Source: Methanothermobacter sp.
GTDB taxonomy: Archaea; Methanobacteriota; Methanobacteria; Methanobacteriales; DSM-23052
DNA: 64,000 nt
Direction of reading: 5' to 3'
Assembly: GCA_030055615.1 (NCBI GenBank)
Contig: JASFYN010000002.1
Location: forward strand, 375,245-439,244
Shown: positions 1 through 64,000 of the stretch, piece after piece
Position numbering within the stretch: position 1 is the first letter of the stretch
Layout: each line of letters opens with the position of its first letter
Translations under genes and position numbers: made by a program
Notes under the pieces: generated by a model
The model's database searches: none
The model's input: the letters and a program-made list of their open reading frames with translations, nothing else
What the model was told of the DNA's origin: nothing

Positions 1-39
1 ACTTCTAGGGAAACTAACACCTGGGGTGGATACCTTTGA
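1..39 (+). CDS. ehaA: 3' tail of the gene before ehaB, probably ehaA
   Basis: Only the last dozen codons are inside the window. In frame 1 they run to a TGA at 37-39 that overlaps the TTG start of ehaB as TTGA, the same junction style seen between ehaE and ehaF. In known eha operons ehaA precedes ehaB, so the identity is inferred from order alone. Frame 2 is also open, to a TGA at 41-43, so the exact frame is not certain. Confidence 0.4.
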
Positions 40-536
40 ATGAAATCATAGCAATCCCAATCGCCGCAATCTTAGCATGGCTAAACTTCGTTATAATAGA
101 CATATGGATGGGCCTACCCGAAGCCCCAGGTGTCAGAGGCGCGAGGGCAATCGGCAAATCCATAGAGAAAAGAGGAGGAGATCTAGGCGGAGGCTACTTT
201 AAGGGGAATATCGTATGCTCTCCAGACGCCTCAGCCGGCACTCTACTAGCATCCTGTGGCTACTATGGATTCGGGGGCCCTGAGGGTGGTCTGATCGCCG
301 CATTATTCGTTTACTTCGGGAATAGAATGTGCGCAGATCCCGGATACGCCGGGACAACAGGAGCCCTAACCATAACTTCTATAATATGGATCGCCTCCCA
401 TTTTGGTATCACAGCAAATTACTTTATAGTAGGTATAGTCATCGCCATATTAACCATCCAAGGCTTATATCATCCACTATCATCCAAACTAATCGGTAAA
501 ATAGCCAGAAAAATGAATAGAAAGGTCATCAAATAG
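36..536 (+). CDS. ehaB: Energy-converting hydrogenase A, membrane subunit EhaB
   Basis: A 166-residue polytopic membrane protein and a component of the Eha membrane arm. That complex couples H2 oxidation and ferredoxin reduction to a cation gradient. Hydrophobic stretches lie at about 1-25, 65-95, 105-125 and 130-150, with a glycine-rich polar loop between the first two that carries one cysteine; two more cysteines follow. The start is TTG at 36, with GGTGG at 25-29 as ribosome site; the nearby ATG at 40 is out of frame and stops at once. The letter B is assigned from operon order, which is anchored by the hydrogenase subunits and by the 6- and 10-cluster polyferredoxins downstream. The protein itself has little recognisable similarity outside Eha. 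Confidence 0.8.
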
Positions 537-790
537 TGGTAGAAATGATAGAAGAAACAATCATCTCATGTATAATAATATATATGGTTTTAAGACTCTT
601 CATAACCCAGAATAGGTTAGAAAGGATGCCATACCTCAATGTCATAAATTTTGGGGTTGCGGCGATTATAACACTCAAAAATCCATCACCACTAGGTGCA
701 ATAACATCAATGGTATATTTCATACTCGCAACTGTAGGCGCCAATGCAATAGCATTCACCATAAGCAAAGTAAAGGAGATAGAAGGATGA
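536..790 (+). CDS. ehaC: Energy-converting hydrogenase A, membrane subunit EhaC
   Basis: A small membrane protein of 84 residues with about three hydrophobic segments, one of the many Eha-specific integral membrane subunits. It follows ehaB with a one-base overlap: the TAG stop ends at 536, where a GTG begins. An AGGT at 523-526 could serve that GTG. An in-frame ATG at 545 is the alternative and would shorten the protein by three residues. It ends in an ATGA overlap with ehaD. Its role is inferred from position; short proteins of this type in Mrp/Mbh-like modules are structural parts of the ion-translocating arm. Confidence 0.75.
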   Translation: MVEMIEETIISCIIIYMVLRLFITQNRLERMPYLNVINFGVAAIITLKNPSPLGAITSMVYFILATVGANAIAFTISKVKEIEG

Positions 791-1044
791 ACATTGAATT
801 CATATATGCTGCGGCCATCCTCATGATAGTCGGGGCCCTAGGAGGCGTGCTTCAAACAAGGCCCATAGACAAGTTCCTCATGTTAGCAGTGCTAGGTGAT
901 GGGCTAATTAGTATCGTGGCAACCTTCGGCTACCTTGACGTGGCCATGGCATCCTCATTCATGACCTTCGTAGGAATAATCATAATGATGATAGGATTAG
1001 TTAGAGTACTTGAAATCAGAAAAATGCGAGGCGAAATAGGATGA
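787..1044 (+). CDS. ehaD: Energy-converting hydrogenase A, membrane subunit EhaD
   Basis: An 85-residue protein with three predicted membrane helices and a short basic C-terminal tail, typical of the small membrane subunits of the Eha proton- or sodium-translocating arm. Its ATG overlaps the ehaC stop (ATGA) and its own stop overlaps ehaE in the same way, so the three are almost certainly translationally coupled. No catalytic residues are expected or seen. The letter is given by order in the operon; the size and topology resemble small Mrp-type subunits, but I cannot show homology without a search. Confidence 0.75.
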   Translation: MNIEFIYAAAILMIVGALGGVLQTRPIDKFLMLAVLGDGLISIVATFGYLDVAMASSFMTFVGIIIMMIGLVRVLEIRKMRGEIG

Positions 1045-1322
1045 TCTCAGCCACTGGGACACTTCCATTAATATCATTCTACCTAGGGTTAACCTTAGTA
1101 TTAATTGGGAGCTTAGGTGTTGTATTCGGGCCTAAAACTTCCAAAGAGCCCATAGTTAGGATAATAAACCTTACAGTCCCTTCTACAGGCGTGGCATTGA
1201 TCTTTTTAAGTTATAATTATACCCTTGCAATGTTAACATTTCTAAGTGTGAATCCAATCCTCTATATCATAATGATAAGGGCTATTATAAGATTGGAAGA
1301 AATGGGAGGCCCCATAAGTTGA
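1041..1322 (+). CDS. ehaE: Energy-converting hydrogenase A, membrane subunit EhaE
   Basis: A 93-residue membrane protein with helices at about 8-28, 42-60 and 60-85. The layout recalls the NuoK/MnhC-sized subunits of complex I-like modules, though the conserved glutamates of NuoK are not obvious. It begins at an ATG overlapping the ehaD stop and ends at a TGA that overlaps the TTG start of ehaF. Its function as a structural membrane subunit of Eha is inferred from position and hydrophobicity. Confidence 0.75.
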   Translation: MISATGTLPLISFYLGLTLVLIGSLGVVFGPKTSKEPIVRIINLTVPSTGVALIFLSYNYTLAMLTFLSVNPILYIIMIRAIIRLEEMGGPIS

Positions 1323-1807
1323 TAGGGAGAATCTTAAATCTTTTAGCCGAGCCCAGGGTGGTCCCTAAAATATTCGCATTCGCAATAGCAGTAGTATTAG
1401 TTTTTAGTTTGCCTCTTCCATTTCATCTCAACCCTGAACAAGTCTATCCTAAACCTCCACCCCAACTCCAGATAGAGCTGGCCAAGAAAAATGTTGATGT
1501 GAGTTATAATCTTGCACCCTATAATCGTGGCGGATTGCCAGTAGACCCCCATAATAGGGGTATAGTGAAGTCACAGTACAAAAGCCCATATGAAGGTTGG
1601 ATAACGGCCTATCTAACTCCATTCTCCCAGTGGCTGAGAGATGTTTCATACCACTTAGGCACCACTATCGTAGCGCATCCAGGGGGGATCCTAGATGAAA
1701 TCTTATACTACACAAGGGGATTAGACACGATACTCGAATCATCCATACTATTCACAGCATTTACCATAGCCTCTTGGGTTATATTAAATAGGACAAGAAA
1801 AATATGA
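1319..1807 (+). CDS. ehaF: Energy-converting hydrogenase A, membrane subunit EhaF
   Basis: A 162-residue protein with one hydrophobic helix at about 17-35, a long proline-rich and polar middle region (about 36-125), and a second helix near the C-terminus. Just before the last helix there is a YYTRGLDTILE-like stretch, which resembles the FRGLDT motif of MnhB/MbhE-type subunits of Mrp antiporters and membrane-bound hydrogenases. That suggests it belongs to the antiporter-like arm. There is no early ATG, so the TTG at 1319 that overlaps the ehaE stop is taken as start, served by GGGAGG near 1305-1310. The symbol is assigned from operon order. Confidence 0.75.
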   Translation: MIGRILNLLAEPRVVPKIFAFAIAVVLVFSLPLPFHLNPEQVYPKPPPQLQIELAKKNVDVSYNLAPYNRGGLPVDPHNRGIVKSQYKSPYEGWITAYLTPFSQWLRDVSYHLGTTIVAHPGGILDEILYYTRGLDTILESSILFTAFTIASWVILNRTRKI

Positions 1808-1822
1808 TGGGAGAATAATAAA

Positions 1823-2500
1823 ATGGACCCTGTTTCAATAGTCCCTAATGTCGTGCCCCAAATAATCGTAAACTTTTATCCCATAGCAATCACAATCGCC
1901 ATCGTAACAGCCGCCATAGGACTCTCAGGGGTTATAATAGAAAAAAATGACTTCCAAAAGATTCTAATAATCCAGATAGTCACTTATGCCATGCTGATAA
2001 TCGTAGCAGCTGTGGGGACTGACTTAGCCGAAGCACTCATCCTTCCAGGGTTAGTTGTATCACTAGCAGAGATACTAGCAGTAACAGAAGTGCTAATATT
2101 CAGAGAATATACAAAAAGAGGAACCAACCCGCCACAATTAAAAAAATATAAACCTATTGACATGGAAGTTCTAAAGACAGCCATCCCCATAACCTCACTC
2201 CTCTGTGTTGTATATGGTACGATACTAACAGGTTTTACAGGGGGAGCGGTCGCAGGGGCTGGTATACTCATCTACTTGTTCATAGGAGAACCCAAGGGCT
2301 TATCACATGATTTCTGGGAGGAGATGTCAGGAGTGTCAGGATTGGCATGGTGCTCATGGCTTCTAGGATTCCTATTATATTTCCTAAACCCAAGATTATG
2401 GCTTGTGGCACTATTCATGTCAGGTGGCGGGATCGTAATCAAAGTAGCCTTGAAATTTGGACTCCTAGGAATACTAAACCGGGAAGAATTCAATAAATAA
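1823..2500 (+). CDS. ehaG: Energy-converting hydrogenase A, membrane subunit EhaG
   Basis: A 225-residue polytopic membrane protein with about six helices. A charged loop lies at about 88-115, rich in Lys, Arg and Pro, with another charged loop near 160-175. It follows ehaF after a 15-base gap that contains GGGAG as ribosome site. It is an Eha membrane-arm component by position, and its N-terminal half has the look of NuoJ/MnhB-type proteins, which is inference only. No metal-binding or catalytic motifs are visible. Confidence 0.75.
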   Translation: MDPVSIVPNVVPQIIVNFYPIAITIAIVTAAIGLSGVIIEKNDFQKILIIQIVTYAMLIIVAAVGTDLAEALILPGLVVSLAEILAVTEVLIFREYTKRGTNPPQLKKYKPIDMEVLKTAIPITSLLCVVYGTILTGFTGGAVAGAGILIYLFIGEPKGLSHDFWEEMSGVSGLAWCSWLLGFLLYFLNPRLWLVALFMSGGGIVIKVALKFGLLGILNREEFNK

Positions 2501-2514
2501 GGGCGGTCAAGTTT

Positions 2515-3186
2515 ATGAATGAGATAACAAATCTAAACGGTCCAATAATAGGACACATCCCATTCATGGATATAATATTATATATAAGCCCATTTTCACT
2601 AGCTTTAGTAGCGGTTATAGTGGCTTTCACAATATTCTTGGCACTAAGCAAACCAGAATTAAGATCAGTAGCAAGATTTGGAGAAGACATAGTAAGAACA
2701 ACCACTGTAGAGAAAAAAGAAGCCAGATTCAGGAGATTCATGACAATACTCTGTGGTATAGCATTAACAGGCGTAGTTACCACAGGGGACTTGTTCAATT
2801 TCGCACTATTCGTATCGTTAACTGGCATCACAAACATGGGCATATTTGCAGGAGTGAAGGACACCCACGTCCTCGATGCAACATTCCATTATGGCCTCGT
2901 TCTCATGATCTGTAGCCTACCACTATTCGGTGGAGTGGCCATGATACTAGCAAACACAGGCACCCTAAGCATGGGCATCCTAGCAAACATCCCCACAAAC
3001 CCTATATTGAACATGAGCCGAACATTACTCCTCATAGGGGCTATAGGAGAAGGTGCACTAGCACCATTCTTCGCAACCAAAGTAGAAATGATAAGAGCAA
3101 AGGGAGCCCCCTATATAAATATGATGCATTTAAGCTCCCTAATGGTCTTCACAAGAGTAATAGAAGTCCTATTAATCCTAGGGTGA
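2515..3186 (+). CDS. ehaH: Energy-converting hydrogenase A, antiporter-like subunit EhaH
   Basis: This 223-residue integral membrane protein matches the position of EhaH, one of the two Eha membrane subunits conserved with Ech, Hyc and complex I. It looks like a shortened NuoL/M/N-type antiporter subunit. The segment around GDLFNFALFVSLTGI and the TFHYG stretch resemble the antiporter core that carries the buried charged residues for ion transfer. A charged cytosolic loop sits at about 45-75. It is much shorter than the usual 450-600 residues of NuoL-like proteins, as is known for EhaH. The start ATG at 2515 follows a GGGCGG-containing spacer. Confidence 0.8.
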   Translation: MNEITNLNGPIIGHIPFMDIILYISPFSLALVAVIVAFTIFLALSKPELRSVARFGEDIVRTTTVEKKEARFRRFMTILCGIALTGVVTTGDLFNFALFVSLTGITNMGIFAGVKDTHVLDATFHYGLVLMICSLPLFGGVAMILANTGTLSMGILANIPTNPILNMSRTLLLIGAIGEGALAPFFATKVEMIRAKGAPYINMMHLSSLMVFTRVIEVLLILG

Positions 3187-3192
3187 TCTACA

Positions 3193-3408
3193 ATGAAAAA
3201 AAAGACAAAAAATAGTATACTCGCAACAGTCACCAGCCTACCCATCATACTTGGACTTATAATACCACCCCCATTAGTTGTTTCAATCATAATTTTAACC
3301 GTGTTCATCCCATTATCAGCATATTATATTGGCCTCGTGTTAATGGCCCGTGCAAAGACCAAGAAAGATGAGAAAGAACGCACAAAACTGACATTCACAG
3401 GTTACTAA
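3193..3408 (+). CDS. ehaI: Energy-converting hydrogenase A, small membrane subunit EhaI
   Basis: A 71-residue protein with a strongly basic N-terminus, two tightly spaced membrane helices at about 10-30 and 32-52, and a charged C-terminal tail. It fills the ehaI slot between the antiporter-like ehaH and the NuoH-like ehaJ. The ribosome site is GGGTGATC just after the ehaH stop. Nothing beyond a structural membrane role can be read from the sequence. Confidence 0.7.
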   Translation: MKKKTKNSILATVTSLPIILGLIIPPPLVVSIIILTVFIPLSAYYIGLVLMARAKTKKDEKERTKLTFTGY

Positions 3409-3423
3409 AACTCGGTGATAAAG

Positions 3424-4296
3424 ATGGGCTATCTATCCCCAGTCAATCTACCCTACATGCTATTAGAGATAATCACAGCATTCATAATAGGAGGACTATT
3501 ATTAGGACTCCAAAGAAAGGTTATAGCGAGGATCCAGGGCAGGCCAGGACCGCCCATAATACAACATTTACTCCACACATTCAAATTCTATATAAAAGAG
3601 CTTTCAATCCCCAGAACTTCGAGCATGCCATTATACGTGGCGATAGTAATGGCATTAGATGGTCTATGGGTTCTCGCACTCATCATAGGCCCGATATTAC
3701 ATGGTCCACTTGGCATTATAATATTATGCTATGCCATACATAAGGTTTCAGAGCATGGTATAGGCCTAGCTTCTGGGTCGCCTTATACAAAAATGGGAAG
3801 CTGTAGGGCAGTTCTTTCTGCTACTGCTGAAATGCCCCTAATGGCAGTCATGGCACTAGTATACTTCAAAACCCACACCCTCATATTAGCTGATATAATC
3901 AATTATCAGATCGTCCATGGATCTCTAGTCATGCAATTACCATTATGCGCATTGGCCGTGTTCATATTACTAGTTTCAAAGGCACCTTATAGTCCATTTG
4001 GGATAGTCTGGGGTAAGGATATAGTCTCAGGTTATAAGACAGAGCATTTTGGTGTTATAAGGGGCGTTCTAATGATGGGTGAAATTCTAGGATACTTCGT
4101 ACTCTTATGGTGCTTTTTAACACTCTTCTTTGGGGGTATAATAAACACGCCATTAGATTATATCATAGGGATGACAATCATTACAATCATTCTAGGATTT
4201 ATCGCTGCCTTGACGCCAATGGTGGCACCATATCACTCTGTAATGATACAATGGATATTCGCAGTACTGGCCCTTGTAAATGCTGTCCTTGTGTGA
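3424..4296 (+). CDS. ehaJ: Energy-converting hydrogenase A, NuoH-like subunit EhaJ
   Basis: This is the subunit equivalent to NuoH (ND1) of complex I and EchB, which joins the hydrogenase module to the ion-translocating membrane arm. The diagnostic NuoH motif RIQGRPGPP lies at residues 36-44. About eight helices follow, and charged residues typical of the family occur in loops between helices (HKVSEHG, KMGSCR, YKTEHFG). With the ATG at 3424 the protein has 290 residues. That ATG lies four bases after a GGTGAT ribosome site (3414-3419), which makes it preferable to the GTG at 3415, which lies inside that site. Confidence 0.88.
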   Translation: MGYLSPVNLPYMLLEIITAFIIGGLLLGLQRKVIARIQGRPGPPIIQHLLHTFKFYIKELSIPRTSSMPLYVAIVMALDGLWVLALIIGPILHGPLGIIILCYAIHKVSEHGIGLASGSPYTKMGSCRAVLSATAEMPLMAVMALVYFKTHTLILADIINYQIVHGSLVMQLPLCALAVFILLVSKAPYSPFGIVWGKDIVSGYKTEHFGVIRGVLMMGEILGYFVLLWCFLTLFFGGIINTPLDYIIGMTIITIILGFIAALTPMVAPYHSVMIQWIFAVLALVNAVLV

Positions 4297-4306
4297 GGTG
4301 TAAATA

Positions 4307-4546
4307 ATGGAAAGATCATATATAATCTTGTCATTGGCTATGATCGGCATTCTTGTCATGGTAATGGTCGCAGCTAGTATAATGCAATTAAGGATTGCAA
4401 TAGTAGCAGCTATAATATTCACACTACTGCTCTCATTTTTCTTCCTAGGTAAAAATGTGGAGACAATTGAAACCATAGCATTCTGGTTTGTTATAATCAT
4501 GTTCATAATTACAGCAGCCTTCATATTCAAGGGGGGAGGCTTCTAG
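4307..4546 (+). CDS. ehaK: Energy-converting hydrogenase A, membrane subunit EhaK
   Basis: A 79-residue protein that is almost wholly hydrophobic, with three predicted helices separated by very short loops. It is one of the Eha-specific small membrane subunits. It lies 10 bases after ehaJ, with a GAGGTG ribosome site, and 1 base before ehaL. Identity is from operon order only; composition alone would not distinguish it from other small membrane subunits. Confidence 0.7.
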   Translation: MERSYIILSLAMIGILVMVMVAASIMQLRIAIVAAIIFTLLLSFFFLGKNVETIETIAFWFVIIMFIITAAFIFKGGGF

Positions 4547-4547
4547 A

Positions 4548-4826
4548 ATGGCATACTTCACATACCTTCCACATTTGGTCATGTTCACCATCGGGATGGT
4601 GATAGGCTTAGAGGTAAGTTATAAGTGGCACAGTGAACCATTCGTAAGAAAAAGAATAGAAACCATACCACTCATAGTCGCTTTAATAGGGGGCGGACTC
4701 ATGATCATCTACGCACCCCTCGGATTATTCTTCATAGGTTTTGTGATCGGGATGAGACCGGGATATGGTGTCTATGAGAGCATAATAGGGATCCTATTCG
4801 CATTAATACTATGGGTGACCCTATGA
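4548..4826 (+). CDS. ehaL: Energy-converting hydrogenase A, membrane subunit EhaL
   Basis: A 92-residue membrane protein with about three helices and a basic loop around residues 27-38. It starts at an ATG directly behind the ehaK stop, with GGGGGAGG in the end of ehaK as ribosome site. It ends in an ATGA overlap with the preferred start of ehaM. A membrane-arm role is inferred from the operon. Confidence 0.7.
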   Translation: MAYFTYLPHLVMFTIGMVIGLEVSYKWHSEPFVRKRIETIPLIVALIGGGLMIIYAPLGLFFIGFVIGMRPGYGVYESIIGILFALILWVTL

Positions 4827-5224
4827 CCGACAAGACAATAAAAAAGATAAAATTGTGGAAGCTTGAAAGTTACGCCTACAAAAACCAAGTAGTGAAAACA
4901 CTCTCAGAAACCTTGAAGATCCCAATAGAAAAAGTGGAGGAATTATTAGCCAAAAACTTGGACATGGCAAGGATAGAATCATCCCACTCATCAATGGAAC
5001 AAGCAATACTTTTCAGACTTGAAAAACAGATAGAACTAGACCTAGGACTAGACTACCTACACCATCTAGAACTCCTGGATAAAGAACAACTAAAAACCAT
5101 AAAAGAAGAAATCATAAAAAAATTAGAAATTTCTGGGAAACTAGAAATAGACCCAGAAGAGTATAAAAAACTGATAGAAAAGGCCAGGAAGAAGATAATA
5201 AAAATCCTAGAGGGGAGTGGATGA
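4823..5224 (+). CDS. ehaM: Energy-converting hydrogenase A, hydrophilic subunit EhaM
   Basis: A soluble, lysine- and glutamate-rich, mostly helical protein of about 133 residues, without cysteines. It matches EhaM, one of the Eha subunits lacking homologues in other hydrogenases (the DUF1959 type, from memory). An in-frame ATG at 4811 would give 137 residues. The ATG at 4823 is preferred because it follows GGGTGA (4813-4818) by four bases and forms an ATGA overlap with ehaL. The stop overlaps the ehaN start. It probably acts as an assembly or linking factor on the cytosolic side, but nothing in the sequence proves this. Confidence 0.7.
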
Positions 5225-5652
5225 TAAAAGACTTCATAAGGAAAAGATCAATTCACGTTTGCCTAATCTGCACAGGAGGATGCAACGGATGCGACATAGA
5301 AGTAGCCGCACTCCTATCAAAAAGATACGACATCGAACAATACGGCATATACCTCCACAATAATCCCCGTGAATGCGACGCGCTCCTAGTTACTGGACAT
5401 GTGGCGAAACAATGGCAAGAAAAACTCATAGAATTATATAACAAAGTCCCAGAGCCAAAGGCCGTCCTAGCAATAGGAGCATGCGCCCTAACCGGGGGAA
5501 TATTCCAACAAGAATCCGACAAAACAGGAGCCCCAGTAAGCAATTTCATCCCAGTAGACGCAGAAGTCCCAGGATGCCCACCAAGACCAGCCGAAATAGC
5601 CACAGCCATACTAAAATACGTACCAGGAGTCCTGGCCAGCTACTCAAAATAA
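5221..5652 (+). CDS. ehaN: Energy-converting [NiFe] hydrogenase A, small subunit
   Basis: This is the small, electron-transferring subunit of the group 4 [NiFe] hydrogenase module, homologous to NuoB, EchC and HycG. It carries the proximal [4Fe-4S] cluster on Cys21, Cys24 (in GGCNGCDIE), Cys88 (GACALTGG) and Cys119 (VPGCPPRP). That is the standard NuoB-like arrangement. At 143 residues it is compact, with no extra ferredoxin domain, as expected for group 4 enzymes. It begins at an ATG overlapping the ehaM stop and lies just before the large-subunit gene, with which it forms the catalytic core on the cytosolic face of the membrane. Confidence 0.93.
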
Positions 5653-5672
5653 TCACAAGAGAGATGATAATA

Positions 5673-6848
5673 ATGAGTTACATACCCATCGGGCCAATCC
5701 ACCCTGGAATAAAAGAACCATTAAGGATAAAACTCAAAACAGAAGGAGAAAGGGTAGTAGCCGCCGAAGTCGACTTAGGCTACTTCTATCGCGGCGCAGA
5801 ACAGATAGCCAAGGGCAAACCATGGCAGAAAGTAGTCTACCTCTCAGAGAGAGTTTGTGGCATATGCTCCCACTTCCATCCAGTAACATTCATCGAGGGC
5901 CTAGAAAAAATTGCAGACTGCGAACCCCCACTCAGAGCACAATACTTACGAGTAATAATAGGTGAACTCAACCGTATACAAAGCCACCTCATCGCTAATG
6001 CATTATACTTCCTGGCAATAGAACATGAAACCCTCGCAATATACCTACTAAACATCCGAGAAAAGATAATGGACCTCACAGAGATGATAACAGGAAACAG
6101 AGTGCACTACGCTTGGAACATAGTCGGCGGAGTTAGAATGGACATAAAAGAATCTCAAAAGAAGAAAATATTAGAAAACTTGGATATAGTGGAGCCAGCA
6201 GTATACCGTTACAGGAAAATGTTCAAAACCGGAGCATTTCTAGGTTTAAGATCCAAGGATATAGGGAAAATGAGCAAAAAAGATGCAATAGATGTAAGAG
6301 CTGTAGGGCCCATAGCAAGGGGCTCAGGTGTCAAATTCGACTGGAGGCAAAAGCACCCAACCTTCACAGACTACTTCGATTTCAAACCAGTATGGAGAAA
6401 AGAAGGCGACAACTACGCAAGGATAATGGTAAGATTCGACGAAATACTAGAATCCATAAAAATAATAAGAAGAGCCATCGATGAACTCCCAGAGGGTCCA
6501 ATAAGGAAAGAATGTGAAATACCCGAAGGTTCAATTGATAACAGATACGAAGCCCCAAGAGGGGAAGTCACATACATATTCGAAACAGCGAAAAACGGCA
6601 TCATAAAAGATATAACCATAAGAACCCCCACTATAATGAACCTTGAAGCCTGTGTAAAACACATGTTCAATGACTCACCTACAATAGCAGATGCAGTCGC
6701 CATATACCAAAGTATAGACCCTTGCATTGCCTGCACCGAACGTGTGACAATAATTGATGAACATGGAAACAAAAAAGACTTCAGGGGCATGAACAATCTT
6801 TTAAAAGAACATAGCAGGAGAAAAGAAGGGGTGAGAGGTAAATTATAA
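5673..6848 (+). CDS. ehaO: Energy-converting [NiFe] hydrogenase A, large subunit
   Basis: The catalytic subunit with the NiFe centre, homologous to NuoD, EchE and HycE. The N-terminal nickel motif is RVCGICSH (Cys62, Cys65) and the C-terminal one is DPCIACTER (Cys351, Cys354). Only about 37 residues follow the last cysteine, so whether a tail is cleaved is unclear. The 391-residue start at 5673 gives the family-typical beginning SYIPIGPIHPG. The reading frame is open upstream to 5481 but there it overlaps ehaN and is not used; an in-frame ATG at 5664 is possible. The gene ends in a TAATG junction with ehaP. Confidence 0.93.
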   Translation: MSYIPIGPIHPGIKEPLRIKLKTEGERVVAAEVDLGYFYRGAEQIAKGKPWQKVVYLSERVCGICSHFHPVTFIEGLEKIADCEPPLRAQYLRVIIGELNRIQSHLIANALYFLAIEHETLAIYLLNIREKIMDLTEMITGNRVHYAWNIVGGVRMDIKESQKKKILENLDIVEPAVYRYRKMFKTGAFLGLRSKDIGKMSKKDAIDVRAVGPIARGSGVKFDWRQKHPTFTDYFDFKPVWRKEGDNYARIMVRFDEILESIKIIRRAIDELPEGPIRKECEIPEGSIDNRYEAPRGEVTYIFETAKNGIIKDITIRTPTIMNLEACVKHMFNDSPTIADAVAIYQSIDPCIACTERVTIIDEHGNKKDFRGMNNLLKEHSRRKEGVRGKL

Positions 6849-7861
6849 TGTCCTCTGTAATATGGTACATATACGAATTCGCAAGAAAAAAATGGATCAA
6901 AAGATTCCTAGATGCTAAAACAGATCCAGAAATAGCTGAATCGCCATCAAGGTTCAGAGATTTCCCACAAGTCCAAAAAGAATTATGCATTTCCTGTGGG
7001 GCCTGTATAGCCTCCTGCCCATCTCCAGGGGCGATAAAACTGGTGAGAGACGATGAAATGGAAATGGCATACCCCGTCATAAACAAATCAGCCTGTATAA
7101 GATGCGGTTTCTGCGTGGAAGTGTGCCCAACAGAACCAAAAACTCTCAAAACAGGTGAAAACTATCTTATAAAAGAAGAATACAAGATATTACCAAAGGA
7201 CACCCTTTATGTAATCGATGACTACCTTTGCATACGCTGCGAAAAATGCCTAGAAGCTTGCAAGATAGGGGCCATCTCATCCCATAACAACATAATCACC
7301 ATAGACCAGTCAAAATGTGTATCATGTGGAGATTGCATCAAAACTTGCCCAATAAAAGGAGCCATAAAAGAAGTCTTCATCACAAACATCGACGAACAAA
7401 AAGAGATAATTAACTTATTAGTCGACAATTTAGAAAAGGCCATAAACCTAGAAGTTGAAAGGGTTAGAAAACTGCCAGACTATGACCCTGAAAAGATTAT
7501 AAAATTGGAATTCTCACTATCCAAAATCATGAAAAAAGCCCTCAAAATACTTCCCGATAAGGAAAAAGTAACTAAAATAGTGGAAAATATAACAGACAGG
7601 CTTAAGATCAATGTAATAACCTGGGATGAGGACAAATGCAAAGGTTGTAGATTATGCATAGATGAATGCCCCACAGGCGCCCTAAAATACAACGAAGAGA
7701 AAAACATCACTGAAAGAGACCCTGAAAAGTGCCTCAGATGTAGCATATGCTACCAGACATGTCCATTCGGAGTCCCAGGATTATACACCGCAAGATTCCT
7801 CCTAAAAGATGATAAAATCCTCATAACCTTGAAACCATCCCAGATAGTTGGAAGGGGCTGA
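6848..7861 (+). CDS. ehaP: Eha polyferredoxin with six [4Fe-4S] clusters
   Basis: A 337-residue electron-transfer protein with six CxxCxxCxxxC motifs, two by two. Clusters 1-4 lie in the first half (about residues 45-170), and clusters 5-6 lie near the C-terminus. This matches the 6[4Fe-4S] polyferredoxin described for the eha operon. Between clusters 4 and 5 there is a cysteine-free, charged and probably helical insert of about 90 residues. It most likely wires the hydrogenase module to ferredoxin or to other polyferredoxins. The start ATG at 6848 shares a base with the ehaO stop; the stop lies inside the beginning of ehaQ. Confidence 0.88.
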   Translation: MSSVIWYIYEFARKKWIKRFLDAKTDPEIAESPSRFRDFPQVQKELCISCGACIASCPSPGAIKLVRDDEMEMAYPVINKSACIRCGFCVEVCPTEPKTLKTGENYLIKEEYKILPKDTLYVIDDYLCIRCEKCLEACKIGAISSHNNIITIDQSKCVSCGDCIKTCPIKGAIKEVFITNIDEQKEIINLLVDNLEKAINLEVERVRKLPDYDPEKIIKLEFSLSKIMKKALKILPDKEKVTKIVENITDRLKINVITWDEDKCKGCRLCIDECPTGALKYNEEKNITERDPEKCLRCSICYQTCPFGVPGLYTARFLLKDDKILITLKPSQIVGRG

Positions 7862-9209
7862 TAAAATTCCAGTAACTGTCGAAAAAACATACAAACCAAT
7901 AAGAGAAATAGAAGTCCAATATGAAATAGATGATAAAAAGTGCAAAGAATGCAAGGATAGGCCTTGCCTTAAAGTCTGCCCAGTAGATGCCATCCATGAA
8001 ATACCACCAGATAACCACATCGAAATAGACGAAAAATGTATAGGATGCATACTATGCAGGGAAGCATGCCCATACGATGCCATAAAAATGAAAACCATCC
8101 TATCAGAGCCTATAAGGGAACCAACACCTACAATAAACCCAAAACTTTGCCTAAATTGTGGAGCATGCGTTGCAGCTTGTAAAACTGGTGCCATAGAACT
8201 CGTAGCCTCTGGTAAAGAGGAAATACACCCAGTTATAGATGAAGAAAAATGTGTAAGATGTGGTTACTGCGCCCGAGCATGCCCCTCAGAAGCCATAAAA
8301 TACGGCGAAATCCTACCAAGGGCCGTGGCTACAGGAAAGGCCTTAGTAATAAATCACAATCAATGCATAGGTTGCATGACATGCACAAGAGTCTGCCCAT
8401 CCAAAGGAGCGATAAAGGTCGGGAAAGTAAGCAAATTACCCTACATAGACCCTGCATATTGTGCAAGATGCGAAAAATGCATGGATGTATGCCCATCAAC
8501 CGCCATCAAATACACCACAAGAACCACAGCCTCCAGGAAATTTAATAGAATACATACAACAGAAATGGTATCAGAAGTTCTCGAAAAAGAAACAGAAAAA
8601 GTAGCAGAGGCCACAAGCAAGATAAACTCCATCCTAGAAAATATCGCCAATGAAATAAGCAATAAACATGACGAAAAAAACTTTGAAATAGATATAACAG
8701 ACCAGATAAAAGAAAAGATCAAGGAAATCATAGACAAAGACATTGAAATAGATGAAATAGTAGAGATAATCGAAAAGACCAAACCAAATAGGGAAATAGC
8801 AAGTTTAGAGGAGAAATGTATTGGCTGCGGGGCTTGCGTCGATGAATGCCCAATAAACTGCATAGAACTTGAAATGCCAGCCCCAATTAGCATAGGAGAA
8901 GAATGCGTATATTGTGGAAAATGTGTACAAGCTTGTCCGGTAGAGGCAATAAACCTTAAAGAAGAATTCTTCACCATCAAAGATGATAGAATACTATTTA
9001 AAAGAAGAGAAATCAAGGGACCGAAGAGTGGAAAAGTCATCCCTGATGATATGATTTGCCAAGCATGCGGCATCTGCGTAAACAAATGCCCAGTAAATGC
9101 CTTAAGCCTCAAAAACGATAAAATAATAGTCGACCAAGAAGTTTGTATCAGCTGTGGTGAATGCGAAAACATATGCCCAGTAAACGCCATCAAACTAATC
9201 GAAAACTAA
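7848..9209 (+). CDS. ehaQ: Eha polyferredoxin with ten [4Fe-4S] clusters
   Basis: A 453-residue protein with ten cysteine motifs, fitting the 10[4Fe-4S] polyferredoxin known from eha operons. Clusters 1-6 occupy about residues 25-220 and clusters 7-10 about residues 323-450. They are separated by a Lys/Glu-rich, probably helical linker of about 100 residues that recalls the one in ehaP. The first motif is a variant with two extra residues (CxxCxxxxCxxxC). The start is uncertain: TTG at 7848, overlapping ehaP by 14 bases, is the only standard initiation codon before the first cluster, and its ribosome site is weak. It likely acts as an electron wire or buffer for the hydrogenase. Confidence 0.87.
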   Translation: MEGADKIPVTVEKTYKPIREIEVQYEIDDKKCKECKDRPCLKVCPVDAIHEIPPDNHIEIDEKCIGCILCREACPYDAIKMKTILSEPIREPTPTINPKLCLNCGACVAACKTGAIELVASGKEEIHPVIDEEKCVRCGYCARACPSEAIKYGEILPRAVATGKALVINHNQCIGCMTCTRVCPSKGAIKVGKVSKLPYIDPAYCARCEKCMDVCPSTAIKYTTRTTASRKFNRIHTTEMVSEVLEKETEKVAEATSKINSILENIANEISNKHDEKNFEIDITDQIKEKIKEIIDKDIEIDEIVEIIEKTKPNREIASLEEKCIGCGACVDECPINCIELEMPAPISIGEECVYCGKCVQACPVEAINLKEEFFTIKDDRILFKRREIKGPKSGKVIPDDMICQACGICVNKCPVNALSLKNDKIIVDQEVCISCGECENICPVNAIKLIEN

Positions 9210-9230
9210 TAAGATGAATGGTGTATAAGA

Positions 9231-9989
9231 ATGGATATAACATTTAAAAAAAGTAAAAATGCGCTTAAAGAAGACCTACAGGGAAGATACATGGAGCTAG
9301 AGGCCGTGGAAGGCCAAGATTTAGATATTGGAAAATGTAAAGTGAAAGGTAAATTCATAACAATTTCCCCAGAATGTATAAGATGTAACTTATGCGCCGA
9401 AGAATGTCCAGTAGACGCTATAGCCAATGCAAAATCCACAAGACAGGCTAAAGTGCTAGAAAATTGCGTAAAATGTGAAATATGCGCTCAAACATGTCCC
9501 ATAAGATGTATAAATGTGGTTGAGAGCATAGCAACAATAGACGAAGATGTGAAATATCACCTCAAGGATTTGAAAATACCCCACAGAATCTTGAGAATGA
9601 AAAACATCAAAATAGACAGCGAAAGATGCAAAGGTTGCGGTACATGCATCAGATTCTGCCCAACAGGAGCCATAAAACTTGAAGATGAAACTGCAACCAT
9701 AGATACTAGTATATGTATTGGCTGCGGAGCTTGTGCAAACGTATGTGAAGAAGGCGTGATAAAACTCGAAAGAGAACTCGGACCCGTAATAAGAACGAAA
9801 GAACTTCTAATAGACCAAGAAGCTTGTGTTGCATGCCAAATATGTGAGGAAAATTGTCCAACAGAAGCCATAAGACTCGAAGATGAGGAACTCATATTCT
9901 CAGATGATAAATGCATCCTATGTGAAGTATGCTCTACTAAATGCCCAGTAGGTGCACTAAAATTGAAGAGGTTATCCCATGAAAGTTAA
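9231..9989 (+). CDS. Third polyferredoxin of the eha operon, six [4Fe-4S] clusters
   Basis: A 252-residue protein with six four-cysteine motifs. Two lie at about residues 50-95, then four from about residue 132 to the end, with a linker of about 35 residues between. A basic cysteine-free N-terminus of about 45 residues precedes them. One motif (CGACANVCEEG) lacks the usual proline after the last cysteine. It is transcribed with ehaP and ehaQ, with GGTG at 9220-9223 before its ATG, and overlaps the CBS gene behind it. It is clearly an electron carrier; I do not assign an eha letter because the classical operon description counts only two polyferredoxins. Confidence 0.85.
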   Translation: MDITFKKSKNALKEDLQGRYMELEAVEGQDLDIGKCKVKGKFITISPECIRCNLCAEECPVDAIANAKSTRQAKVLENCVKCEICAQTCPIRCINVVESIATIDEDVKYHLKDLKIPHRILRMKNIKIDSERCKGCGTCIRFCPTGAIKLEDETATIDTSICIGCGACANVCEEGVIKLERELGPVIRTKELLIDQEACVACQICEENCPTEAIRLEDEELIFSDDKCILCEVCSTKCPVGALKLKRLSHES

Positions 9990-10614
9990 AGAGCTTATGG
10001 ATAAAAAATTTATAGTAGTAGGCCCAGATGCGGATCTGGATGAAGTATCAGAAAAAATGGAAAAACATAAAAGATTCACCATACCTGTAGTAGACGAGAA
10101 AAGGAGACTTATAGGATGGATAACATCCCTCAATGTCATCAGGGGCCTTAGAGAGGGTAAAAAGAGGGTATCAGAGATTATGCACATACCAGAGGAGATT
10201 ATACACGTACATGAAAATGACCCGGCAAGATTAGCAGTCTTAAAAATCTCAAAACATAAAGTTGTTAACTTGCCTGTATTAGATGATGAAGGTGTCATTG
10301 TTGGGATTGTAAGAGCATTGGACATAGTGAAAACACTTTCTAGTTTATATGAGATCAAGGTTTACAAGATCTTTGAGGCCATGTCCCAGGAGTTAAAGGG
10401 TATAAGCTGGGATGAGCTCATGGAAGCCGCTGCTATAATCACAAGAAGAAGAACAGGAGAAAGGATAACAGCAGCAGAATATGAGGAAAGGATAAAAAAA
10501 TCAACATTTGGAGAGGCAATCTGGGCAACTGGCGGACTTGAAAAATTCTTCGTTGGACTTATAGCAATTGGAGAATTAGTCATAGCTAGAAAAGTTGCAA
10601 GGGCTAGGAAATAA
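9979..10614 (+). CDS. CBS-domain protein at the end of the eha operon
   Basis: A 211-residue protein. Two CBS domains fill about residues 1-118 (starting VKELMDKKFIVVGPDADL), a fold that usually binds adenosine nucleotides or SAM and senses energy state. The remaining 90 residues are not CBS: a charged helical region is followed by a hydrophobic segment near residues 188-203 and a basic tail, which could sit on the membrane. Its start ATG lies inside the preceding polyferredoxin gene (11-base overlap), so it is cotranscribed with eha. Regulation of hydrogenase activity is an attractive inference but not shown by the sequence. Confidence 0.8.
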   Translation: MKVKELMDKKFIVVGPDADLDEVSEKMEKHKRFTIPVVDEKRRLIGWITSLNVIRGLREGKKRVSEIMHIPEEIIHVHENDPARLAVLKISKHKVVNLPVLDDEGVIVGIVRALDIVKTLSSLYEIKVYKIFEAMSQELKGISWDELMEAAAIITRRRTGERITAAEYEERIKKSTFGEAIWATGGLEKFFVGLIAIGELVIARKVARARK

Positions 10615-10639
10615 ACCCCACACAACCTAAAAGTACCTA

Positions 10640-10645
10640 TTTTTT
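10640..10645 (+). terminator. T-run after the eha operon
   Basis: A run of six T lies about 25 bases after the last eha-cluster stop, the usual form of an archaeal intrinsic terminator. No strong hairpin is seen in front of it. The rest of the space before cbiM (10646-10757) has no gene that I can support. Confidence 0.4.
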
Positions 10646-10757
10646 AGATTTTGAATCGTCTATTGCTTGCCCCCTTATTCTCTTTTTTAGGAAAACCCCA
10701 AAACTATTATTACCTACCATATAAATGATACAACATGAAGTAATACTAGGGGTAATG

Positions 10758-10766
10758 TTTATATTA
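10758..10766 (+). promoter_or_regulatory. Probable TATA box of the cbiMNQ cluster
   Basis: TTTATATTA at this place is AT-rich and lies 47 bases before the TTG start of cbiM. Transcription would then begin about 25 bases downstream, leaving a leader of roughly 20-30 bases with the GGAGG ribosome site. The leader is too short for a cobalamin riboswitch, and none is seen. Confidence 0.45.
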
Positions 10767-10812
10767 TAGCATGTACATGATAATGATCAAAAGAATAAGG
10801 AGGCAGGATAAC

Positions 10813-11466
10813 TTGCATATACCCGATGGTTTCATACCACTTTCCCAGTGTCTCATCTACTGGATAATAGCAATCGTAGCCTTGTATTTTAGTATTAGAT
10901 GGGCCAGCAGAAAACTCGATGAAAGGCAAATCCCCCTCTTCGCAGTCCTAGCAGCTGGTATATTCGCGATACAAGCAATGAACGTCCCGATCCCATGGGG
11001 TACTAGTGGACACATGGTCGGCGCGGCACTTATTGCCATAATATTCGCAAGTCCATGGGCAGCAGTCCTATTATTATCAATCGTACTTATACTACAAGGT
11101 TTGATATTTGGTGATGGTGGAATAACAGCACTAGGAGCTAACATCCTCAATATGGGCATCATCGGAGGATTCGTAGGATATTACCTATTCAAGGGTACAA
11201 GGAGCCTAGGAGAAATACCCGCAGTTTTCATAGCAGCATGGGCTTCAATATTTTTGGCAGCTATAGCATGTGCAATAGAAATGTGGATCGCGGGGACATT
11301 CCCACTAGATAAAGGACTTGCAATGATGGGATTATACCATGCAGTCATAGGAATCATAGAAGGAGTCCTAACTGTAGTAATAGTACTAGCAGTTCAAAGC
11401 GCTCGCCCCGACCTATTCTCATTTAAAGAGTGGGGAAAAGAAAAGGCAGAGGTGTTATCTAAATGA
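10813..11466 (+). CDS. cbiM: Cobalt/nickel ECF transporter substrate-binding subunit CbiM
   Basis: The S-component that binds Co2+ (or Ni2+) and brings it through the membrane for cobamide or nickel-enzyme synthesis. CbiM proteins begin with Met-His-Ile-Pro-Asp-Gly because the amino-terminal residues and His2 coordinate the metal. Exactly this sequence follows a TTG at 10813, with GGAGG at 10799-10803 nine bases upstream. An upstream in-frame ATG at 10771 would add 14 basic residues and bury the metal-binding N-terminus, so TTG is preferred. The product is 217 residues with about seven helices. cbiN and cbiQ follow; no cbiO-type ATPase is adjacent. Confidence 0.92.
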
Positions 11467-11747
11467 AGAGTCGAGACAAAAAACTAATTGTTGGCGGGGC
11501 TATCATAGCCCTCATCATAGCAGCACTGGCACCATTCCTAGCATCCCAAAACCCCGACGGATTAGAAAGTACAGCAGAAAAGGTAATGCCAAACCCAGAA
11601 ACCGAACCAGTCATAGAATCACCCTTGCCTGATTATACCATACCAGGACTCGGTAAGGAAGGAGAAGTACTTGCATTAGTCCTTGGCACGATAATAGTTC
11701 TAATCATAGCCTATGGGATAAGTGCGGCGCTTAAAACTGGGAAATAA
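11463..11747 (+). CDS. cbiN: Cobalt/nickel transport accessory protein CbiN-like (PDGLE domain)
   Basis: A 94-residue protein with an N-terminal helix (about 8-27), a polar outside-facing loop that begins NPDGLE, and a second helix (about 68-88). The PDGLE signature and topology are those of the small partner of CbiM in cobalt and nickel ECF transporters. The ATG overlaps the cbiM stop as ATGA. Which metal is carried cannot be decided from sequence; nickel is equally likely for a methanogen rich in [NiFe] hydrogenase and F430. Confidence 0.85.
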
Positions 11748-11760
11748 CCACCCCCTCCAA

Positions 11761-11777
11761 TTTTTTTTAATTTTTTT
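11761..11777 (+). terminator. T-rich run between cbiN and cbiQ
   Basis: Two runs of T (eight and seven, split by AA) lie in the 41-base gap before cbiQ. In archaea such runs can end transcription. If so, cbiQ would be made at a lower level than cbiM and cbiN, or would depend on read-through, because its ribosome site GAGGT lies directly behind the run. Confidence 0.35.
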
Positions 11778-11788
11778 GAGGTCCTTTT

Positions 11789-12574
11789 ATGGAAGATCTT
11801 ATAAGCATAGAAAGGGAAACTCTAAAGGAAAGTCCCATACATCATCTTGATGGGCGCATAAAAATAATAATAAGTCTAATCATAATAATTTATGCAGTGA
11901 GCGCCTCTGATCTCCTAATCCTTCTTATAATCGAGGCCTACCTCCTACTTTTATTATCGCTTTCTAGGATACCATTCTCCTACATATTAAAGAGACTATT
12001 TTTGATATTGCCCTTTGGAGGTTTCATCGCCCTATTCCAATTATTTATAAGGACTGGTGATATTATCTGGACCGGACCCCTTGGGGTTCATGTGACAATG
12101 CAAGGACTCCTATTTGGGATACTATTATTTGCAAAGATAACCGTTAGTATAACAGCGATAATACTACTTTCTTCAACAACACCAATGCAGGAACTTACAA
12201 ATTCAATGAGGGGAATCGGGATACCACACACATTTATCATGCTACTAAATCTAACTGTAAGATACCTATTCTTTTTCTATGATGAACTTGAAAGGATAAA
12301 AAACGCCCAAAAAACCAGATGCTTTGACATATGGAATAAAAACACTGAATACTCATGGAGACTTAAGAAAATCGGGGAAACTATCGCAATGATATTCCTA
12401 CGCGCTTATGAACAAGGCGAAAAAACTTACCTAAGCATGTTAAGCCGCGGATATTCCCAAGAAAGCCAAATGTACCATAAAAAATCTCCATTAAAAAGAA
12501 CTGACATCCTATTCATGATCCTAAATATAGCCCTCATAATAGTACTCTACTACATCCAAAACTTCAAATTATAA
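11789..12574 (+). CDS. cbiQ: ECF transporter membrane (T) component CbiQ
   Basis: The transmembrane coupling subunit of an energy-coupling-factor transporter. Of 261 residues, the first part carries hydrophobic helices at about 30-75 and 85-155, and a short helix closes the C-terminus. The cytosolic part contains an AQKTRCF segment near residue 170 and a SMLSRGY segment near residue 218. The Ala-Arg-Gly-like motifs here are the sites where T-components contact the ATPases; the second is the usual SRGY, while the first is degenerate. It belongs with CbiM and CbiN in front. The required ATPase CbiO is not next to it in this window. Confidence 0.88.
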   Translation: MEDLISIERETLKESPIHHLDGRIKIIISLIIIIYAVSASDLLILLIIEAYLLLLLSLSRIPFSYILKRLFLILPFGGFIALFQLFIRTGDIIWTGPLGVHVTMQGLLFGILLFAKITVSITAIILLSSTTPMQELTNSMRGIGIPHTFIMLLNLTVRYLFFFYDELERIKNAQKTRCFDIWNKNTEYSWRLKKIGETIAMIFLRAYEQGEKTYLSMLSRGYSQESQMYHKKSPLKRTDILFMILNIALIIVLYYIQNFKL

Positions 12575-12850
12575 AAAAACTATGGGGGGAAGAAATCCAT
12601 AACATCCGCGCGCCGAAAAATATTTATAACATAAAAAATGATAATATGATTTGTCACCCCCCAAATAGTCTTAGAAGCCTATAAGAGGGTTCTAAAAGCT
12701 GATACCCACTTCAAAGTCCATGTATGAGAAAAAAACCAGTTTCACATGAAATTTACCATTCAATAGCCAATACTAATGATCCAAAAAACGTGTCACTTCC
12801 CCAGCAACGAGTAATTTTCATAAGTAAAATACTGGTTTTTTACAAGCAAA
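12575..12850. other. Intergenic region with an imperfect inverted repeat before tRNA-Met
   Basis: No protein gene is supported here. A TATA-like stretch (AAATATTTATAAC, about 12617-12630) could start a short transcript. The most striking element is an inverted repeat: AAAAAACCAGT at 12730-12740 is the exact reverse complement of ACTGGTTTTTT at 12831-12841. The similarity continues inward with small gaps (to about 12757 and from about 12811). The right arm ends ten bases before the tRNA. It could be the two ends of a small element or the stem of an RNA. Confidence 0.45.
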
Positions 12851-12959
12851 GCCGGGGTGGCTCAGCTGGTTAGAGCGCACGGCTCATAGGGTAGAATAAC
12901 CGCTCTAACCCCTAACCTGGGATACCGTGAGGTCGCGGGTTCGAACCCCGCCCCCGGCA
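12851..12959 (+). tRNA. tRNA-Met (CAU), elongator type, with intron
   Basis: All four arms can be drawn by hand. The acceptor GCCGGGG pairs with CCCCGGC at 12952-12958, the D-stem GCTC with GAGC, the anticodon stem CACGG with CCGTG, and the T-stem GCGGG with CCCGC around TTCGAAC; A73 is the discriminator and no CCA is encoded. The anticodon CAT is at 12885-12887. After position 37 the gene is interrupted by 35 bases (12889-12923), the canonical archaeal intron site, and resumes with A38. The anticodon stem lacks the three G:C pairs of initiators, so this is elongator Met; a CAU-reading isoleucine tRNA is less likely but not excluded. Confidence 0.93.
12889..12923 (+). other. tRNA-Met intron (35 nt)
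   Basis: Removing these bases restores a seven-base anticodon loop CTCATAA closed by a perfect stem. Insertion between positions 37 and 38 is the usual place for archaeal introns cut by the bulge-helix-bulge endonuclease. GGGT at the 5' side can pair with ACCC within the intron. The precise cut sites could shift by one or two bases. Confidence 0.8.
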
Positions 12960-13074
12960 TAAAACTTAAAAAACACTACTTCTTGATAAATTTTTATAGT
13001 AAATTAACCTAAGGATAACCATCCTATGATTCCAGAAAGATTCCCCCATTATAAGGGGGATTAAGGTGGCATAA

Positions 13075-13827
13075 ATGCCAAGAAGATATGAAGGCTTAAC
13101 CTATTGGGAGATAATAACCAGACAGATGGGTTTTTTGAAAAAGAATGAACAGCTAAAGCTAAAGAAAGGCAGAGTTGCAGTAATTGGATGCGGGGGTATC
13201 GGCGGCGCCGCCATTGAAATGCTAGCTAGGATGGGTGTGGGATCACTATCTATTGTAGATAAGGACACCTTCAGCATATCTAATATCAACAGACAGTTGA
13301 TGAGCAATTTTCATAATATTGGAAAGCCGAAAGTAACCGCTACCCAAGAAAGGGTATGGAAAATAAACCCCTTCATTGAGATCAGGATTTTTAATTGTGA
13401 AGTTAATGAAAGCAATGTGAATAAAATCATAGAAAATAATGATGTTGTAATTGACGCCATGGATAACATCATATCAAGGATCATAGTTAGTAGAGAGTGT
13501 AAAAGATCAAAAATACCCTTTGTACACGGAGCCGTGCATGCTTCAATGGGCCAAGTGACCGTATTCGGAGATGGAACACCATCCTATGAAAAAGTTTTTA
13601 AATTACCTTCAAAGGGTCTCAGATTAACAAGTGATGTTAAAGAGAAAGTTCGACGTTTAGAAGGTGAAATTCCACCAGTTATAGGACCAGTACCGAATAT
13701 TGTTGGTTGTATAGAATCATTTGAAGCTTTAAAACTTTTAACAGGCAAAGGTAATGTTATATGGGCTCCCAAACTTTTAACCTTTGACCTTCTAAAGGAT
13801 GACCCCTTTAAGATTGTGGAACTATAA
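13075..13827 (+). CDS. ThiF/MoeB/HesA-family (E1-like) adenylyltransferase
   Basis: A 250-residue E1-like enzyme. The nucleotide-binding site is the GCGGIGG motif at about residues 39-45, and the INRQ stretch near 79 provides the conserved arginine for ATP. The family activates the C-terminal glycine of ThiS/MoaD/ubiquitin-like proteins. Unusually, the two CxxC pairs that bind structural zinc in MoeB/ThiF are not present: the usual PCYRC-like segment is PSYEKV. The start ATG at 13075 follows AAGGTGG. It lies just before glnA but ends 54 bases before it, and glnA has its own promoter. Possible roles in sulfur transfer to tRNA, thiamine or molybdopterin cannot be resolved. Confidence 0.8.
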   Translation: MPRRYEGLTYWEIITRQMGFLKKNEQLKLKKGRVAVIGCGGIGGAAIEMLARMGVGSLSIVDKDTFSISNINRQLMSNFHNIGKPKVTATQERVWKINPFIEIRIFNCEVNESNVNKIIENNDVVIDAMDNIISRIIVSRECKRSKIPFVHGAVHASMGQVTVFGDGTPSYEKVFKLPSKGLRLTSDVKEKVRRLEGEIPPVIGPVPNIVGCIESFEALKLLTGKGNVIWAPKLLTFDLLKDDPFKIVEL

Positions 13828-13831
13828 AAAA

Positions 13832-13840
13832 GTATATATA
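13832..13840 (+). promoter_or_regulatory. TATA box of glnA
   Basis: GTATATATA lies about 45 bases before the glnA start codon and 10 bases before the NrpR operator. Transcription would start near 13858-13862, inside the operator, which is the arrangement needed for repression. Confidence 0.7.
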
Positions 13841-13849
13841 CCACTAGGA

Positions 13850-13863
13850 GGAAATATACTTCC
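13850..13863. promoter_or_regulatory. NrpR operator at glnA
   Basis: The sequence GGAAATATACTTCC has the form GGAA-N6-TTCC. This is the operator of the nitrogen repressor NrpR, defined for nif and glnA in Methanococcus maripaludis. It overlaps the expected transcription start of glnA. NrpR itself is encoded in this window at 40951-42654. A scan by eye of the other gene-free spaces found no second perfect copy. Confidence 0.88.
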
Positions 13864-13881
13864 GGTCAATGGAGGTATTCT

Positions 13882-15210
13882 ATGGATAGTAAAATCGAAA
13901 AAATCATGGAAAAAGTAGAAGAATGCGACATAAAATTCGTCAGACTGCAATTCGTGGACATACACGGGGCCGCAAAAAACATGGCCATACCCTTAATGAG
14001 AGCAGACCAACTAGAAGATATAATGAAAGAGGGCATATTATTCGACGGATCCTCAATCGAAGGCTTTGTAGACATAAACGAAAGCGACCTCGTACTAAAA
14101 CCAGAACCAGAAACATTTTCCACACTACCCTGGAGACCAGAAGAAAAAGGCGTCTGCAGATTCATATGTGACGTATACTGGCCAGATGGCAAACCATTTG
14201 AAGGCGATCCAAGATACGTCCTAAAAAAAGTCCTATCAAAATATGAAAAGTTAGGATATGAATATAATGTGGGTCCGGAACCAGAATTTTTCATACTCGA
14301 TTATGACGATGAAGGGAACATAATACCACTCGACACAGGCGCATATTTCGATGTTGAACCAATAGACCAAGGAACAGACTTCAGAAGAAAACTAGTAATG
14401 GACCTAGAAGCCCTAGGCTTTGAGATTGAAGTAAGCCACCATGAAGTGGCCCCAGGACAACACGAAATCGACTTCAAATTCGACAACGCCTTAAAAACTG
14501 CAGATGCAGTTATAACATTTAAACAGGCTATAAAAGCAATAGTAGATAAGATGGGCTACCTTGTAACCTTCATGCCAAAACCATTCTTCGGAGAAAATGG
14601 AAGCGGCATGCACTGCCACCAATCACTCTTCAAAAACGGTGAAAACATATTTTACGATCCAGACACCCCAACACAATTATCAGAAACGGCAATGTATTTT
14701 ATAGGGGGCCTATTAGAGCATTCAAGAGCCTTATCTGCAATATGCGCACCGACAGTCAATTCGTATAAGAGACTAGTCCCAGGATATGAAGCCCCTGTGT
14801 ATATTGCCTATGGTTTCAAAAACAGATCAACACTTATAAGAATACCTGCATCTCGTGGCAAAGGTACCAGAGTTGAATTCAGAGCACCCGATCCATCTTG
14901 TAATCCATACCTTGCATTCGCCGCCATGTTAGAGGCTGGAATGGATGGTGTAAAGAATAAAATAGACCCTGGAGAACCTGTTGAATTTGATGTATTCAAA
15001 CTAGACTTAAAAGAACTTGAAAAGATGGGTATAAAAACGTTACCATCAAGCCTTTGGGAGGCATACCATGCACTTGAAGAAGATGAAGTCATAAAATCAG
15101 CCATTGGAGACCACATCTATGAAAAATTCATGGAAATAAAACATAAAGAATGGGACGAGTACAGAATCCAAGTATTCAAGTATGAGATAGAAAAGTATCT
15201 CAACATCTAA
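13882..15210 (+). CDS. glnA: Glutamine synthetase, type I
   Basis: It makes glutamine from glutamate, ammonia and ATP and is the main entry of ammonia into the cell. The 442-residue length is normal for archaeal GSI. Visible signatures are the metal/glutamate-binding GSGMHCHQS segment (about residue 245), the ATP-binding loop with NRSTLIRIP followed by RVEFR (about 315-335), and the [15 protein letters not shown] stretch. The ATG at 13882 follows GGAGGT with five bases between. An NrpR operator and TATA box precede it, so expression should rise under nitrogen limitation. A T-run at 15229-15236 ends the unit. Confidence 0.96.
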
Positions 15211-15228
15211 ACCCCCCCAAAAATTTAC

Positions 15229-15236
15229 TTTTTTTT
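15229..15236 (+). terminator. T-run terminator after glnA
   Basis: Eight consecutive T begin 19 bases after the glnA stop, behind a C-rich spacer. The run touches the stop codon of the convergent ABC permease gene, so the two transcripts meet here. Confidence 0.5.
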
Positions 15237-16359
15237 ATAATCTTATTAGGCCTTCCTTTTTGAATGAAATAGTGGAAAAAACAAATACTAAAATGGAAAA
15301 AATCAAAGAAGGTACCATATCCCAGACTACCCCTCCAACAGATTGGCTGGTTGAAAGTTTCACTAATATTACACTTGGTATAAAATCTATAAAGGATCCT
15401 AAGAAACCCACATCCATAAAAAGTGGCACAAAAAGTATGAATGTTGCGATGAAGAGTATGATAGTTATCGCGGAATTAGCCTCCTTCGTGCTGTCAACCA
15501 AACTCGAAACAAACACCCCAACACCTGCAAATCCAAAGACCATGAAAAAAAGCAGCAAAACAATCAAAGACAGATTATAAAGTGGGACGTGGAGCAGATA
15601 CAAGATAATAATCCAAGCCAAACTCTGTAGAATAGAAAATAAAACTATAGGGATTATCTTACCAACTATTATCATGTATGGTGATAAAGGTGTCATGAGA
15701 AGCACCTCAAAGGTCTTCCTCTCCTTTTCACCAACAATACTATCAGTAACAATATTACTACCAAGGAAGAAAGGTAAAAAAAGTATAAAAGGTACCATGA
15801 AACCGTACATAATCCCAACAAAATACGGACTTTCAAGTGCAACCTCCAAATGCTTCTCCTTGTTCATCTCAACTATACTAAGCTTAATAGGCTTCTTAAC
15901 CTTACTTATTTCCTCGCTTGGAAGATCATTAAGGCTCTTCTCTATATTATATGACTCCGCTGCCCTTCGTACTTTCTCAGATAATATAGTGTAAAATATG
16001 CTCCCAGCATCTATGTTTACCTTAACATCCCCATCCTCGCCCAGATACACTGTAGCCGATGTTTCCGAGCCAAGAGCCCTATTCGCACTTCGAAGATCAT
16101 TAAAATAAACAAGTTTCAAATTTTCTTCCTTCAAATTTTTTTCAAGGATCGTCCCCTTTATATCTTCAGGTACTCCAACTTTCAAGAATTGGCCTCCACC
16201 CCACTTATCTATTAACCCCGGGTCTAATACAATCGAGCTTACACTAGCAAGGGCAAAACTCCCAAGCAATATAACAACCTGTACAATCACGAGGAATACA
16301 TAGACCCTATTCGTGAGTATATCATATGCCTCCTTTCTCGATAATGCCACCAACTTCAT
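15235..16359 (-). CDS. ABC-2 type exporter permease (second of pair)
   Basis: A 374-residue membrane subunit of an ABC-2 type (NatB-like) exporter. One helix lies near the N-terminus (about 20-42), followed by an extracellular domain of about 140 residues, then five or six helices from about residue 178 to 366. A KERKTFEVLLMTPLSP segment sits between the first helices of the membrane core and is a family hallmark at the ATPase interface. It overlaps the preceding permease gene by four bases (ATGA). Together the three genes encode a complete exporter; the substrate (sodium, a lipid or a drug) is unknown. Confidence 0.85.
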   Translation of the reverse strand: MKLVALSRKEAYDILTNRVYVFLVIVQVVILLGSFALASVSSIVLDPGLIDKWGGGQFLKVGVPEDIKGTILEKNLKEENLKLVYFNDLRSANRALGSETSATVYLGEDGDVKVNIDAGSIFYTILSEKVRRAAESYNIEKSLNDLPSEEISKVKKPIKLSIVEMNKEKHLEVALESPYFVGIMYGFMVPFILFLPFFLGSNIVTDSIVGEKERKTFEVLLMTPLSPYMIIVGKIIPIVLFSILQSLAWIIILYLLHVPLYNLSLIVLLLFFMVFGFAGVGVFVSSLVDSTKEANSAITIILFIATFILFVPLFMDVGFLGSFIDFIPSVILVKLSTSQSVGGVVWDMVPSLIFSILVFVFSTISFKKEGLIRL

Positions 16360-17456
16360 AAAAAATCCCTTAATAACTTTAAAACACCTGGCCGGGGGCC
16401 GAATATTATGTCATCTCTTTCAAAAAGCCACACCGCCAAACCATGAAAGATCACACTACTAAAAATTAAAACCGAAACAGTTGATACCATATCAAATATC
16501 GTTATATTTTCTAAACTTAAAAGCTTTATTATGAGAATTAAGGGGCCTAGACCGCTCTTCTGGGAAATATATGCCAGTGCCGGGACTATAAGAAAACCTA
16601 TGGTAATTATATAAGCCAACGTTATACCTATACCAGCTTCCTTGTAATTCTTGGAATAAACAGCGACCAAACTTGTAAGTCCCACAACCGGGAATGCTGT
16701 TAAAACTAGAACAAAATATATAATAGGAGCATTATATATTCTAAACCTAACCCATATTATCATCAGCCATATAAGTAATTGAATGGCCATTATTATTATA
16801 ACCGCAAAAGATTTTCCCAAAATGATGTGACTGCGGGGGATTGGCATTGCAATAAGTGATTCTCCTGTTTTTCTTTCTTTCTCTCCCGTGATACTGTCGA
16901 TGATAAGATTCCCAAACATAAACAAGGGTAATATGAGGAGTATCGCGACCATAACCTTATTCACAAGTTTTAATGGTAGTGATTCTCCCACAGCTTCTTC
17001 TTTAACATTAATTCGTTCTTTTTCCATGGATGCCATGATCTGATTGGCTATTTTCCTTGAGGATCTTTCAACAGCACTTTCCACCTCATCTTTTATAACG
17101 TTTCTCATTGGAGTTGAATAATCTAGGAATAGAGTTGCATTCAATGGTAATCCATTGTATTCATCTACAAGTAGGAGCGAATTTCCTCTTGGGAACCTTG
17201 TGCTTGTAGGGTGTATCATGACCACCTTGGAGTTGAGTTCATCTCTGATGATCCCTGAGGGGTCATTAACATCCAAGGATACGAATTCACTGAGTGAAGG
17301 GGTTAATGCGACCTCCTCGGTTGTGTTCATCATCTGAAGCACTCCACCAAAAATAAATATTATCAGGAATAAGGTGACTATCTGGAATATGAAGATGAAG
17401 AGGAATTTACGGCTTTTGAATGTGCTTTTGATCTCCCATTTTGTTATAGTCCACAT
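16356..17456 (-). CDS. ABC-2 type exporter permease (first of pair)
   Basis: A 366-residue permease with the same plan as its neighbour: an N-terminal helix, an extracytoplasmic domain of about 130 residues, and a C-terminal bundle of about six helices preceded by the KERKTGESLIAMPIPR segment. The two permeases probably form a heterodimer. The gene starts at an ATG that overlaps the stop of the ATPase gene and ends in an overlap with the second permease. No substrate can be named. Confidence 0.85.
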   Translation of the reverse strand: MWTITKWEIKSTFKSRKFLFIFIFQIVTLFLIIFIFGGVLQMMNTTEEVALTPSLSEFVSLDVNDPSGIIRDELNSKVVMIHPTSTRFPRGNSLLLVDEYNGLPLNATLFLDYSTPMRNVIKDEVESAVERSSRKIANQIMASMEKERINVKEEAVGESLPLKLVNKVMVAILLILPLFMFGNLIIDSITGEKERKTGESLIAMPIPRSHIILGKSFAVIIIMAIQLLIWLMIIWVRFRIYNAPIIYFVLVLTAFPVVGLTSLVAVYSKNYKEAGIGITLAYIITIGFLIVPALAYISQKSGLGPLILIIKLLSLENITIFDMVSTVSVLIFSSVIFHGLAVWLFERDDIIFGPRPGVLKLLRDFL

Positions 17457-18358
17457 TATGAACCCCTAACCATCTCTATGAAAACATCATCCAAGCTAGT
17501 TTCCCTTGTATTCACAGAATAAACATTCTCCCCCAAAATTCCTATAATAGTTGGGATAATACTCCTATTTTTGAGTGAAATCTCGAGTCTATTCCCATCT
17601 AATCTTATATTCTTCACACCCTCCACTTCTAAAAGGTTTAGATCAACTCTAGTAGGGTCGATGAGATTTATCTCCAATGTTAGGTCGCCTTTTATCTTCG
17701 ATTTAAGCTCCTGGGGCGTGCCTACATCTAATATTCTACCTTGGTTCAAAATAGCGACCCTATCACAGAGGTAGTCAGCCTCTTCCATGTAATGAGTGCA
17801 TAGTATCATAGTCTTATCACCCTTGAGTTCTCTTATAAATTCCCTTATAGAAGCTGCGGTGGCTGGATCAAGGCCCATTGTAGGCTCATCCAATATAAGA
17901 ATAGGAGGGTCATGTATAAGCGCCCTAGCTATACCAATACGCTGTCTCAACCCCTTAGAAAACGTGTTTATAGGATCAGCCGCCCGATCCTCCATGCCCA
18001 CAAGTTCCAATAATTCATTAATCCTATCGTCAAGAACATCCCTTGGAACCCCATATAATTCACCAAAATACTTGAGAAGATCTCTTGCTGTGAACCGCTC
18101 ATAAAGATTTGGCTCTTCAGGGAGATAGCCTATCATCGACTTAACTTTAATAGGATCTTGGGTAACATCTAACCCAGCCACTCTAACACTACCTTTATCA
18201 GGATGTAAAATACAAGCGATTATCCGGATGGCAGTGGTTTTACCAGCTCCATTAGGGCCTATAATACCCAATAACTCACCATCATCCACATGGAAACTGA
18301 TATCATCCAATGCTATTATCTTTCCAAAACTTTTTCTAAGAGATTCCACTTCTATCAT
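17456..18358 (-). CDS. ABC exporter ATPase (NatA/CcmA-like)
   Basis: The ATP-hydrolysing subunit, 300 residues. The Walker A motif GPNGAGKTT lies at about 34-42, the signature FSKGLRQR near 133-140, Walker B ILILDEPT near 153-160, and the switch His in LCTHYME near residue 188. A C-terminal domain of about 80 residues follows, as in NatA-type proteins. It is the first gene of the leftward three-gene operon with two ABC-2 permeases. The intergenic space to moeA carries divergent promoters. Confidence 0.92.
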   Translation of the reverse strand: MIEVESLRKSFGKIIALDDISFHVDDGELLGIIGPNGAGKTTAIRIIACILHPDKGSVRVAGLDVTQDPIKVKSMIGYLPEEPNLYERFTARDLLKYFGELYGVPRDVLDDRINELLELVGMEDRAADPINTFSKGLRQRIGIARALIHDPPILILDEPTMGLDPATAASIREFIRELKGDKTMILCTHYMEEADYLCDRVAILNQGRILDVGTPQELKSKIKGDLTLEINLIDPTRVDLNLLEVEGVKNIRLDGNRLEISLKNRSIIPTIIGILGENVYSVNTRETSLDDVFIEMVRGS

Positions 18359-18431
18359 AGCAGTCTAAACTCTGATTTTCACCTAAATATATTACATCCT
18401 AGTAAAATATTAATTGATAGGGAGGATCCTC

Positions 18432-19646
18432 ATGTTTATAAGTGAACTTTTACCAGTGAAAGAAGCCTTCAAGTTATTAGATGAAAACCAAAGGCTCACC
18501 AGTGAAGAGACCATCGATCTTATCAATGCTTATGGTCGTGTAAATTCTAGGAGGTTAATTTCAAAGTTGGATTCACCACCCTTTGATAAGGCTGCCATGG
18601 ACGGGTATGCTATAAAAGCAAGGGACACATTCCAGGCCAGAGCGGATAATCCCATCACTTTAAAGGTTATAGATTCAATCAGTGCGGGTAAGGTTTCAAA
18701 TGTTAAACTTAAAGAAGGAGAAGCTGTTAAGATAGCCACTGGCGCCCCCATACCTGAAGGTGCAGATGCAGTGGTCATGGAAGAATACACTTACAAAAAA
18801 GGGGATGAAATCGAGGTTTTACAGCCCACCAGTCCAGGTGAAAACATCGCCACGAGAGGAGAGGACGTAAAAGCTGGTGAAACCATACTGGAACCCGGAA
18901 CTGTTATGCGCCCCCAAGAGCTTGCAATCGCCGCATCCTCAGGCTACGACACTATTGAAGTTTATAAGAAGCCTAGAGTTAAGATCATCATCACAGGGGA
19001 TGAACTTGTAGAACCTGGGACAAAACCAGGACCAGGGAAGATAATAAATTCCAATAAGTATGCTCTTAAAGCGCTTGTTGAAAGTGCGAAGGCATCACCG
19101 ACGGTTGAACATTCACCAGACAATCCCAGAGTATTAGAAGAAAAGATCGAAGAGAACATTCAAGGATATGATATGATAATAACAACTGGTGGAACCGCCA
19201 TTAGCAAAGGCGATATTGTAGTGGATACAGTTAGCAATCTTGGTCAAGTCATCTTCCATGGAGTTGCCATAAGACCAGGCAAACCACTAGCCTTTGGACT
19301 AGTGGAGGATAAACCCGTGTTCATGCTCTCAGGGTATCCTGTAGCTGCCATGGTACAATTTGACATTTTCGTAAGATATTACCTTTTAAGGATGCAGAAT
19401 ATCAACTATGAACATGAGCTAGTTGAGAGAATATGTCAACGTAAAATCCCATCCAAGCTTGGGCGGACAGATTACATACGTGCATTTACAGATAATAAAA
19501 TAGCCGAACCGATACTTATAAGTGGTTCGGGTATCATAAAATCTATGGTAAAATCAAACAGTTATATCATGATAGAAGAAAACAGTGAAGGAATAGATAA
19601 AAACTCTAAATGCAATGTACTCCTATTCGATTCATTCAAAATCTAA
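18432..19646 (+). CDS. moeA: Molybdopterin molybdenumtransferase MoeA
   Basis: Inserts molybdate or tungstate into adenylated molybdopterin, the last common step in making the cofactor used by Fwd and formate dehydrogenase. The MoeA plan is visible: an N-terminal domain with SPPFDKAAMDGYA (about residues 50-63), domain II with ATGAPIPEGADAVV, the MogA-like domain III with TGDEL and TTGGT, and a C-terminal beta domain. The ATG at 18432 is used (404 residues) because GGAGG at 18421-18425 lies six bases before it. A TTG at 18414 would place that ribosome site inside the gene. Confidence 0.94.
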   Translation: MFISELLPVKEAFKLLDENQRLTSEETIDLINAYGRVNSRRLISKLDSPPFDKAAMDGYAIKARDTFQARADNPITLKVIDSISAGKVSNVKLKEGEAVKIATGAPIPEGADAVVMEEYTYKKGDEIEVLQPTSPGENIATRGEDVKAGETILEPGTVMRPQELAIAASSGYDTIEVYKKPRVKIIITGDELVEPGTKPGPGKIINSNKYALKALVESAKASPTVEHSPDNPRVLEEKIEENIQGYDMIITTGGTAISKGDIVVDTVSNLGQVIFHGVAIRPGKPLAFGLVEDKPVFMLSGYPVAAMVQFDIFVRYYLLRMQNINYEHELVERICQRKIPSKLGRTDYIRAFTDNKIAEPILISGSGIIKSMVKSNSYIMIEENSEGIDKNSKCNVLLFDSFKI

Positions 19647-19655
19647 GGTGTAAAT

Positions 19656-20813
19656 ATGGATATTCTGTTATTCTATGGGGTTGTCTTCATACTCATATGG
19701 ACTTTAGCATTATTATTCAGGAAAAAATTAAAGATTGAAGTCTATGGACCCCTACTCATGCGAAAGACAAAGAGGATGAGGGGCCTTATTGATAGGATAG
19801 CTCAAAAGTATTCCAGATTTTGGAAGTGGAGTGTGAACATAGGTATCCCCATAGCTTTCTTTTTCATGTTTTACATGTTATATGCAATCATAGCATCCCT
19901 CAAGGACATTTTCGTGCAACCACAAGCATCTTTAATCGTCCCAGGAGTGGATATTCCAGGGAGTCCGCTCTTTGTTCCATTGTCCTATGGGCTGATAGGA
20001 CTAGTAATTGTGATAGTAGCCCATGAATTCGCACATGGAATACTAGCAAGGATTGAAGGCGTGAAAATAAAATCCATTGGCTTACTTTTGCTCGCTATAA
20101 TACCTGGTGCTTTCGTAGAACCGGATGAGGATGATATTAAAAGGTTAAATAGGCTCCCAAGATTGAGAATATACGCAGCAGGATCCATCGCTAACCTGAT
20201 AATAGCATTTTTATGCCTTCTAGTATTTATTGGAGTTTCATCCTATGCCGTGCCCGCAACCTTCGAAACAGATGGCATAGTGATAAAAAGCGTGGTACCT
20301 GGCAGCCCCGCCAGTACCATACTAAAGGATGGTATGGTCATAAAAAGCATTAATGGCAAGTCAACAACTAATATAACCGAATACCGGAAGGCTATAGAAG
20401 ATATAAAGATAGGTGAAGTGATCACAATAGAAACAGATCAAGGTATATTCAAGTTAAAGACTTCAAAAAATCCAAACAATGCAAGCAGAGCATATATTGG
20501 CATAAGGAGCACCAACAATCTAGAAGTCAAGGAGTCCGTGAAATCAATATGGGGAGATAACCTACCCACCTTACTACTTTACCTCCAAGACTTGTTCTTT
20601 TGGATTTCAATCCTCAATTTCGCAGTTGGAACCGTTAACCTCCTACCTGCAAAGCCACTTGACGGAGGTTTAATGTTTGAGGAACTTTTAAAATCCAAAC
20701 TCCCTAAAAATCTGGTAAACCCTATTGTAAGTTCTGTTTCAGTATTTGTAATCTTAGTATTAGCACTTAGCATAATATGGGGCACTGGCCGGGGTATCCT
20801 CTTAATGTTCTAA
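19656..20813 (+). CDS. Site-2-type membrane metalloprotease (M50) with PDZ domain
   Basis: An intramembrane zinc protease of the RseP/SREBP S2P family, 385 residues. The zinc motif HEFAH lies at residues 123-127 within a helix. The third ligand is in PLDGG (Asp336), and a PDZ domain spans about 190-265 (GIVIKSVVPGSPA). Four or more helices surround these. Such enzymes cut membrane-bound regulators or signal peptides. It starts nine bases after moeA, with AGGTG as ribosome site, so it may be cotranscribed without being functionally related. The substrate is unknown. Confidence 0.9.
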   Translation: MDILLFYGVVFILIWTLALLFRKKLKIEVYGPLLMRKTKRMRGLIDRIAQKYSRFWKWSVNIGIPIAFFFMFYMLYAIIASLKDIFVQPQASLIVPGVDIPGSPLFVPLSYGLIGLVIVIVAHEFAHGILARIEGVKIKSIGLLLLAIIPGAFVEPDEDDIKRLNRLPRLRIYAAGSIANLIIAFLCLLVFIGVSSYAVPATFETDGIVIKSVVPGSPASTILKDGMVIKSINGKSTTNITEYRKAIEDIKIGEVITIETDQGIFKLKTSKNPNNASRAYIGIRSTNNLEVKESVKSIWGDNLPTLLLYLQDLFFWISILNFAVGTVNLLPAKPLDGGLMFEELLKSKLPKNLVNPIVSSVSVFVILVLALSIIWGTGRGILLMF

Positions 20814-20980
20814 AGAAATCACCTATTTTTGTCTCTTAGTTTCTTTTTAACCCATCTCATGTTAATGGTCGGTTTTTCGAATTTAATCTTCCTTTTCAAG
20901 GTTGTATTGTGAGTGAACAGTATATATTTCAAGGTAATCCATTTAAAAATTAAAAAGAAAATTTGGAAGATCATTCACTT
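20814..20980. other. Gene-free AT-rich space after the M50 protease
   Basis: I see no gene, RNA or clear repeat. It contains T-rich stretches that could end transcription from both sides and leads into the degraded reading frames at 20981-21705. Confidence 0.4.
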
Positions 20981-21705
20981 TCAAGGTTTTATGATTCGCT
21001 TAGCAAGTTCTTCATATTCAGACGCATAATAAATAATAAAATTCCTCCATCCTTTTCGAAGACATGAACATAATAAGGTATCTTAGTATCGTTTAGTTTT
21101 TTTCTTGGTATACACTTTACCTTCCCAGTTGTCTCATTACCGAGTGGTTCATACAGTTCAGGATCATTGAATCCTAAATCTTAAATGGTCACACTGCTAT
21201 TCTCAGAAATAAAGATGATAATAAAATTACCAACTGAAACAGTACCACCGGAACTAGAGAGTGTGTACTGTGAATACTCCTGCTTTTCCACTTTCTTCAA
21301 TATCAAACCCTTTTAGCAACCGAATATATCGCATTCATTATTATCTCTTCATATATTAACTTACTTTTGTTAAAATTTTCCGGCAATACATCTGGCCTCA
21401 AACCATCGTCAGTCAAGTTTAATGAGTGAGAATATTCATAAGAAAGTTCTGAGACCAAATATCCCAATGGAATGAAAAAACCACTGTCCCCCCTCTTATA
21501 ATAAACATTTATATTTTTTTGTTATATTTTTTGGTGAACTAGGGCCTTAGATAGTATTATACCTCAACGCACTAAGGCCATGTATTTTTTTCTCCACATC
21601 AAAAGCACCTTCCCAGACAAAAATTGAGCGCTGCCTTTATTGAAACTAAAATAAATATTTTAAGTTTCCATAGTTTTTCCAAAATGATATCATCAAAGGG
21701 ATTTT
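20981..21705 (-). pseudogene. Remnant of an unidentified protein gene, several frameshifts and stops
   Basis: Read on the minus strand, protein-like sequence runs almost unbroken but changes frame repeatedly. Segments recovered include DSGFFIPLGYLVSEL and LIYEEIIMNAIYSVAKR (21310-21500). A shift then leads to GFDIEESGKAGVFTVHTL, and another to SSSGGTVSVGNFIIIF, ending SVTI with an in-frame TAA at 21181-21183. The frame continues as DLGFNDPELYEPLG, and a last shift gives NFIIYYASEYEELAKR with a TGA at 20981-20983. Above 21500 the frame also breaks (VEKKIHGLSALRYN, NIYFSFNKGSAQF). The 5' limit is uncertain. The family is not recognised. Sequencing error is possible, but so many lesions point to true decay. 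Confidence 0.7.
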
Positions 21706-21706
21706 A

Positions 21707-22229
21707 GGATTTTTTTGGTTTTATTGTTTTTATAATCTGCTCGACAGCATCATACCGATCAAATTTCGTACTATACGAACCACAATCATAGCACAAAGAC
21801 CATCCTTTCCTTTTGGAAAATAAGAAATTCAGGGCATTGCAATAATAACATTAGGTGGTAGTTCTTCATTTTTTCAACTTTATATATGGTGCAGTTTGCC
21901 CCTCCAATCGTCTCAGTGACGCGTGTATAGTTCATTCCAGTCATTTTCCATTTTTCAATCTCTTGCACCACATATTTTTCAACATCCTCAAATGTAGCAT
22001 CCAGATAAGCGCTGACTATTATATCTTGATTCTCATCTTCGCAAGAAAGCATTACATATTCATAATTTCCTAATTCAGAAAATTCTTTACCATTATCCGA
22101 ACTATTATAACCTTCTGGGTATTCAAATGACATGTATTCGCCATCATACACATTTGCCCCCAGGTTTGTGCAACCGGCAAACATTAACACCAAAATTACC
22201 AAAACTATAACAGGAAATGTCTTTTTCAT
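21707..22229 (-). pseudogene. Frameshifted lipoprotein gene (PsbP-like lipoprotein)
   Basis: The N-terminal 20 residues are a classic lipoprotein signal with lipobox FAGC (Cys20 or so), followed by a small secreted domain resembling the PsbP-like lipoproteins common in Methanobacteriales. The open frame stops at 21786 after 147 residues, and its last 25 residues look unlike a protein end. One base out of frame, near 21835-21845, the sequence continues as NALNFLFSKRKGW, CYDCGSYSTKFDRYD and AVEQIIKTIKPKK to a TAA near 21707. That is the kind of C-terminus such domains have. I therefore read it as one gene of about 173 codons with a frameshift. Confidence 0.65.
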
Positions 22230-22452
22230 TTTATCCCCCCAAAATCCAATAAAAAACTATCTATTACCCTATTTGGAATGTGAACCTTCAAGGAAGTATC
22301 TACATCAAATGTTTTGGTTCTTCTATCACTTTTTGTCACCTTTACCGTAAATTGAGGTCAAAGAAGGATAAAAAAATGTGGATTTCGCACAGCAGAATAA
22401 CTAGTATGCACACTTATAATCTATACCGGCCAGTAGCGGTGGTAATGTAGAA

Positions 22453-22468
22453 TTGGAGGAAATTCCAA
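22453..22468. promoter_or_regulatory. Short inverted repeat before the amidotransferase gene
   Basis: TTGGA and TCCAA flank six bases. It lies between a TATA-like CTTATAATC (about 22411-22419) and the start codon, where a repressor could bind. It does not fit the GGAA-N6-TTCC NrpR consensus. Chance is a real alternative for ten paired bases. Confidence 0.25.
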
Positions 22469-22490
22469 AAAATTAGGATGGTGAAGGTAA

Positions 22491-23267
22491 ATGTGTAGAT
22501 TGTTAGGTTTGGTAGCTAATAAGCTAGTGGATTTTAAATTTTCTTTAGAGTTATTCAAGGAGAAATTTTCAGATGAAAATCCTGATGGATGGGGTGTTGC
22601 ATGGTATGAAAATAATTCTCCTCGTTTAGAAAAGCAAGGTATATCTGCAACTGATGAAAGATCCCGCTTTCAAAGTTTTTCTGAGTATGTTGAATCGAGG
22701 ATAATCATGGCCCATGTGAGAAAGAGTACTGGTGCTCCAGCAGCCGAAGTAAATTCACATCCATTCAAATGTAATGATTGGATATTCGCCCATAATGGTT
22801 CAGTGAACAGAGAAAATCTTTTACCACTTCTAAAAGAGGACTATAGCAGAAATATAAAGGGGGAGACCGATTCAGAAGTCTATTTTCATTGGATCCTACA
22901 GAATATTCAAGAACATGATATTATAAGTGGAGTAAAAGAGGCTCTGGAAAAAGTCATGGAAAGTAACTTTACTGGCCTTAATTTTTTATTATCAGATGGT
23001 AAATCATTTTACGCATTCAGATATTCAGAAATAAACACTGATTATTATTCGCTTTTCAAATTAAAAAGGAAACCGTCTGAAATAAGTCCTTTAACTTTGA
23101 AATCCCAGGAAACTAGAATGTTAATCGAAACCAAATCATTAAATAAGGAGAAGGCCGTTATAGTCTGCTCTGAAAAGTTGACTGAAGAAAATTGGGAGAA
23201 AATAAAAATGGGACACATGTTAATCATCAAACCAAATTTAAAAATGAAAGAGGTCAAAATACTCTGA
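22491..23267 (+). CDS. Class II glutamine amidotransferase domain protein (YafJ-like)
   Basis: A 258-residue Ntn-type glutaminase standing alone. Cys2, exposed after removal of Met1, is the nucleophile. Other glutaminase landmarks are NPDGWGVAWY (about 30-39), RKST (arginine contacting the glutamine carboxylate), SHPF, and FAHNG (about 97-101). No synthase domain is fused, as in YafJ-type proteins of unknown target. The ATG at 22491 follows GGTGA at 22480-22484. About 25 bases upstream there is a short inverted repeat, TTGGA-N6-TCCAA (22453-22468). Neighbours give no clue to the acceptor substrate. Confidence 0.85.
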   Translation: MCRLLGLVANKLVDFKFSLELFKEKFSDENPDGWGVAWYENNSPRLEKQGISATDERSRFQSFSEYVESRIIMAHVRKSTGAPAAEVNSHPFKCNDWIFAHNGSVNRENLLPLLKEDYSRNIKGETDSEVYFHWILQNIQEHDIISGVKEALEKVMESNFTGLNFLLSDGKSFYAFRYSEINTDYYSLFKLKRKPSEISPLTLKSQETRMLIETKSLNKEKAVIVCSEKLTEENWEKIKMGHMLIIKPNLKMKEVKIL

Positions 23268-23284
23268 TAACCAAGTGTTATTGT

Positions 23285-23911
23285 TTAATAGATTACCATG
23301 ACGCACATGTAACTAAATTTTGAATTTTTAACATCTTCTAATTTCATTTTTATGATTCGTTCATCTGGGTAGCTTAGCCTTTCACATATTGCCACCTTTC
23401 TTTCGGGATCTACGCCACTTTCTATTAGGAATGATGCTGTTTCACTAGGATTTTTAGAGGGTAGTAGGATAGTGGGTTTCCCATTGTCAATTAACTTGGA
23501 TATTTCAGCTTCTTTTCGCCCGTGTAATGTTAAGATGTTTGCATGGTTCCAGGGTAGCAAGAGTCGGGCTGCGCACAATTGAATTGAACTAATACCAGGG
23601 ATAACCTGGACATCTACTTCTATATTAAGTTTTTTGATGATTTCATTAACTGGATTCAAAACACCTGAGAAGCCGGGATCCCCTGTTGAAATGATTGAAA
23701 CTGTCTCCCCTCTATAAGCTCTTTTAACAGCCTCTTCTAACTTTTCTCTTACATTTTCGCCATTAAGTGTTATCTTCTCCTTCTTTTCATCGAATAATTT
23801 TAGGACTCTTTCACTTCCAACAACTAAGTCGGATTTTTTAACCGCTTTTCGCGCCGCTGGCGTGACAAAATCTGGAGATCCTGGCCCGGCTCCCACAAGA
23901 TATAATACCAC
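23285..23911 (-). CDS. cbiE: Cobalt-precorrin-7 C5-methyltransferase CbiE
   Basis: A SAM-dependent methyltransferase of the anaerobic cobamide pathway, 208 residues. The N-terminal LVGAGPGSPDFVT motif (about 4-16) and STGDPGFSG (about 79-87) are the substrate- and SAM-binding loops of the tetrapyrrole methyltransferase fold. The length and the N-terminal DxVxxxA-like arrangement fit CbiE (the CobL N-terminal half); the decarboxylase partner CbiT is not next to it. It stands alone here, convergent with the amidotransferase. Another member of the family such as CbiF or CbiH is possible but less likely. Confidence 0.8.
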   Translation of the reverse strand: MVLYLVGAGPGSPDFVTPAARKAVKKSDLVVGSERVLKLFDEKKEKITLNGENVREKLEEAVKRAYRGETVSIISTGDPGFSGVLNPVNEIIKKLNIEVDVQVIPGISSIQLCAARLLLPWNHANILTLHGRKEAEISKLIDNGKPTILLPSKNPSETASFLIESGVDPERKVAICERLSYPDERIIKMKLEDVKNSKFSYMCVMVIY

Positions 23912-24029
23912 CGAAGAAATCCTCCAACTCTAATTTTTTCAAGTAGTAATTTTATATTCAAACACCTCTTATATTATTTAGGTGAAGTAAAAAAAAATAG
24001 TATGATGAATTTCTTTAGTGTGTGATATG

Positions 24030-25217
24030 ATGATAGAGATTGGAATTACAGGGAAACCTAATGTGGGTAAATCTTCGTTTTTTAATGCGGCCACTCTTTC
24101 AAAAGCAGAGGTTGCATCATATCCTTTCACTACTATCGATTCGAATAGGGGAGTGGCATATGTAACTTCACAGTGTCCATGTAAGGAATTTAATATAAAA
24201 TGTAATCCTAAAAATTCCATTTGCGAGGATGGTGTTCGTTTCATACCTGTTGAACTTATAGATGTTGCTGGTCTAGTGCCAGGAGCCCATGAGGGCAGGG
24301 GACTTGGGAATAAGTTCTTAGATGATTTAAGACAGGCTAGAGTTTTTCTCCATGTGGTGGATGCTTCTGGTTCCACTGATGAAGAAGGGAGACCAGTGGA
24401 CCCCGGAAGCTATGATCCCATCAAGGACGTTGAATTTCTCAAAAAAGAGATCCTTATGTGGCTTTATGGCATAATAGATAGGAACTGGGATCGATTACTT
24501 AGAAAAGCAATCTCTGAGAAGATTGATATGGCAAAGGTTATCTATGAACAATTTTCAGGCGTGGGTGTGAGTGTTGAGGATGTTATCGAAGCTTCAAGGA
24601 AAGTTGGAAAAGACTACTACTCATGGGATAATGAGGATAAGCTTGTATTCGTGGATGAACTTCTCAAAATCGCGAAACCCAGTCTTATAGTTGCAAATAA
24701 GGCCGACATGGCATCAGCAAGGGAGAACATAGAAAGATTAAAAGAAAGGTATCCTAATGTTGTTCCAACATCTGCAGAGGCTGAATTGGCACTGAAAAGA
24801 GCTGCCAAGGCCGGTTTAATAGACTATAAGCCGGGTGATAGCGATTTTAGGGTATTAGATGAGAGTAAACTCACCAAAAAGCAACTAAGTGCACTTGAAT
24901 ACATAAGAGAAAATGTCCTAAAAGTTTATGGGAGCACGGGAATACAAGAAGCCCTTAATAAAGCAGTATTCGATCTACTTGACATGATAGTAGTCTACCC
25001 AGTAGAGGATGAACACAAATTATCAGACAAGGAAGGTAACATATTACCAGACGCATTTCTCATCCCCAGAGGCTCGAAACCTCGCGACCTCGCATATTTA
25101 ATACATACCGAAATAGGAGATTCCTTCATGCATGCAATAGATGCCAGGAAAAAAATGAGAATAGCATCAGACTACAAACTCCAAAATAGAGATATAATCA
25201 CCATAATATGCAAATAA
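24030..25217 (+). CDS. GTP-binding protein of the Obg/YchF family with TGS domain
   Basis: A 395-residue GTPase. G1 is GKPNVGKSS (about 7-15), G3 is DVAGL (about 76-80), and a NKAD motif (G4) appears near residue 216. A helical insert follows G3, and a TGS domain forms the last 70 residues. This is the archaeal relative of YchF/OLA1 and Drg proteins, linked to ribosomes. An in-frame GTG at 24018 and an ATG at 24027 exist. The ATG at 24030 gives the family-typical short beginning [11 protein letters not shown] and lies six bases after a GTGTGAT ribosome-like site. Confidence 0.9.
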
Positions 25218-25254
25218 ACCTCTCAGGATAAAAGATACATTTTAAGTGTAAAAT

Positions 25255-27978
25255 ATGAAAATATATCAATTACCTGAAGAAGAAGTTCCAAGAAAATTAA
25301 AAACAACAAAAAATGGTCTAAGCCATTCAGAAGCCGAAAAACGCTTAAAAAGGTACGGGCCCAACAAATTAAAACGAGTTAAAAAGAAACCCATTATATT
25401 CAATTTCATAGAGAACTTGTACAATATTCTAGCCTTGATTTTATGGGCTGCTAGTTTCCTTGCTTTTATATCAGGCACCCCACAGTTAGGAGTTGCCATA
25501 ATCGCCGTTATTATCATCAATGCCATTTTCAGCTTCTGGCAAGAATATGAAGCCGAAAAAGCGGCCGAAGCCCTTAAAAAGATTTTACCATTAAAAGCGA
25601 AGGTTATAAGGGCCGGTGAAGAAATCGAAATATTAGCAGAGAATATTGTCCCAGGAGACCTTTTAATCCTAGAAGAAGGGGATAATGTACCAGCAGATGC
25701 CAGGCTCATCGAAGCACACGAACTAAAAGTTGACAATTCAACACTAACCGGAGAATCCAAGCCAGTAAGGAAAGTATCCCATCCAGTAGAAGAATATGAC
25801 AATTATGTTGAAACACCCAACCTAATATTTGCCGGTACAAGCATAACTTCAGGTTCGGGCAAAGCAATAGTATACCGCACCGGTGAAAATACAGAATTCA
25901 GCAAGATAGCCGAATTAACACAAGAAGTTAAAGAAGAACCAAGTCCCTTGCAAAAACAAATAGCAAATGTTGCAAGGATAATAGCAATTATCGCAATCCT
26001 AATGGGCATAATACTATTCCTAGTCAACCTCTACATTATAAGATTACCACCTAGCTTAGCATTTATTTTTGCAATTGGCCTAATGGTGGCTAACGTGCCC
26101 GAAGGACTGCTTCCAACTGTTACATTGTCCCTGGCAACTTCTGCTCGCAAAATGGTAAAAGATAACGCTCTCATAAAAAGATTATCCAGTGTAGAAACCC
26201 TCGGCTCCACAACAATCATATGCACAGATAAAACAGGCACATTAACCCGTAATGAAATGACAGTACGCAAAGTATGGGTACCCTACAAGATAATCGATGT
26301 AACAGGAACAGGCTATGAACCAAAAGGAAAATTTATATGGGATGGTAAATCCCTCACTCACAAGGATATACGCGAAATAAAACTGCTTATGAGGGCAGCA
26401 TCATTCTGTAATGACGCCAAACTAATACCACCAGAAGATAATGGTGAATGGCACATCATAGGAGACCCTACAGAAGCTGCATTACTAGTAGCCGCCAAGA
26501 AGATAGACTTTGACCGCGACCAAGAAATGAAGAAGATCCCAAGAATAACAGAAATCCCATTTGACTCCAAGAGGAAAATGATGACATCAATACACCAAAA
26601 ACCCCATAAAAAAGTCGCATACGTGAAAGGCGCCCCAAAAAAGATAATATCCTTATCAAAATGGATATCAGTCAATGGGAAACCAGAACCACTAACAAAC
26701 GAAAGAAGAAAAGAAATACTAGAAATCCATGACGAACTCGCATCCCAGGGCTTCAGAATGCTTGCTATGGCCTACAGAGACCTTCCAAACCAACTAGAAG
26801 ATTATAGACCAGAGAACATCGAAAAAGATCTTATATTAGTAGGAATGACAGCACTCCAAGACCCCCCACGCGAAAACGTTAAAAAAGCTGTCAGAGAATG
26901 TCAAAGAGCAGGTATCAGGATAATTATGATAACAGGCGATTATGGCTTAACAGCAGCAGCAATAGCAAAAGAGATAGGGATAATCCCAGATGAAAACTAC
27001 CAGATAATAAAAGGGAAAGAACTGGACAAACTATCAGATAACGAACTTAGAAATCTTCTAAAAAGGGAAAATAATATAATATTCGCAAGAACAGTCCCAA
27101 CACATAAAATGCGCATAGCAAGGGTCCTAGAAGGTGAAGGAGAAGTAGTAGCAATGACAGGAGACGGAGTCAACGACGCACCAGCCCTCAAAAAAGCCGA
27201 TATAGGTGTTGCAATGGGAAGCGGCACTGACGTGGCCAAAGAAGCCGCGGACATGGTCCTAATAGATGATAACTTCGCAACTATAGTAAAAGCGGTTAAA
27301 GAGGGACGGACCATCTACGAAAACATCAGAAAGTTTATAACATACATTTTTTCACATGAAACCGCTGAAATAGTACCATTCATCTTAATGGTTCTGCTTG
27401 GAATACCACTCCCAATCACCGTAATGCAAATACTTGCAATAGACCTTGGAACAGACACTTTACCCGCACTAGCACTCGGAAGAAGCCCCCCAGAAGCTGA
27501 TGTTATGGATAAACCTCCAAGACCACCCCACGAACGACTACTGAACTTACCAGTTATATTCCACGGGTACTTGTTCATTGGGACTATAGAGGCCATCCTT
27601 GTAATGTCAGGCTATTTTTGGGTGCTCTATAACGGCGGCTGGACACTGGGAAAACCTTTAGCCTTTACGGATCCACTATACCTTAAGGCTACTACAATGG
27701 TGTTCGCTGGTATAGTGATGGCCCAGATAGGTAACCTCTTAACATGCCAAACTACGAAATCATCAGTTTTTCAAATAGGATTATTCAAGAATCGTTGGAT
27801 AATCTGGGGAATATTATTCGAGCTTCTCATACTATTCTCCATAGTTTATGTGCCCCAACTTCAGTCAATTTTTGGAACTTCACCCCTTGGATTAAATGAA
27901 TGGGTATACTTAATATCATTCATACCTATAGTTTTCATAGCAGATGAAGCCCGAAAAGCAGTTTCCCGACATTTATGA
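25255..27978 (+). CDS. P-type cation-transporting ATPase, type II (Na,K-ATPase-like)
   Basis: A 907-residue ion pump. It has the N-terminal cation-ATPase domain, the TGES loop in the actuator domain, the phosphorylation motif DKTGTLT (Asp325), a KGAP nucleotide-binding segment, the GDGVNDAPALK hinge near residue 636, and about ten helices with four after the hinge. Helix 4 contains NVPEGLLPTVTLSLA, very close to the NVPEGLLATVT motif of Na,K- and H,K-ATPase alpha subunits rather than the PEGLP of Ca pumps. Na+, K+ or H+ transport is therefore more likely than Ca2+, but the ion is not proven. Confidence 0.92.
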   Translation: MKIYQLPEEEVPRKLKTTKNGLSHSEAEKRLKRYGPNKLKRVKKKPIIFNFIENLYNILALILWAASFLAFISGTPQLGVAIIAVIIINAIFSFWQEYEAEKAAEALKKILPLKAKVIRAGEEIEILAENIVPGDLLILEEGDNVPADARLIEAHELKVDNSTLTGESKPVRKVSHPVEEYDNYVETPNLIFAGTSITSGSGKAIVYRTGENTEFSKIAELTQEVKEEPSPLQKQIANVARIIAIIAILMGIILFLVNLYIIRLPPSLAFIFAIGLMVANVPEGLLPTVTLSLATSARKMVKDNALIKRLSSVETLGSTTIICTDKTGTLTRNEMTVRKVWVPYKIIDVTGTGYEPKGKFIWDGKSLTHKDIREIKLLMRAASFCNDAKLIPPEDNGEWHIIGDPTEAALLVAAKKIDFDRDQEMKKIPRITEIPFDSKRKMMTSIHQKPHKKVAYVKGAPKKIISLSKWISVNGKPEPLTNERRKEILEIHDELASQGFRMLAMAYRDLPNQLEDYRPENIEKDLILVGMTALQDPPRENVKKAVRECQRAGIRIIMITGDYGLTAAAIAKEIGIIPDENYQIIKGKELDKLSDNELRNLLKRENNIIFARTVPTHKMRIARVLEGEGEVVAMTGDGVNDAPALKKADIGVAMGSGTDVAKEAADMVLIDDNFATIVKAVKEGRTIYENIRKFITYIFSHETAEIVPFILMVLLGIPLPITVMQILAIDLGTDTLPALALGRSPPEADVMDKPPRPPHERLLNLPVIFHGYLFIGTIEAILVMSGYFWVLYNGGWTLGKPLAFTDPLYLKATTMVFAGIVMAQIGNLLTCQTTKSSVFQIGLFKNRWIIWGILFELLILFSIVYVPQLQSIFGTSPLGLNEWVYLISFIPIVFIADEARKAVSRHL

Positions 27979-28311
27979 TTCGCAAGAAAGTATCACCCCC
28001 CTTTCTTAGGTAGGGTTCCTATATTCGTTTTTGCTTGGGGGCCGCCCACACGACAAAAATAGCAACAATTAGGATAATATATGGATGTGAAGTTATAAGA
28101 TATTTGTTATTTATGGGGCTAAAAATCATAGGAAGGTTTATCGAAGCTCTTTGTAAACGCTTTTTGCTTGTCTTATTTTTTTATTTTGGCCATCTTTTCT
28201 TTTAAATAGTTTATGAAGAGATCATTCCAACCTTTTTTCAGCTGAAAAACCCCCAGAGAACAGTAACCTTTATATAGTTGTTTTGTTTTATAGGCTCATT
28301 ATGGTGTTACC
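27979..28311. other. Intergenic space before the wall protein gene
   Basis: A 333-base gene-free stretch. T-rich runs near 28015-28032 and 28160-28205 may end the ATPase transcript. The only other clear signal is the promoter of the downstream gene at 28269-28277. No RNA gene is recognised. Confidence 0.5.
28269..28277 (+). promoter_or_regulatory. TATA box of the pseudomurein-binding protein gene
   Basis: TTTATATAG preceded by a GTAACC element lies 43 bases before the start codon, an ideal archaeal promoter geometry for a transcript starting near 28297. A GGTG ribosome site is at 28303-28306. Confidence 0.65.
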
Positions 28312-30069
28312 ATGAAAAGAGCATTATATTTGGGTGTTTTTTTGGCATTTCTACTAGTGCTGACCAACAGCGCCTCGGCGGGCCAATTAACATACAATGA
28401 AGTTTCAAATGCTTCCAAGGTAATAGCTGACCAAGCATCAAAAACAGGCAAAATACCATCCCAGATCACAGTAAACAATAAAAATATCACACTAGACAAC
28501 TACCTCTATGCAGCAGCCACCACAACAATAAACCTAAACACCAACCAGAAAAAAACAATAACAACCAACAACTACCAACCACCAACAAACCCACCCACCT
28601 ACAGCGCAACAGGAACACTCACAAAAACAGCATACCTACAAACAGCCCAAAACATCAAAAAATACATGGAAACCAACAAAAGATCACCAAATTATGTCAG
28701 CACAAGCATTGGTAAAGTGAACTACCAAAGCCTAATCTACGCCTACAGCAGGATAATAAACTTCTACAATACCAATGAAAGACTGCCAAATTCTGTGACA
28801 ATAAAAAGTGTGAAAATCAGCACTATACCAAGTACACCCCAGTTATCATACAATGAAATATCTTCAATGTCCAATGCAATAACAGGTTATATAAGTCAAA
28901 ATGGTGGAATACCCTCCCAGATTGCGGTAAACAATAGGATCATAACATTAGATGATTACTTATATGCTGCAGTAACCACAACAATAAACCTAAACACCAA
29001 CCAGAAAACAAGCGTACCTATTAATAATTATAAATCGCCAACGGATCCATTGAAGACCACAGCGATTGGGACGCTCACAAAGACGGAATATTTACAAGTG
29101 GCCCAAAACATCAAAAAATACATGGAAACCAACAAAAGATCACCTGATTACATGACAACGACAATTGGTAAAGTGAACTACCAAAGCCTAATCTACGCCT
29201 ACAGCAGGATAATAAACTTCTACAATACCAATGGAAGACTGCCAAATTACGTGACGGTAGTTAATATAAAAAATAATGAAGGTCCGATAGCACATGGTGC
29301 GGTATGGGTTCACGCTTCTACCATGGACAAGGTTAATTTCACCACCCTCAAGAATAAGGGTATAACAGATATATTCTTGGAACAGCAGGCTTTCACTAAG
29401 ATGGAGTACAGAACAGCACTTCTGAACTTCCTTAAAGGCGCTTCAGATGCTGGTATCCGTGTAAGTGCATGGGTAATCTGTCTACGAGAAAACGGTGCTT
29501 GGGTTGATCCTACAAATGAATCCCACATCGAAACATTGATAAACAGAGTTCAAGAGTTTTTAGGTTTTCCTGGTGTTAGTGGTATCCACCTTGACTATAT
29601 ACGTTATCCAGGAACTGCCTATAAGTTCCCAAATGCAACAGATATAATAACAGGAGTAGTTCAGAGAATATATGAGACAGTTAAAACTGTTAATCCAACA
29701 ATTCTAGTATCAGCGGCTCTAATGCCAGAGACAAAATGGAATGCCTACTTCTATGGCCAAGATTATGGCCAACTTGCACAATATCTTGACGTGCTCATCC
29801 CAATGGCATACAAGGGTAACTATAATGCGACAACAGCTTGGATAGAGGAAGTGACGAGGTATGTGAAGGATAACTGCGGCGGGAAGGAAGTGTGGACAGG
29901 TTTGCAAAGTTATAGATCAGATTCTGACATAACACCAATCCCTAAGGCAGAGCTTGAATCTGATATAATGGCCGCGTTGAATGGTGGGGCAACTGGTTAC
30001 GTGCTTTTCAGGTATGGTCTCATCGACAGTAGTTTCTGGGATGGTAATCCATACCATCTACCAGGTTAA
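28312..30069 (+). CDS. Secreted pseudomurein-binding protein with glycosidase-like TIM-barrel domain
   Basis: A 585-residue cell-wall protein. Residues 1-23 are a signal peptide ending NSASA. Four pseudomurein-binding repeats follow as two pairs (about 26-160 and 177-312). Each has the [11 protein letters not shown] or [18 protein letters not shown] signature and binds the pseudomurein wall found in Methanobacteriales. Residues about 322-585 form a putative glycoside-hydrolase barrel: HLDYIRYPG is the typical strand-4 motif with a likely catalytic Asp, and [10 protein letters not shown] and GLQSYR follow. It may trim wall glycans or surface sugars. The paired repeats are nearly identical at DNA level, indicating recent duplication or gene conversion. 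The 3' end overlaps the convergent moaA by 12 bases. Confidence 0.88.
28645..28800 (+). repeat. Direct DNA repeat, copy 1 (second copy 29101-29256)
   Basis: The segment coding the second binding repeat is almost identical in DNA to 29101-29256, exactly 456 bases (152 codons) later. Differences cluster in a few codons around the KRSP-Y and T-I-G positions, while long stretches match perfectly. Confidence 0.85.
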
Positions 30070-31002
30070 GTTTTCCCCTTTTTTTATTTTGTGATAATAT
30101 GGGTATCTGTTTTTTATTGCTTTTATGAATAATCTGCGGAGTTTTTCTAGGTTATCTTCTTGAAGTGCTTTTTTCATGTCAATGAGGTTGTCGTTTCTCA
30201 AGAGGCATGGTTTTAATTTGCCATCTGGGGTTATTCTCATCCTTGTACAGTTTTCACAGAATCTTGTATTGTCCATTGGTCTTACGATTTCGATTTCCCC
30301 ACCATCGATATAATACTTTTTCCTATCTTGCATAAATTTCCTAGTTTTCACATGATGAGCTATTTTGGAAAGTTTTTTTTCGATTTCAGTGAGGTTATAA
30401 TGGTATTTTTCAAAACCGTTGTCTGGGCATTGTTCTGTGGTTAAAAGTTCGATGAGTTGGAGTATGGCCCCTTGTTGATGGCAGAATTTGAACATGTCCC
30501 AGATTTCATGTGAATTTATATCCTTCATTATCACCATGTTAACCTTGATCGGGTATAAGCCTGCTTTAACAGCAGCTTTTATACCAGCTTTAACTTTCTC
30601 TAGGTGGTTTTTACCTGTTATGAACTTGTATGTGTTGGAATCGAGCGTGTCAAGGCTCACGTTGACTCTATTAAGGCCGGCCTTTTTGAGTTTGGAGCTA
30701 TATTGTTTGAGTAGTGTGCCATTGGTAGTGAGTGATATGTCTTTGAATCCTATGGTGTCAATTTTTTCTATTATCGTAATTATATCATCTCTGAGCAATG
30801 GTTCGCCGCCTGATAATCTTATCTTGGTTATACCCAATTGGGATGCGACTTTACATACTTTCTCTATTTCATCTGCTGTCATTTCCCTAGAACTGGGGAT
30901 TATACCATCTTTATGGCAATAGAAACAGTTTAAGTTGCATTTTGTAGTTATCGAGATCCTTAATGATGTTACCGGCCTGTTATAATCGTCGTAGATTTTC
31001 AT
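30058..31002 (-). CDS. moaA: GTP 3',8-cyclase MoaA
   Basis: A radical-SAM enzyme for the first step of molybdopterin synthesis. The SAM cluster motif CNLNCFYC (Cys22, 26, 29) follows a typical MoaA beginning. SGGEPLLR is the SAM-binding loop, and the C-terminal cluster that binds GTP is provided by [10 protein letters not shown] and KPCLLR. The length of 314 residues fits. The ATG at 31002 is preferred; an ATG at 31011 would add three residues and overlap the end of mobB. The gene follows mobB in a leftward operon and overlaps the wall-protein gene by 12 bases at its end. Confidence 0.93.
30079..30085 (+). terminator. T-run after the wall protein gene
   Basis: Seven T starting 10 bases after the stop, inside the convergent moaA gene, may end the rightward transcript. 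Confidence 0.35.
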
Positions 31003-31004
31003 TT

Positions 31005-31688
31005 TCACCATTTTATTATGATCTCTATTTTGTTGATTTCGGTTTCTTCTCTTTGAAGGGATTTAACCATCCCGGTAATGGTCTTTGACATGATTTCTTG
31101 GACGAAAGGGTTGAGTGGTATTGGATTGCCATTTATGCGTAACATGGCCCTTTTGAATTGGCTTTTACAATTAATATCATCTGCATCCCCTCTAACTTTT
31201 GCCTGTGCAAATTCCTCGCAAGATTCAAATCCGCATTTTCCACAATTCAGGCCTAATAGGAGGCCATAGGTTCTTTTTTCTGTTAGTTGTAGTATTTCTT
31301 TGAATTCTTCGTCTTTGAGGGAGAATGGATCTACCTTTTTTATGGTGAATTCATTTTCCGTGGATGTGGATATGTTGGCAAATTCCATTTTTTTGAATCC
31401 TTCAATGATTAGGAAATCTATTTCTTCTAGGAAGGGTATTGTTGATATTATCCATTTGATATTCTTTTCTTTGGGGGAAAGGAAAAATGTTTCTTTTCCC
31501 GCTCCTATGACCAACGTCGCCCCTGCTTTGCGGTGTCTTTCAGTATCTTTACCCGGAAAGTCGAATCTTCCATGAGTATGTTTTATTGTCCCGACCTTGT
31601 ACCCTTTTTTGGTTAATCCTTTTATTAACCTTGTTACAAGTGTTGTTTTACCAGTGTCTTTTGTACCTATTATGCCAAGTATCTTCAT
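31005..31688 (-). CDS. mobB: Molybdopterin-guanine dinucleotide adapter MobB with cysteine-rich extension
   Basis: A small P-loop GTPase ([10 protein letters not shown] at about 9-18) of the MobB family that assists attachment of GMP to molybdopterin. The bis-MGD form of the cofactor is used by Fwd and formate dehydrogenase. After the GTPase domain there is an extra region at about 150-185 with four cysteines ([10 protein letters not shown] and a later NCKSQ). It looks like a [4Fe-4S]-binding motif and is absent from bacterial MobB. It overlaps moaA slightly and is divergent from fdhA, which needs the cofactor. Confidence 0.88.
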
Positions 31689-31765
31689 AGGGTCACCAGG
31701 ACAAAGATTTATTTTTAGATAAAGATAAAATTTTCCTCATCAAATAAAAAATTTTGACGATGTTT

Positions 31766-34420
31766 ATGAAGAAGAAAATAGAGATTATCTTAGACGGTCA
31801 GAATATTAGAGTGGACGAGGGTAAAAGTATATTGGACGCCGCATTGGAAAACAATATATACATACCCCACCTTTGTTTCAGGCCGGGTTTGGATGCTTTT
31901 GGTGCTTGTAGGTTGTGTCTAGTTGAAACCTCTGACGGCAGGCTTGTAACCGCATGTGAAACCCCAGTAGAAGACGGTATGATGGTAATATCTGACTCTG
32001 ATAGACTCAATAGGATTAGAAAGGTTATAGTCTCCCTGTTGATAAATGAACATGCTGGGAATTGTCTTAAATGTCCTAAATCGGGAGAATGTAAATTAGA
32101 AAACGTGTCTTCCTATCTTGGTATTAATAACGAGAATTTGGCAAATTTGAGGGAATTTAAAATTGACGATTCAATTGACGACTCTAACCCATTCTTCTTG
32201 AAGGATAATGGTAAGTGCATACTCTGCGGTTTATGCGTCCAATCTTGTGATATTATAGGCGTAAATGCAATAGATTTCGCATTCAGAAGCGCCAAAACCA
32301 AAATCAGTACATTCATGGATAAACCTTTACTAGATTCTATCTGTGTATCCTGTGGTGAATGTGTTGAAACTTGTCCAGTCGGAGCCCTCGTAAAGAAATC
32401 AGAGAAACCATCAAGAGAAGTTAAAACGGTATGCCCATACTGTGGTGTGGGTTGTGGAATCTACCTTGGAATCAGAGGTAATAGAATAGTCAGTGCAAGA
32501 GGGGATCCTAAAAATCCAGTTAACAATGGCAGACTTTGTGTCAAGGGTAGATTCGCCCTAAATTTCGTTAACAGCATTGAACGATTAAGAAAGCCCCTCA
32601 TAAAAGAAAACGGCGAGTTCAAAGAAGTTGAATGGGACGAGGCTATTTCATTCATAGCAAATAAACTTTCAAAATACAATGGAGATGAATTCGCAGCCAT
32701 AGCCTCTGCAAAGTGTACTAATGAAGAAAATTATCTGTTACAAAAATTTACAAGAACTGTGATGAAATCCAATAATATTGACCATTGTGCAAGACTCTGT
32801 CACGCCCCCTCTGTGGTAGCTTTAAGGGAAACTCTTGGCAACGGCGCCATGACTAATTCAATCAACGAACTTAAAAACTCCGCTTGCATTTTGGCAATTG
32901 GAACCAACACAACTGAAACCCATCCTGTAATCGCATATAAGGTTATAGAAGCTGTTAAAAATGGTTCAAAGCTTATAGTGATTAATCCAACAAGGATAGA
33001 GCTTGTAAGACATGCTGATATTTATTTAAGGAACAAACCAGGTACTGATGTTCCTCTAATTTTGGGAATGTGCAAGGCCATATTAGAAGAGGATCTCATA
33101 GACCATAAATTCATAAAAGAAAGAACTGAAGATTTTGAATCATTCAAAAAATATCTTCATGGTCTTGAATGGGGTGAAATAGAGTCATTAACTGGCATAT
33201 CCTCTGATGCTATTAGGGAGGCTGCTATACTCTATGCATCTTCTCCCACTGCTTCTATAATCTATGCCATGGGAATAACCCAGCATGTTAATGGGACAGA
33301 TAATGTTTTTGCACTTAGCAACTTAGCGTTGCTAACCGGTAATGTTGGAAGGGTCAATACTGGTATCAACCCATTAAGGGGACAGAATAACGTCCAAGGA
33401 GCCTCTGATATGGGTGCACTACCAGATATGTACCCAGGTTATCAATCGATCAATGATTTTAGGGAAAAATTTGAAAAAAAATGGAATTCCAAACTTCCCC
33501 CCGAAAAAGGGATAATATTGCCTGAAATTTTTGAAAATGCATGCAAAGGTAAAATAAAAGCATTGTATATCATGGGTGAAAATCCCATTTTAAGCGAACC
33601 AGATATAAAGAGCGTGGAAGAAGCCCTTAAAAATATTGAATTTTTAATCGTACAAGACATATTCCCAAGTGAAACTTCAAAATTCGCGGATGTTATTTTA
33701 CCAGCTTGTTCATTCGCAGAAAAAGATGGTACATTCACAAACACTGAAAGAAGGGTGCAATTAATAAGATCTGCTATTAAACCACCAGGAGACGCTAAAC
33801 CCGACTGGTGGATCATATGCAATATTGCCAAAAAAATGGGAGCCACTGGTTTCGAATTCGAAAATCCTAAAGAAATATTTAATGAGATAAGAAAACTCGT
33901 ACCGTCATATAAAGGCATATCATATAAAAGACTAGAAAGTGGGGGAATCCAATGGCCTTGTAGAAGTGAAAAAGATCCAGGAACTGCTTTTCTTTATAAG
34001 GATGGTTTCACGCGGGAAAATGGTAGAGCAAAATTCATTTTACCCTCATTCAAATTATTTGAGACTCCTGACAAAGATTATCCCTTCATACTCATCACAG
34101 GTAGAATTTTATATCAGTATCATACAAGAACCATGACAAGTAAAGTAAGAGGCCTTGAAAAACTTAGGGACTGGAAGTTTCTTGAGATGAACCCTATTGA
34201 TGGAGAAAAAATAGGAGTTCGTGAAGGTGATTTTGTCTTGGTTAAATCGAGGCGAGGGGCTGTTAAAGCAAGGGTAAAGTTCAATGAAGCTTTAATGGAA
34301 GGTGTTACCTTTATGAGTTTCCATTTTGCTCCTGTGAATCGTCTTACAAGTTCCTTAAGGGATCCTCTTTCCGGAATGCCTGCTTTGAAGGTTTCTTGTG
34401 TTGATTTAATCCCACAATAG
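31766..34420 (+). CDS. fdhA: Formate dehydrogenase catalytic subunit with NuoG-like N-terminus
   Basis: About 884 residues. In order: a [2Fe-2S] ferredoxin domain (HLC, GACRLC, TAC), the His-Cys3 [4Fe-4S] motif HAGNCLKCPKSGEC, and two [4Fe-4S] motifs (CILCGLCVQSC, CVSCGECVETCP). The molybdopterin domain follows with its own cluster (CPYCGVGC) and a C-terminal dinucleotide-binding domain. The metal ligand is Cys in ARLCHAPSV (about residue 345) where some enzymes have selenocysteine. LRGQNNVQGASDMG is the formate dehydrogenase signature. The N-terminal electron relay is that of NuoG and NAD-linked enzymes, not of the F420-linked FdhA of methanogens. Starts at 31754 (TTG) or 31760 (ATG) are also possible; no strong ribosome site is seen. 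Confidence 0.88.
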   Translation: MKKKIEIILDGQNIRVDEGKSILDAALENNIYIPHLCFRPGLDAFGACRLCLVETSDGRLVTACETPVEDGMMVISDSDRLNRIRKVIVSLLINEHAGNCLKCPKSGECKLENVSSYLGINNENLANLREFKIDDSIDDSNPFFLKDNGKCILCGLCVQSCDIIGVNAIDFAFRSAKTKISTFMDKPLLDSICVSCGECVETCPVGALVKKSEKPSREVKTVCPYCGVGCGIYLGIRGNRIVSARGDPKNPVNNGRLCVKGRFALNFVNSIERLRKPLIKENGEFKEVEWDEAISFIANKLSKYNGDEFAAIASAKCTNEENYLLQKFTRTVMKSNNIDHCARLCHAPSVVALRETLGNGAMTNSINELKNSACILAIGTNTTETHPVIAYKVIEAVKNGSKLIVINPTRIELVRHADIYLRNKPGTDVPLILGMCKAILEEDLIDHKFIKERTEDFESFKKYLHGLEWGEIESLTGISSDAIREAAILYASSPTASIIYAMGITQHVNGTDNVFALSNLALLTGNVGRVNTGINPLRGQNNVQGASDMGALPDMYPGYQSINDFREKFEKKWNSKLPPEKGIILPEIFENACKGKIKALYIMGENPILSEPDIKSVEEALKNIEFLIVQDIFPSETSKFADVILPACSFAEKDGTFTNTERRVQLIRSAIKPPGDAKPDWWIICNIAKKMGATGFEFENPKEIFNEIRKLVPSYKGISYKRLESGGIQWPCRSEKDPGTAFLYKDGFTRENGRAKFILPSFKLFETPDKDYPFILITGRILYQYHTRTMTSKVRGLEKLRDWKFLEMNPIDGEKIGVREGDFVLVKSRRGAVKARVKFNEALMEGVTFMSFHFAPVNRLTSSLRDPLSGMPALKVSCVDLIPQ

Positions 34421-34433
34421 TATGTGTACATAC
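34420..34433. promoter_or_regulatory. Inverted repeat upstream of the fwd TATA box
   Basis: GTATGT and ACATAC flank GT, ten bases upstream of the TATA element. The place would suit a regulator acting on TFB/TBP binding. It begins at the last base of the fdhA stop codon. Confidence 0.4.
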
Positions 34434-34443
34434 CACACACCAG

Positions 34444-34452
34444 TATATATAA
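34444..34452 (+). promoter_or_regulatory. TATA box of the fwd operon
   Basis: TATATATAA lies about 75 bases before the fwdH start. A second AT-rich candidate (TTTTAAATA, 34479-34487) is nearer and would start transcription around 34510. Confidence 0.55.
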
Positions 34453-34501
34453 TTTTCTATTTTTTCTTGGTAGAAATATTTTAAATAAAATAAGCATAAA
34501 A

Positions 34502-34516
34502 GTGTGATTAGCACAC
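34502..34516. promoter_or_regulatory. Inverted repeat between promoter and fwdH start
   Basis: GTGTG and CACAC flank ATTAG, a perfect 5-base dyad 12 bases before the fwdH ATG. It could be an operator for the HTH domain of the protein that follows; chance cannot be excluded. Confidence 0.4.
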
Positions 34517-34527
34517 ATGGTGACCCG

Positions 34528-34983
34528 ATGCCAAAGCATATAATTTCAGGACTCCGGTACCTTGCAGCAGTAAACTTGACAAAACAAGGACACACACAAA
34601 AAGAGGTAGCCAATAGACTAGGCATCAACAGATCCACAGTTTCACACTACCTGAATGGCAGAAACCTCTCAATAAGATCGATAGAAGTCGCAAAAGTGAT
34701 AACGGAATTATGTCCAAGAGACTTCCTACTTCTAACCTACGCCCTCTTACAGGACACGAATAAAACAAGAACAATAATCAAAGCTTGCCAAAAAAGAAAA
34801 TTCAAAGCTTCAGTGAAAAATTCGTGCATCGGATGCGGCATTTGCATAGACAGCTGCCTTATGAAAGCCATAAAACTCGATGAACTAAAAGCAGAAATCG
34901 ACTCTAAATGGTGTTGTGGTTGCCTCATATGTGTTGAAATGTGTCCGACAAATTCTATAGAAATTGAGGAGGTAGAAGATTGA
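34528..34983 (+). CDS. fwdH: HTH-ferredoxin fusion, first gene of the fwd operon (FwdH)
   Basis: A 151-residue protein with two parts. Residues about 1-60 contain a helix-turn-helix ([21 protein letters not shown]). Residues about 95-150 contain two [4Fe-4S] motifs ([11 protein letters not shown] and [11 protein letters not shown]). It is placed like FwdH of the tungsten formylmethanofuran dehydrogenase operon. The combination suggests either an electron carrier of the enzyme or a redox-sensing regulator of its operon. The ATG at 34528 follows GGTGA at 34519-34523; a GTG at 34504 would add eight residues. The stop overlaps fwdF. Confidence 0.8.
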
Positions 34984-36035
34984 TGGAGACTACAGAAGTA
35001 ATAGAGGAAGGGGGGAATATTACAGTTGAAAGAGCCGGCGAAGAAACGCGAAAATTATATTTCAACAACGGTCTCTGCGCAGTCTGCGGCTTATGTGAAG
35101 AAATCTGCCCAGTAGAAGCCATTGAAGTCAACCCCACAGGTGCCATGATCAGAACAGAACAAGAGACCAGCAAAATAACCATAGACGAAGGAAAGTGCGT
35201 CCTATGTGGCATGTGCAGTTCGATATGCCCATTCCAAGCACTAGACCTCCAAATAAACGGCACATCCATAAAAGAAATCCCAGGATATCCACAACTATTA
35301 AAATCCGCCGAAATCGACGAAGAAGAATGCATAAACTGCAAAGCCTGTGAAACAGCATGCCCACAAGATGCAATAACCATAACAAGAGACCTCCCAGAAA
35401 GAAAAGACCTCGTCACAGGAGAAATCGAAATAGACAAAGACACTTGCATATACTGCGGAATCTGTGAAGAAATGTGCCCAGCAGACGCCATAGAAATAGA
35501 CCACGAAGAACCAACATCAATAAACCCAGTCATAGCAAGCGACATCAACGTAGATGAAGACAAATGCGTACACTGCGGAATCTGCAAGAGAGTATGCCCA
35601 GTCGACGCAATAATGCAAGTATGCAGAATCTGCCCATACGGAGAATACGAAATAGAAGAACCAGAAATAACAGGAACATCCTACATAGACCCTGAATTAT
35701 GTGTCAATTGTGGATGGTGCCAAGAAATCTGCCCAGTTGACGCTGCTAAAGTCACAAAACCATTCGAAGGCGAACTAATACTCGACGAAGAAAAATGTCA
35801 AGGATGCGAAACATGCGTCATGGTATGCCCATGTAATGTCCTCTCATTCCCCAAACCCGAAAAACCCGGAGAAAAACCCGAAAAACTCCACAAAGACGAA
35901 AAATTCTGCATCTATTGTGGAGCATGCGAAAAATCTTGTCCTGTAGATGCAATAACAGTTAAAAGGACAAACATCAACTACACACCAACCAGATCAAAAG
36001 CATGGCAAAATGCATTCGAATCCTTAACAAAATAA
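34980..36035 (+). CDS. fwdF: Formylmethanofuran dehydrogenase polyferredoxin FwdF
   Basis: Electron wire of the formylmethanofuran dehydrogenase complex, 351 residues with eight CxxCxxCxxxC motifs spread over the whole length, as known for FwdF. A further CRICPYG pair follows the fifth motif. In the Fwd structure this subunit links the tungsten catalytic units to the surface. A leading segment of about 25 residues is free of cysteine. The gene overlaps fwdH by four bases and is followed by fwdG after 14 bases that contain GGGGGT. Confidence 0.93.
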
Positions 36036-36049
36036 TGGGGGTTTAACCA

Positions 36050-36298
36050 ATGGCAATCGAATTGAAAGCATACCCAGACCTCTGTCACGGGTGTGGAAAC
36101 TGCGTCGTAGCATGTCCAGTCAATGCCCTAAGAAGTCCTGAAATCGCGGGAGGTAAAGGACCCACAGAAGACGTAGAAGTTATAATGATAGTAGAAGATG
36201 GAGTCATCAACATAAAAAATCCAGATCTTTGCGGAAAATGTGGAACATGTGTTGAAAGTTGTCCCGTAGATGCAATAAGACTGGAGGAATCAGAATGA
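36050..36298 (+). CDS. fwdG: Formylmethanofuran dehydrogenase ferredoxin subunit FwdG
   Basis: An 82-residue ferredoxin with two [4Fe-4S] motifs, CHGCGNCVVACP and CGKCGTCVESCP, separated by about 45 residues. It passes electrons between FwdF and the catalytic FwdB. Size and position in the fwdHFGDACB order are as expected. Its TGA overlaps the ATG of fwdD, and GGAGGA at its end is the ribosome site of that gene. Confidence 0.92.
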   Translation: MAIELKAYPDLCHGCGNCVVACPVNALRSPEIAGGKGPTEDVEVIMIVEDGVINIKNPDLCGKCGTCVESCPVDAIRLEESE

Positions 36299-36690
36299 GA
36301 GCAATACTAAATACTGGAAGGACCATATGGCAAGGACAAGCCATAGAAGCCGGAAAAGACCTTAAATTATACGTGGATGCCGCTGCAATAGTCTACATGA
36401 ACCCCGAAATGATGAGAGAATTAGGAGTAAAAGAAGGCGACAACGTAAAAGTCATCTCAGAATACGGAGATGTTGTCGTTAAAGTTGCCGAAACAAAAGA
36501 AGCACTACCAGAAGACATGATATACATTCCAATGGGACCATGGGCCAACCGTGTTGTAAGACCCACCACAGACTCCACAGCAACACCAAGCTTCAAAAAC
36601 GTTCCCGTAGAAGTCATACCAACAGATGAAGAAGTACTTGACATGCCAACATTAATGAAAAAAGCTTATGGCAAACTCGGTCAAATTTAA
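36295..36690 (+). CDS. fwdD: Formylmethanofuran dehydrogenase subunit FwdD
   Basis: A 131-residue molybdopterin dinucleotide-binding (beta-barrel) domain protein. It represents the C-terminal domain of DMSO-reductase-type enzymes made as a separate chain; with FwdB it encloses the tungsten cofactor. The GVKEGDNVKV segment and the MGPWANRVV stretch are typical. The reading frame is open further upstream, but the ATG at 36295, overlapping the fwdG stop and preceded by GGAGGA (36283-36288), is clearly the start. Confidence 0.93.
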   Translation: MRAILNTGRTIWQGQAIEAGKDLKLYVDAAAIVYMNPEMMRELGVKEGDNVKVISEYGDVVVKVAETKEALPEDMIYIPMGPWANRVVRPTTDSTATPSFKNVPVEVIPTDEEVLDMPTLMKKAYGKLGQI

Positions 36691-36702
36691 GGGAGGATAA
36701 AA

Positions 36703-38415
36703 ATGGAGCTTATAATAAAAAACGGATTTGTTTACTGCCCCCAAAACGACATTGACGGGGAAAAAATGGACATATGCGTCAAAAACGGTAAAATCGTTGA
36801 AAGCGTCAGCGACAACGCAAAAGTTATCGACGCTTCAGGCAAAATAGTAATGCCAGGGGGCGTGGACCCACACGCACACATAGCAGGCCCAAAAGTCAAC
36901 ATAGGAAGAACCTATAGGCCAGAAGACAGCAAAAAAGCCGCTGCAAAATTTAAAGGTGGAAGAGCCGGGAGCGGATTTTCAGTCCCATCAACCTTCATGG
37001 CAGGATACAATTATGCAAAGATGGGCTACACCACTGCAATGGAAGCTGCTATGCCACCATTACTAGCAAGACACACACATGAAGAATTCCATGACACACC
37101 CCTAATAGACCATGCAGCCTACCCACTATTCGGTAACAACTGGTTCGTAATGGAATACCTTAAAGAAGGAGATATCGACAGATGCGCAGCATACGCATCA
37201 TGGCTCCTAAAGGCCACAAAAGGTTACACCATCAAACTCGTGAACCCTGCAGGTACAGAAGCATGGGGATGGGGTGGAAACGTCCACGGCATACACGAAC
37301 CCGCACCATACTTCGACATCACCCCCGCAGAGATCATAAAAGGACTCGCAGAAGTCAACGAAAAATTAAGAATGCCACATTCAATACACTTACACTGTAA
37401 CGACCTCGGACACCCAGGCAACTACGAGACAACACTAGCATCATTTGACGTCCCTAAGGGCATAAAACCCAACCCAGCAGTAGGAAGCAGAGACACAATA
37501 CTATATGCCACACACGTACAATTCCACAGCTACGCCGGGACAACATGGAGAGACTTCGAATCAGGAGCCCCCGAAATAGCAGATTATGTAAACAAACATG
37601 ACCACCTAATCATAGATGTCGGACAAGTAACACTAGATGAAACAACCACCATGACAGCAGACGGTCCAATGGAATACGACCTACACTCACTAAACGGCCT
37701 CAAATGGGCAAACTGTGACGTCGAACTCGAAACCGGTGCGGGTGTAGTCCCATTCTTATATGTGCCAAGAGCACCAGTCCCATCAGTCCAATGGGGAATA
37801 GGCCTAGAATTATTCCTCTTAATCAAAGATGCTAACAAAGTTTGTCTCACAACAGACCATCCAAACGCAGGCCCATTCACCAGATACCCAAGGATCAAAG
37901 CTTGGCTAATGAGTAACAAATACAGGATGGAATACATAGAAGAGAAATTGCACAGTTGGGCCCAGAGAAGGAGTAGTATAGCTACCATTGATAGAGAATA
38001 CACATTCTATGAAATAGCCCAAGTCTCAAGATCCACACCAGCAAAAGCCCTCGGATTAAGTGATGTTAAAGGACACCTTGGAGTCGGTGCAGATGCTGAC
38101 ATAGCCATATATGATATAAACCCAGAGACAACAGACCCATCCAACGATTACATGGAAATTGAAAAAGCATTCGAAAATGCAAGCTATGTCCTAAAAGATG
38201 GGGAAATAATAGTAAAAGATGGTAACGTTGTTAAGACAAGAGAACATGGAAGAACATACTGGGTTGACACCCAAGTAGAAGAAGACATATACCAAGAAGT
38301 CCTAGCCGATGTTGAAAGAAAATTCAAACAATACTATTCTGTAAACTTAGAGAATTATCCTGTACAAGATGCATATCTGCCAAAGTCTGCTCCAGTTAAA
38401 GGGGTGATGTTATGA
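36703..38415 (+). CDS. fwdA: Formylmethanofuran dehydrogenase subunit FwdA (amidohydrolase)
   Basis: A 570-residue binuclear metal hydrolase of the amidohydrolase family. It condenses formate, made by FwdBD from CO2, with the amine of methanofuran. The metal-binding DPHAHIAG motif (about residues 53-60) and HLHCND (about 226-231) are present, and a TTDHPNAGP segment carries the catalytic Asp-type site. Length and motifs match the family fully. It follows fwdD by 12 bases with GGGAGG as ribosome site and overlaps fwdC by four bases. Confidence 0.95.
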   Translation: MELIIKNGFVYCPQNDIDGEKMDICVKNGKIVESVSDNAKVIDASGKIVMPGGVDPHAHIAGPKVNIGRTYRPEDSKKAAAKFKGGRAGSGFSVPSTFMAGYNYAKMGYTTAMEAAMPPLLARHTHEEFHDTPLIDHAAYPLFGNNWFVMEYLKEGDIDRCAAYASWLLKATKGYTIKLVNPAGTEAWGWGGNVHGIHEPAPYFDITPAEIIKGLAEVNEKLRMPHSIHLHCNDLGHPGNYETTLASFDVPKGIKPNPAVGSRDTILYATHVQFHSYAGTTWRDFESGAPEIADYVNKHDHLIIDVGQVTLDETTTMTADGPMEYDLHSLNGLKWANCDVELETGAGVVPFLYVPRAPVPSVQWGIGLELFLLIKDANKVCLTTDHPNAGPFTRYPRIKAWLMSNKYRMEYIEEKLHSWAQRRSSIATIDREYTFYEIAQVSRSTPAKALGLSDVKGHLGVGADADIAIYDINPETTDPSNDYMEIEKAFENASYVLKDGEIIVKDGNVVKTREHGRTYWVDTQVEEDIYQEVLADVERKFKQYYSVNLENYPVQDAYLPKSAPVKGVML

Positions 38416-39224
38416 GCGAGATAATATTAACTCCTCTAGACCAGCCAGAAGTGCCACTAGAAGCCTCCAACATAAAACCTGACGTATTCGCCGGTAAGAC
38501 TATCGAAGAGATCAAAAACATCGAAATACTCCATGGGAACACCCCTGTCAAATTATCAGACTTCTTCGAAGTAACTGGCGAATCATCCAAGAATCCTGCA
38601 GAGCTCAAAATAATCATTGATGGTGACGTTGACAGGACAAAAAGGATAGGAGAAGGGATGAGCACCGGTGAAATCCTCATAAAAGGCGATGTCAACATGT
38701 ATGTCGGCGCTGAGATGAAAGGCGGTAAAATAACAGTTGAAGGAAACGCCGGACCATGGGCAGGGCAAACCATGATGGGTGGCGAACTAGAAATCCTAGG
38801 AGATGCTGGAGACTATGTAGGATCCTCATACCGTGGAGATTGGAGAGGCATGCAAGACGGTACTATAATAGTCCATGGAAACGCTGGCAACGAGATTGGA
38901 GAATACATGAACGGTGGCAAAATCATCATAAAAGGCGATGTGAACATAATGACAGGAATACACATGAACAACGGACTCATCATAGTCGAAGGAAACGCTA
39001 TCGCGAGGGTTGGAGCCGAAATGGCTGGAGGAACAATAGTAGTGAAAGGCATAGTCAACGAATTCCTCCCAGGATTCGAATACTTAGGCGTAGAAAAAGA
39101 CATTGAAGTAGATGGACAAACAATACCCGGAGCTTTCTACAAGTTCCTAGGAGATCATGCTATTAAAGGTGCGAAAGGGACAGTATACGTAGCTGTTAGA
39201 GGTAACGGTCATATAGTCCCATAA
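38412..39224 (+). CDS. fwdC: Formylmethanofuran dehydrogenase subunit FwdC
   Basis: A 270-residue protein built largely of a right-handed beta-helix. From about residue 75 on, glycines recur in repeats such as GGKITVEGNAG, GGELEILGDAG and GGKIIIKGDV, each about 18-20 residues long. This is the FwdC family, related to the C-terminal domain of glutamate synthase, and forms a structural base of the complex. The ATG overlaps the fwdA stop. Confidence 0.94.
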   Translation: MSEIILTPLDQPEVPLEASNIKPDVFAGKTIEEIKNIEILHGNTPVKLSDFFEVTGESSKNPAELKIIIDGDVDRTKRIGEGMSTGEILIKGDVNMYVGAEMKGGKITVEGNAGPWAGQTMMGGELEILGDAGDYVGSSYRGDWRGMQDGTIIVHGNAGNEIGEYMNGGKIIIKGDVNIMTGIHMNNGLIIVEGNAIARVGAEMAGGTIVVKGIVNEFLPGFEYLGVEKDIEVDGQTIPGAFYKFLGDHAIKGAKGTVYVAVRGNGHIVP

Positions 39225-39248
39225 GAGGCCAAGATGGAGGTAATCATA

Positions 39249-40547
39249 ATGGAATATGTTAAAAATGTTGTCTGCCCTTTCTGCGGGACACTATGTGACG
39301 ACATCATATGTAAAGTAGAAAACAATAAAATAGTAGGTACTATAAACGCTTGCAGAATCGCTCACAACAAATTTGTACATACAGAGGGCGCAACACGTTA
39401 TACAAAACCACTCATAAGGAAAAATGGAGAACTAGTCGAAGTAACCTATGACGAAGCAATAGAAAAAGCCGCCAAGATCCTTGCAGAAGCCAAAAGACCC
39501 TTATTATATGGTTGGAGCTCCACTGAATGTGAAGCGCATGCAGTGGGCATGGAATTAGCTGAGGAAACAGGAGCAGTCATCGACAACACAGCATCTGTAT
39601 GCCATGGTCCCTCAGTACTAGCACTACAAGACGTAGGATACCCCACATGTACCCTTGGGGAAGTTAAAAACAGAGCAGATGTTGTAGTCTATTGGGGATG
39701 CAACCCAATGCATGCCCACCCAAGACACATATCACGGCATGTATTCTCCAGAGGATTCTTCAGGGAACGTGGAAGACCCGACAGGACAGTCATCGTAGTA
39801 GATCCTAGGGAAACAGACACCGCAAAACTTGCAGACATCCACTTACAAGTAGAATTTGACAGAGACTATGAACTTATCGACGCAATGAGAGCATACCTAT
39901 TCGGGCATGAAATACTATACGACGAAGTGGCGGGAATACCAAGAGAGACCATCGAAGAAGCAGTTGAAATCATGAAAAACGCCCAATTCGGGATACTATT
40001 CTGGGGTATGGGTTTAACCCAGAGCAGAGGAAAACACAGAAACATTGACACAGCCATTATGCTAACCGAAGACTTGAACGACTTCGGTAAATTCAACCTA
40101 ATACCAATGAGAGGCCACTATAATGTTACAGGATTCAACCAAGTAGCCTCCTGGGAGAGTGGGTTCCCATACTGTGTCGACTTTTCAGCTGGCGAGCCAA
40201 GATACAACCCAGGAGAGACTGGTGCGAATGATTTACTCCAGAACAGGGAAGCAGATGCATTGATGGTTATAGCATCTGACCCTGGGGCTCATTTCCCACA
40301 GAAGGCTGTTGAATACATGGCCGAGATCCCAGTGATAGCCATTGAACCACACAGGACACCAACAACAGAATTAGCCGATATTATAATCCCACCAGCTATT
40401 GTTGGTCTTGAAGCAGAGGGCACAGCTTATAGGATGGAGGGCGTGCCTATAAGGATGAGAAAAGTCGTTGAAACAGACCTATTACCAGATAAAGAAATTG
40501 TGGAGAAAATCCTAGAAAAGGTGAGGGAGATCAAAGCATCTAAATAA
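39249..40547 (+). CDS. fwdB: Tungsten formylmethanofuran dehydrogenase catalytic subunit FwdB
   Basis: The CO2-reducing subunit, 432 residues, with the bis-pterin cofactor and one [4Fe-4S] cluster (CPFCGTLCDD near residues 9-18 and NACR near 32-36). The metal ligand is Cys in SSTECEAHA near residue 93, so this is the cysteine rather than the selenocysteine form. Co-localisation with fwdHFGDAC marks it as the tungsten-type enzyme. The ATG at 39249 is chosen because GGAGG at 39236-39240 precedes it by eight bases; an ATG at 39234 lies before this site. Confidence 0.94.
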   Translation: MEYVKNVVCPFCGTLCDDIICKVENNKIVGTINACRIAHNKFVHTEGATRYTKPLIRKNGELVEVTYDEAIEKAAKILAEAKRPLLYGWSSTECEAHAVGMELAEETGAVIDNTASVCHGPSVLALQDVGYPTCTLGEVKNRADVVVYWGCNPMHAHPRHISRHVFSRGFFRERGRPDRTVIVVDPRETDTAKLADIHLQVEFDRDYELIDAMRAYLFGHEILYDEVAGIPRETIEEAVEIMKNAQFGILFWGMGLTQSRGKHRNIDTAIMLTEDLNDFGKFNLIPMRGHYNVTGFNQVASWESGFPYCVDFSAGEPRYNPGETGANDLLQNREADALMVIASDPGAHFPQKAVEYMAEIPVIAIEPHRTPTTELADIIIPPAIVGLEAEGTAYRMEGVPIRMRKVVETDLLPDKEIVEKILEKVREIKASK

Positions 40548-40554
40548 AACTCCC

Positions 40555-40572
40555 TTTATTTTATTATTTTTT
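40555..40572 (+). terminator. T-rich terminator after the fwd operon
   Basis: A stretch of mostly T with a few A follows the fwdB stop within 10 bases and ends in a run of six T. The gene-free remainder up to 40659 shows nothing else. Confidence 0.4.
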
Positions 40573-40659
40573 ATGTGGGGTGTCTGTTGAGCATATGGCA
40601 TAATATTGATACAATAACAAAACCTGCTAATATTATAGAGATTATTTGGAATGTTTGAC

Positions 40660-40950
40660 TCATTCTTGGCCCTCCTCTTCATCAATTGCCTCTATTATGC
40701 AGACATTACCTTCACATTCATGTTCTAGTTCTATGAGATAATCTTTGAGTTTTTCCACGTCAATTGTTGTAAGTCCTTTTATCATTTCACTGTCGATCTT
40801 TATTTGTATGATACCATTGTTGTTTGTTATAACCCTCCCTGGAATATATACTCTGCCGAGGGACAATCTTACAATGTCTCCTGGTTTTACTTCCTCTTTT
40901 ATGTAACGGCAGAGTTCCTCGCATGTTGCACATCTTTTTTCGGCTTCCAT
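40660..40950 (-). CDS. Small cysteine-rich conserved protein (DUF2097-like) behind nrpR
   Basis: A 96-residue acidic protein. Near the N-terminus is RCATCEELC, a C-x2-C-x3-C pattern, and near the C-terminus HECEGNVC, so it may bind a metal. The middle (VKPGDIVRLSLGRVYIPGRV) looks like a small beta-barrel. I recall a methanogen-specific family (DUF2097) of this sort, but this is not certain. Its ATG directly follows the nrpR stop, and its ribosome site GGTGAT lies inside the last nrpR codons, so the two are translationally coupled. A role in nitrogen control is a guess from that coupling. Confidence 0.65.
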   Translation of the reverse strand: MEAEKRCATCEELCRYIKEEVKPGDIVRLSLGRVYIPGRVITNNNGIIQIKIDSEMIKGLTTIDVEKLKDYLIELEHECEGNVCIIEAIDEEEGQE

Positions 40951-42654
40951 TTATATCACCTTATTTTTTATATTTTCTTTGATGGTAAAAAAGTTATTTA
41001 TGTCCATGAGTGATTCAACGGCTTTGACCTTCACGTCCACCCCATTTTCCTTGACCGCTGCAATGGGGTTTAGGCCGCCTGGTGTGACGATCCCCACTTT
41101 ATATCTTCCAACCTTGGCATTATAGAGTATCTCGTTTGTTTTACCAACTTTGAGAATGTTGAAGCCAGCTTCTCTAAGCTTTTCTGTCACCTTTAGGGTT
41201 TCTTCCCTTGCAATATAGGGTACTTCCCTCAAACTTGCTAGTATCCTATTAGATTCGCTTCGGGGATCATATACTTTTGTCATCCCCTTTGAAATGTATA
41301 TTTCATGGGGTTCAACTGATGATCCATCATATGCTGTAAGTTCAACGAACCTTCGCATGTCATCCTTTATCTCGAGTAATCCACTATAGGTGGGTGTTGA
41401 CATTATACCATTGTTTATGAGAACTCCATCAACTGTTAAACTACATATGCTAGCTATACCTACTTTGTCTTCTTCTAATTCCATGATTCTAAAATATGGT
41501 GATGTTGAATATTCTGGTTTTTCTTCGCACACCCTTTGGATAATATCAAGGGCCCTGTCAAGGTCTTCTCTTTTTAAAATCGAGATGTTGGCTATAACTT
41601 TTCCTGTTAGTGTATCAGGGTCAAAATCTACTTGTTGTATGAGATTCCATGCCTTGGTTAATAAAATTTTAACTTTTTCTTTACTGGGTGTTTTTGGCTT
41701 TTTTAACAATTTTCTGGGTCGTGTGACCAAATCTAGTTTGTTAAATTCTATTAGAGTCTCGGCCATTTTGATACTAATATTATAGCCTGCTTCTTGGGCT
41801 GCGCAGATGGGTGTTATACCTCCTATGATCGCTATCCCGATCATTCCATCATCCACTGGGATGCCTAAGAGGTTTTCCCCAGCTTCGCCTATTTTAAGTA
41901 CTCCTCCAATGTTCATCTTTTGGAGTTTATCCAATAATTTTAGGGCTTTTTTGCGGCTTGTTTCTGGTATGAGACGGAAATTGGCAGGTATCCTCCCTTC
42001 CCCATATTTTATTACATTGAGGACTGAGGTCATCTCGCTTGCTGTGAAGGCTTCAAGTGGCATCATGGAAGTCTTTTTATATGCTATGAGTTCTGTGAAC
42101 CTTTGTGGTGTATAATCTTTTATTTCAACTAATCCGGCAAAGGTTGGTAGTATGGGTATGCCCTCTTTGAGGAGTAGACCATCGATTGTGGTGCCACATA
42201 CTGTCATTATCTTATAATTCCCATTTCTTTTTTCCAATCTTGCATGTGGACTTACACATAATCCTTCTTTGAAGGCTTTTTTGATAAGAGGAAAAGCTCC
42301 AAGGGGTATTGTGGACGTGTTTACTACAACCTTCCCTTTACCAGTTTTTGGGTTGAAGCTTGTATTGTGTATCATTTCTTCGAATTTTGAGAATATGAAA
42401 TCGACTTGGTCATATACCAGCCCCTTTTCTATCTCTTTTAACCCTTTTTTTGTTATTTTCCGGCCGGAGTATCCTATGCGTTTAGTGAATCCTTTTTCGT
42501 CGAGTATGCGCATGTGATATCTGACTGCTCTTTCCCCTAGGTTGTAGCCTTTCTTTTTAAGTTCTTTGGCTATTGCTTTCGCTCCGAGGATCTCTTCATG
42601 TTCGGATAATATCCTTAAAATTTCTATCATTTTCTTGTCGGTTTCTCTAGCCAC
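40951..42654 (-). CDS. nrpR: Global nitrogen repressor NrpR
   Basis: The archaeal regulator that represses nitrogen genes and is released by 2-oxoglutarate. An N-terminal winged helix (about residues 1-70, with GAKAIAKELKKKG and RAVRYHMRIL) is followed by two homologous NrpR domains (about 75-300 and 320-555). Each contains a G.P..PTF/TYSGL-type stretch and a C-terminal GGI.PI.A/GGLNPIAA segment. It is the two-domain form in one chain. The frame is open to an ATG at 42690; the GTG at 42654 (VARETDKK) has GGTGATGG about 12 bases upstream and is my preferred start, with ATG 42666 as alternative. Its target site is present before glnA in this window. Confidence 0.93.
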   Translation of the reverse strand: MARETDKKMIEILRILSEHEEILGAKAIAKELKKKGYNLGERAVRYHMRILDEKGFTKRIGYSGRKITKKGLKEIEKGLVYDQVDFIFSKFEEMIHNTSFNPKTGKGKVVVNTSTIPLGAFPLIKKAFKEGLCVSPHARLEKRNGNYKIMTVCGTTIDGLLLKEGIPILPTFAGLVEIKDYTPQRFTELIAYKKTSMMPLEAFTASEMTSVLNVIKYGEGRIPANFRLIPETSRKKALKLLDKLQKMNIGGVLKIGEAGENLLGIPVDDGMIGIAIIGGITPICAAQEAGYNISIKMAETLIEFNKLDLVTRPRKLLKKPKTPSKEKVKILLTKAWNLIQQVDFDPDTLTGKVIANISILKREDLDRALDIIQRVCEEKPEYSTSPYFRIMELEEDKVGIASICSLTVDGVLINNGIMSTPTYSGLLEIKDDMRRFVELTAYDGSSVEPHEIYISKGMTKVYDPRSESNRILASLREVPYIAREETLKVTEKLREAGFNILKVGKTNEILYNAKVGRYKVGIVTPGGLNPIAAVKENGVDVKVKAVESLMDINNFFTIKENIKNKVI

Positions 42655-42740
42655 GCTTGACACCATCACCACAAAAAAGAATAAAAACAATTCAATTAAA
42701 GTTTATTGCACCGGGTTTTATATATTTTATGGAATTTTGA

Positions 42741-43325
42741 TTAAATAAAGTTTAGATAAAAAAAGATGTACATGCTAATTCCTACTAGTAAGGGTATAGT
42801 GATATTATCTTCTATGGGAGTATATGCTTCTACTAATGATCCTATGAACGCTCCCATAAGAGCTATTGTGGGGTTCACTTGTGTTAATGCTCCGATGAAT
42901 CCTATGAATATGAATGCGATGGAACCTTCAAATGTTTTATTGGGCTTGTATGGTAGTGGGTGTTTGCCATAGAGTTTACCGATGAGGGTAGATGCGGCAT
43001 CACCAATTGTTAGAATGATTATAGCAGCGTTTGCAATTGGAATATTCGACCCAAAAAAGGCATAGGTGAGTGCTAGGCCTATAAAATAATATATGAATCC
43101 TCTTTCATTAGTATCTCTTCGGCAGGTTCTTAATAGCCATGAAAATAAAGGTATGGAGTGTCTAAGGTCGTATTGGCGTATGATCTCTCCCATGAATGCC
43201 GCTAGGATGCCGAGTAAAATGAGGTTTTTAACTCCGATCCAAGGCTGTATTATTACGAATATTATACCAGTAGCATGTATAGCTTGTCTTAGGATTTCTC
43301 GCTTATGTTTCAAATAAAACACCAA
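42741..43325 (-). CDS. Dolichol kinase / CTP-dependent polyprenol kinase-like membrane protein
   Basis: A 194-residue membrane protein with about six or seven helices. Two segments near residues 107-135, GDAASTLIGKLYGK and KTFEGSIAF, are the signature of the SEC59/DGK1 family of CTP-using lipid kinases. In archaea these probably phosphorylate dolichol or other polyprenols for protein glycosylation and lipid recycling. The gene stands between purL and nrpR on the same strand. Exact substrate is not known. Confidence 0.75.
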   Translation of the reverse strand: MVFYLKHKREILRQAIHATGIIFVIIQPWIGVKNLILLGILAAFMGEIIRQYDLRHSIPLFSWLLRTCRRDTNERGFIYYFIGLALTYAFFGSNIPIANAAIIILTIGDAASTLIGKLYGKHPLPYKPNKTFEGSIAFIFIGFIGALTQVNPTIALMGAFIGSLVEAYTPIEDNITIPLLVGISMYIFFYLNFI

Positions 43326-43330
43326 AAAAT

Positions 43331-45472
43331 TTACATGTACTTTTCTATCACTCCATGATATGTCTCCTGTAATTTCTCTACTGGGAGTTTAAGGTCATTT
43401 ATCTGGAAATTGTCACCACCAACGCTGCCTATAATTGAAGATGGTACTTTTATATTTGCTATTATATCATGGGCTATTTCTTCTTTCACTGTTATAATAT
43501 ATCGACCATGTGATTCTGAAAATAGGAGCTGATGTTGATTTTTGCAACTGTTCGGAATTTTCGTGGTATTGATCTTGGCTCCTAGACCTGATTTTATGCT
43601 CATCTCTGCTAATGCCACCCCTAATCCACCTTTAGAACAATCATGTATTGCCGTAATACCATCATCAAACTTGTCTATGATATTACGGATGGACTCTGCA
43701 GCCTTTAATTCATCCTCAAATTTTACAATTGGCGGATCTCCTGTTACGAGCCCGTGCACTCTCTTATAATATTCAGACCCTCCTAGTTCCTCTCTTGTGG
43801 AACCAACGACTATAATCTTGTCATTCTCCTCTTTGAAGTCCATTGTCTTTATATTTTCAAGTTTCAGGGATCCCACAACCCCAACCACTGGTGAAGGGTT
43901 AACCGTAACTCCTTCTGTCTCATTGTAAAAACTTACATTACCACTTATAACCGGGGTATTAAATGTTCTTGCAGCCTTCGCCATGCCCTTAACGCATTCT
44001 CTGAATTCCCAGAATACAGTAGGTTTTTCAGGATTTCCAAAATTAAGACAATCCACTATACAGAGCGGCCAAGCACCCATTGAAACCACATTTCTTATGG
44101 CCTCTGCGACAGAACCTGCACCGCCATGATATGGGTCGAGTTTTGTATGTATACTATTGGAATCTACTGTGAGCGCTATACCATTTTCTTCATCAATTCT
44201 TAGGATCGCTGCATCATCTCCAGGTTTGACCACGGTTCGTATTTGGACTTCATGATCGTATTGTCGATAAACCCATTCTTTACTTGCAATGTTAGGCGAA
44301 GATAAAACCTTTAAGAGGGCCTCTTCCAGTGGTGGATGTTCTACTTTTATACTTTTCCGGGTGTATTTTGGTCTTCTGGCTTCTCTTATGATAACTGGCG
44401 GATCTGCGAGGAGTTTGGCTGGTAAATCTGCGATTACTTCACCATCTTTTATTACTTTCATTCTTTTGTCATCTGTGACTTTACCTATTATGGCTGCTGG
44501 AAGCTCATATTTTTCACATATCCTCATGGCTTTTTCTATGTTCTCTGGTTTTATTACGAAGAGCATTCTTTCTTGGGATTCTGATAACATTATCTCATAG
44601 GGTGTCATCCCCTCTTCACGTAATGGTATCTTTTCTAATTCTATTATTGCACCATTATCGGATTTTGCAACTATTTCTGAAATGCAACAGGTGAGCCCGC
44701 CCCCACCAAGGTCTTTAGCTCCTGAAACTTCTATTTTATCCATTATTTCAAGACTAGCCTCTAAAACCATCTTTTTTGTGAATGGATCCCCTATTTGGAC
44801 TGCTGGCCTGTCCTCTATCTCTGATGAGCTTGTTAGTTCTTCTGATGCGAATGTGACCCCATGTATCCCATCTCTGCCCGTTCTACCACCCATCAAGAGG
44901 AATACTTCACCTGGGTTGGGTGCTGTGGCCCTTTTTATCTTATCTTTTTTAACGAGACCGACACACATGACATTTACTAGAGGGTTAAATTTGAAGTTTT
45001 CATCGAATTCAACTTCACCTGCTACGGTGGGGACTCCGACTCTATTTCCATAATCTGATATTCCTTTCACGACATTTTCGAAAAGGTATCTTGATTTTTG
45101 GTCTTCTAGGTATCCGAAGTGCAAAGAGTCTAATAAGGCTATGGGCATGGCCCCCATTGAAAGTATATCACGTAGTATTCCACCTATTCCAGTGCCGGCA
45201 CCCCCATATGGTTCTATGGCTGATGGGTGATTATGGCTTTCTATTCCGACTGCTAGTGCTAGTTCTGGTGTTACTTCCACGACTCCTGCATCGTCTCCTG
45301 GCCCTATTATGACTTTTTCTCCTTCTGTGGGGAATAGTTTGAGTATGGGTCTGCTGCTTTTATATGAGCAGTGTTCTGAGAACATGACATCGAGCATCCC
45401 ATATTCGAGTGGATTGGGTTCTCTACCAAGCTCTTTTTTTATGAATTCAATTTCTTCATCAGTTAAAACCAT
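43331..45472 (-). CDS. purL: Phosphoribosylformylglycinamidine synthase large subunit PurL
   Basis: Fourth step of purine synthesis, converting FGAR to FGAM with ATP and ammonia passed from PurQ. The 713 residues correspond to the small (archaeal and Gram-positive) PurL. It begins with the [16 protein letters not shown] segment that holds the catalytic His, and contains GPGDDAG and [20 protein letters not shown], followed by a second half with the duplicate KPGDDAAI motif. PurS and PurQ are not adjacent. It follows ileS after 12 bases. Confidence 0.95.
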
Positions 45473-45484
45473 TTTAACACCGGT

Positions 45485-48400
45485 TTATAATTTGGAGATT
45501 GATATGGTAAGTTTTTCATCTGATATATTCCAATTTTTAGTGTATCCTATCTTTTTTCCTTTAAATGATAGTGTTTCTGCTCTCACTTCATTTTTGATGA
45601 ACTCTTTGTGGGGTTTTACAAGGTTTTTGAATTTGCTGCTACAGTTCACATCGACTTTAATGTGTGCTTCAACATCAAGGTCTAGATCTTTTCGCATGTC
45701 CTGGATTCGGCGTATGAGTTCCCTTGCCATGGCTTCACTTAATATTTCATCGGTTAATTTTGTATCTACGAATACACTCCCACCATTGAATTTGGCTGTC
45801 ACTATATCTTCTGGCAATTCTGTCTCGAATATGATATCTTCCTCGCCCAATTGTATCTCCTTGCCCTTGATATTTAATGTGTATACTCCTTCACTTTCTA
45901 AGATGGATTTTATAACAGAGCCGTCTTCTTCTTGAAGTTTTTTCATTGCTAAGGGCATGTCGCTTCTAAGGCGCGGTCCTAGGGTTTTTGGGTTGGGTTT
46001 GGCGTGTATTTTCATCCGCTCAAACTCTAAAGTCACATCTAACTCCTTGGTGTTCGCCTGTTCGATAACAACGTCCCTAAGTGATTCCACAGCCCTGAGT
46101 ATCCTTTCGTCCTCGGATACTACTGTTATGTTCTTAACTGGCCATCTGAGCTTGTACTTTGCCTTGTCCCTTGCACGTGCACATGCTTCAATAACATCCC
46201 TCACAACATCCATTTTCTCCTCAAGGTCCTCATCTATGAGTTCTGGACTGTATTCCCAGTCTAGCATGTGTATACTCTCAGGTACGTTTGGATCAGCACC
46301 CCTTACTAGATTCTGGTAAATGTCCTCTGTCAAGTGGGGCGTTATAGGTGCCATTATAATTATTAGGGTTTTAAGGACATTATAGAGGGTATAATATGCT
46401 GCGATCTTATCTGGGTCTTCTTTTTCGATCCATGTCCTGCTACGTATAAGTCTAACATACCATCTGCTAAGATCCTCGACTATAAAATCGTGCAATTCTC
46501 GTGTGGCTTTATGGAATAAGAGTCTCTCAAGCGCGTTTGTCACTTTATCGGCTACTGAATTTACTCTCGATAGTATCCACCGATCCTCTGGCCTGAATTT
46601 GAATTCTCTTTCATCATGCTCATAAGGGTTGAAGCTGTCTAAAACCATATAAGTGGTTGCAAAGACGTAAACGTTCCAGAGAATGTTAAACATCTTATTA
46701 ATATTTTTAAGTTCTTCCCATACAAATTTAAGATCTTCCCATGGCTTATTAGCCCATAGGAGGTAAAATCTGAGGACATCAACGCCATATTTTTCGATGA
46801 CTTCTTCAGGTTCGACCACGTTCCCAAGGGATTTGCTCATCTTCCGGCCTTCCTCATCGAGGGTGAAACCGTGCATGAGGACTTTCTTGTATGGTACTTG
46901 GTCGAGTGCTATGACTCCACAGCCAAGCTGTGAATAGAACCAACCCCTTGTCTGATCATGACCTTCTGTTATGAAATCATAAGGGAACCATTTATTGAAT
47001 AAGCTTTTTTCCTTTGGGTAGTAGAGTGACGCCCAACCAGCAACTCCGGAATCGATCCAAACGTCTAATACATCTGGTGTTCTTTTCATCTTGGAACCGC
47101 ATTCGCATTTCAAGATTATTCTGTCCACGTGGGGTCTGTGTATGAAGTCGCCTTTGAGCTCTCCTTGGATCATGTTTTCTTTAAGTTCCTTGATGGATCC
47201 TATAACCTTGATTTTATCACATTTTTCACATATCCAAATGGGTAATGGTATCCCCCAATACCTTTGCCTTGAGATTGTCCAATCTTTCGCGTTTTCGATC
47301 CAGTTGCGGAATCTGCTCTCACCAGCCCAACTTGGAATCCATTCAACTTTTTCGATTTCATCTAACATTTTATTTTTTATTTCTGTGATTTTCAGGAACC
47401 ATTGTTGGGTTGCAAGATATATTATTGGCGTCTTACACCTCCAGCAGAAACCGTAACGGTGCCTTATGGTGCCTGCTTTGAATAGTAGATCCTTTGATTT
47501 GAGGTCTTGGATAATTGATGGATCGGCATCCTTTACAAATTGGCCCTTGTATTTGCCTGCTTCTTCTTTGAATCTCCCAGCTTCATCTACCGGACAAAAT
47601 ATTGGCAGCCCATACTTTTTACCAATTTCAAAGTCCTCTGGTCCATGACCTGGGGCTGTGTGCACGCATCCTGTCCCCTCTGTAAGTGTTACATGTTCTC
47701 CTACTATGATATGATGTTCAAAATTCTTATGATAGGGTACTTCTTCCCTGAGGGGATGCTCATATTTTAATCCTTCAAGTTCACTCCCTTTAACTCTTCT
47801 TATTATCTTGTAATCTTCTAGTATGGTGTCTGCTAGGGACTCTGCTAAAAGGTATGTTTCTTTACCGGTTTTTGCATAAATATAATCAAAATCAGGGTGG
47901 ACTGTTACTGCCATGTTGGCTGGAAGTGTCCATGGTGTTGTTGTCCATACTAAGATGTAATGATTCTCTTCTTCTAATGGGAATTTCACGTATATTGAAG
48001 GGTCTTCCTTTTCATGATAGTCTATTTCAGCCAGTGCTAAAGCCGTTTCACAACGCGGGCACCATGTTATAACTCTTAGATCATTTATGAGCAGGTTCTT
48101 TTTATGTGCTTGTTTTAGGGTCCACCAACAGGATTCCATGTAATTGGGGTCAAAAGTGATATAGGGTTTTTCCCAGTCCATCCAAACCCCTAGTCTTTTG
48201 AATTGCCCCGTCATTATTTCCTTGTTTTTAGTGGCGAATTCTCTACACTTTTCCACGAATTTTTCTATTCCTATTTTCTCTATCTCCTTTTTACTTTTTA
48301 TGCCGAGGAGCCCTTCTACTTTATGTTCGATTGGAAGGCCGTGAGCATCCCAACCAGCTTGTCTTCTAACATTGAATCCGTTCATGCTCTTGAACCTGAG

Positions 48401-48607
48401 GTATGCATCCTTTATAATCTTATTCCATGCTGTTCCAAGGTGTATCCGGCCACTGCAATATGGTGGACCATCTAAGAATGAATATCTTGGTTTATCCTTT
48501 CTGAGTCTTTTAATTCGCTCGTAGATGTCCCTTTCTTCCCAGAAGTCTTGGACTTTTTCTTCGATACGGTGTGGTTGATATGTTTTTTCAGCCTCTTGGA
48601 TTGGCAT
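45485..48607 (-). CDS. ileS: Isoleucyl-tRNA synthetase
   Basis: A class I synthetase of 1040 residues. The HIGH-type motif is in [12 protein letters not shown] (about residues 52-63) and KMSKS near residue 595. Between them lies the CP1 editing domain with [16 protein letters not shown], the proofreading pocket. The C-terminal part has an anticodon-binding helical domain and an archaeal/eukaryotic type extension. [10 protein letters not shown] confirms IleRS rather than ValRS or LeuRS. It lies in the order mat, ileS, purL on one strand. Confidence 0.96.
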
Positions 48608-48644
48608 GATAACTCTCCCATCTCTTTGGGGGGGTTGTGAAGAA

Positions 48645-49850
48645 TTAGAATGTCTTAAGTTTCCCTTTTATTAGCATCTCTGTTATGTCCCCTATATTGT
48701 CGAGCCATTCGTCCATTATCCTTGAAATATCCCCTTTAACGTCTTCTATCTTGTAGCCTTCTTCGAGCAGTATCTGAGAGGTTGCTGTTTTGGGTTGGTT
48801 GATTGGTTTACCTATCTGGCTTAGGATCATTATATGGACTTGTTTAACACCTTCCACTTCTTTTATGATATCCGATGCCATTTGGTTAGCTAATAGGTTG
48901 TATATTTTACCCACATGGTTTATTGGGTTTTTACCAGAAGTGGCCTCCAGTGACATTGGCCTGTTAGGTGTTATAAGCCCGTTAGCTCTGTTACCGCGCC
49001 CTGCTGAACCGTCATCTCCCATCTCAGCTGATGTTCCTGTAACCGTTATATAAACTGAAGGTTTTTCTTCATCGTATCTGTCAGCCGTGTTTATGAATAT
49101 TTCAACGTTTCTGTCGGTGTATTTTCTGGTAAGATTTAGGATTTCCTCTTCGAGGATGTTTTTAACTTCTATGTACTCTTCAAGGTCTGTTATGTATTTG
49201 TCAATCATGGCAGCTGCGACTGTTAGGGTTATTTTATCCTCTTCCCTTAAACCCATGACTTTCACGTCTTCACCGACCGCTGGATATTTTTTCTTGAATT
49301 TTTTAGAGTTTAGCAGCTTTTCAGTTTCAAGTACTATGGTCTCTGTTTCTGAAAATGGGGCGAATCCAACCCCAAATGATGTGTCATTGGATAATGGGGC
49401 GCTGTCCCTTCTTGCGAACACATCCCTTAGTTCTCCGGACCCGTGGCCTATCTTGCATTCTACTACAGTGCATGTTTCAACATCAAGGTTTCTTATATTC
49501 TCTTTTAGGTATTCTTTAGCGGCTCCTATTGCTATACGGTCTATCCCTATTTTTTCATTGTCAACTTCTGAAATGCCCCGGCCGGTTAATAGTATGTTTA
49601 TTGGTCTTAATACTTCACCGCCACCAAACTTTGGCGCGGACTCTCCTGCTGTTATCTGAACCTCATCAGTGTTATGGTGCATTATAGTCCCAAAATGTTC
49701 GAGATAAGCATTGCAAAGAGCTCTGCTAACAGACTCTGCTATACCATCACTTATACTATCAGGGTGCCCTATACCCTTCCTTTCTACTATTTCTATTTTT
49801 TGCTCTTCGATTGATGGCTGTTTAAGCGGTTCTACAATTATGTTTCTCAC
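48645..49850 (-). CDS. mat: S-adenosylmethionine synthetase, archaeal type
   Basis: Makes SAM from methionine and ATP. The 401-residue protein belongs to the archaeal family, which has little similarity to bacterial MetK. Visible are [17 protein letters not shown] (about 24-40), [18 protein letters not shown] (about 274-291) and the LLTGRGIS segment. The initiation codon is GTG at 49850. It is divergent from the DUF192 gene across a 106-base space that must hold both promoters. Confidence 0.95.
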
Positions 49851-49956
49851 AATAGTAACCTCCCAAGTCTATGAAAATAATCACTATGATAGATATGATT
49901 TTTTGAACTGATAATATAAATAATATTATAATCTTCCAGCAAGTTAAGGTGACTCG

Positions 49957-50307
49957 ATGAAAGTCTTCAACAAGACCAGAAACGAATGCCTGGGTAATGT
50001 GAAAATTGCGAATACATTCATTTCAAGATTCAAAGGTCTAATGTTCAAAAAAAATATAAAAAAGGGTTTATTGCTAGAAATGCCAGAGGGGAGGGGGCGT
50101 GGGGGTTCGAGTATTCACATGTTCTTTATGAGAATACCATTAGATGTCATATTCCTAGATTCAGAGAAAAGGGTTGTGGACTTGGCCACCCTAAAACCAT
50201 GGCAGATATACATACCCAAGAAACCAGCTAGGTATATAATAGAATTTCCAAAAGGGATTATAGAAGATTCCGGGACAAGTATAGGGGATACTATCGAATT
50301 TCTATAA
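49957..50307 (+). CDS. DUF192 family protein
   Basis: A 116-residue protein of the DUF192 family. It has an N-terminal strand pair (KTRNECLG), RFKGLMFKK, the [17 protein letters not shown] core and a C-terminal [10 protein letters not shown] segment. There is no signal peptide, unlike many bacterial members. The function of the family is unknown. The ATG follows AAGGTGAC. Its 3' end overlaps the convergent flavoprotein gene by six bases. Confidence 0.85.
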
Positions 50308-50994
50308 ATGATCCCAAAACTCTTTTGGTTCTCTGATGACTTGGATGCCATCTATCTTTTCAAGGCGCCTGGTATTATTCACGTCTATACTCCTCATATG
50401 AAGGGTTATGATGCTCCCACCGGATACAGCCCCATATGGACAAGCCTTTTGACAATTACCACAACCTATGCATTTCAGAAGTTGTATTTCCACCCCAGGT
50501 ATTATCGCATCTTGCGGGCAAGCTGCAGCGGCATTACATGTTTCACACCTCTTGCAAATACTCAACTCTAACTTGGAGGGTATCACAGTCTCGACTTCAC
50601 CTTCTTCTAAATCCACTGGGAGTATTATTGTCTTGACTTTGCCTTTACCGGCTTGTGCAACCGCATTCGTGACGAGGGTGTCTGCTATCCCATGAACTAT
50701 CTTGGCCACTGTATTTGCAGTTGCAGGCGATACTATAAGTAGATCATAACGGCCAAGAGATAATCTTCCAGTTATCGGGAAACTGAAACCTTCATCCCTT
50801 TCTAATACTAGTTCTCTATAGTATCCTCCTTCTAATTTTTTAACACGTTCGAAAAGGCCATACATTTTTAGTACTTCTTCAGCAGCCCTTGAAACCATTA
50901 TTGTGACTTTATGCTCCCTTGCAAGTTTTTCGAGTTCTTCAACGCTTTCAAGGAGTAGGTGTCCAGCTCCTGTGAATGCCCACGCTATTCTCAT
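50302..50994 (-). CDS. Flavoprotein with two [4Fe-4S] clusters, dihydromethanopterin reductase-like
   Basis: A 230-residue protein with an N-terminal flavin-binding domain of the UbiX/PPC-decarboxylase type (AWAFTGAGH at about 4-12 and [10 protein letters not shown] near 92-101). Then come two iron-sulfur motifs ([14 protein letters not shown] near 147-160 and [12 protein letters not shown] near 175-186). This layout is that of archaeoflavoprotein/DmrX-type reductases, which use FMN and ferredoxin to reduce dihydromethanopterin or similar acceptors. Reduction in the tetrahydromethanopterin pathway is therefore the leading guess. It follows glyA on the same strand; SHMT uses tetrahydromethanopterin in methanogens, which supports the idea. 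Confidence 0.8.
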
Positions 50995-51010
50995 TCTAGA
51001 TCCGTCCCTT

Positions 51011-52282
51011 TCAGATGATGTCTAGATACTTATAGGCTTCTGATTCTTCGAATGCATAATGAACTCTCGTATACTCGGACATGAACTCTGAAACTTCCTC
51101 TTTCACATCCTTTTTATCTATAACCGCCCTTTTTATATATTCTGCTATTTCACCCATTTCTGACTCTTTCATGCCACGCCTAGTAACCTCCTGGGTGCCT
51201 ATACGTATACCCGAGGGATCATTTGACCTGTTAACATCATCCCATGGGAGTAAATTCTTGTTTAATATAATATTGTTATCTTCAAGTCTTTTAGCAATCT
51301 CCACAGCCCTACCAATATTTGAAACATCCATTACAAGCTGATGGGATTCCGTAAATCCAAGATCTTCACATAAAACATTAAAACCTAATTCATAGAGGTT
51401 TTCGGCGAGTTTCTTAGCATTCCTTATGGTGTCCCTTGCATAGGCCTCCCCAAACTCTAACATTTCAGCTGCAGTGATCCCAAGACCCGCCACATGATGC
51501 AAGTGATGGTTACTGACCAGCCCAGGGAATACGGCCTCATCTATTTTCTCTGCCAGTTCTTGACCACATAGAATTATGCCACCTTGCGGTCCTGGGAATG
51601 TTTTATGGGTGCTGCCTACTAGAACATCAGCTCCCTCCTTTAAAGGGTCTTGGAAACATTTACCAGCGATCAAACCTAGTACGTGGGCTCCATCATACAT
51701 TATGCTGGCGCCCACTTCATCGGCAGCTTCCCTTGCTTCTTCCACAGGATGTGGGAACAAGAAAAGACTCCCACCTAAAAGTATCAGTTTGGGTTTTAAT
51801 TCTATTATCTTCTTTTTCATATTCTCGGGGTCGATGTTCATCCTATCCACATCAAATGGGTGGGCTTGGATCTTTAATCCCCTCACACCAGCCGCACTCA
51901 CACTTGCATGGGATAAATGGCCCCCATAGGGGATTTCCAATGCCATTATGGTGTCCCCTACATTTGTAAGTGCAAAGAATGATGCGAGGTTCGCCACAAC
52001 ACCAGATGTGGGTTGTACATTTGCATGCTCTGCATTGAAAAGTTTTTTACATAAATCTATTGCCAATTCTTCGATTTTGTCTATATAATAGCAACCCTCA
52101 TAGAATCGTTTACCTGGTAGACCTTCCGCATATCTATGGGAGAGGTCAGAAGTTAAGGCCTCTTTAACCCGCGAACTTGTAATATTTTCACTAGCAATTA
52201 AATTGATGCTATTTTCCATCCATTCATTATGGTCTTTCATGAAATTCCTGATCTTTTCAGCGTAAATCCGATTACTTACCAT
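51011..52282 (-). CDS. glyA: Serine hydroxymethyltransferase
   Basis: A PLP enzyme converting serine to glycine with transfer of the one-carbon unit, in methanogens to tetrahydromethanopterin. The 423-residue length is typical. The PLP lysine lies in [13 protein letters not shown] (about residue 227). The N-terminal [10 protein letters not shown] and HRYAEG and the [10 protein letters not shown] stretch are also recognisable. It is the first gene of a leftward pair with the flavin/ferredoxin protein, 16 bases apart. Confidence 0.95.
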
Positions 52283-52493
52283 CGGCTCATCTCCCTCAGT
52301 TTATACCAAAAAATTTTATTAACCCGCATTATGCTCATACACTATTATAATCTAGGTTTTTATAGTATTGTATCATTCCCTTGTGGAACTTCTATTATAA
52401 AAAAATTCCCTATGGTTACCTTAAAATGTTTAAAATCTAAAATGCCAACTTAAAAAAATCTAAAAAAAATTGTGTGATGGGGGGTTTTATCCT

Positions 52494-53162
52494 CTAAGCC
52501 TTTTTCATTTCTTCTAGATTATGGACAATCCTATTAACGTGCTGATATGGTATGCTGACCATCACATCCTCGTCTTTGAGGTTTTTCATATGCCTTCTTG
52601 AACCAACATCTGCAAAACCATATGTTACTTGTCCTGTAAGGTATGGACAAGCACCCATTGTACTGCAGATGGGGCCGACATCAGCACCGAGCGCATCTGA
52701 AATACTATCATATGCATTGGCGTGTAATAATTCCATTGCTTGTTTACCATTACATATGATGACTATTACATCTGGTGTGAATTTTGCCTTGGATAGTGGT
52801 GCGAATAATATGCTTGAAAATATTCCTGGTTCTATTGCCTTGTTTTTTTGCCATGACCTCTGGACTGATTGTATACTATCATGGATCCCCATGGCGACTA
52901 AGAATGCTCCTGTTCTCATCTTCTTTGGGAATTCTTTGGGGTCTTTCATGCCAGAGTATCTCGCGCCTCCAAAGCATTCTTCCTCGCTAGCTGTTGAATA
53001 GAAGACTTCCCCTTCAAGTGCTTTATCTATTTTTTCACAAAAACGAGATTTTCCTTTTTCTCTGGGTATGTCCTCTGGTTCTTTCACTGACCATGCGATT
53101 GCGACTGGTTCCTTTTCTAAGTTTAATAGTCTTGTAAGTTTTTCTGCAGTTTCTTTATTCAA
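52494..53162 (-). CDS. DUF169 family protein
   Basis: A 222-residue soluble protein of the DUF169 family, common in methanogens and anaerobes, of unknown function. Several cysteines are conserved-looking: SRFCEKI, EEECFGG, ICNGK and ICSTMGACPY. The last of these, with the surrounding GADVGP, is the most characteristic stretch. The start appears to be TTG at 53162, after a GGGGGTTCA ribosome-like site. It lies just downstream of hdrA on the same strand, so it may be part of the same transcript. Confidence 0.75.
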   Translation of the reverse strand: MNKETAEKLTRLLNLEKEPVAIAWSVKEPEDIPREKGKSRFCEKIDKALEGEVFYSTASEEECFGGARYSGMKDPKEFPKKMRTGAFLVAMGIHDSIQSVQRSWQKNKAIEPGIFSSILFAPLSKAKFTPDVIVIICNGKQAMELLHANAYDSISDALGADVGPICSTMGACPYLTGQVTYGFADVGSRRHMKNLKDEDVMVSIPYQHVNRIVHNLEEMKKA

Positions 53163-53204
53163 ATTAGTGAACCCCCATAAAAAAATTAATTGTGTTGGGG
53201 GGGT

Positions 53205-55181
53205 TTATTTTGCCGGTTCTCTGAATGCTGCTTCGATTTGTGCCATTATCTGCTTTGTTCTGAAGTGTTGTTGATCCATTGCACCTGATGGGCATGCGGC
53301 TACACATGTTCCGCAGCCTTTACACAAGGCAACATTTACATTTGCTTGGTCGTCTTTTATTTCAATGGCACCGAATGGGCATAATTCTACGCATACTTGG
53401 CATCCACCGCATATGTCAAGGTCTGTGACAGCAACTATTGGTTCGATTTCCACTTCTCCTTTGACCATTGGTATGGCTGCTCGGGCCGCTGCACCTGAAG
53501 ATTGTGCTACTGAGTCTGGTATGTCCTTTGGACCTTGTGATACGCCTGCTAGGTATACTCCGTCTGTTAAGGTGTCAACAGGTCTGAGTTTTGGGTGTGC
53601 TTCCATTAGGAAGCCGTCAGCAGACTTTGATAATCCTATAGTCTTTCTAAGGTCCTCTATTCCTTCTGGTGGTGTTAATCCGACGCCTAGGACGACCATG
53701 TCATATGTGTATTCTGTTGTCTTGCCGAGGAGGGTGTCCTCTGCCCTTACTGTTAATGTGAGGTCTGGGTTTTCTATTATCTCGGCTGCTCTTCCTCTGA
53801 TGAATTTTATACCATATTGTTCTTGTGATCGTTTGTAGAATTCTTCGAATCCTTTACCAAATGCTCGGATGTCCATGTAGTAGCATGTTATTTCTGTTTC
53901 TGGGGCTTTGTCTTTTATTAGTTGGGCGTTTTTCATGATGTACATGCAGCAGACTCTTGAACAGTATGGTTTTCCGATTTGTTCGTCCCTGGAACCCACG
54001 CAGTGTAAGAAGGCAATCCTCTTTGGTTTTTTACCATCTGATGGTTTGAGTACCTTACCCTCTGTAGGCCCGGACGCATTGATCAGCCTTTCGAGTTCTA
54101 TACCAGTTATTACATTGGTGTATTTGCCGTATCCGTATTCTAGTTTTTCTGTTGGGTCATATGGGTCGTAGCCTGTTGCTACTATGATTGTACCTACTTC
54201 TAGTTCTATTTCTTCTGGTTCTTGGTCGTGGTTTACAGCGCCTCTTTCGCAGACTTCGTCACATAAGTTACATTCTATACAGTAGTCTTTGTTTATGGTG
54301 GCGCATAATGGAACTGCCTGTGGGAATGGTATGTAGACGGCTTTGGTCATTCCAATGCCTTCGTCGAAATAGTTTGGCATTTCGATTGGGCATACTTCTA
54401 CGCATGTACCGCAGCCTACACACTCTTCTTCAATAATGTATCTTGGTTTCTTTTCGACTGTTACTTTGAAGTTTCCAATGTAACCGTCCACTTGTTTGAC
54501 TTCTGCGTAGGTAATGAGTTCTATGTTTTCGTGTTTACCTACGTCCACCATCTTCGGTGAAAGGATACACATTGAACAGTCCAGGGTTGGGAATGTCTTG
54601 TCTAGTTGAGCCATTCGACCTCCAATACTTGGTCTTTTCTCGACAAGGTATGTTTTGAATCCCATATCAGCCAGGTCTAGGGCTGCTTGTATACCTGCTA
54701 CTCCCCCTCCTATGACCAGTGCTTTGTCTTCAACACTGACTTTTGAAGTTTCTAGTGGTTCTAATAGCCTTGCCTTGGCGACTGCCATCCTTACTAAGTC
54801 TTTAGCTTTTTCTGTTGCTGCTTCTGGTTCGTTCATGTGAACCCATGTGTTCTGTTCCCTTATGTTCGCGAATTCAAATAGGAATGGATTGAGGCCTGCT
54901 TCTTCAACGCATCTTCTGAATGTGGGTTCGTGGAGTCTGGGTGAGCATGCGGCAACTATGACCCTGTTCAGTCCTAGCTCTTTTATGTCTTGTTGTATTT
55001 CTAATTGTCCTGGGTCTGAGCAGTAGTATTTGTAGTCTCTGGCTACGACTACGTTGGGGAGGGTTGCTGCATAATCTCTTATTTCGTCAATGTCAGCTAC
55101 TCCTGCTATGTTCACCCCACAGTGGCAAACGTAGACGCCAATTCGTGGTTCTTCCATTTCTTCCTTTTTTTCTTCTGCCAA
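53205..55181 (-). CDS. hdrA: CoB-CoM heterodisulfide reductase subunit A (HdrA)
   Basis: The flavin-bifurcating subunit of the soluble HdrABC-MvhADG complex, which couples heterodisulfide reduction to ferredoxin reduction. In 658 residues: an N-terminal domain with VYVCHCGVN, the FAD fold with [12 protein letters not shown] (about 150-161), the characteristic [13 protein letters not shown] stretch, two [4Fe-4S] motifs near residues 250 and 300 ([23 protein letters not shown]), and two at the C-terminus ([24 protein letters not shown]). The start codon is TTG at 55181 with AGGTGG six bases upstream. hdrB and hdrC are not next to it, as is usual in Methanobacteriales. Confidence 0.95.
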
Positions 55182-55414
55182 TTAAACCACCTTTCTACTA
55201 AAATCTAGATATAACTATAAGATGATGTAAACTCTATCACAGTAATAAATAAAAGTTTCTATTAGTGTATTTAAGTAAACTTTATATATGATAACCGTAG
55301 CTTGTGTTCCTTTTATTGTAGTCTGAAAAGGGTGCTAAAAAGGAACATATGGGCTTTTGGATCGAAAATCATATTTTTTAAGAGGGGGGTTTTGATTAGA
55401 ATCGGAAGTGTTTT

Positions 55415-56317
55415 TCATCCGATAATGGCTATTATCAATGGTAGGCTTATTAGACTGAGTGTTGTGCTCATAAATACGCAAGCAGCGGTTAAGTTAATAT
55501 CAAGGTCGTTTTCGATGGATAAGACCATGCTAAGCATGGCAGATGGCATAGCAGCTTCTATAATTGCAACAGATTTTTCCAAACCCGAAAATAGAAATAA
55601 CATTACAATTAGAACAGCTAAAAGTGGTGATATTAAAAGTCTAAAAGTGCTTACTATCACAGCATCCTTTAAAGAAGACTTTATAACTTTAAAGTCTAAT
55701 GATAAACCCAATGAGACCATTATAAGGGGTATGGCTGCCTTTGAAAGGTAATCTATAATATAGGATATGAGCCCAAGAGGTAAATTAAAGGCATTAAATG
55801 CTATCCCCAGGAAAAGACCCCAAAGGGGAGGGAAGAAGATTGTCCTTTTCAAAATCCTTTTATAATTATTACCAAAGATGAAAGATAACAGAACACCCAT
55901 GGTTAAAAATACGAATACTGATCCCATATCATATAATATCGCCCTTAAAAGACCAGAAACTCCAAAAACTCCCAAGATTACTGGATAGCCCATGAAACCA
56001 GAATTGACCATGGCAGCTGGTAATATTATGCTCCAAGCCCGTCTATTATCATAACATGCTATTCTAGTCCATGAAAACACCATTATCCCAATTAAAAGGC
56101 TAACTATCATAGATATAAGAGGCATCTTTAAAAGGGTTATGATAGTTGAAATCTTCGAATTATAAATCGAGCTAAAGATCAAAGATGGTATAGCAATATT
56201 CACAACCACCTTATTCAGAGAATAAGCATCTTCTTCCCTGAGAACACCTAAAGTTTTCGTGATATAACCGATTAAAACCATCAAGACTATTGAAAGTACG
56301 GTCTCAAAGGAATTCAT
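55415..56317 (-). CDS. Auxin efflux carrier (AEC) family transporter
   Basis: A 300-residue membrane protein with ten predicted helices in two groups of five, the plan of the AEC/BART superfamily. MVNSGFMGYPV (about residues 94-104) carries the conserved Asn-Gly-Pro pattern of the broken helix. The second half ends with PSAMLSMVLS. Such carriers export organic anions. No substrate can be derived, and neighbours (hdrA, radA) are unrelated. Confidence 0.85.
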   Translation of the reverse strand: MNSFETVLSIVLMVLIGYITKTLGVLREEDAYSLNKVVVNIAIPSLIFSSIYNSKISTIITLLKMPLISMIVSLLIGIMVFSWTRIACYDNRRAWSIILPAAMVNSGFMGYPVILGVFGVSGLLRAILYDMGSVFVFLTMGVLLSFIFGNNYKRILKRTIFFPPLWGLFLGIAFNAFNLPLGLISYIIDYLSKAAIPLIMVSLGLSLDFKVIKSSLKDAVIVSTFRLLISPLLAVLIVMLFLFSGLEKSVAIIEAAMPSAMLSMVLSIENDLDINLTAACVFMSTTLSLISLPLIIAIIG

Positions 56318-56382
56318 AAATTACCACAATAATCAATAAATTACCCCATATATGCTTCGCAAAAAAGGAACATGAGAATGTT

Positions 56383-57318
56383 CTAATCTACTATACCATC
56401 ATTAGTTATTTTAAAGACGCATTCACCTTCTGGTAGGTGTGGGCTGTCAACTAATCTCGCTATCCTCTTACCAGCTAAACCTTTCTTCAACCATATGCGG
56501 TAAGTTGCTGCGTGTCCAAGCACATGCCCCCCTATTGCCTTTGTTGGGCTCCCGAAGAAAGCATCAGGACGTGCTTGGACTTGGTTAGTTACGAAAATGG
56601 CTGCATTGTAAGTGTTAGCAATGTTCTGTAAAGTATGCAAGTGCTGGTTTAACTTTTGTTGTCTCGTTGCAAGGGATTCTCTCCCCACATATTCTGCCCT
56701 GAAATGGGATGTAAGCGAATCCACTATGACAAGTCTTATATCTTTACCCTCCTGGATTAACTCATTCACTTTCTCGGCCATGAGTATTTGATGACTTGAA
56801 TTAAAAGCCCTTGCAATGTATATTCTTTCCATAACCTCTTCGATGTTAAGTTCGAAAGCGTTAGCTATTTGTTCGATCCTTTCTGGTCTGAATGTGTTCT
56901 CTGTGTCTATGAATACTGCTTCACCATTTAACCCACCCCTATCCTCGGGTAGTTGGACTGTAACAACAAGTTCGTGGGCTAATTGGCTCTTACCAGACCC
57001 ATATTCCCCGAAAACCTCTGTTATGGCTTGTGTTTCTATTCCACCACCTATAAGCTCGTCTAGTGCCTTGCTGCCGGTGGTTATCCTTCCAACGTCTTTA
57101 CGCCTTTCCATCACATCAAGCGCTGTTTCGAAATCTATTTTTTCGGCTTTTCTAGCCGCTTCTATTATCTTCTCAGCCACTCCTTCACCTATATCTGCTT
57201 TAACTGATAACTCCTTAGCAGTGGCTGTTGCGAGACGCATCATGTCCCCAAATCCTGCTTCTCTAAGCTTTTGAGCTGTTTTAGACCCTACATTTGGGAG
57301 ATCCTCGAGTTCAACCAT
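56383..57318 (-). CDS. radA: DNA repair and recombination protein RadA
   Basis: The archaeal RecA/Rad51 recombinase, which forms filaments on single-stranded DNA. At 311 residues it has the N-terminal helix-hairpin-helix domain ([16 protein letters not shown]), Walker [10 protein letters not shown] (about 104-112), Walker B LVIVDSL near 200, and the L2 region with [13 protein letters not shown]. The second ATG (57318) is taken as start because GGAG lies seven bases before it but only one base before the first ATG at 57324. It lies directly behind the RPA gene, and the two belong to one repair unit. Confidence 0.95.
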
Positions 57319-57339
57319 TTTCATTCTCCTTTTTTGATT

Positions 57340-59700
57340 TTAAAATTTAATATCTACAATCTTTTTGGGATTGAATCTTAACTCCTCATTATATTCATCG
57401 AAATTCGCATTCCCTATTACAGTTACATGCACACCATTAAGATCCTCAACTTTATCATGTAAAGCTCCTTCGTCACCTGTCTTGCTAATCACATCCACTA
57501 CTTCTTCTGTTTTCATTCCGAGCAATTTTTCGGCTTCCCTTCCAAAGAATGTTATCCTTATTTCTCCAGTCTCATCAATGATCCGACCTGGTATTATGAG
57601 TAGGTGGCGTGGTTCATCTATTACCTCGCCACAGAAGTTGCATATATTCTCCTCGCTGACATCAAGACGCGTGTTACACCTTGGACAACGATATGATACT
57701 ATCCTATCACCATAGAGGTCTGTTAATTCCCCCGAAATTTTCACATTCTCTGACCCCTCATCAAGGTCGCCTATACTCTTATATGGGTAAACCATCTCCT
57801 CTATTTCCTCAAAACTGGGTAAATCCTTAACTTCTCCTTTAATAACCTCTATCTGGGAATTCCGACCCAAACTAAGTTCAAGGTTCTCGTTCCTATATCT
57901 TACACGGGGATTTTCTATTTTCACAGCGTCACCTATGTTGAGGGGCGTGTCTGCTTTATCATCCCATAGTGTGACTCTTATGACGCCTGTGTCATCTGCC
58001 AACTCCATGCGCCGGAGTATACCGACACCATCCTCCCTCTGAAACTCCCTAGGCTCGTAAAGGTCGATGACTCTTCCGATAATCTTTATTCTTCTATCAT
58101 CCTCTTCTATCTCATCGATTTTCTTGGTGGTGTAAATAACATCCTCAAGTTCTTCCATGCTTGGAAGATCCTCCATATCTTCTGGGAGGGGTTTCATTAT
58201 CCTTGCGGTTTTACCCACACTTAATTCGATGTCATATAGGCCCATGCGAATTCTAGCATTCTCTATTTTGATAGCATCTCCCACTTTTAATGATGTGGTT
58301 GCTTTATCATCCCATAGTGTGACTCTTATGACGCCTGTGTCATCTGCCAACTCCATGCTCCGGAGTATACCGACACCATCCTCCCTCTGAAACTCTCTGG
58401 GGTCTCCTAATGATAATATGCGGCCGATCACATCAACTTCTTCGCCTTCATCCTCCATTTCCAATATTGAGGATATCTTCGCAGGTTTCAAATGTTCCTT
58501 GTACTCTTTTAGGACTTTTATGAGTCCCGTATCCTCTTCAGGGTTTATGATTATCCTAGTGTTCCAGTTTGTGTTTATGCGATAGGATGATGTGTAATTG
58601 TCAAACTCAACATTCCCACCTTCTATTTTTATTATGTCACCTTTTTTTATGTCTAAGTCAGCGTCTTCATGCCATAATGTTACTCTAACGGCTCCTGTAT
58701 CATCCATTATTTCAAGAGATCTCAAGGATCCTGTTGTCCCATCAGCTCTTTCAAAATTTATTTTATCGTGGATTTTTGTAACGAGGCCGATTACGTTCAC
58801 ATCTCTTTTCTCGTGGAGGTCTCCTATCTTTAATATTTTCTCTTCCACTTCAGGGACTTTGAAGTCTCCTTTTATAATCCTTGTAAGTCCATGATGCGTC
58901 AAGTAGACTTCTCCTTCCCTTTTTCTTGTTTGGGCTCCTAGTACTTTTATTGCATCACCTTCTTTCAAGGGGAGGTTTTTTATAAGTTCCGTGTCCCTGT
59001 TCCAGAGTGTGTAAGTTATTTTTCCTGTTTCGTCTTTTAGTTCCATTGATGCAACTTTGCCTTCCCTACCGTTCCTTTCGAAGGTCCTTATCCTTGATAT
59101 GCGGGTTATCCTAGCTATGATGTTAACTTCCTCGTCTTCTTCCTTGATTTCGGCTATGGGTGTTATTTCCTCCTTGTATTCTGGGATGTTTGGGTGATCT
59201 TCAGGGTCTAATACTTTTATTGTGGCGCGAGGTTGTAAGTGGATCTCTTTTCTACCTGCAAAGCCCCCTCTCACTTGGAAACCTTCTATTTGGATTATGT
59301 CTCCTTCTTTGAATTTTTTGAGTAACTTTATATTAGGTGTCCAAAATACTGCCCTTATCTTTCTGGTTTCATCTGCCAATAGGACATTCGCCACTTTCCC
59401 CTCTTTACCGGCACGGTTGATGAAACTCCTTATATTCGATATTCTAAGGACTCTACCTATAATTTTAAGGTTCCGATCAGCTCCTTCCATTTCCGCTATA
59501 TCAGCGATCTTATACTCTCTTTCTGATAATGGTTTGTTTTCTTGGTTTAAGTACTCGCCTACTATCATATGAGCTATGTCAACGTCATCGATGAAACCTA
59601 CATCATATTCTTTTTTTCTTTCTTCAAGTTGTTTTAGGAACTCTTCCTTTGAAATTTTATCTTTTATCTTCTCATATTCATCCAATATTTCCCTTTTCAT
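57340..59700 (-). CDS. rpa: Replication protein A, multi-OB-fold single-strand binding protein
   Basis: A 786-residue single-stranded DNA-binding protein in one chain. After an N-terminal helical segment, five or more OB-fold units of about 100-115 residues follow. Each has a VNIIARI/VIGLVTKI-like first strand and an R.TLWDDKA or R.TLWHEDA strand. A zinc finger (CPRCNTRL and CNFCGEV) near residue 685 and a last OB-like domain close the protein. This is the single-chain RPA type of Methanothermobacter. Two neighbouring OB folds contain a DNA repeat of 96 bases that is almost identical (57952-58047 and 58300-58395). It is transcribed with radA, which it helps to load. Confidence 0.93.
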   Translation of the reverse strand: MKREILDEYEKIKDKISKEEFLKQLEERKKEYDVGFIDDVDIAHMIVGEYLNQENKPLSEREYKIADIAEMEGADRNLKIIGRVLRISNIRSFINRAGKEGKVANVLLADETRKIRAVFWTPNIKLLKKFKEGDIIQIEGFQVRGGFAGRKEIHLQPRATIKVLDPEDHPNIPEYKEEITPIAEIKEEDEEVNIIARITRISRIRTFERNGREGKVASMELKDETGKITYTLWNRDTELIKNLPLKEGDAIKVLGAQTRKREGEVYLTHHGLTRIIKGDFKVPEVEEKILKIGDLHEKRDVNVIGLVTKIHDKINFERADGTTGSLRSLEIMDDTGAVRVTLWHEDADLDIKKGDIIKIEGGNVEFDNYTSSYRINTNWNTRIIINPEEDTGLIKVLKEYKEHLKPAKISSILEMEDEGEEVDVIGRILSLGDPREFQREDGVGILRSMELADDTGVIRVTLWDDKATTSLKVGDAIKIENARIRMGLYDIELSVGKTARIMKPLPEDMEDLPSMEELEDVIYTTKKIDEIEEDDRRIKIIGRVIDLYEPREFQREDGVGILRRMELADDTGVIRVTLWDDKADTPLNIGDAVKIENPRVRYRNENLELSLGRNSQIEVIKGEVKDLPSFEEIEEMVYPYKSIGDLDEGSENVKISGELTDLYGDRIVSYRCPRCNTRLDVSEENICNFCGEVIDEPRHLLIIPGRIIDETGEIRITFFGREAEKLLGMKTEEVVDVISKTGDEGALHDKVEDLNGVHVTVIGNANFDEYNEELRFNPKKIVDIKF
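57952..58047 (-). repeat. Near-identical internal repeat in RPA (second copy 58300-58395)
   Basis: Ninety-six bases recur 348 bases (116 codons) away with a single difference (ATGCGCCGG against ATGCTCCGG). They encode the FQREDGVGILR.MELADDTGV strand region of two successive OB folds, and flanking sequence is much less alike. Confidence 0.9.
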
Positions 59701-59812
59701 CGCCTTCCCTCAATAATATAATACATTATCATTAACCTAATAAAATTGGTGAGAGAGCATGTGAAAACTATTTATAATAACAATTAATAACAAAATAATA
59801 TATAAGTTTATT

Positions 59813-61663
59813 CTATGATTCTATGCTACCCCCAGGACCGGGCACTTTTAATATAGCACCTTCTTTACAAACATCCATACAAGAACCACATTTCAGACAC
59901 TTCTCCTGGTCTATAAAATGCACCTCATCTTTAACACCCACAATAGCATTACCTGGACAAACCTTTGAACATACCATGCACCCTGTACACTGTTTCCCGT
60001 CAATGAAGTAATGCATCAACTCCCTACAATATGCCGCTGGACACCTCCTATTCATGACATGTTCAACATATTCTTCCCTGAAATATTTAAGGGTTGTGAG
60101 AACAGGATTCGGCGCCGTCTGGCCAAGTCCACAAAGTGAAGCCGCCTTAACAGCCTCAGCAACCTCATGGAGAGTCTCAACATCCTCAGGATTCCCATTC
60201 CCCTGAACTATATCATCAAGGATTAATAGCATTTGCTGGGTTCCCAAACGGCAAGGTACACATTTACCACATGATTCCCTTTGTGTAAATTCAAGAAAAT
60301 AACGCGCAATTTCTACCATGCAAGAATCATCTGATAATACTACAAGGCCGCCTGATCCCATGATAGCCCCTGCAGAAGTGAGTGAATCATAATCAATTTC
60401 AATGTCCATCATTGAAGCTGGAATACAACCTCCTGATGGCCCCCCAATCTGAACAGCCTTTAAATTCCCCCCATTTTTTATACCACCCCCTATATCAAAT
60501 ATGACCCTTCTAAGGGTTGTGCCAAGAGGTACTTCTATGAGGCCTGTTCTTTTAACATCTCCCACAAGTGAAAATGTTTTAGTGCCTTTACTTGATTCAG
60601 TACCTATTGAACTGAACTTTTCAACTCCCTCCTGGAATATTAATGATATTGCTGCAAATGTTTCCACATTATTTATTACGGTGGGCTTGCCCCATAAGCC
60701 CTTTGTGGTTGGGAATGGTGGCCTTGTCCTTGGCATGCCCCTTCTGCCTTCGATGGATGCGATGAGCGCAGTCTCCTCACCACATACAAAAGCCCCCGCA
60801 CCCTTCTTTATCACGATTTCAATGTCTAAGAGGCCTATTTTATCCAAGTCATTTATGGCCTTCTCCAATTTTTCCAAGGCGGCCGGATATTCTGCTCTAC
60901 AGTAAATGTATGCTTTTTTGGCCTTAATTGTGTGGGCTCCTATTAGTATTCCTTCAATTACAGAGTGCGGATCTCCTTCAAGGAGTGAACGATTCATGAA
61001 GGCGCCTGGATCTCCTTCATCCGCGTTACATATAATGTACTTTTCTTTGGAATTTGATTGTCTGCATAAATCCCATTTTAGCCATGTTGGGAAGCCTGCT
61101 CCGCCTCTTCCACGCAAACCCGATCTTTTAATAGTGTCTATGATTTCATCAGCTCCCATTTCAAGTGTCTTCAAAAGACCTGTGTAGCCTCCTGTTGCAA
61201 GATAATGGTTTATATCCTCTGGGTTTATCAGACCGCATCTCCGGAGTATTCGACGGGATTGTAACTTCATAAAATCAGATTCGAAAAAACTACCTCTCGT
61301 TCCTGTTTCTTTTACTTGTATCGTGCCCAATATATTCTCTTTGGCTACTTTATCTTCTATTATGTTCTTTTTGATGATATTTTTAACTAGTTTTTTGTTT
61401 ACTGGACCGTAAAATACTCCTTCTTTGTTATTTTTGAATATTCCTATTATAGGTTCTGCATAGCATGATCCTATGCATCCAACTGGTATTATCCTAGCTT
61501 CGATATTCTTTCTGGTTATTTCATCTTCTATTACTTTTGTGATTTCGTTTGCTCCAGCTGATATGCCACAAGTGGCTGAACCTATAAGGATAGCTGGTGG
61601 TTCTCCTCGGAAGATGGAATAGTATTCTTTTTTTGCTTTTTGGACGAGTTTTTCGAAATTCAT
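59813..61663 (-). CDS. NuoF-like flavin subunit of an NAD(P)-linked dehydrogenase
   Basis: A 616-residue diaphorase subunit like HydB/HndC. Residues about 1-110 are a thioredoxin-like domain (SATCGISAG and VGCIGSCYAEP). The FMN and nucleotide-binding part follows with GLRGRGGAGFPT (about 188-199), NADEGDPGAFM (about 221-231) and GAGAFVCGEETALI. An SLBB region comes next, then the NuoF cluster ESCGKCVPCRLGT, and at the end two [4Fe-4S] motifs (CTGCMVCSKVCP, CLKCGSCMDVC). It would transfer electrons between NAD(P)H and the iron-sulfur chain of a partner such as the FdhA at 31766. Downstream of the NuoE-like gene by nine bases. Confidence 0.92.
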   Translation of the reverse strand: MNFEKLVQKAKKEYYSIFRGEPPAILIGSATCGISAGANEITKVIEDEITRKNIEARIIPVGCIGSCYAEPIIGIFKNNKEGVFYGPVNKKLVKNIIKKNIIEDKVAKENILGTIQVKETGTRGSFFESDFMKLQSRRILRRCGLINPEDINHYLATGGYTGLLKTLEMGADEIIDTIKRSGLRGRGGAGFPTWLKWDLCRQSNSKEKYIICNADEGDPGAFMNRSLLEGDPHSVIEGILIGAHTIKAKKAYIYCRAEYPAALEKLEKAINDLDKIGLLDIEIVIKKGAGAFVCGEETALIASIEGRRGMPRTRPPFPTTKGLWGKPTVINNVETFAAISLIFQEGVEKFSSIGTESSKGTKTFSLVGDVKRTGLIEVPLGTTLRRVIFDIGGGIKNGGNLKAVQIGGPSGGCIPASMMDIEIDYDSLTSAGAIMGSGGLVVLSDDSCMVEIARYFLEFTQRESCGKCVPCRLGTQQMLLILDDIVQGNGNPEDVETLHEVAEAVKAASLCGLGQTAPNPVLTTLKYFREEYVEHVMNRRCPAAYCRELMHYFIDGKQCTGCMVCSKVCPGNAIVGVKDEVHFIDQEKCLKCGSCMDVCKEGAILKVPGPGGSIES

Positions 61664-61672
61664 GTTGACACT

Positions 61673-62125
61673 CTATGATTTTTGTGGGAGTAGTCTTTTT
61701 ATTTGTCTTGGTTTTATCCTTGATATTACCTTTCCGTTTATCATGGCACATGGTGCGAGTGAGCAGCAACCGATGCATCCTACAGCTTCCAAGGAATATT
61801 CATGGTCTGGGGTGGTTTCTCCCTCTTTTATTTTGAGGCGTCTTTGGATAGCTTCTATTATCTGCTCCGAGCCTTTTACATGGCATGCGGTGCCTGTGCA
61901 AACTGTCAAATGTTTCCTACCTTTTGGTTTGAATCTGAATTGCGCATAGAACGTTGCAATACCATAAATCTGACTCTCACTAACCTCCGTAACCTTTGAA
62001 AGTTCTCTTAAAGCATTCTCTGGCAAATACCCATATTCTTCTTGGACATCTTGAAGTAATGGTATAATATCTTCCCTTTTACCATGATAGGATTTCAATA
62101 TTTTCTTCAACCTTTGCATTAACAA
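61673..62125 (-). CDS. NuoE-like [2Fe-2S] subunit
   Basis: A 150-residue thioredoxin-fold ferredoxin of the NuoE/HydC family. A helical N-terminus (GKREDIIPLLQDVQEEYGYLP) is followed by the four cluster ligands in CTGTACH and VGCIGCCSLAPC. In related complexes it sits next to the FMN of NuoF. It starts the leftward pair with the NuoF-like gene, and its promoter faces that of the fdhD homologue in the 82-base space 62126-62207. Confidence 0.93.
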   Translation of the reverse strand: MLMQRLKKILKSYHGKREDIIPLLQDVQEEYGYLPENALRELSKVTEVSESQIYGIATFYAQFRFKPKGRKHLTVCTGTACHVKGSEQIIEAIQRRLKIKEGETTPDHEYSLEAVGCIGCCSLAPCAMINGKVISRIKPRQIKRLLPQKS

Positions 62126-62207
62126 CCTCCTCTAATGGCGAAAAACTAACATCACCTCAAAGATTTTCCTCTCTAGCTACCAATATAATCTTAAAGGAGA
62201 GGATATC

Positions 62208-62954
62208 ATGAAATTATATAAGGATGTTATTGCTTTTAAGTTTGATGGAAAAACTGCTAAGGTCAAGGAAAGAGTCGTTAAAGATTCGGAGATACACCTT
62301 ATAATAAATAGGATGCTTTCAAGACGTTTCTATGTCACCCCTAGTAATTTGAAAGAGTTTACAATAGGATATCTTTTAGGTGAAGGTTTAATCGACACCA
62401 TATCTGATATAAAACTTTTAGATATAAATAAGGAGACAATAAACGTGGAAATAAACCTAAAGGATAACCTGGTCAAAGAATCTGTTATAGGATCAGATAG
62501 TCTGGGCGGGTGGAGATATAAGATAGAATCTGTAAAAGCAGTCAATTCTACATTTAGCATAAAAAGCGATGAACTTTTTGAAGCGTTTGATAGATTAGTA
62601 AAAGGGGCCAAGTTATGGCAGATGACCGGCGGGGCCCATGTGGCCGCCCTTGTAGGTGAAGATAAGTTCATACTTGCAGAGGATGTTAGCCGTCATGTTG
62701 CAGTGGACAAGATAATAGGGGCAGGTGCCCTTGATATGGTTGATTTTGCAGAGACTTTTATAGTTTATAGTGGTCGCATGCCAGCTGACATGCTCATAAA
62801 AGTTGCAAGGGTAGGTATACCAATAATAGCCTCAAATGCCGCTCCAACATATTCTGGTTACAAGGTTGCAGTAGAGGCGGGTCTTACCATGATAGGTTTT
62901 GTGAGGGATAGGAGGTTTAATATCTACACTCATCCTGAGAGAATAAAGATATAA
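62208..62954 (+). CDS. fdhD: FdhD-family protein without cysteines
   Basis: FdhD passes sulfur to the pterin cofactor of formate dehydrogenase. This 248-residue homologue has the C-terminal core: TGGAHVAAL (about 140-148), EDVSRHVAVDKIIG (about 158-171), YSGRMPADM, and GLTMIGFVRDRRFNIY near the end. The loop that in E. coli FdhD carries the sulfur-transfer cysteine pair is here VIGSDSLGGW, and I find no cysteine in the entire protein. It is divergent from the NuoE/NuoF-like pair, which ties these to formate dehydrogenase. The ATG follows GGAGAGGATATC. Confidence 0.85.
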   Translation: MKLYKDVIAFKFDGKTAKVKERVVKDSEIHLIINRMLSRRFYVTPSNLKEFTIGYLLGEGLIDTISDIKLLDINKETINVEINLKDNLVKESVIGSDSLGGWRYKIESVKAVNSTFSIKSDELFEAFDRLVKGAKLWQMTGGAHVAALVGEDKFILAEDVSRHVAVDKIIGAGALDMVDFAETFIVYSGRMPADMLIKVARVGIPIIASNAAPTYSGYKVAVEAGLTMIGFVRDRRFNIYTHPERIKI

Positions 62955-63024
62955 AACTTTTGTTCAGTAGGCTAGAAGGAGGGTTGGATAAACTACAATG
63001 CACTATGAATAGTTTTGGTTTATT

Positions 63025-63618
63025 TCATTCGAAAACGTCATGCATTTTTTTCATGTCTTCTTCTTTTTTATTTAGTTTTTCCATTAGCTCTGCTATTAGA
63101 CCATCTAGGAATACTAGAGCAGATACTTCGAATAGTGTCCCTAGAGGTGCTTTCGAGTGGTGTTCGCCCTTCATTTGTCTTTTTATATAATTTTGTTCAC
63201 CATCTATTTTAGTTTTCCCTTTTACTGTCACGGTAAGATCTGCGATTTCTGAAAGGGTTGATTTTGGATATGATGTTATGGCAACTACCTTTGAACCTCT
63301 ATCCTTGGCTATATTAGCCGCCTTTATGATGTAACTTGTCTCTCCAGACCCTGAAATTGCTATTAGACAATCATCTTTTCGTATGGCTGGGGTTATGGTT
63401 TCTCCAACTACGAATACATTCATGCCCAAGTGCATTAGCCTCATTGCAAAAGCCTTTGCCACAAGCCCTGAACGTCCCAATCCAATCACAAATATTCTCT
63501 TAGAAGATGTTAAGGTTTCAATCAATTTTTCTATGCCTTTTTCATCTATGCTCTCCAAAACTTCCTGGATGTTCTTTATGATTAACTTAATAGCCTCTTT
63601 TATGATCAACCTTCGCAC
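63025..63618 (-). CDS. hxlB: 6-phospho-3-hexuloisomerase-like SIS-domain protein
   Basis: A 197-residue sugar isomerase domain protein of the HxlB (PHI) family: [22 protein letters not shown] (about 44-65, split here by its glycine loop), [11 protein letters not shown] (about 93-103), and the C-terminal [20 protein letters not shown]. In archaea PHI with hexulose phosphate synthase runs the ribulose monophosphate route, in methanogens for making pentose phosphates. The start is GTG 63618 or TTG 63609. The partner synthase is not adjacent. Confidence 0.85.
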
Positions 63619-63711
63619 CTTACCCCCTTTTTTATAAGATAAACTACTCTAATTACATTTATAAGGTTTGGTTAAAATCCATTATAAAAGATTTTATAAT
63701 ACCGGATCAGT

Positions 63712-64000
63712 ATGAAAGAAAAACCAATTATTGGGATCTCCATAGATGGTGTTGAATTAGACTACAAATTACTTGAAATGTTAGAATGGGTTTCAAGGAC
63801 ATGTTCCCAGAGGAAAGCTGCCAAAAAAATCGGTATAACAGTCCAGGTATTTAATAGGCGTATATTAAAATGCGAGGATAAACTAGGATTCAAGTTAGTT
63901 AAAAGTAGTAAAAGTGGTTCCGAACTCACACCAGAAGGTGCTAAAATCCTTAAAAAATACCATGAATACAAGAACCTCCTAGAAGAAAGTGAAAGGATCC
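63712..64000 (+). CDS. 5' part of a ModE/LysR-type transcriptional regulator
   Basis: Ninety-six codons are visible and the frame is still open at the window edge. Residues about 20-80 form a winged helix of the ModE/LysR kind: LEMLEWVSRTCSQRKAAKKIGITVQVF is a helix-turn-helix read in the usual position (split by its turn), and SGSELTPEGAKIL is the wing. In methanogens such domains are often fused to molybdate-binding domains, which would fit the molybdenum/tungsten genes in the window, but the ligand domain is outside. The gene is divergent from hxlB across 93 bases. Confidence 0.75.
   Translation, partial: MKEKPIIGISIDGVELDYKLLEMLEWVSRTCSQRKAAKKIGITVQVFNRRILKCEDKLGFKLVKSSKSGSELTPEGAKILKKYHEYKNLLEESERI

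Follow-up and report, generated by a model that had tools for sequence, protein, structure and literature searches.

We analyzed a stretch of 64,000 nucleotides (hereafter, the window) from a Methanothermobacter genome, G000, of 1.49 Mb in six contigs, in which the window corresponds to G000:C2:375245-439244. It holds 62 non-overlapping ORFs of at least 60 amino acids, none of which covers positions 20814-21785. These 972 bases form the longest ORF-free stretch of the window, and the original prediction that erosion stands out here in otherwise gene-dense DNA was thus borne out. The runner-up, at 12575-13074 (500 bases), contains a tRNA gene. This tRNA-Met(CAT) gene (12851-12959, plus strand) carries a 35-base intron 3' of the anticodon; the default tRNA scan missed it, and it was detected by Rfam and by ARAGORN with introns allowed.

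The ORF-free stretch and its neighbors on one side lie between a gene for what we take to be a site-2-protease-like membrane protease (S2P; 19656..20813, plus strand) and a tetrapyrrole methylase gene (TP_methylase; 23285..23911, minus strand; PF00590, E 3.9e-41), presumably CbiE-like, which form the left and right edges, respectively, of a pocket of variable gene content. Within this pocket, we distinguished the open part of a gene for a truncated PsbP-like lipoprotein of 147 amino acids with an N-terminal lipobox (gene A; 21786..22229, minus strand), its severed C-terminal tail in another frame, with a family-like end and a stop (21704..21785, minus strand), and remnant B, probably another gene for a secreted protein, which has at least six breaks and a C-terminus like that of A's family (20976..21682, minus strand). 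Divergent from A lies an intact gene for a class II glutamine amidotransferase, GATase_4 (22491..23267, plus strand; PF13230, E 3.6e-38), which is a clear member of its family, scoring 131.5 bits where the cut-off is 23. The GC contents of A's ORF, B and GATase_4 are 35.4%, 33.1% and 33.8%, respectively, compared with a mean of 40.0% (s.d. 2.9) for the 62 ORFs of the window, among which GATase_4 ranks lowest and A third-lowest.

Gene A and its relatives

The original prediction had placed here, at coordinates that we could confirm, a lipoprotein gene with one frameshift. Indeed, the minus-strand ORF (22229-21786) runs undisturbed until a stop near 21785, where one net shift occurs, and the C-terminus of the family resumes in another frame, to end with a stop at 21704. 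About 26 residues are severed in this way. The N-terminus, read directly from the translation (MKKTFPVIVLVILVLMFAGC), is predicted to be a signal peptide with a lipobox cysteine, the lipobox ending in LMFAGC. The whole span of 525 nt requires a single break, whereas 500 shuffles averaged 7.06 breaks and never had fewer than 2. At shift costs of 10 and 12, a frameshift-tolerant alignment took a single shift, near 21785, for A to cover positions 1-168 of the 171 in the family profile; with the cost lowered to 8, it used three shifts. The tail scored 34.7 half-bits against a profile of three close relatives, a value that no shuffle and no other 86-mer of the window equalled (1000 of each); against the nine-member profile, the match was weaker, being equalled by 16 of 1000 shuffles and 14 of 1000 window 86-mers. 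Since the tail beyond the stop matches the end of the family, A is probably one break short of a full-length member.

We then searched 150 genomes of the order with A, and at E ≤0.001 obtained matches in seven, including its own; none of the 150 yielded a close orthologue. A profile of nine relatives, from which A was excluded, recovered A at 45.4 bits (E 1.6e-13; runner-up 0.17) among the 333 ORFs of the window, and this match places A in a PsbP_2-related lipoprotein group of the Methanobacteriales. The profile omits the broken L006 and L004, whose start is uncertain, and leaves L030 and L031 unused as well. Intact members of the family are about 146-180 amino acids long, and two of them are encoded in the same genome as A (G000:C4:90827 and G000:C1:200748).

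PsbP_2 itself (PF18933; gathering cut-off, 27 bits) did not match A at E up to 1. Three relatives (L004, L010 and L011) passed its cut-off and two (L005 and L009) matched below it, while L002, L007, L029 and the 156-aa ORF of L047 gave no match at E up to 0.1. Since A lacks a PsbP_2 match, we call it, judging from its sequence, a distant relative of the PsbP-like archaeal lipoproteins and keep it out of PF18933. With such proteins (for example, G000:C1:200748 and L011) it shares a signal peptide with a lipobox, an F-x-Y-P motif, a closing hydrophobic stretch and the C-terminal motif I-I-x-S-x-x, whereas it differs from them in its frameshift and in its low identity to its own relatives, which amounts to 22-35% in the longer matches. 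A single-sequence structure model of A (mean pLDDT 50.4) was too poor for a comparison with the PsbP / Mog1 fold. In two genomes of another family, the gene for an intact relative of A is arranged head to head with one for another small membrane protein that is built in a similar way (7547-8017 and 8101-8541 in L047; 8025-8465 and 8548-9018 in L045).

Several further candidates were set aside. A match at G000:C1:471907 was discarded as antisense inside an intact large ORF, and the matches of A in Pfam and NCBIfam (E 0.013-0.24), all below cut-off, were treated as chance. A collection of genomic contigs gave 52 stretches with the pattern and no true relative, a protein search for homologues on plasmids gave no match, and our literature search found nothing on PsbP-like proteins of methanogens.

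Remnant B and competing explanations

Downstream of A, readable minus-strand pieces in shifting frames extend from about 21682 to 20976. When read by eye, B would start with a TTG at 21682, followed by a signal-like stretch. The original prediction of a remnant with at least four shifts or stops was a fair lower bound, since the tested span (21704-20976, 729 nt) requires at least six breaks on the minus strand and eight on the plus strand. The description of the decay as fairly recent fits A with its one break, but not B.

Whether B was a gene at all had to be weighed against the alternative of intergenic DNA, or DNA for a regulatory RNA, in which readable stretches arise by chance. Such DNA would be consistent with the homology searches: neither the search of 150 genomes nor that of 151 yielded an accepted homologue, and at E 0.001 the only match of the 151 was B's own genome. 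Two weak matches in the order (E 0.004 and 0.007) lay among unrelated ORFs and disappeared at E 0.001 with a longer query, and a piece of B gave five stretches and no relatives in viral contigs. The codon-usage score, which is better on the minus strand, is also compatible with non-coding DNA, as it was equalled by 22 of 1000 shuffles at a switch cost of 4 and by 61 at a cost of 6, and gave no signal at the top cost of 8. On the other hand, only 20 of 1000 shuffles (mean 9.8) had as few breaks as B, and Rfam gave no match over the span. Furthermore, the last 30 or so codons of B match the C-terminus of A's relatives at a level equalled by none of 400 window pieces and one of 400 Markov sequences, in a later one of several tests on B, for which the profile was narrower and shifts were charged less; against the broad profile, B's score was reached by 2 of 120 pieces of the window and by no shuffle out of 120. 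We thus consider it unlikely that B is no gene remnant. Its coding evidence is modest, its sequence has a weak C-terminal family match in place of an identifiable intact homologue, and we regard B as a probable, though not proven, decayed secreted-protein gene adjoining A.

For A, the frame is disrupted relative to intact family members, with one shift as compared with none in L005, the relative in G001, and three other explanations were considered. The shift, seen in the assembly only, could be a sequencing or assembly error, in which case the gene would be intact, with about 173 codons. A single shift with the family C-terminus and a stop retained where expected would fit such an error, as would an assembly that consists of six contigs; however, no long homopolymer lies at the shift, and the breaks in B directly downstream are too many for error in a window whose 62 ORFs are otherwise regular, which makes an artefact quite doubtful. 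Programmed frameshifting, by which full-length A would arise through a +1 or −1 shift, would account for the family matches in both frames on either side of the junction. L005, however, reads without any shift, inspection by eye revealed no slippery heptamer, and the shift site is not conserved in relatives: L006, the one other broken relative and the nearest one in G002, has two shifts at sites other than that of A, which argues against a conserved programmed frameshift. This mechanism is therefore highly improbable. The 147-aa form might also be a functional shortened lipoprotein under selection, from which only the last 26 or so residues were removed: its first 121 residues, including the signal peptide and the lipobox, are intact, and it retains most of the domain and might work. 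Against this, the conserved C-terminal motif of the aligned relatives falls in the lost part, the nearest relative in G002 is likewise broken, and the adjoining B is wrecked, so that we hold a selected short form to be improbable as well.

Decay of secreted-protein genes, as originally proposed, is accordingly supported, with one frameshift in A and at least six breaks in B, the latter a probable remnant. The further suggestion that a surface function was lost is not supported, since the genome has two intact paralogues and the shortened A could still be made.

L006 is surrounded by variable-looking genes. Near it, three ORFs of L023 in G002 (2419-2820, 5943-6410 and 7702-8217) have a near-identical N-terminal signal and linker, and differ in their C-terminal parts.

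The variable pocket in sister genomes

Comparison within the genus alters the reading of the locus, because the whole pocket between S2P and TP_methylase is variable and another gene, GATase_4, is decaying there. This comparison rests on the genomes G002 and G003, as the contig of G001, from the same genus, stops inside S2P. Both G002 and G003 keep the gene order around the pocket. On the side of S2P, this comprises what we take to be ABC genes and a MoeA-like gene, and on the side of TP_methylase, genes presumably for an Obg-like GTPase and a P-type ATPase. The pocket itself holds, in both sisters, genes for a DUF169 protein, a ferredoxin-like protein and Hsp20. The pocket thus differs in content among sister species, while its borders are conserved, and it is AT-rich. 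The idea that these genes had moved elsewhere in G000 was rejected, as neither the DUF169 (best match, 29%) nor the ferredoxin gene (32-40%) has an orthologue there; for Hsp20, the window alone was searched, with no match at E 0.01.

Whereas the window has an intact GATase_4, both sisters retain eroded remnants of the gene at the corresponding place. The G003 remnant (5206-5769 of L019, minus strand) contains eight stops and lacks the first 47 codons, and only two end parts are left in G002 (about 10200-10460 of L020). This pattern suggests that the gene was probably present in the pocket before these lineages split, and that it was lost at least once.

We also found a replacement tract in G003. 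Outside it, G002 and G003 are about 69-89% identical (ABC, MoeA-like, Obg-like and the first part of S2P), whereas their identity is 91.6-100% in the part that extends from mid-S2P over the DUF169 block, as well as in the distal half of TP_methylase; the eroded GATase_4 stretch inside the tract is lower, at 49-81%. The identity between G000 and G003, about 90% elsewhere, drops over the same tract to 80-85% in most blocks, with one block at 90%; this is the level between G000 and G002. Since the one identity rises and the other falls, G003 is the recipient: a G002-like donor contributed the segment with DUF169, ferredoxin and Hsp20 (about 4820-8100 of L019 on G003:C4, from mid-S2P to mid-TP_methylase), which entered by homologous replacement. 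The GATase_4 remnant of G003 is longer than that of G002, and therefore the sampled G002, in its present form, is not itself the donor.

It is conceivable, and we propose it only tentatively, that the pocket is an exchange site in this genus, where alternative cassettes (lipoproteins with GATase_4, or DUF169-ferredoxin-Hsp20) are swapped across species by homologous recombination in the conserved border genes and the leftovers decay; the tract in G003 would be one such swap, and shows its direction.

Probable unequal decay of accessory genes

We favor the explanation, at a probability of roughly 0.78, that A and B, two neighboring accessory genes encoding secreted PsbP-like proteins, lie with GATase_4 in the variable pocket and undergo ordinary, unequal decay. 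It draws on the breaks in both genes, the variable pocket, the replacement tract in G003 and the eroded GATase_4 of two sisters. The most likely mechanism would be relaxed selection on dispensable genes, in which random indels and substitutions stay unpurged. A would thereby have received one frameshift near its 3' end and B many breaks, with GATase_4 still intact here, while in the sister lineages the pocket content has been lost or replaced, once visibly by homologous recombination via the conserved borders. Under this explanation, A and B would be dispensable and no longer functional, and they may formerly have been one transcription unit.

Disabled genes of this kind have precedents. The survey of prokaryotic pseudogenes by Liu et al. 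(2004; PMC522871) found putative horizontal transfer to be enriched among them; in its Table 1, M. thermautotrophicus has five pseudogenes, five of them in the horizontally transferred column. The disabled frames of A and B in their AT-rich accessory pocket resemble these pseudogenes from accessory or transferred genes; the pseudogenes of the survey are linked to horizontal transfer, whereas we liken A and B to them by decay, not by origin.

For annotation, A should be labeled a lipoprotein gene with a frameshift, and the segment 20976-21682 should be entered as a probable pseudogene rather than left as empty DNA. The most useful by-product of the analysis is the replacement tract of G003. With this cross-species replacement, whose borders can be read, the wider locus provides a small, clean case of accessory-gene turnover in methanogens.
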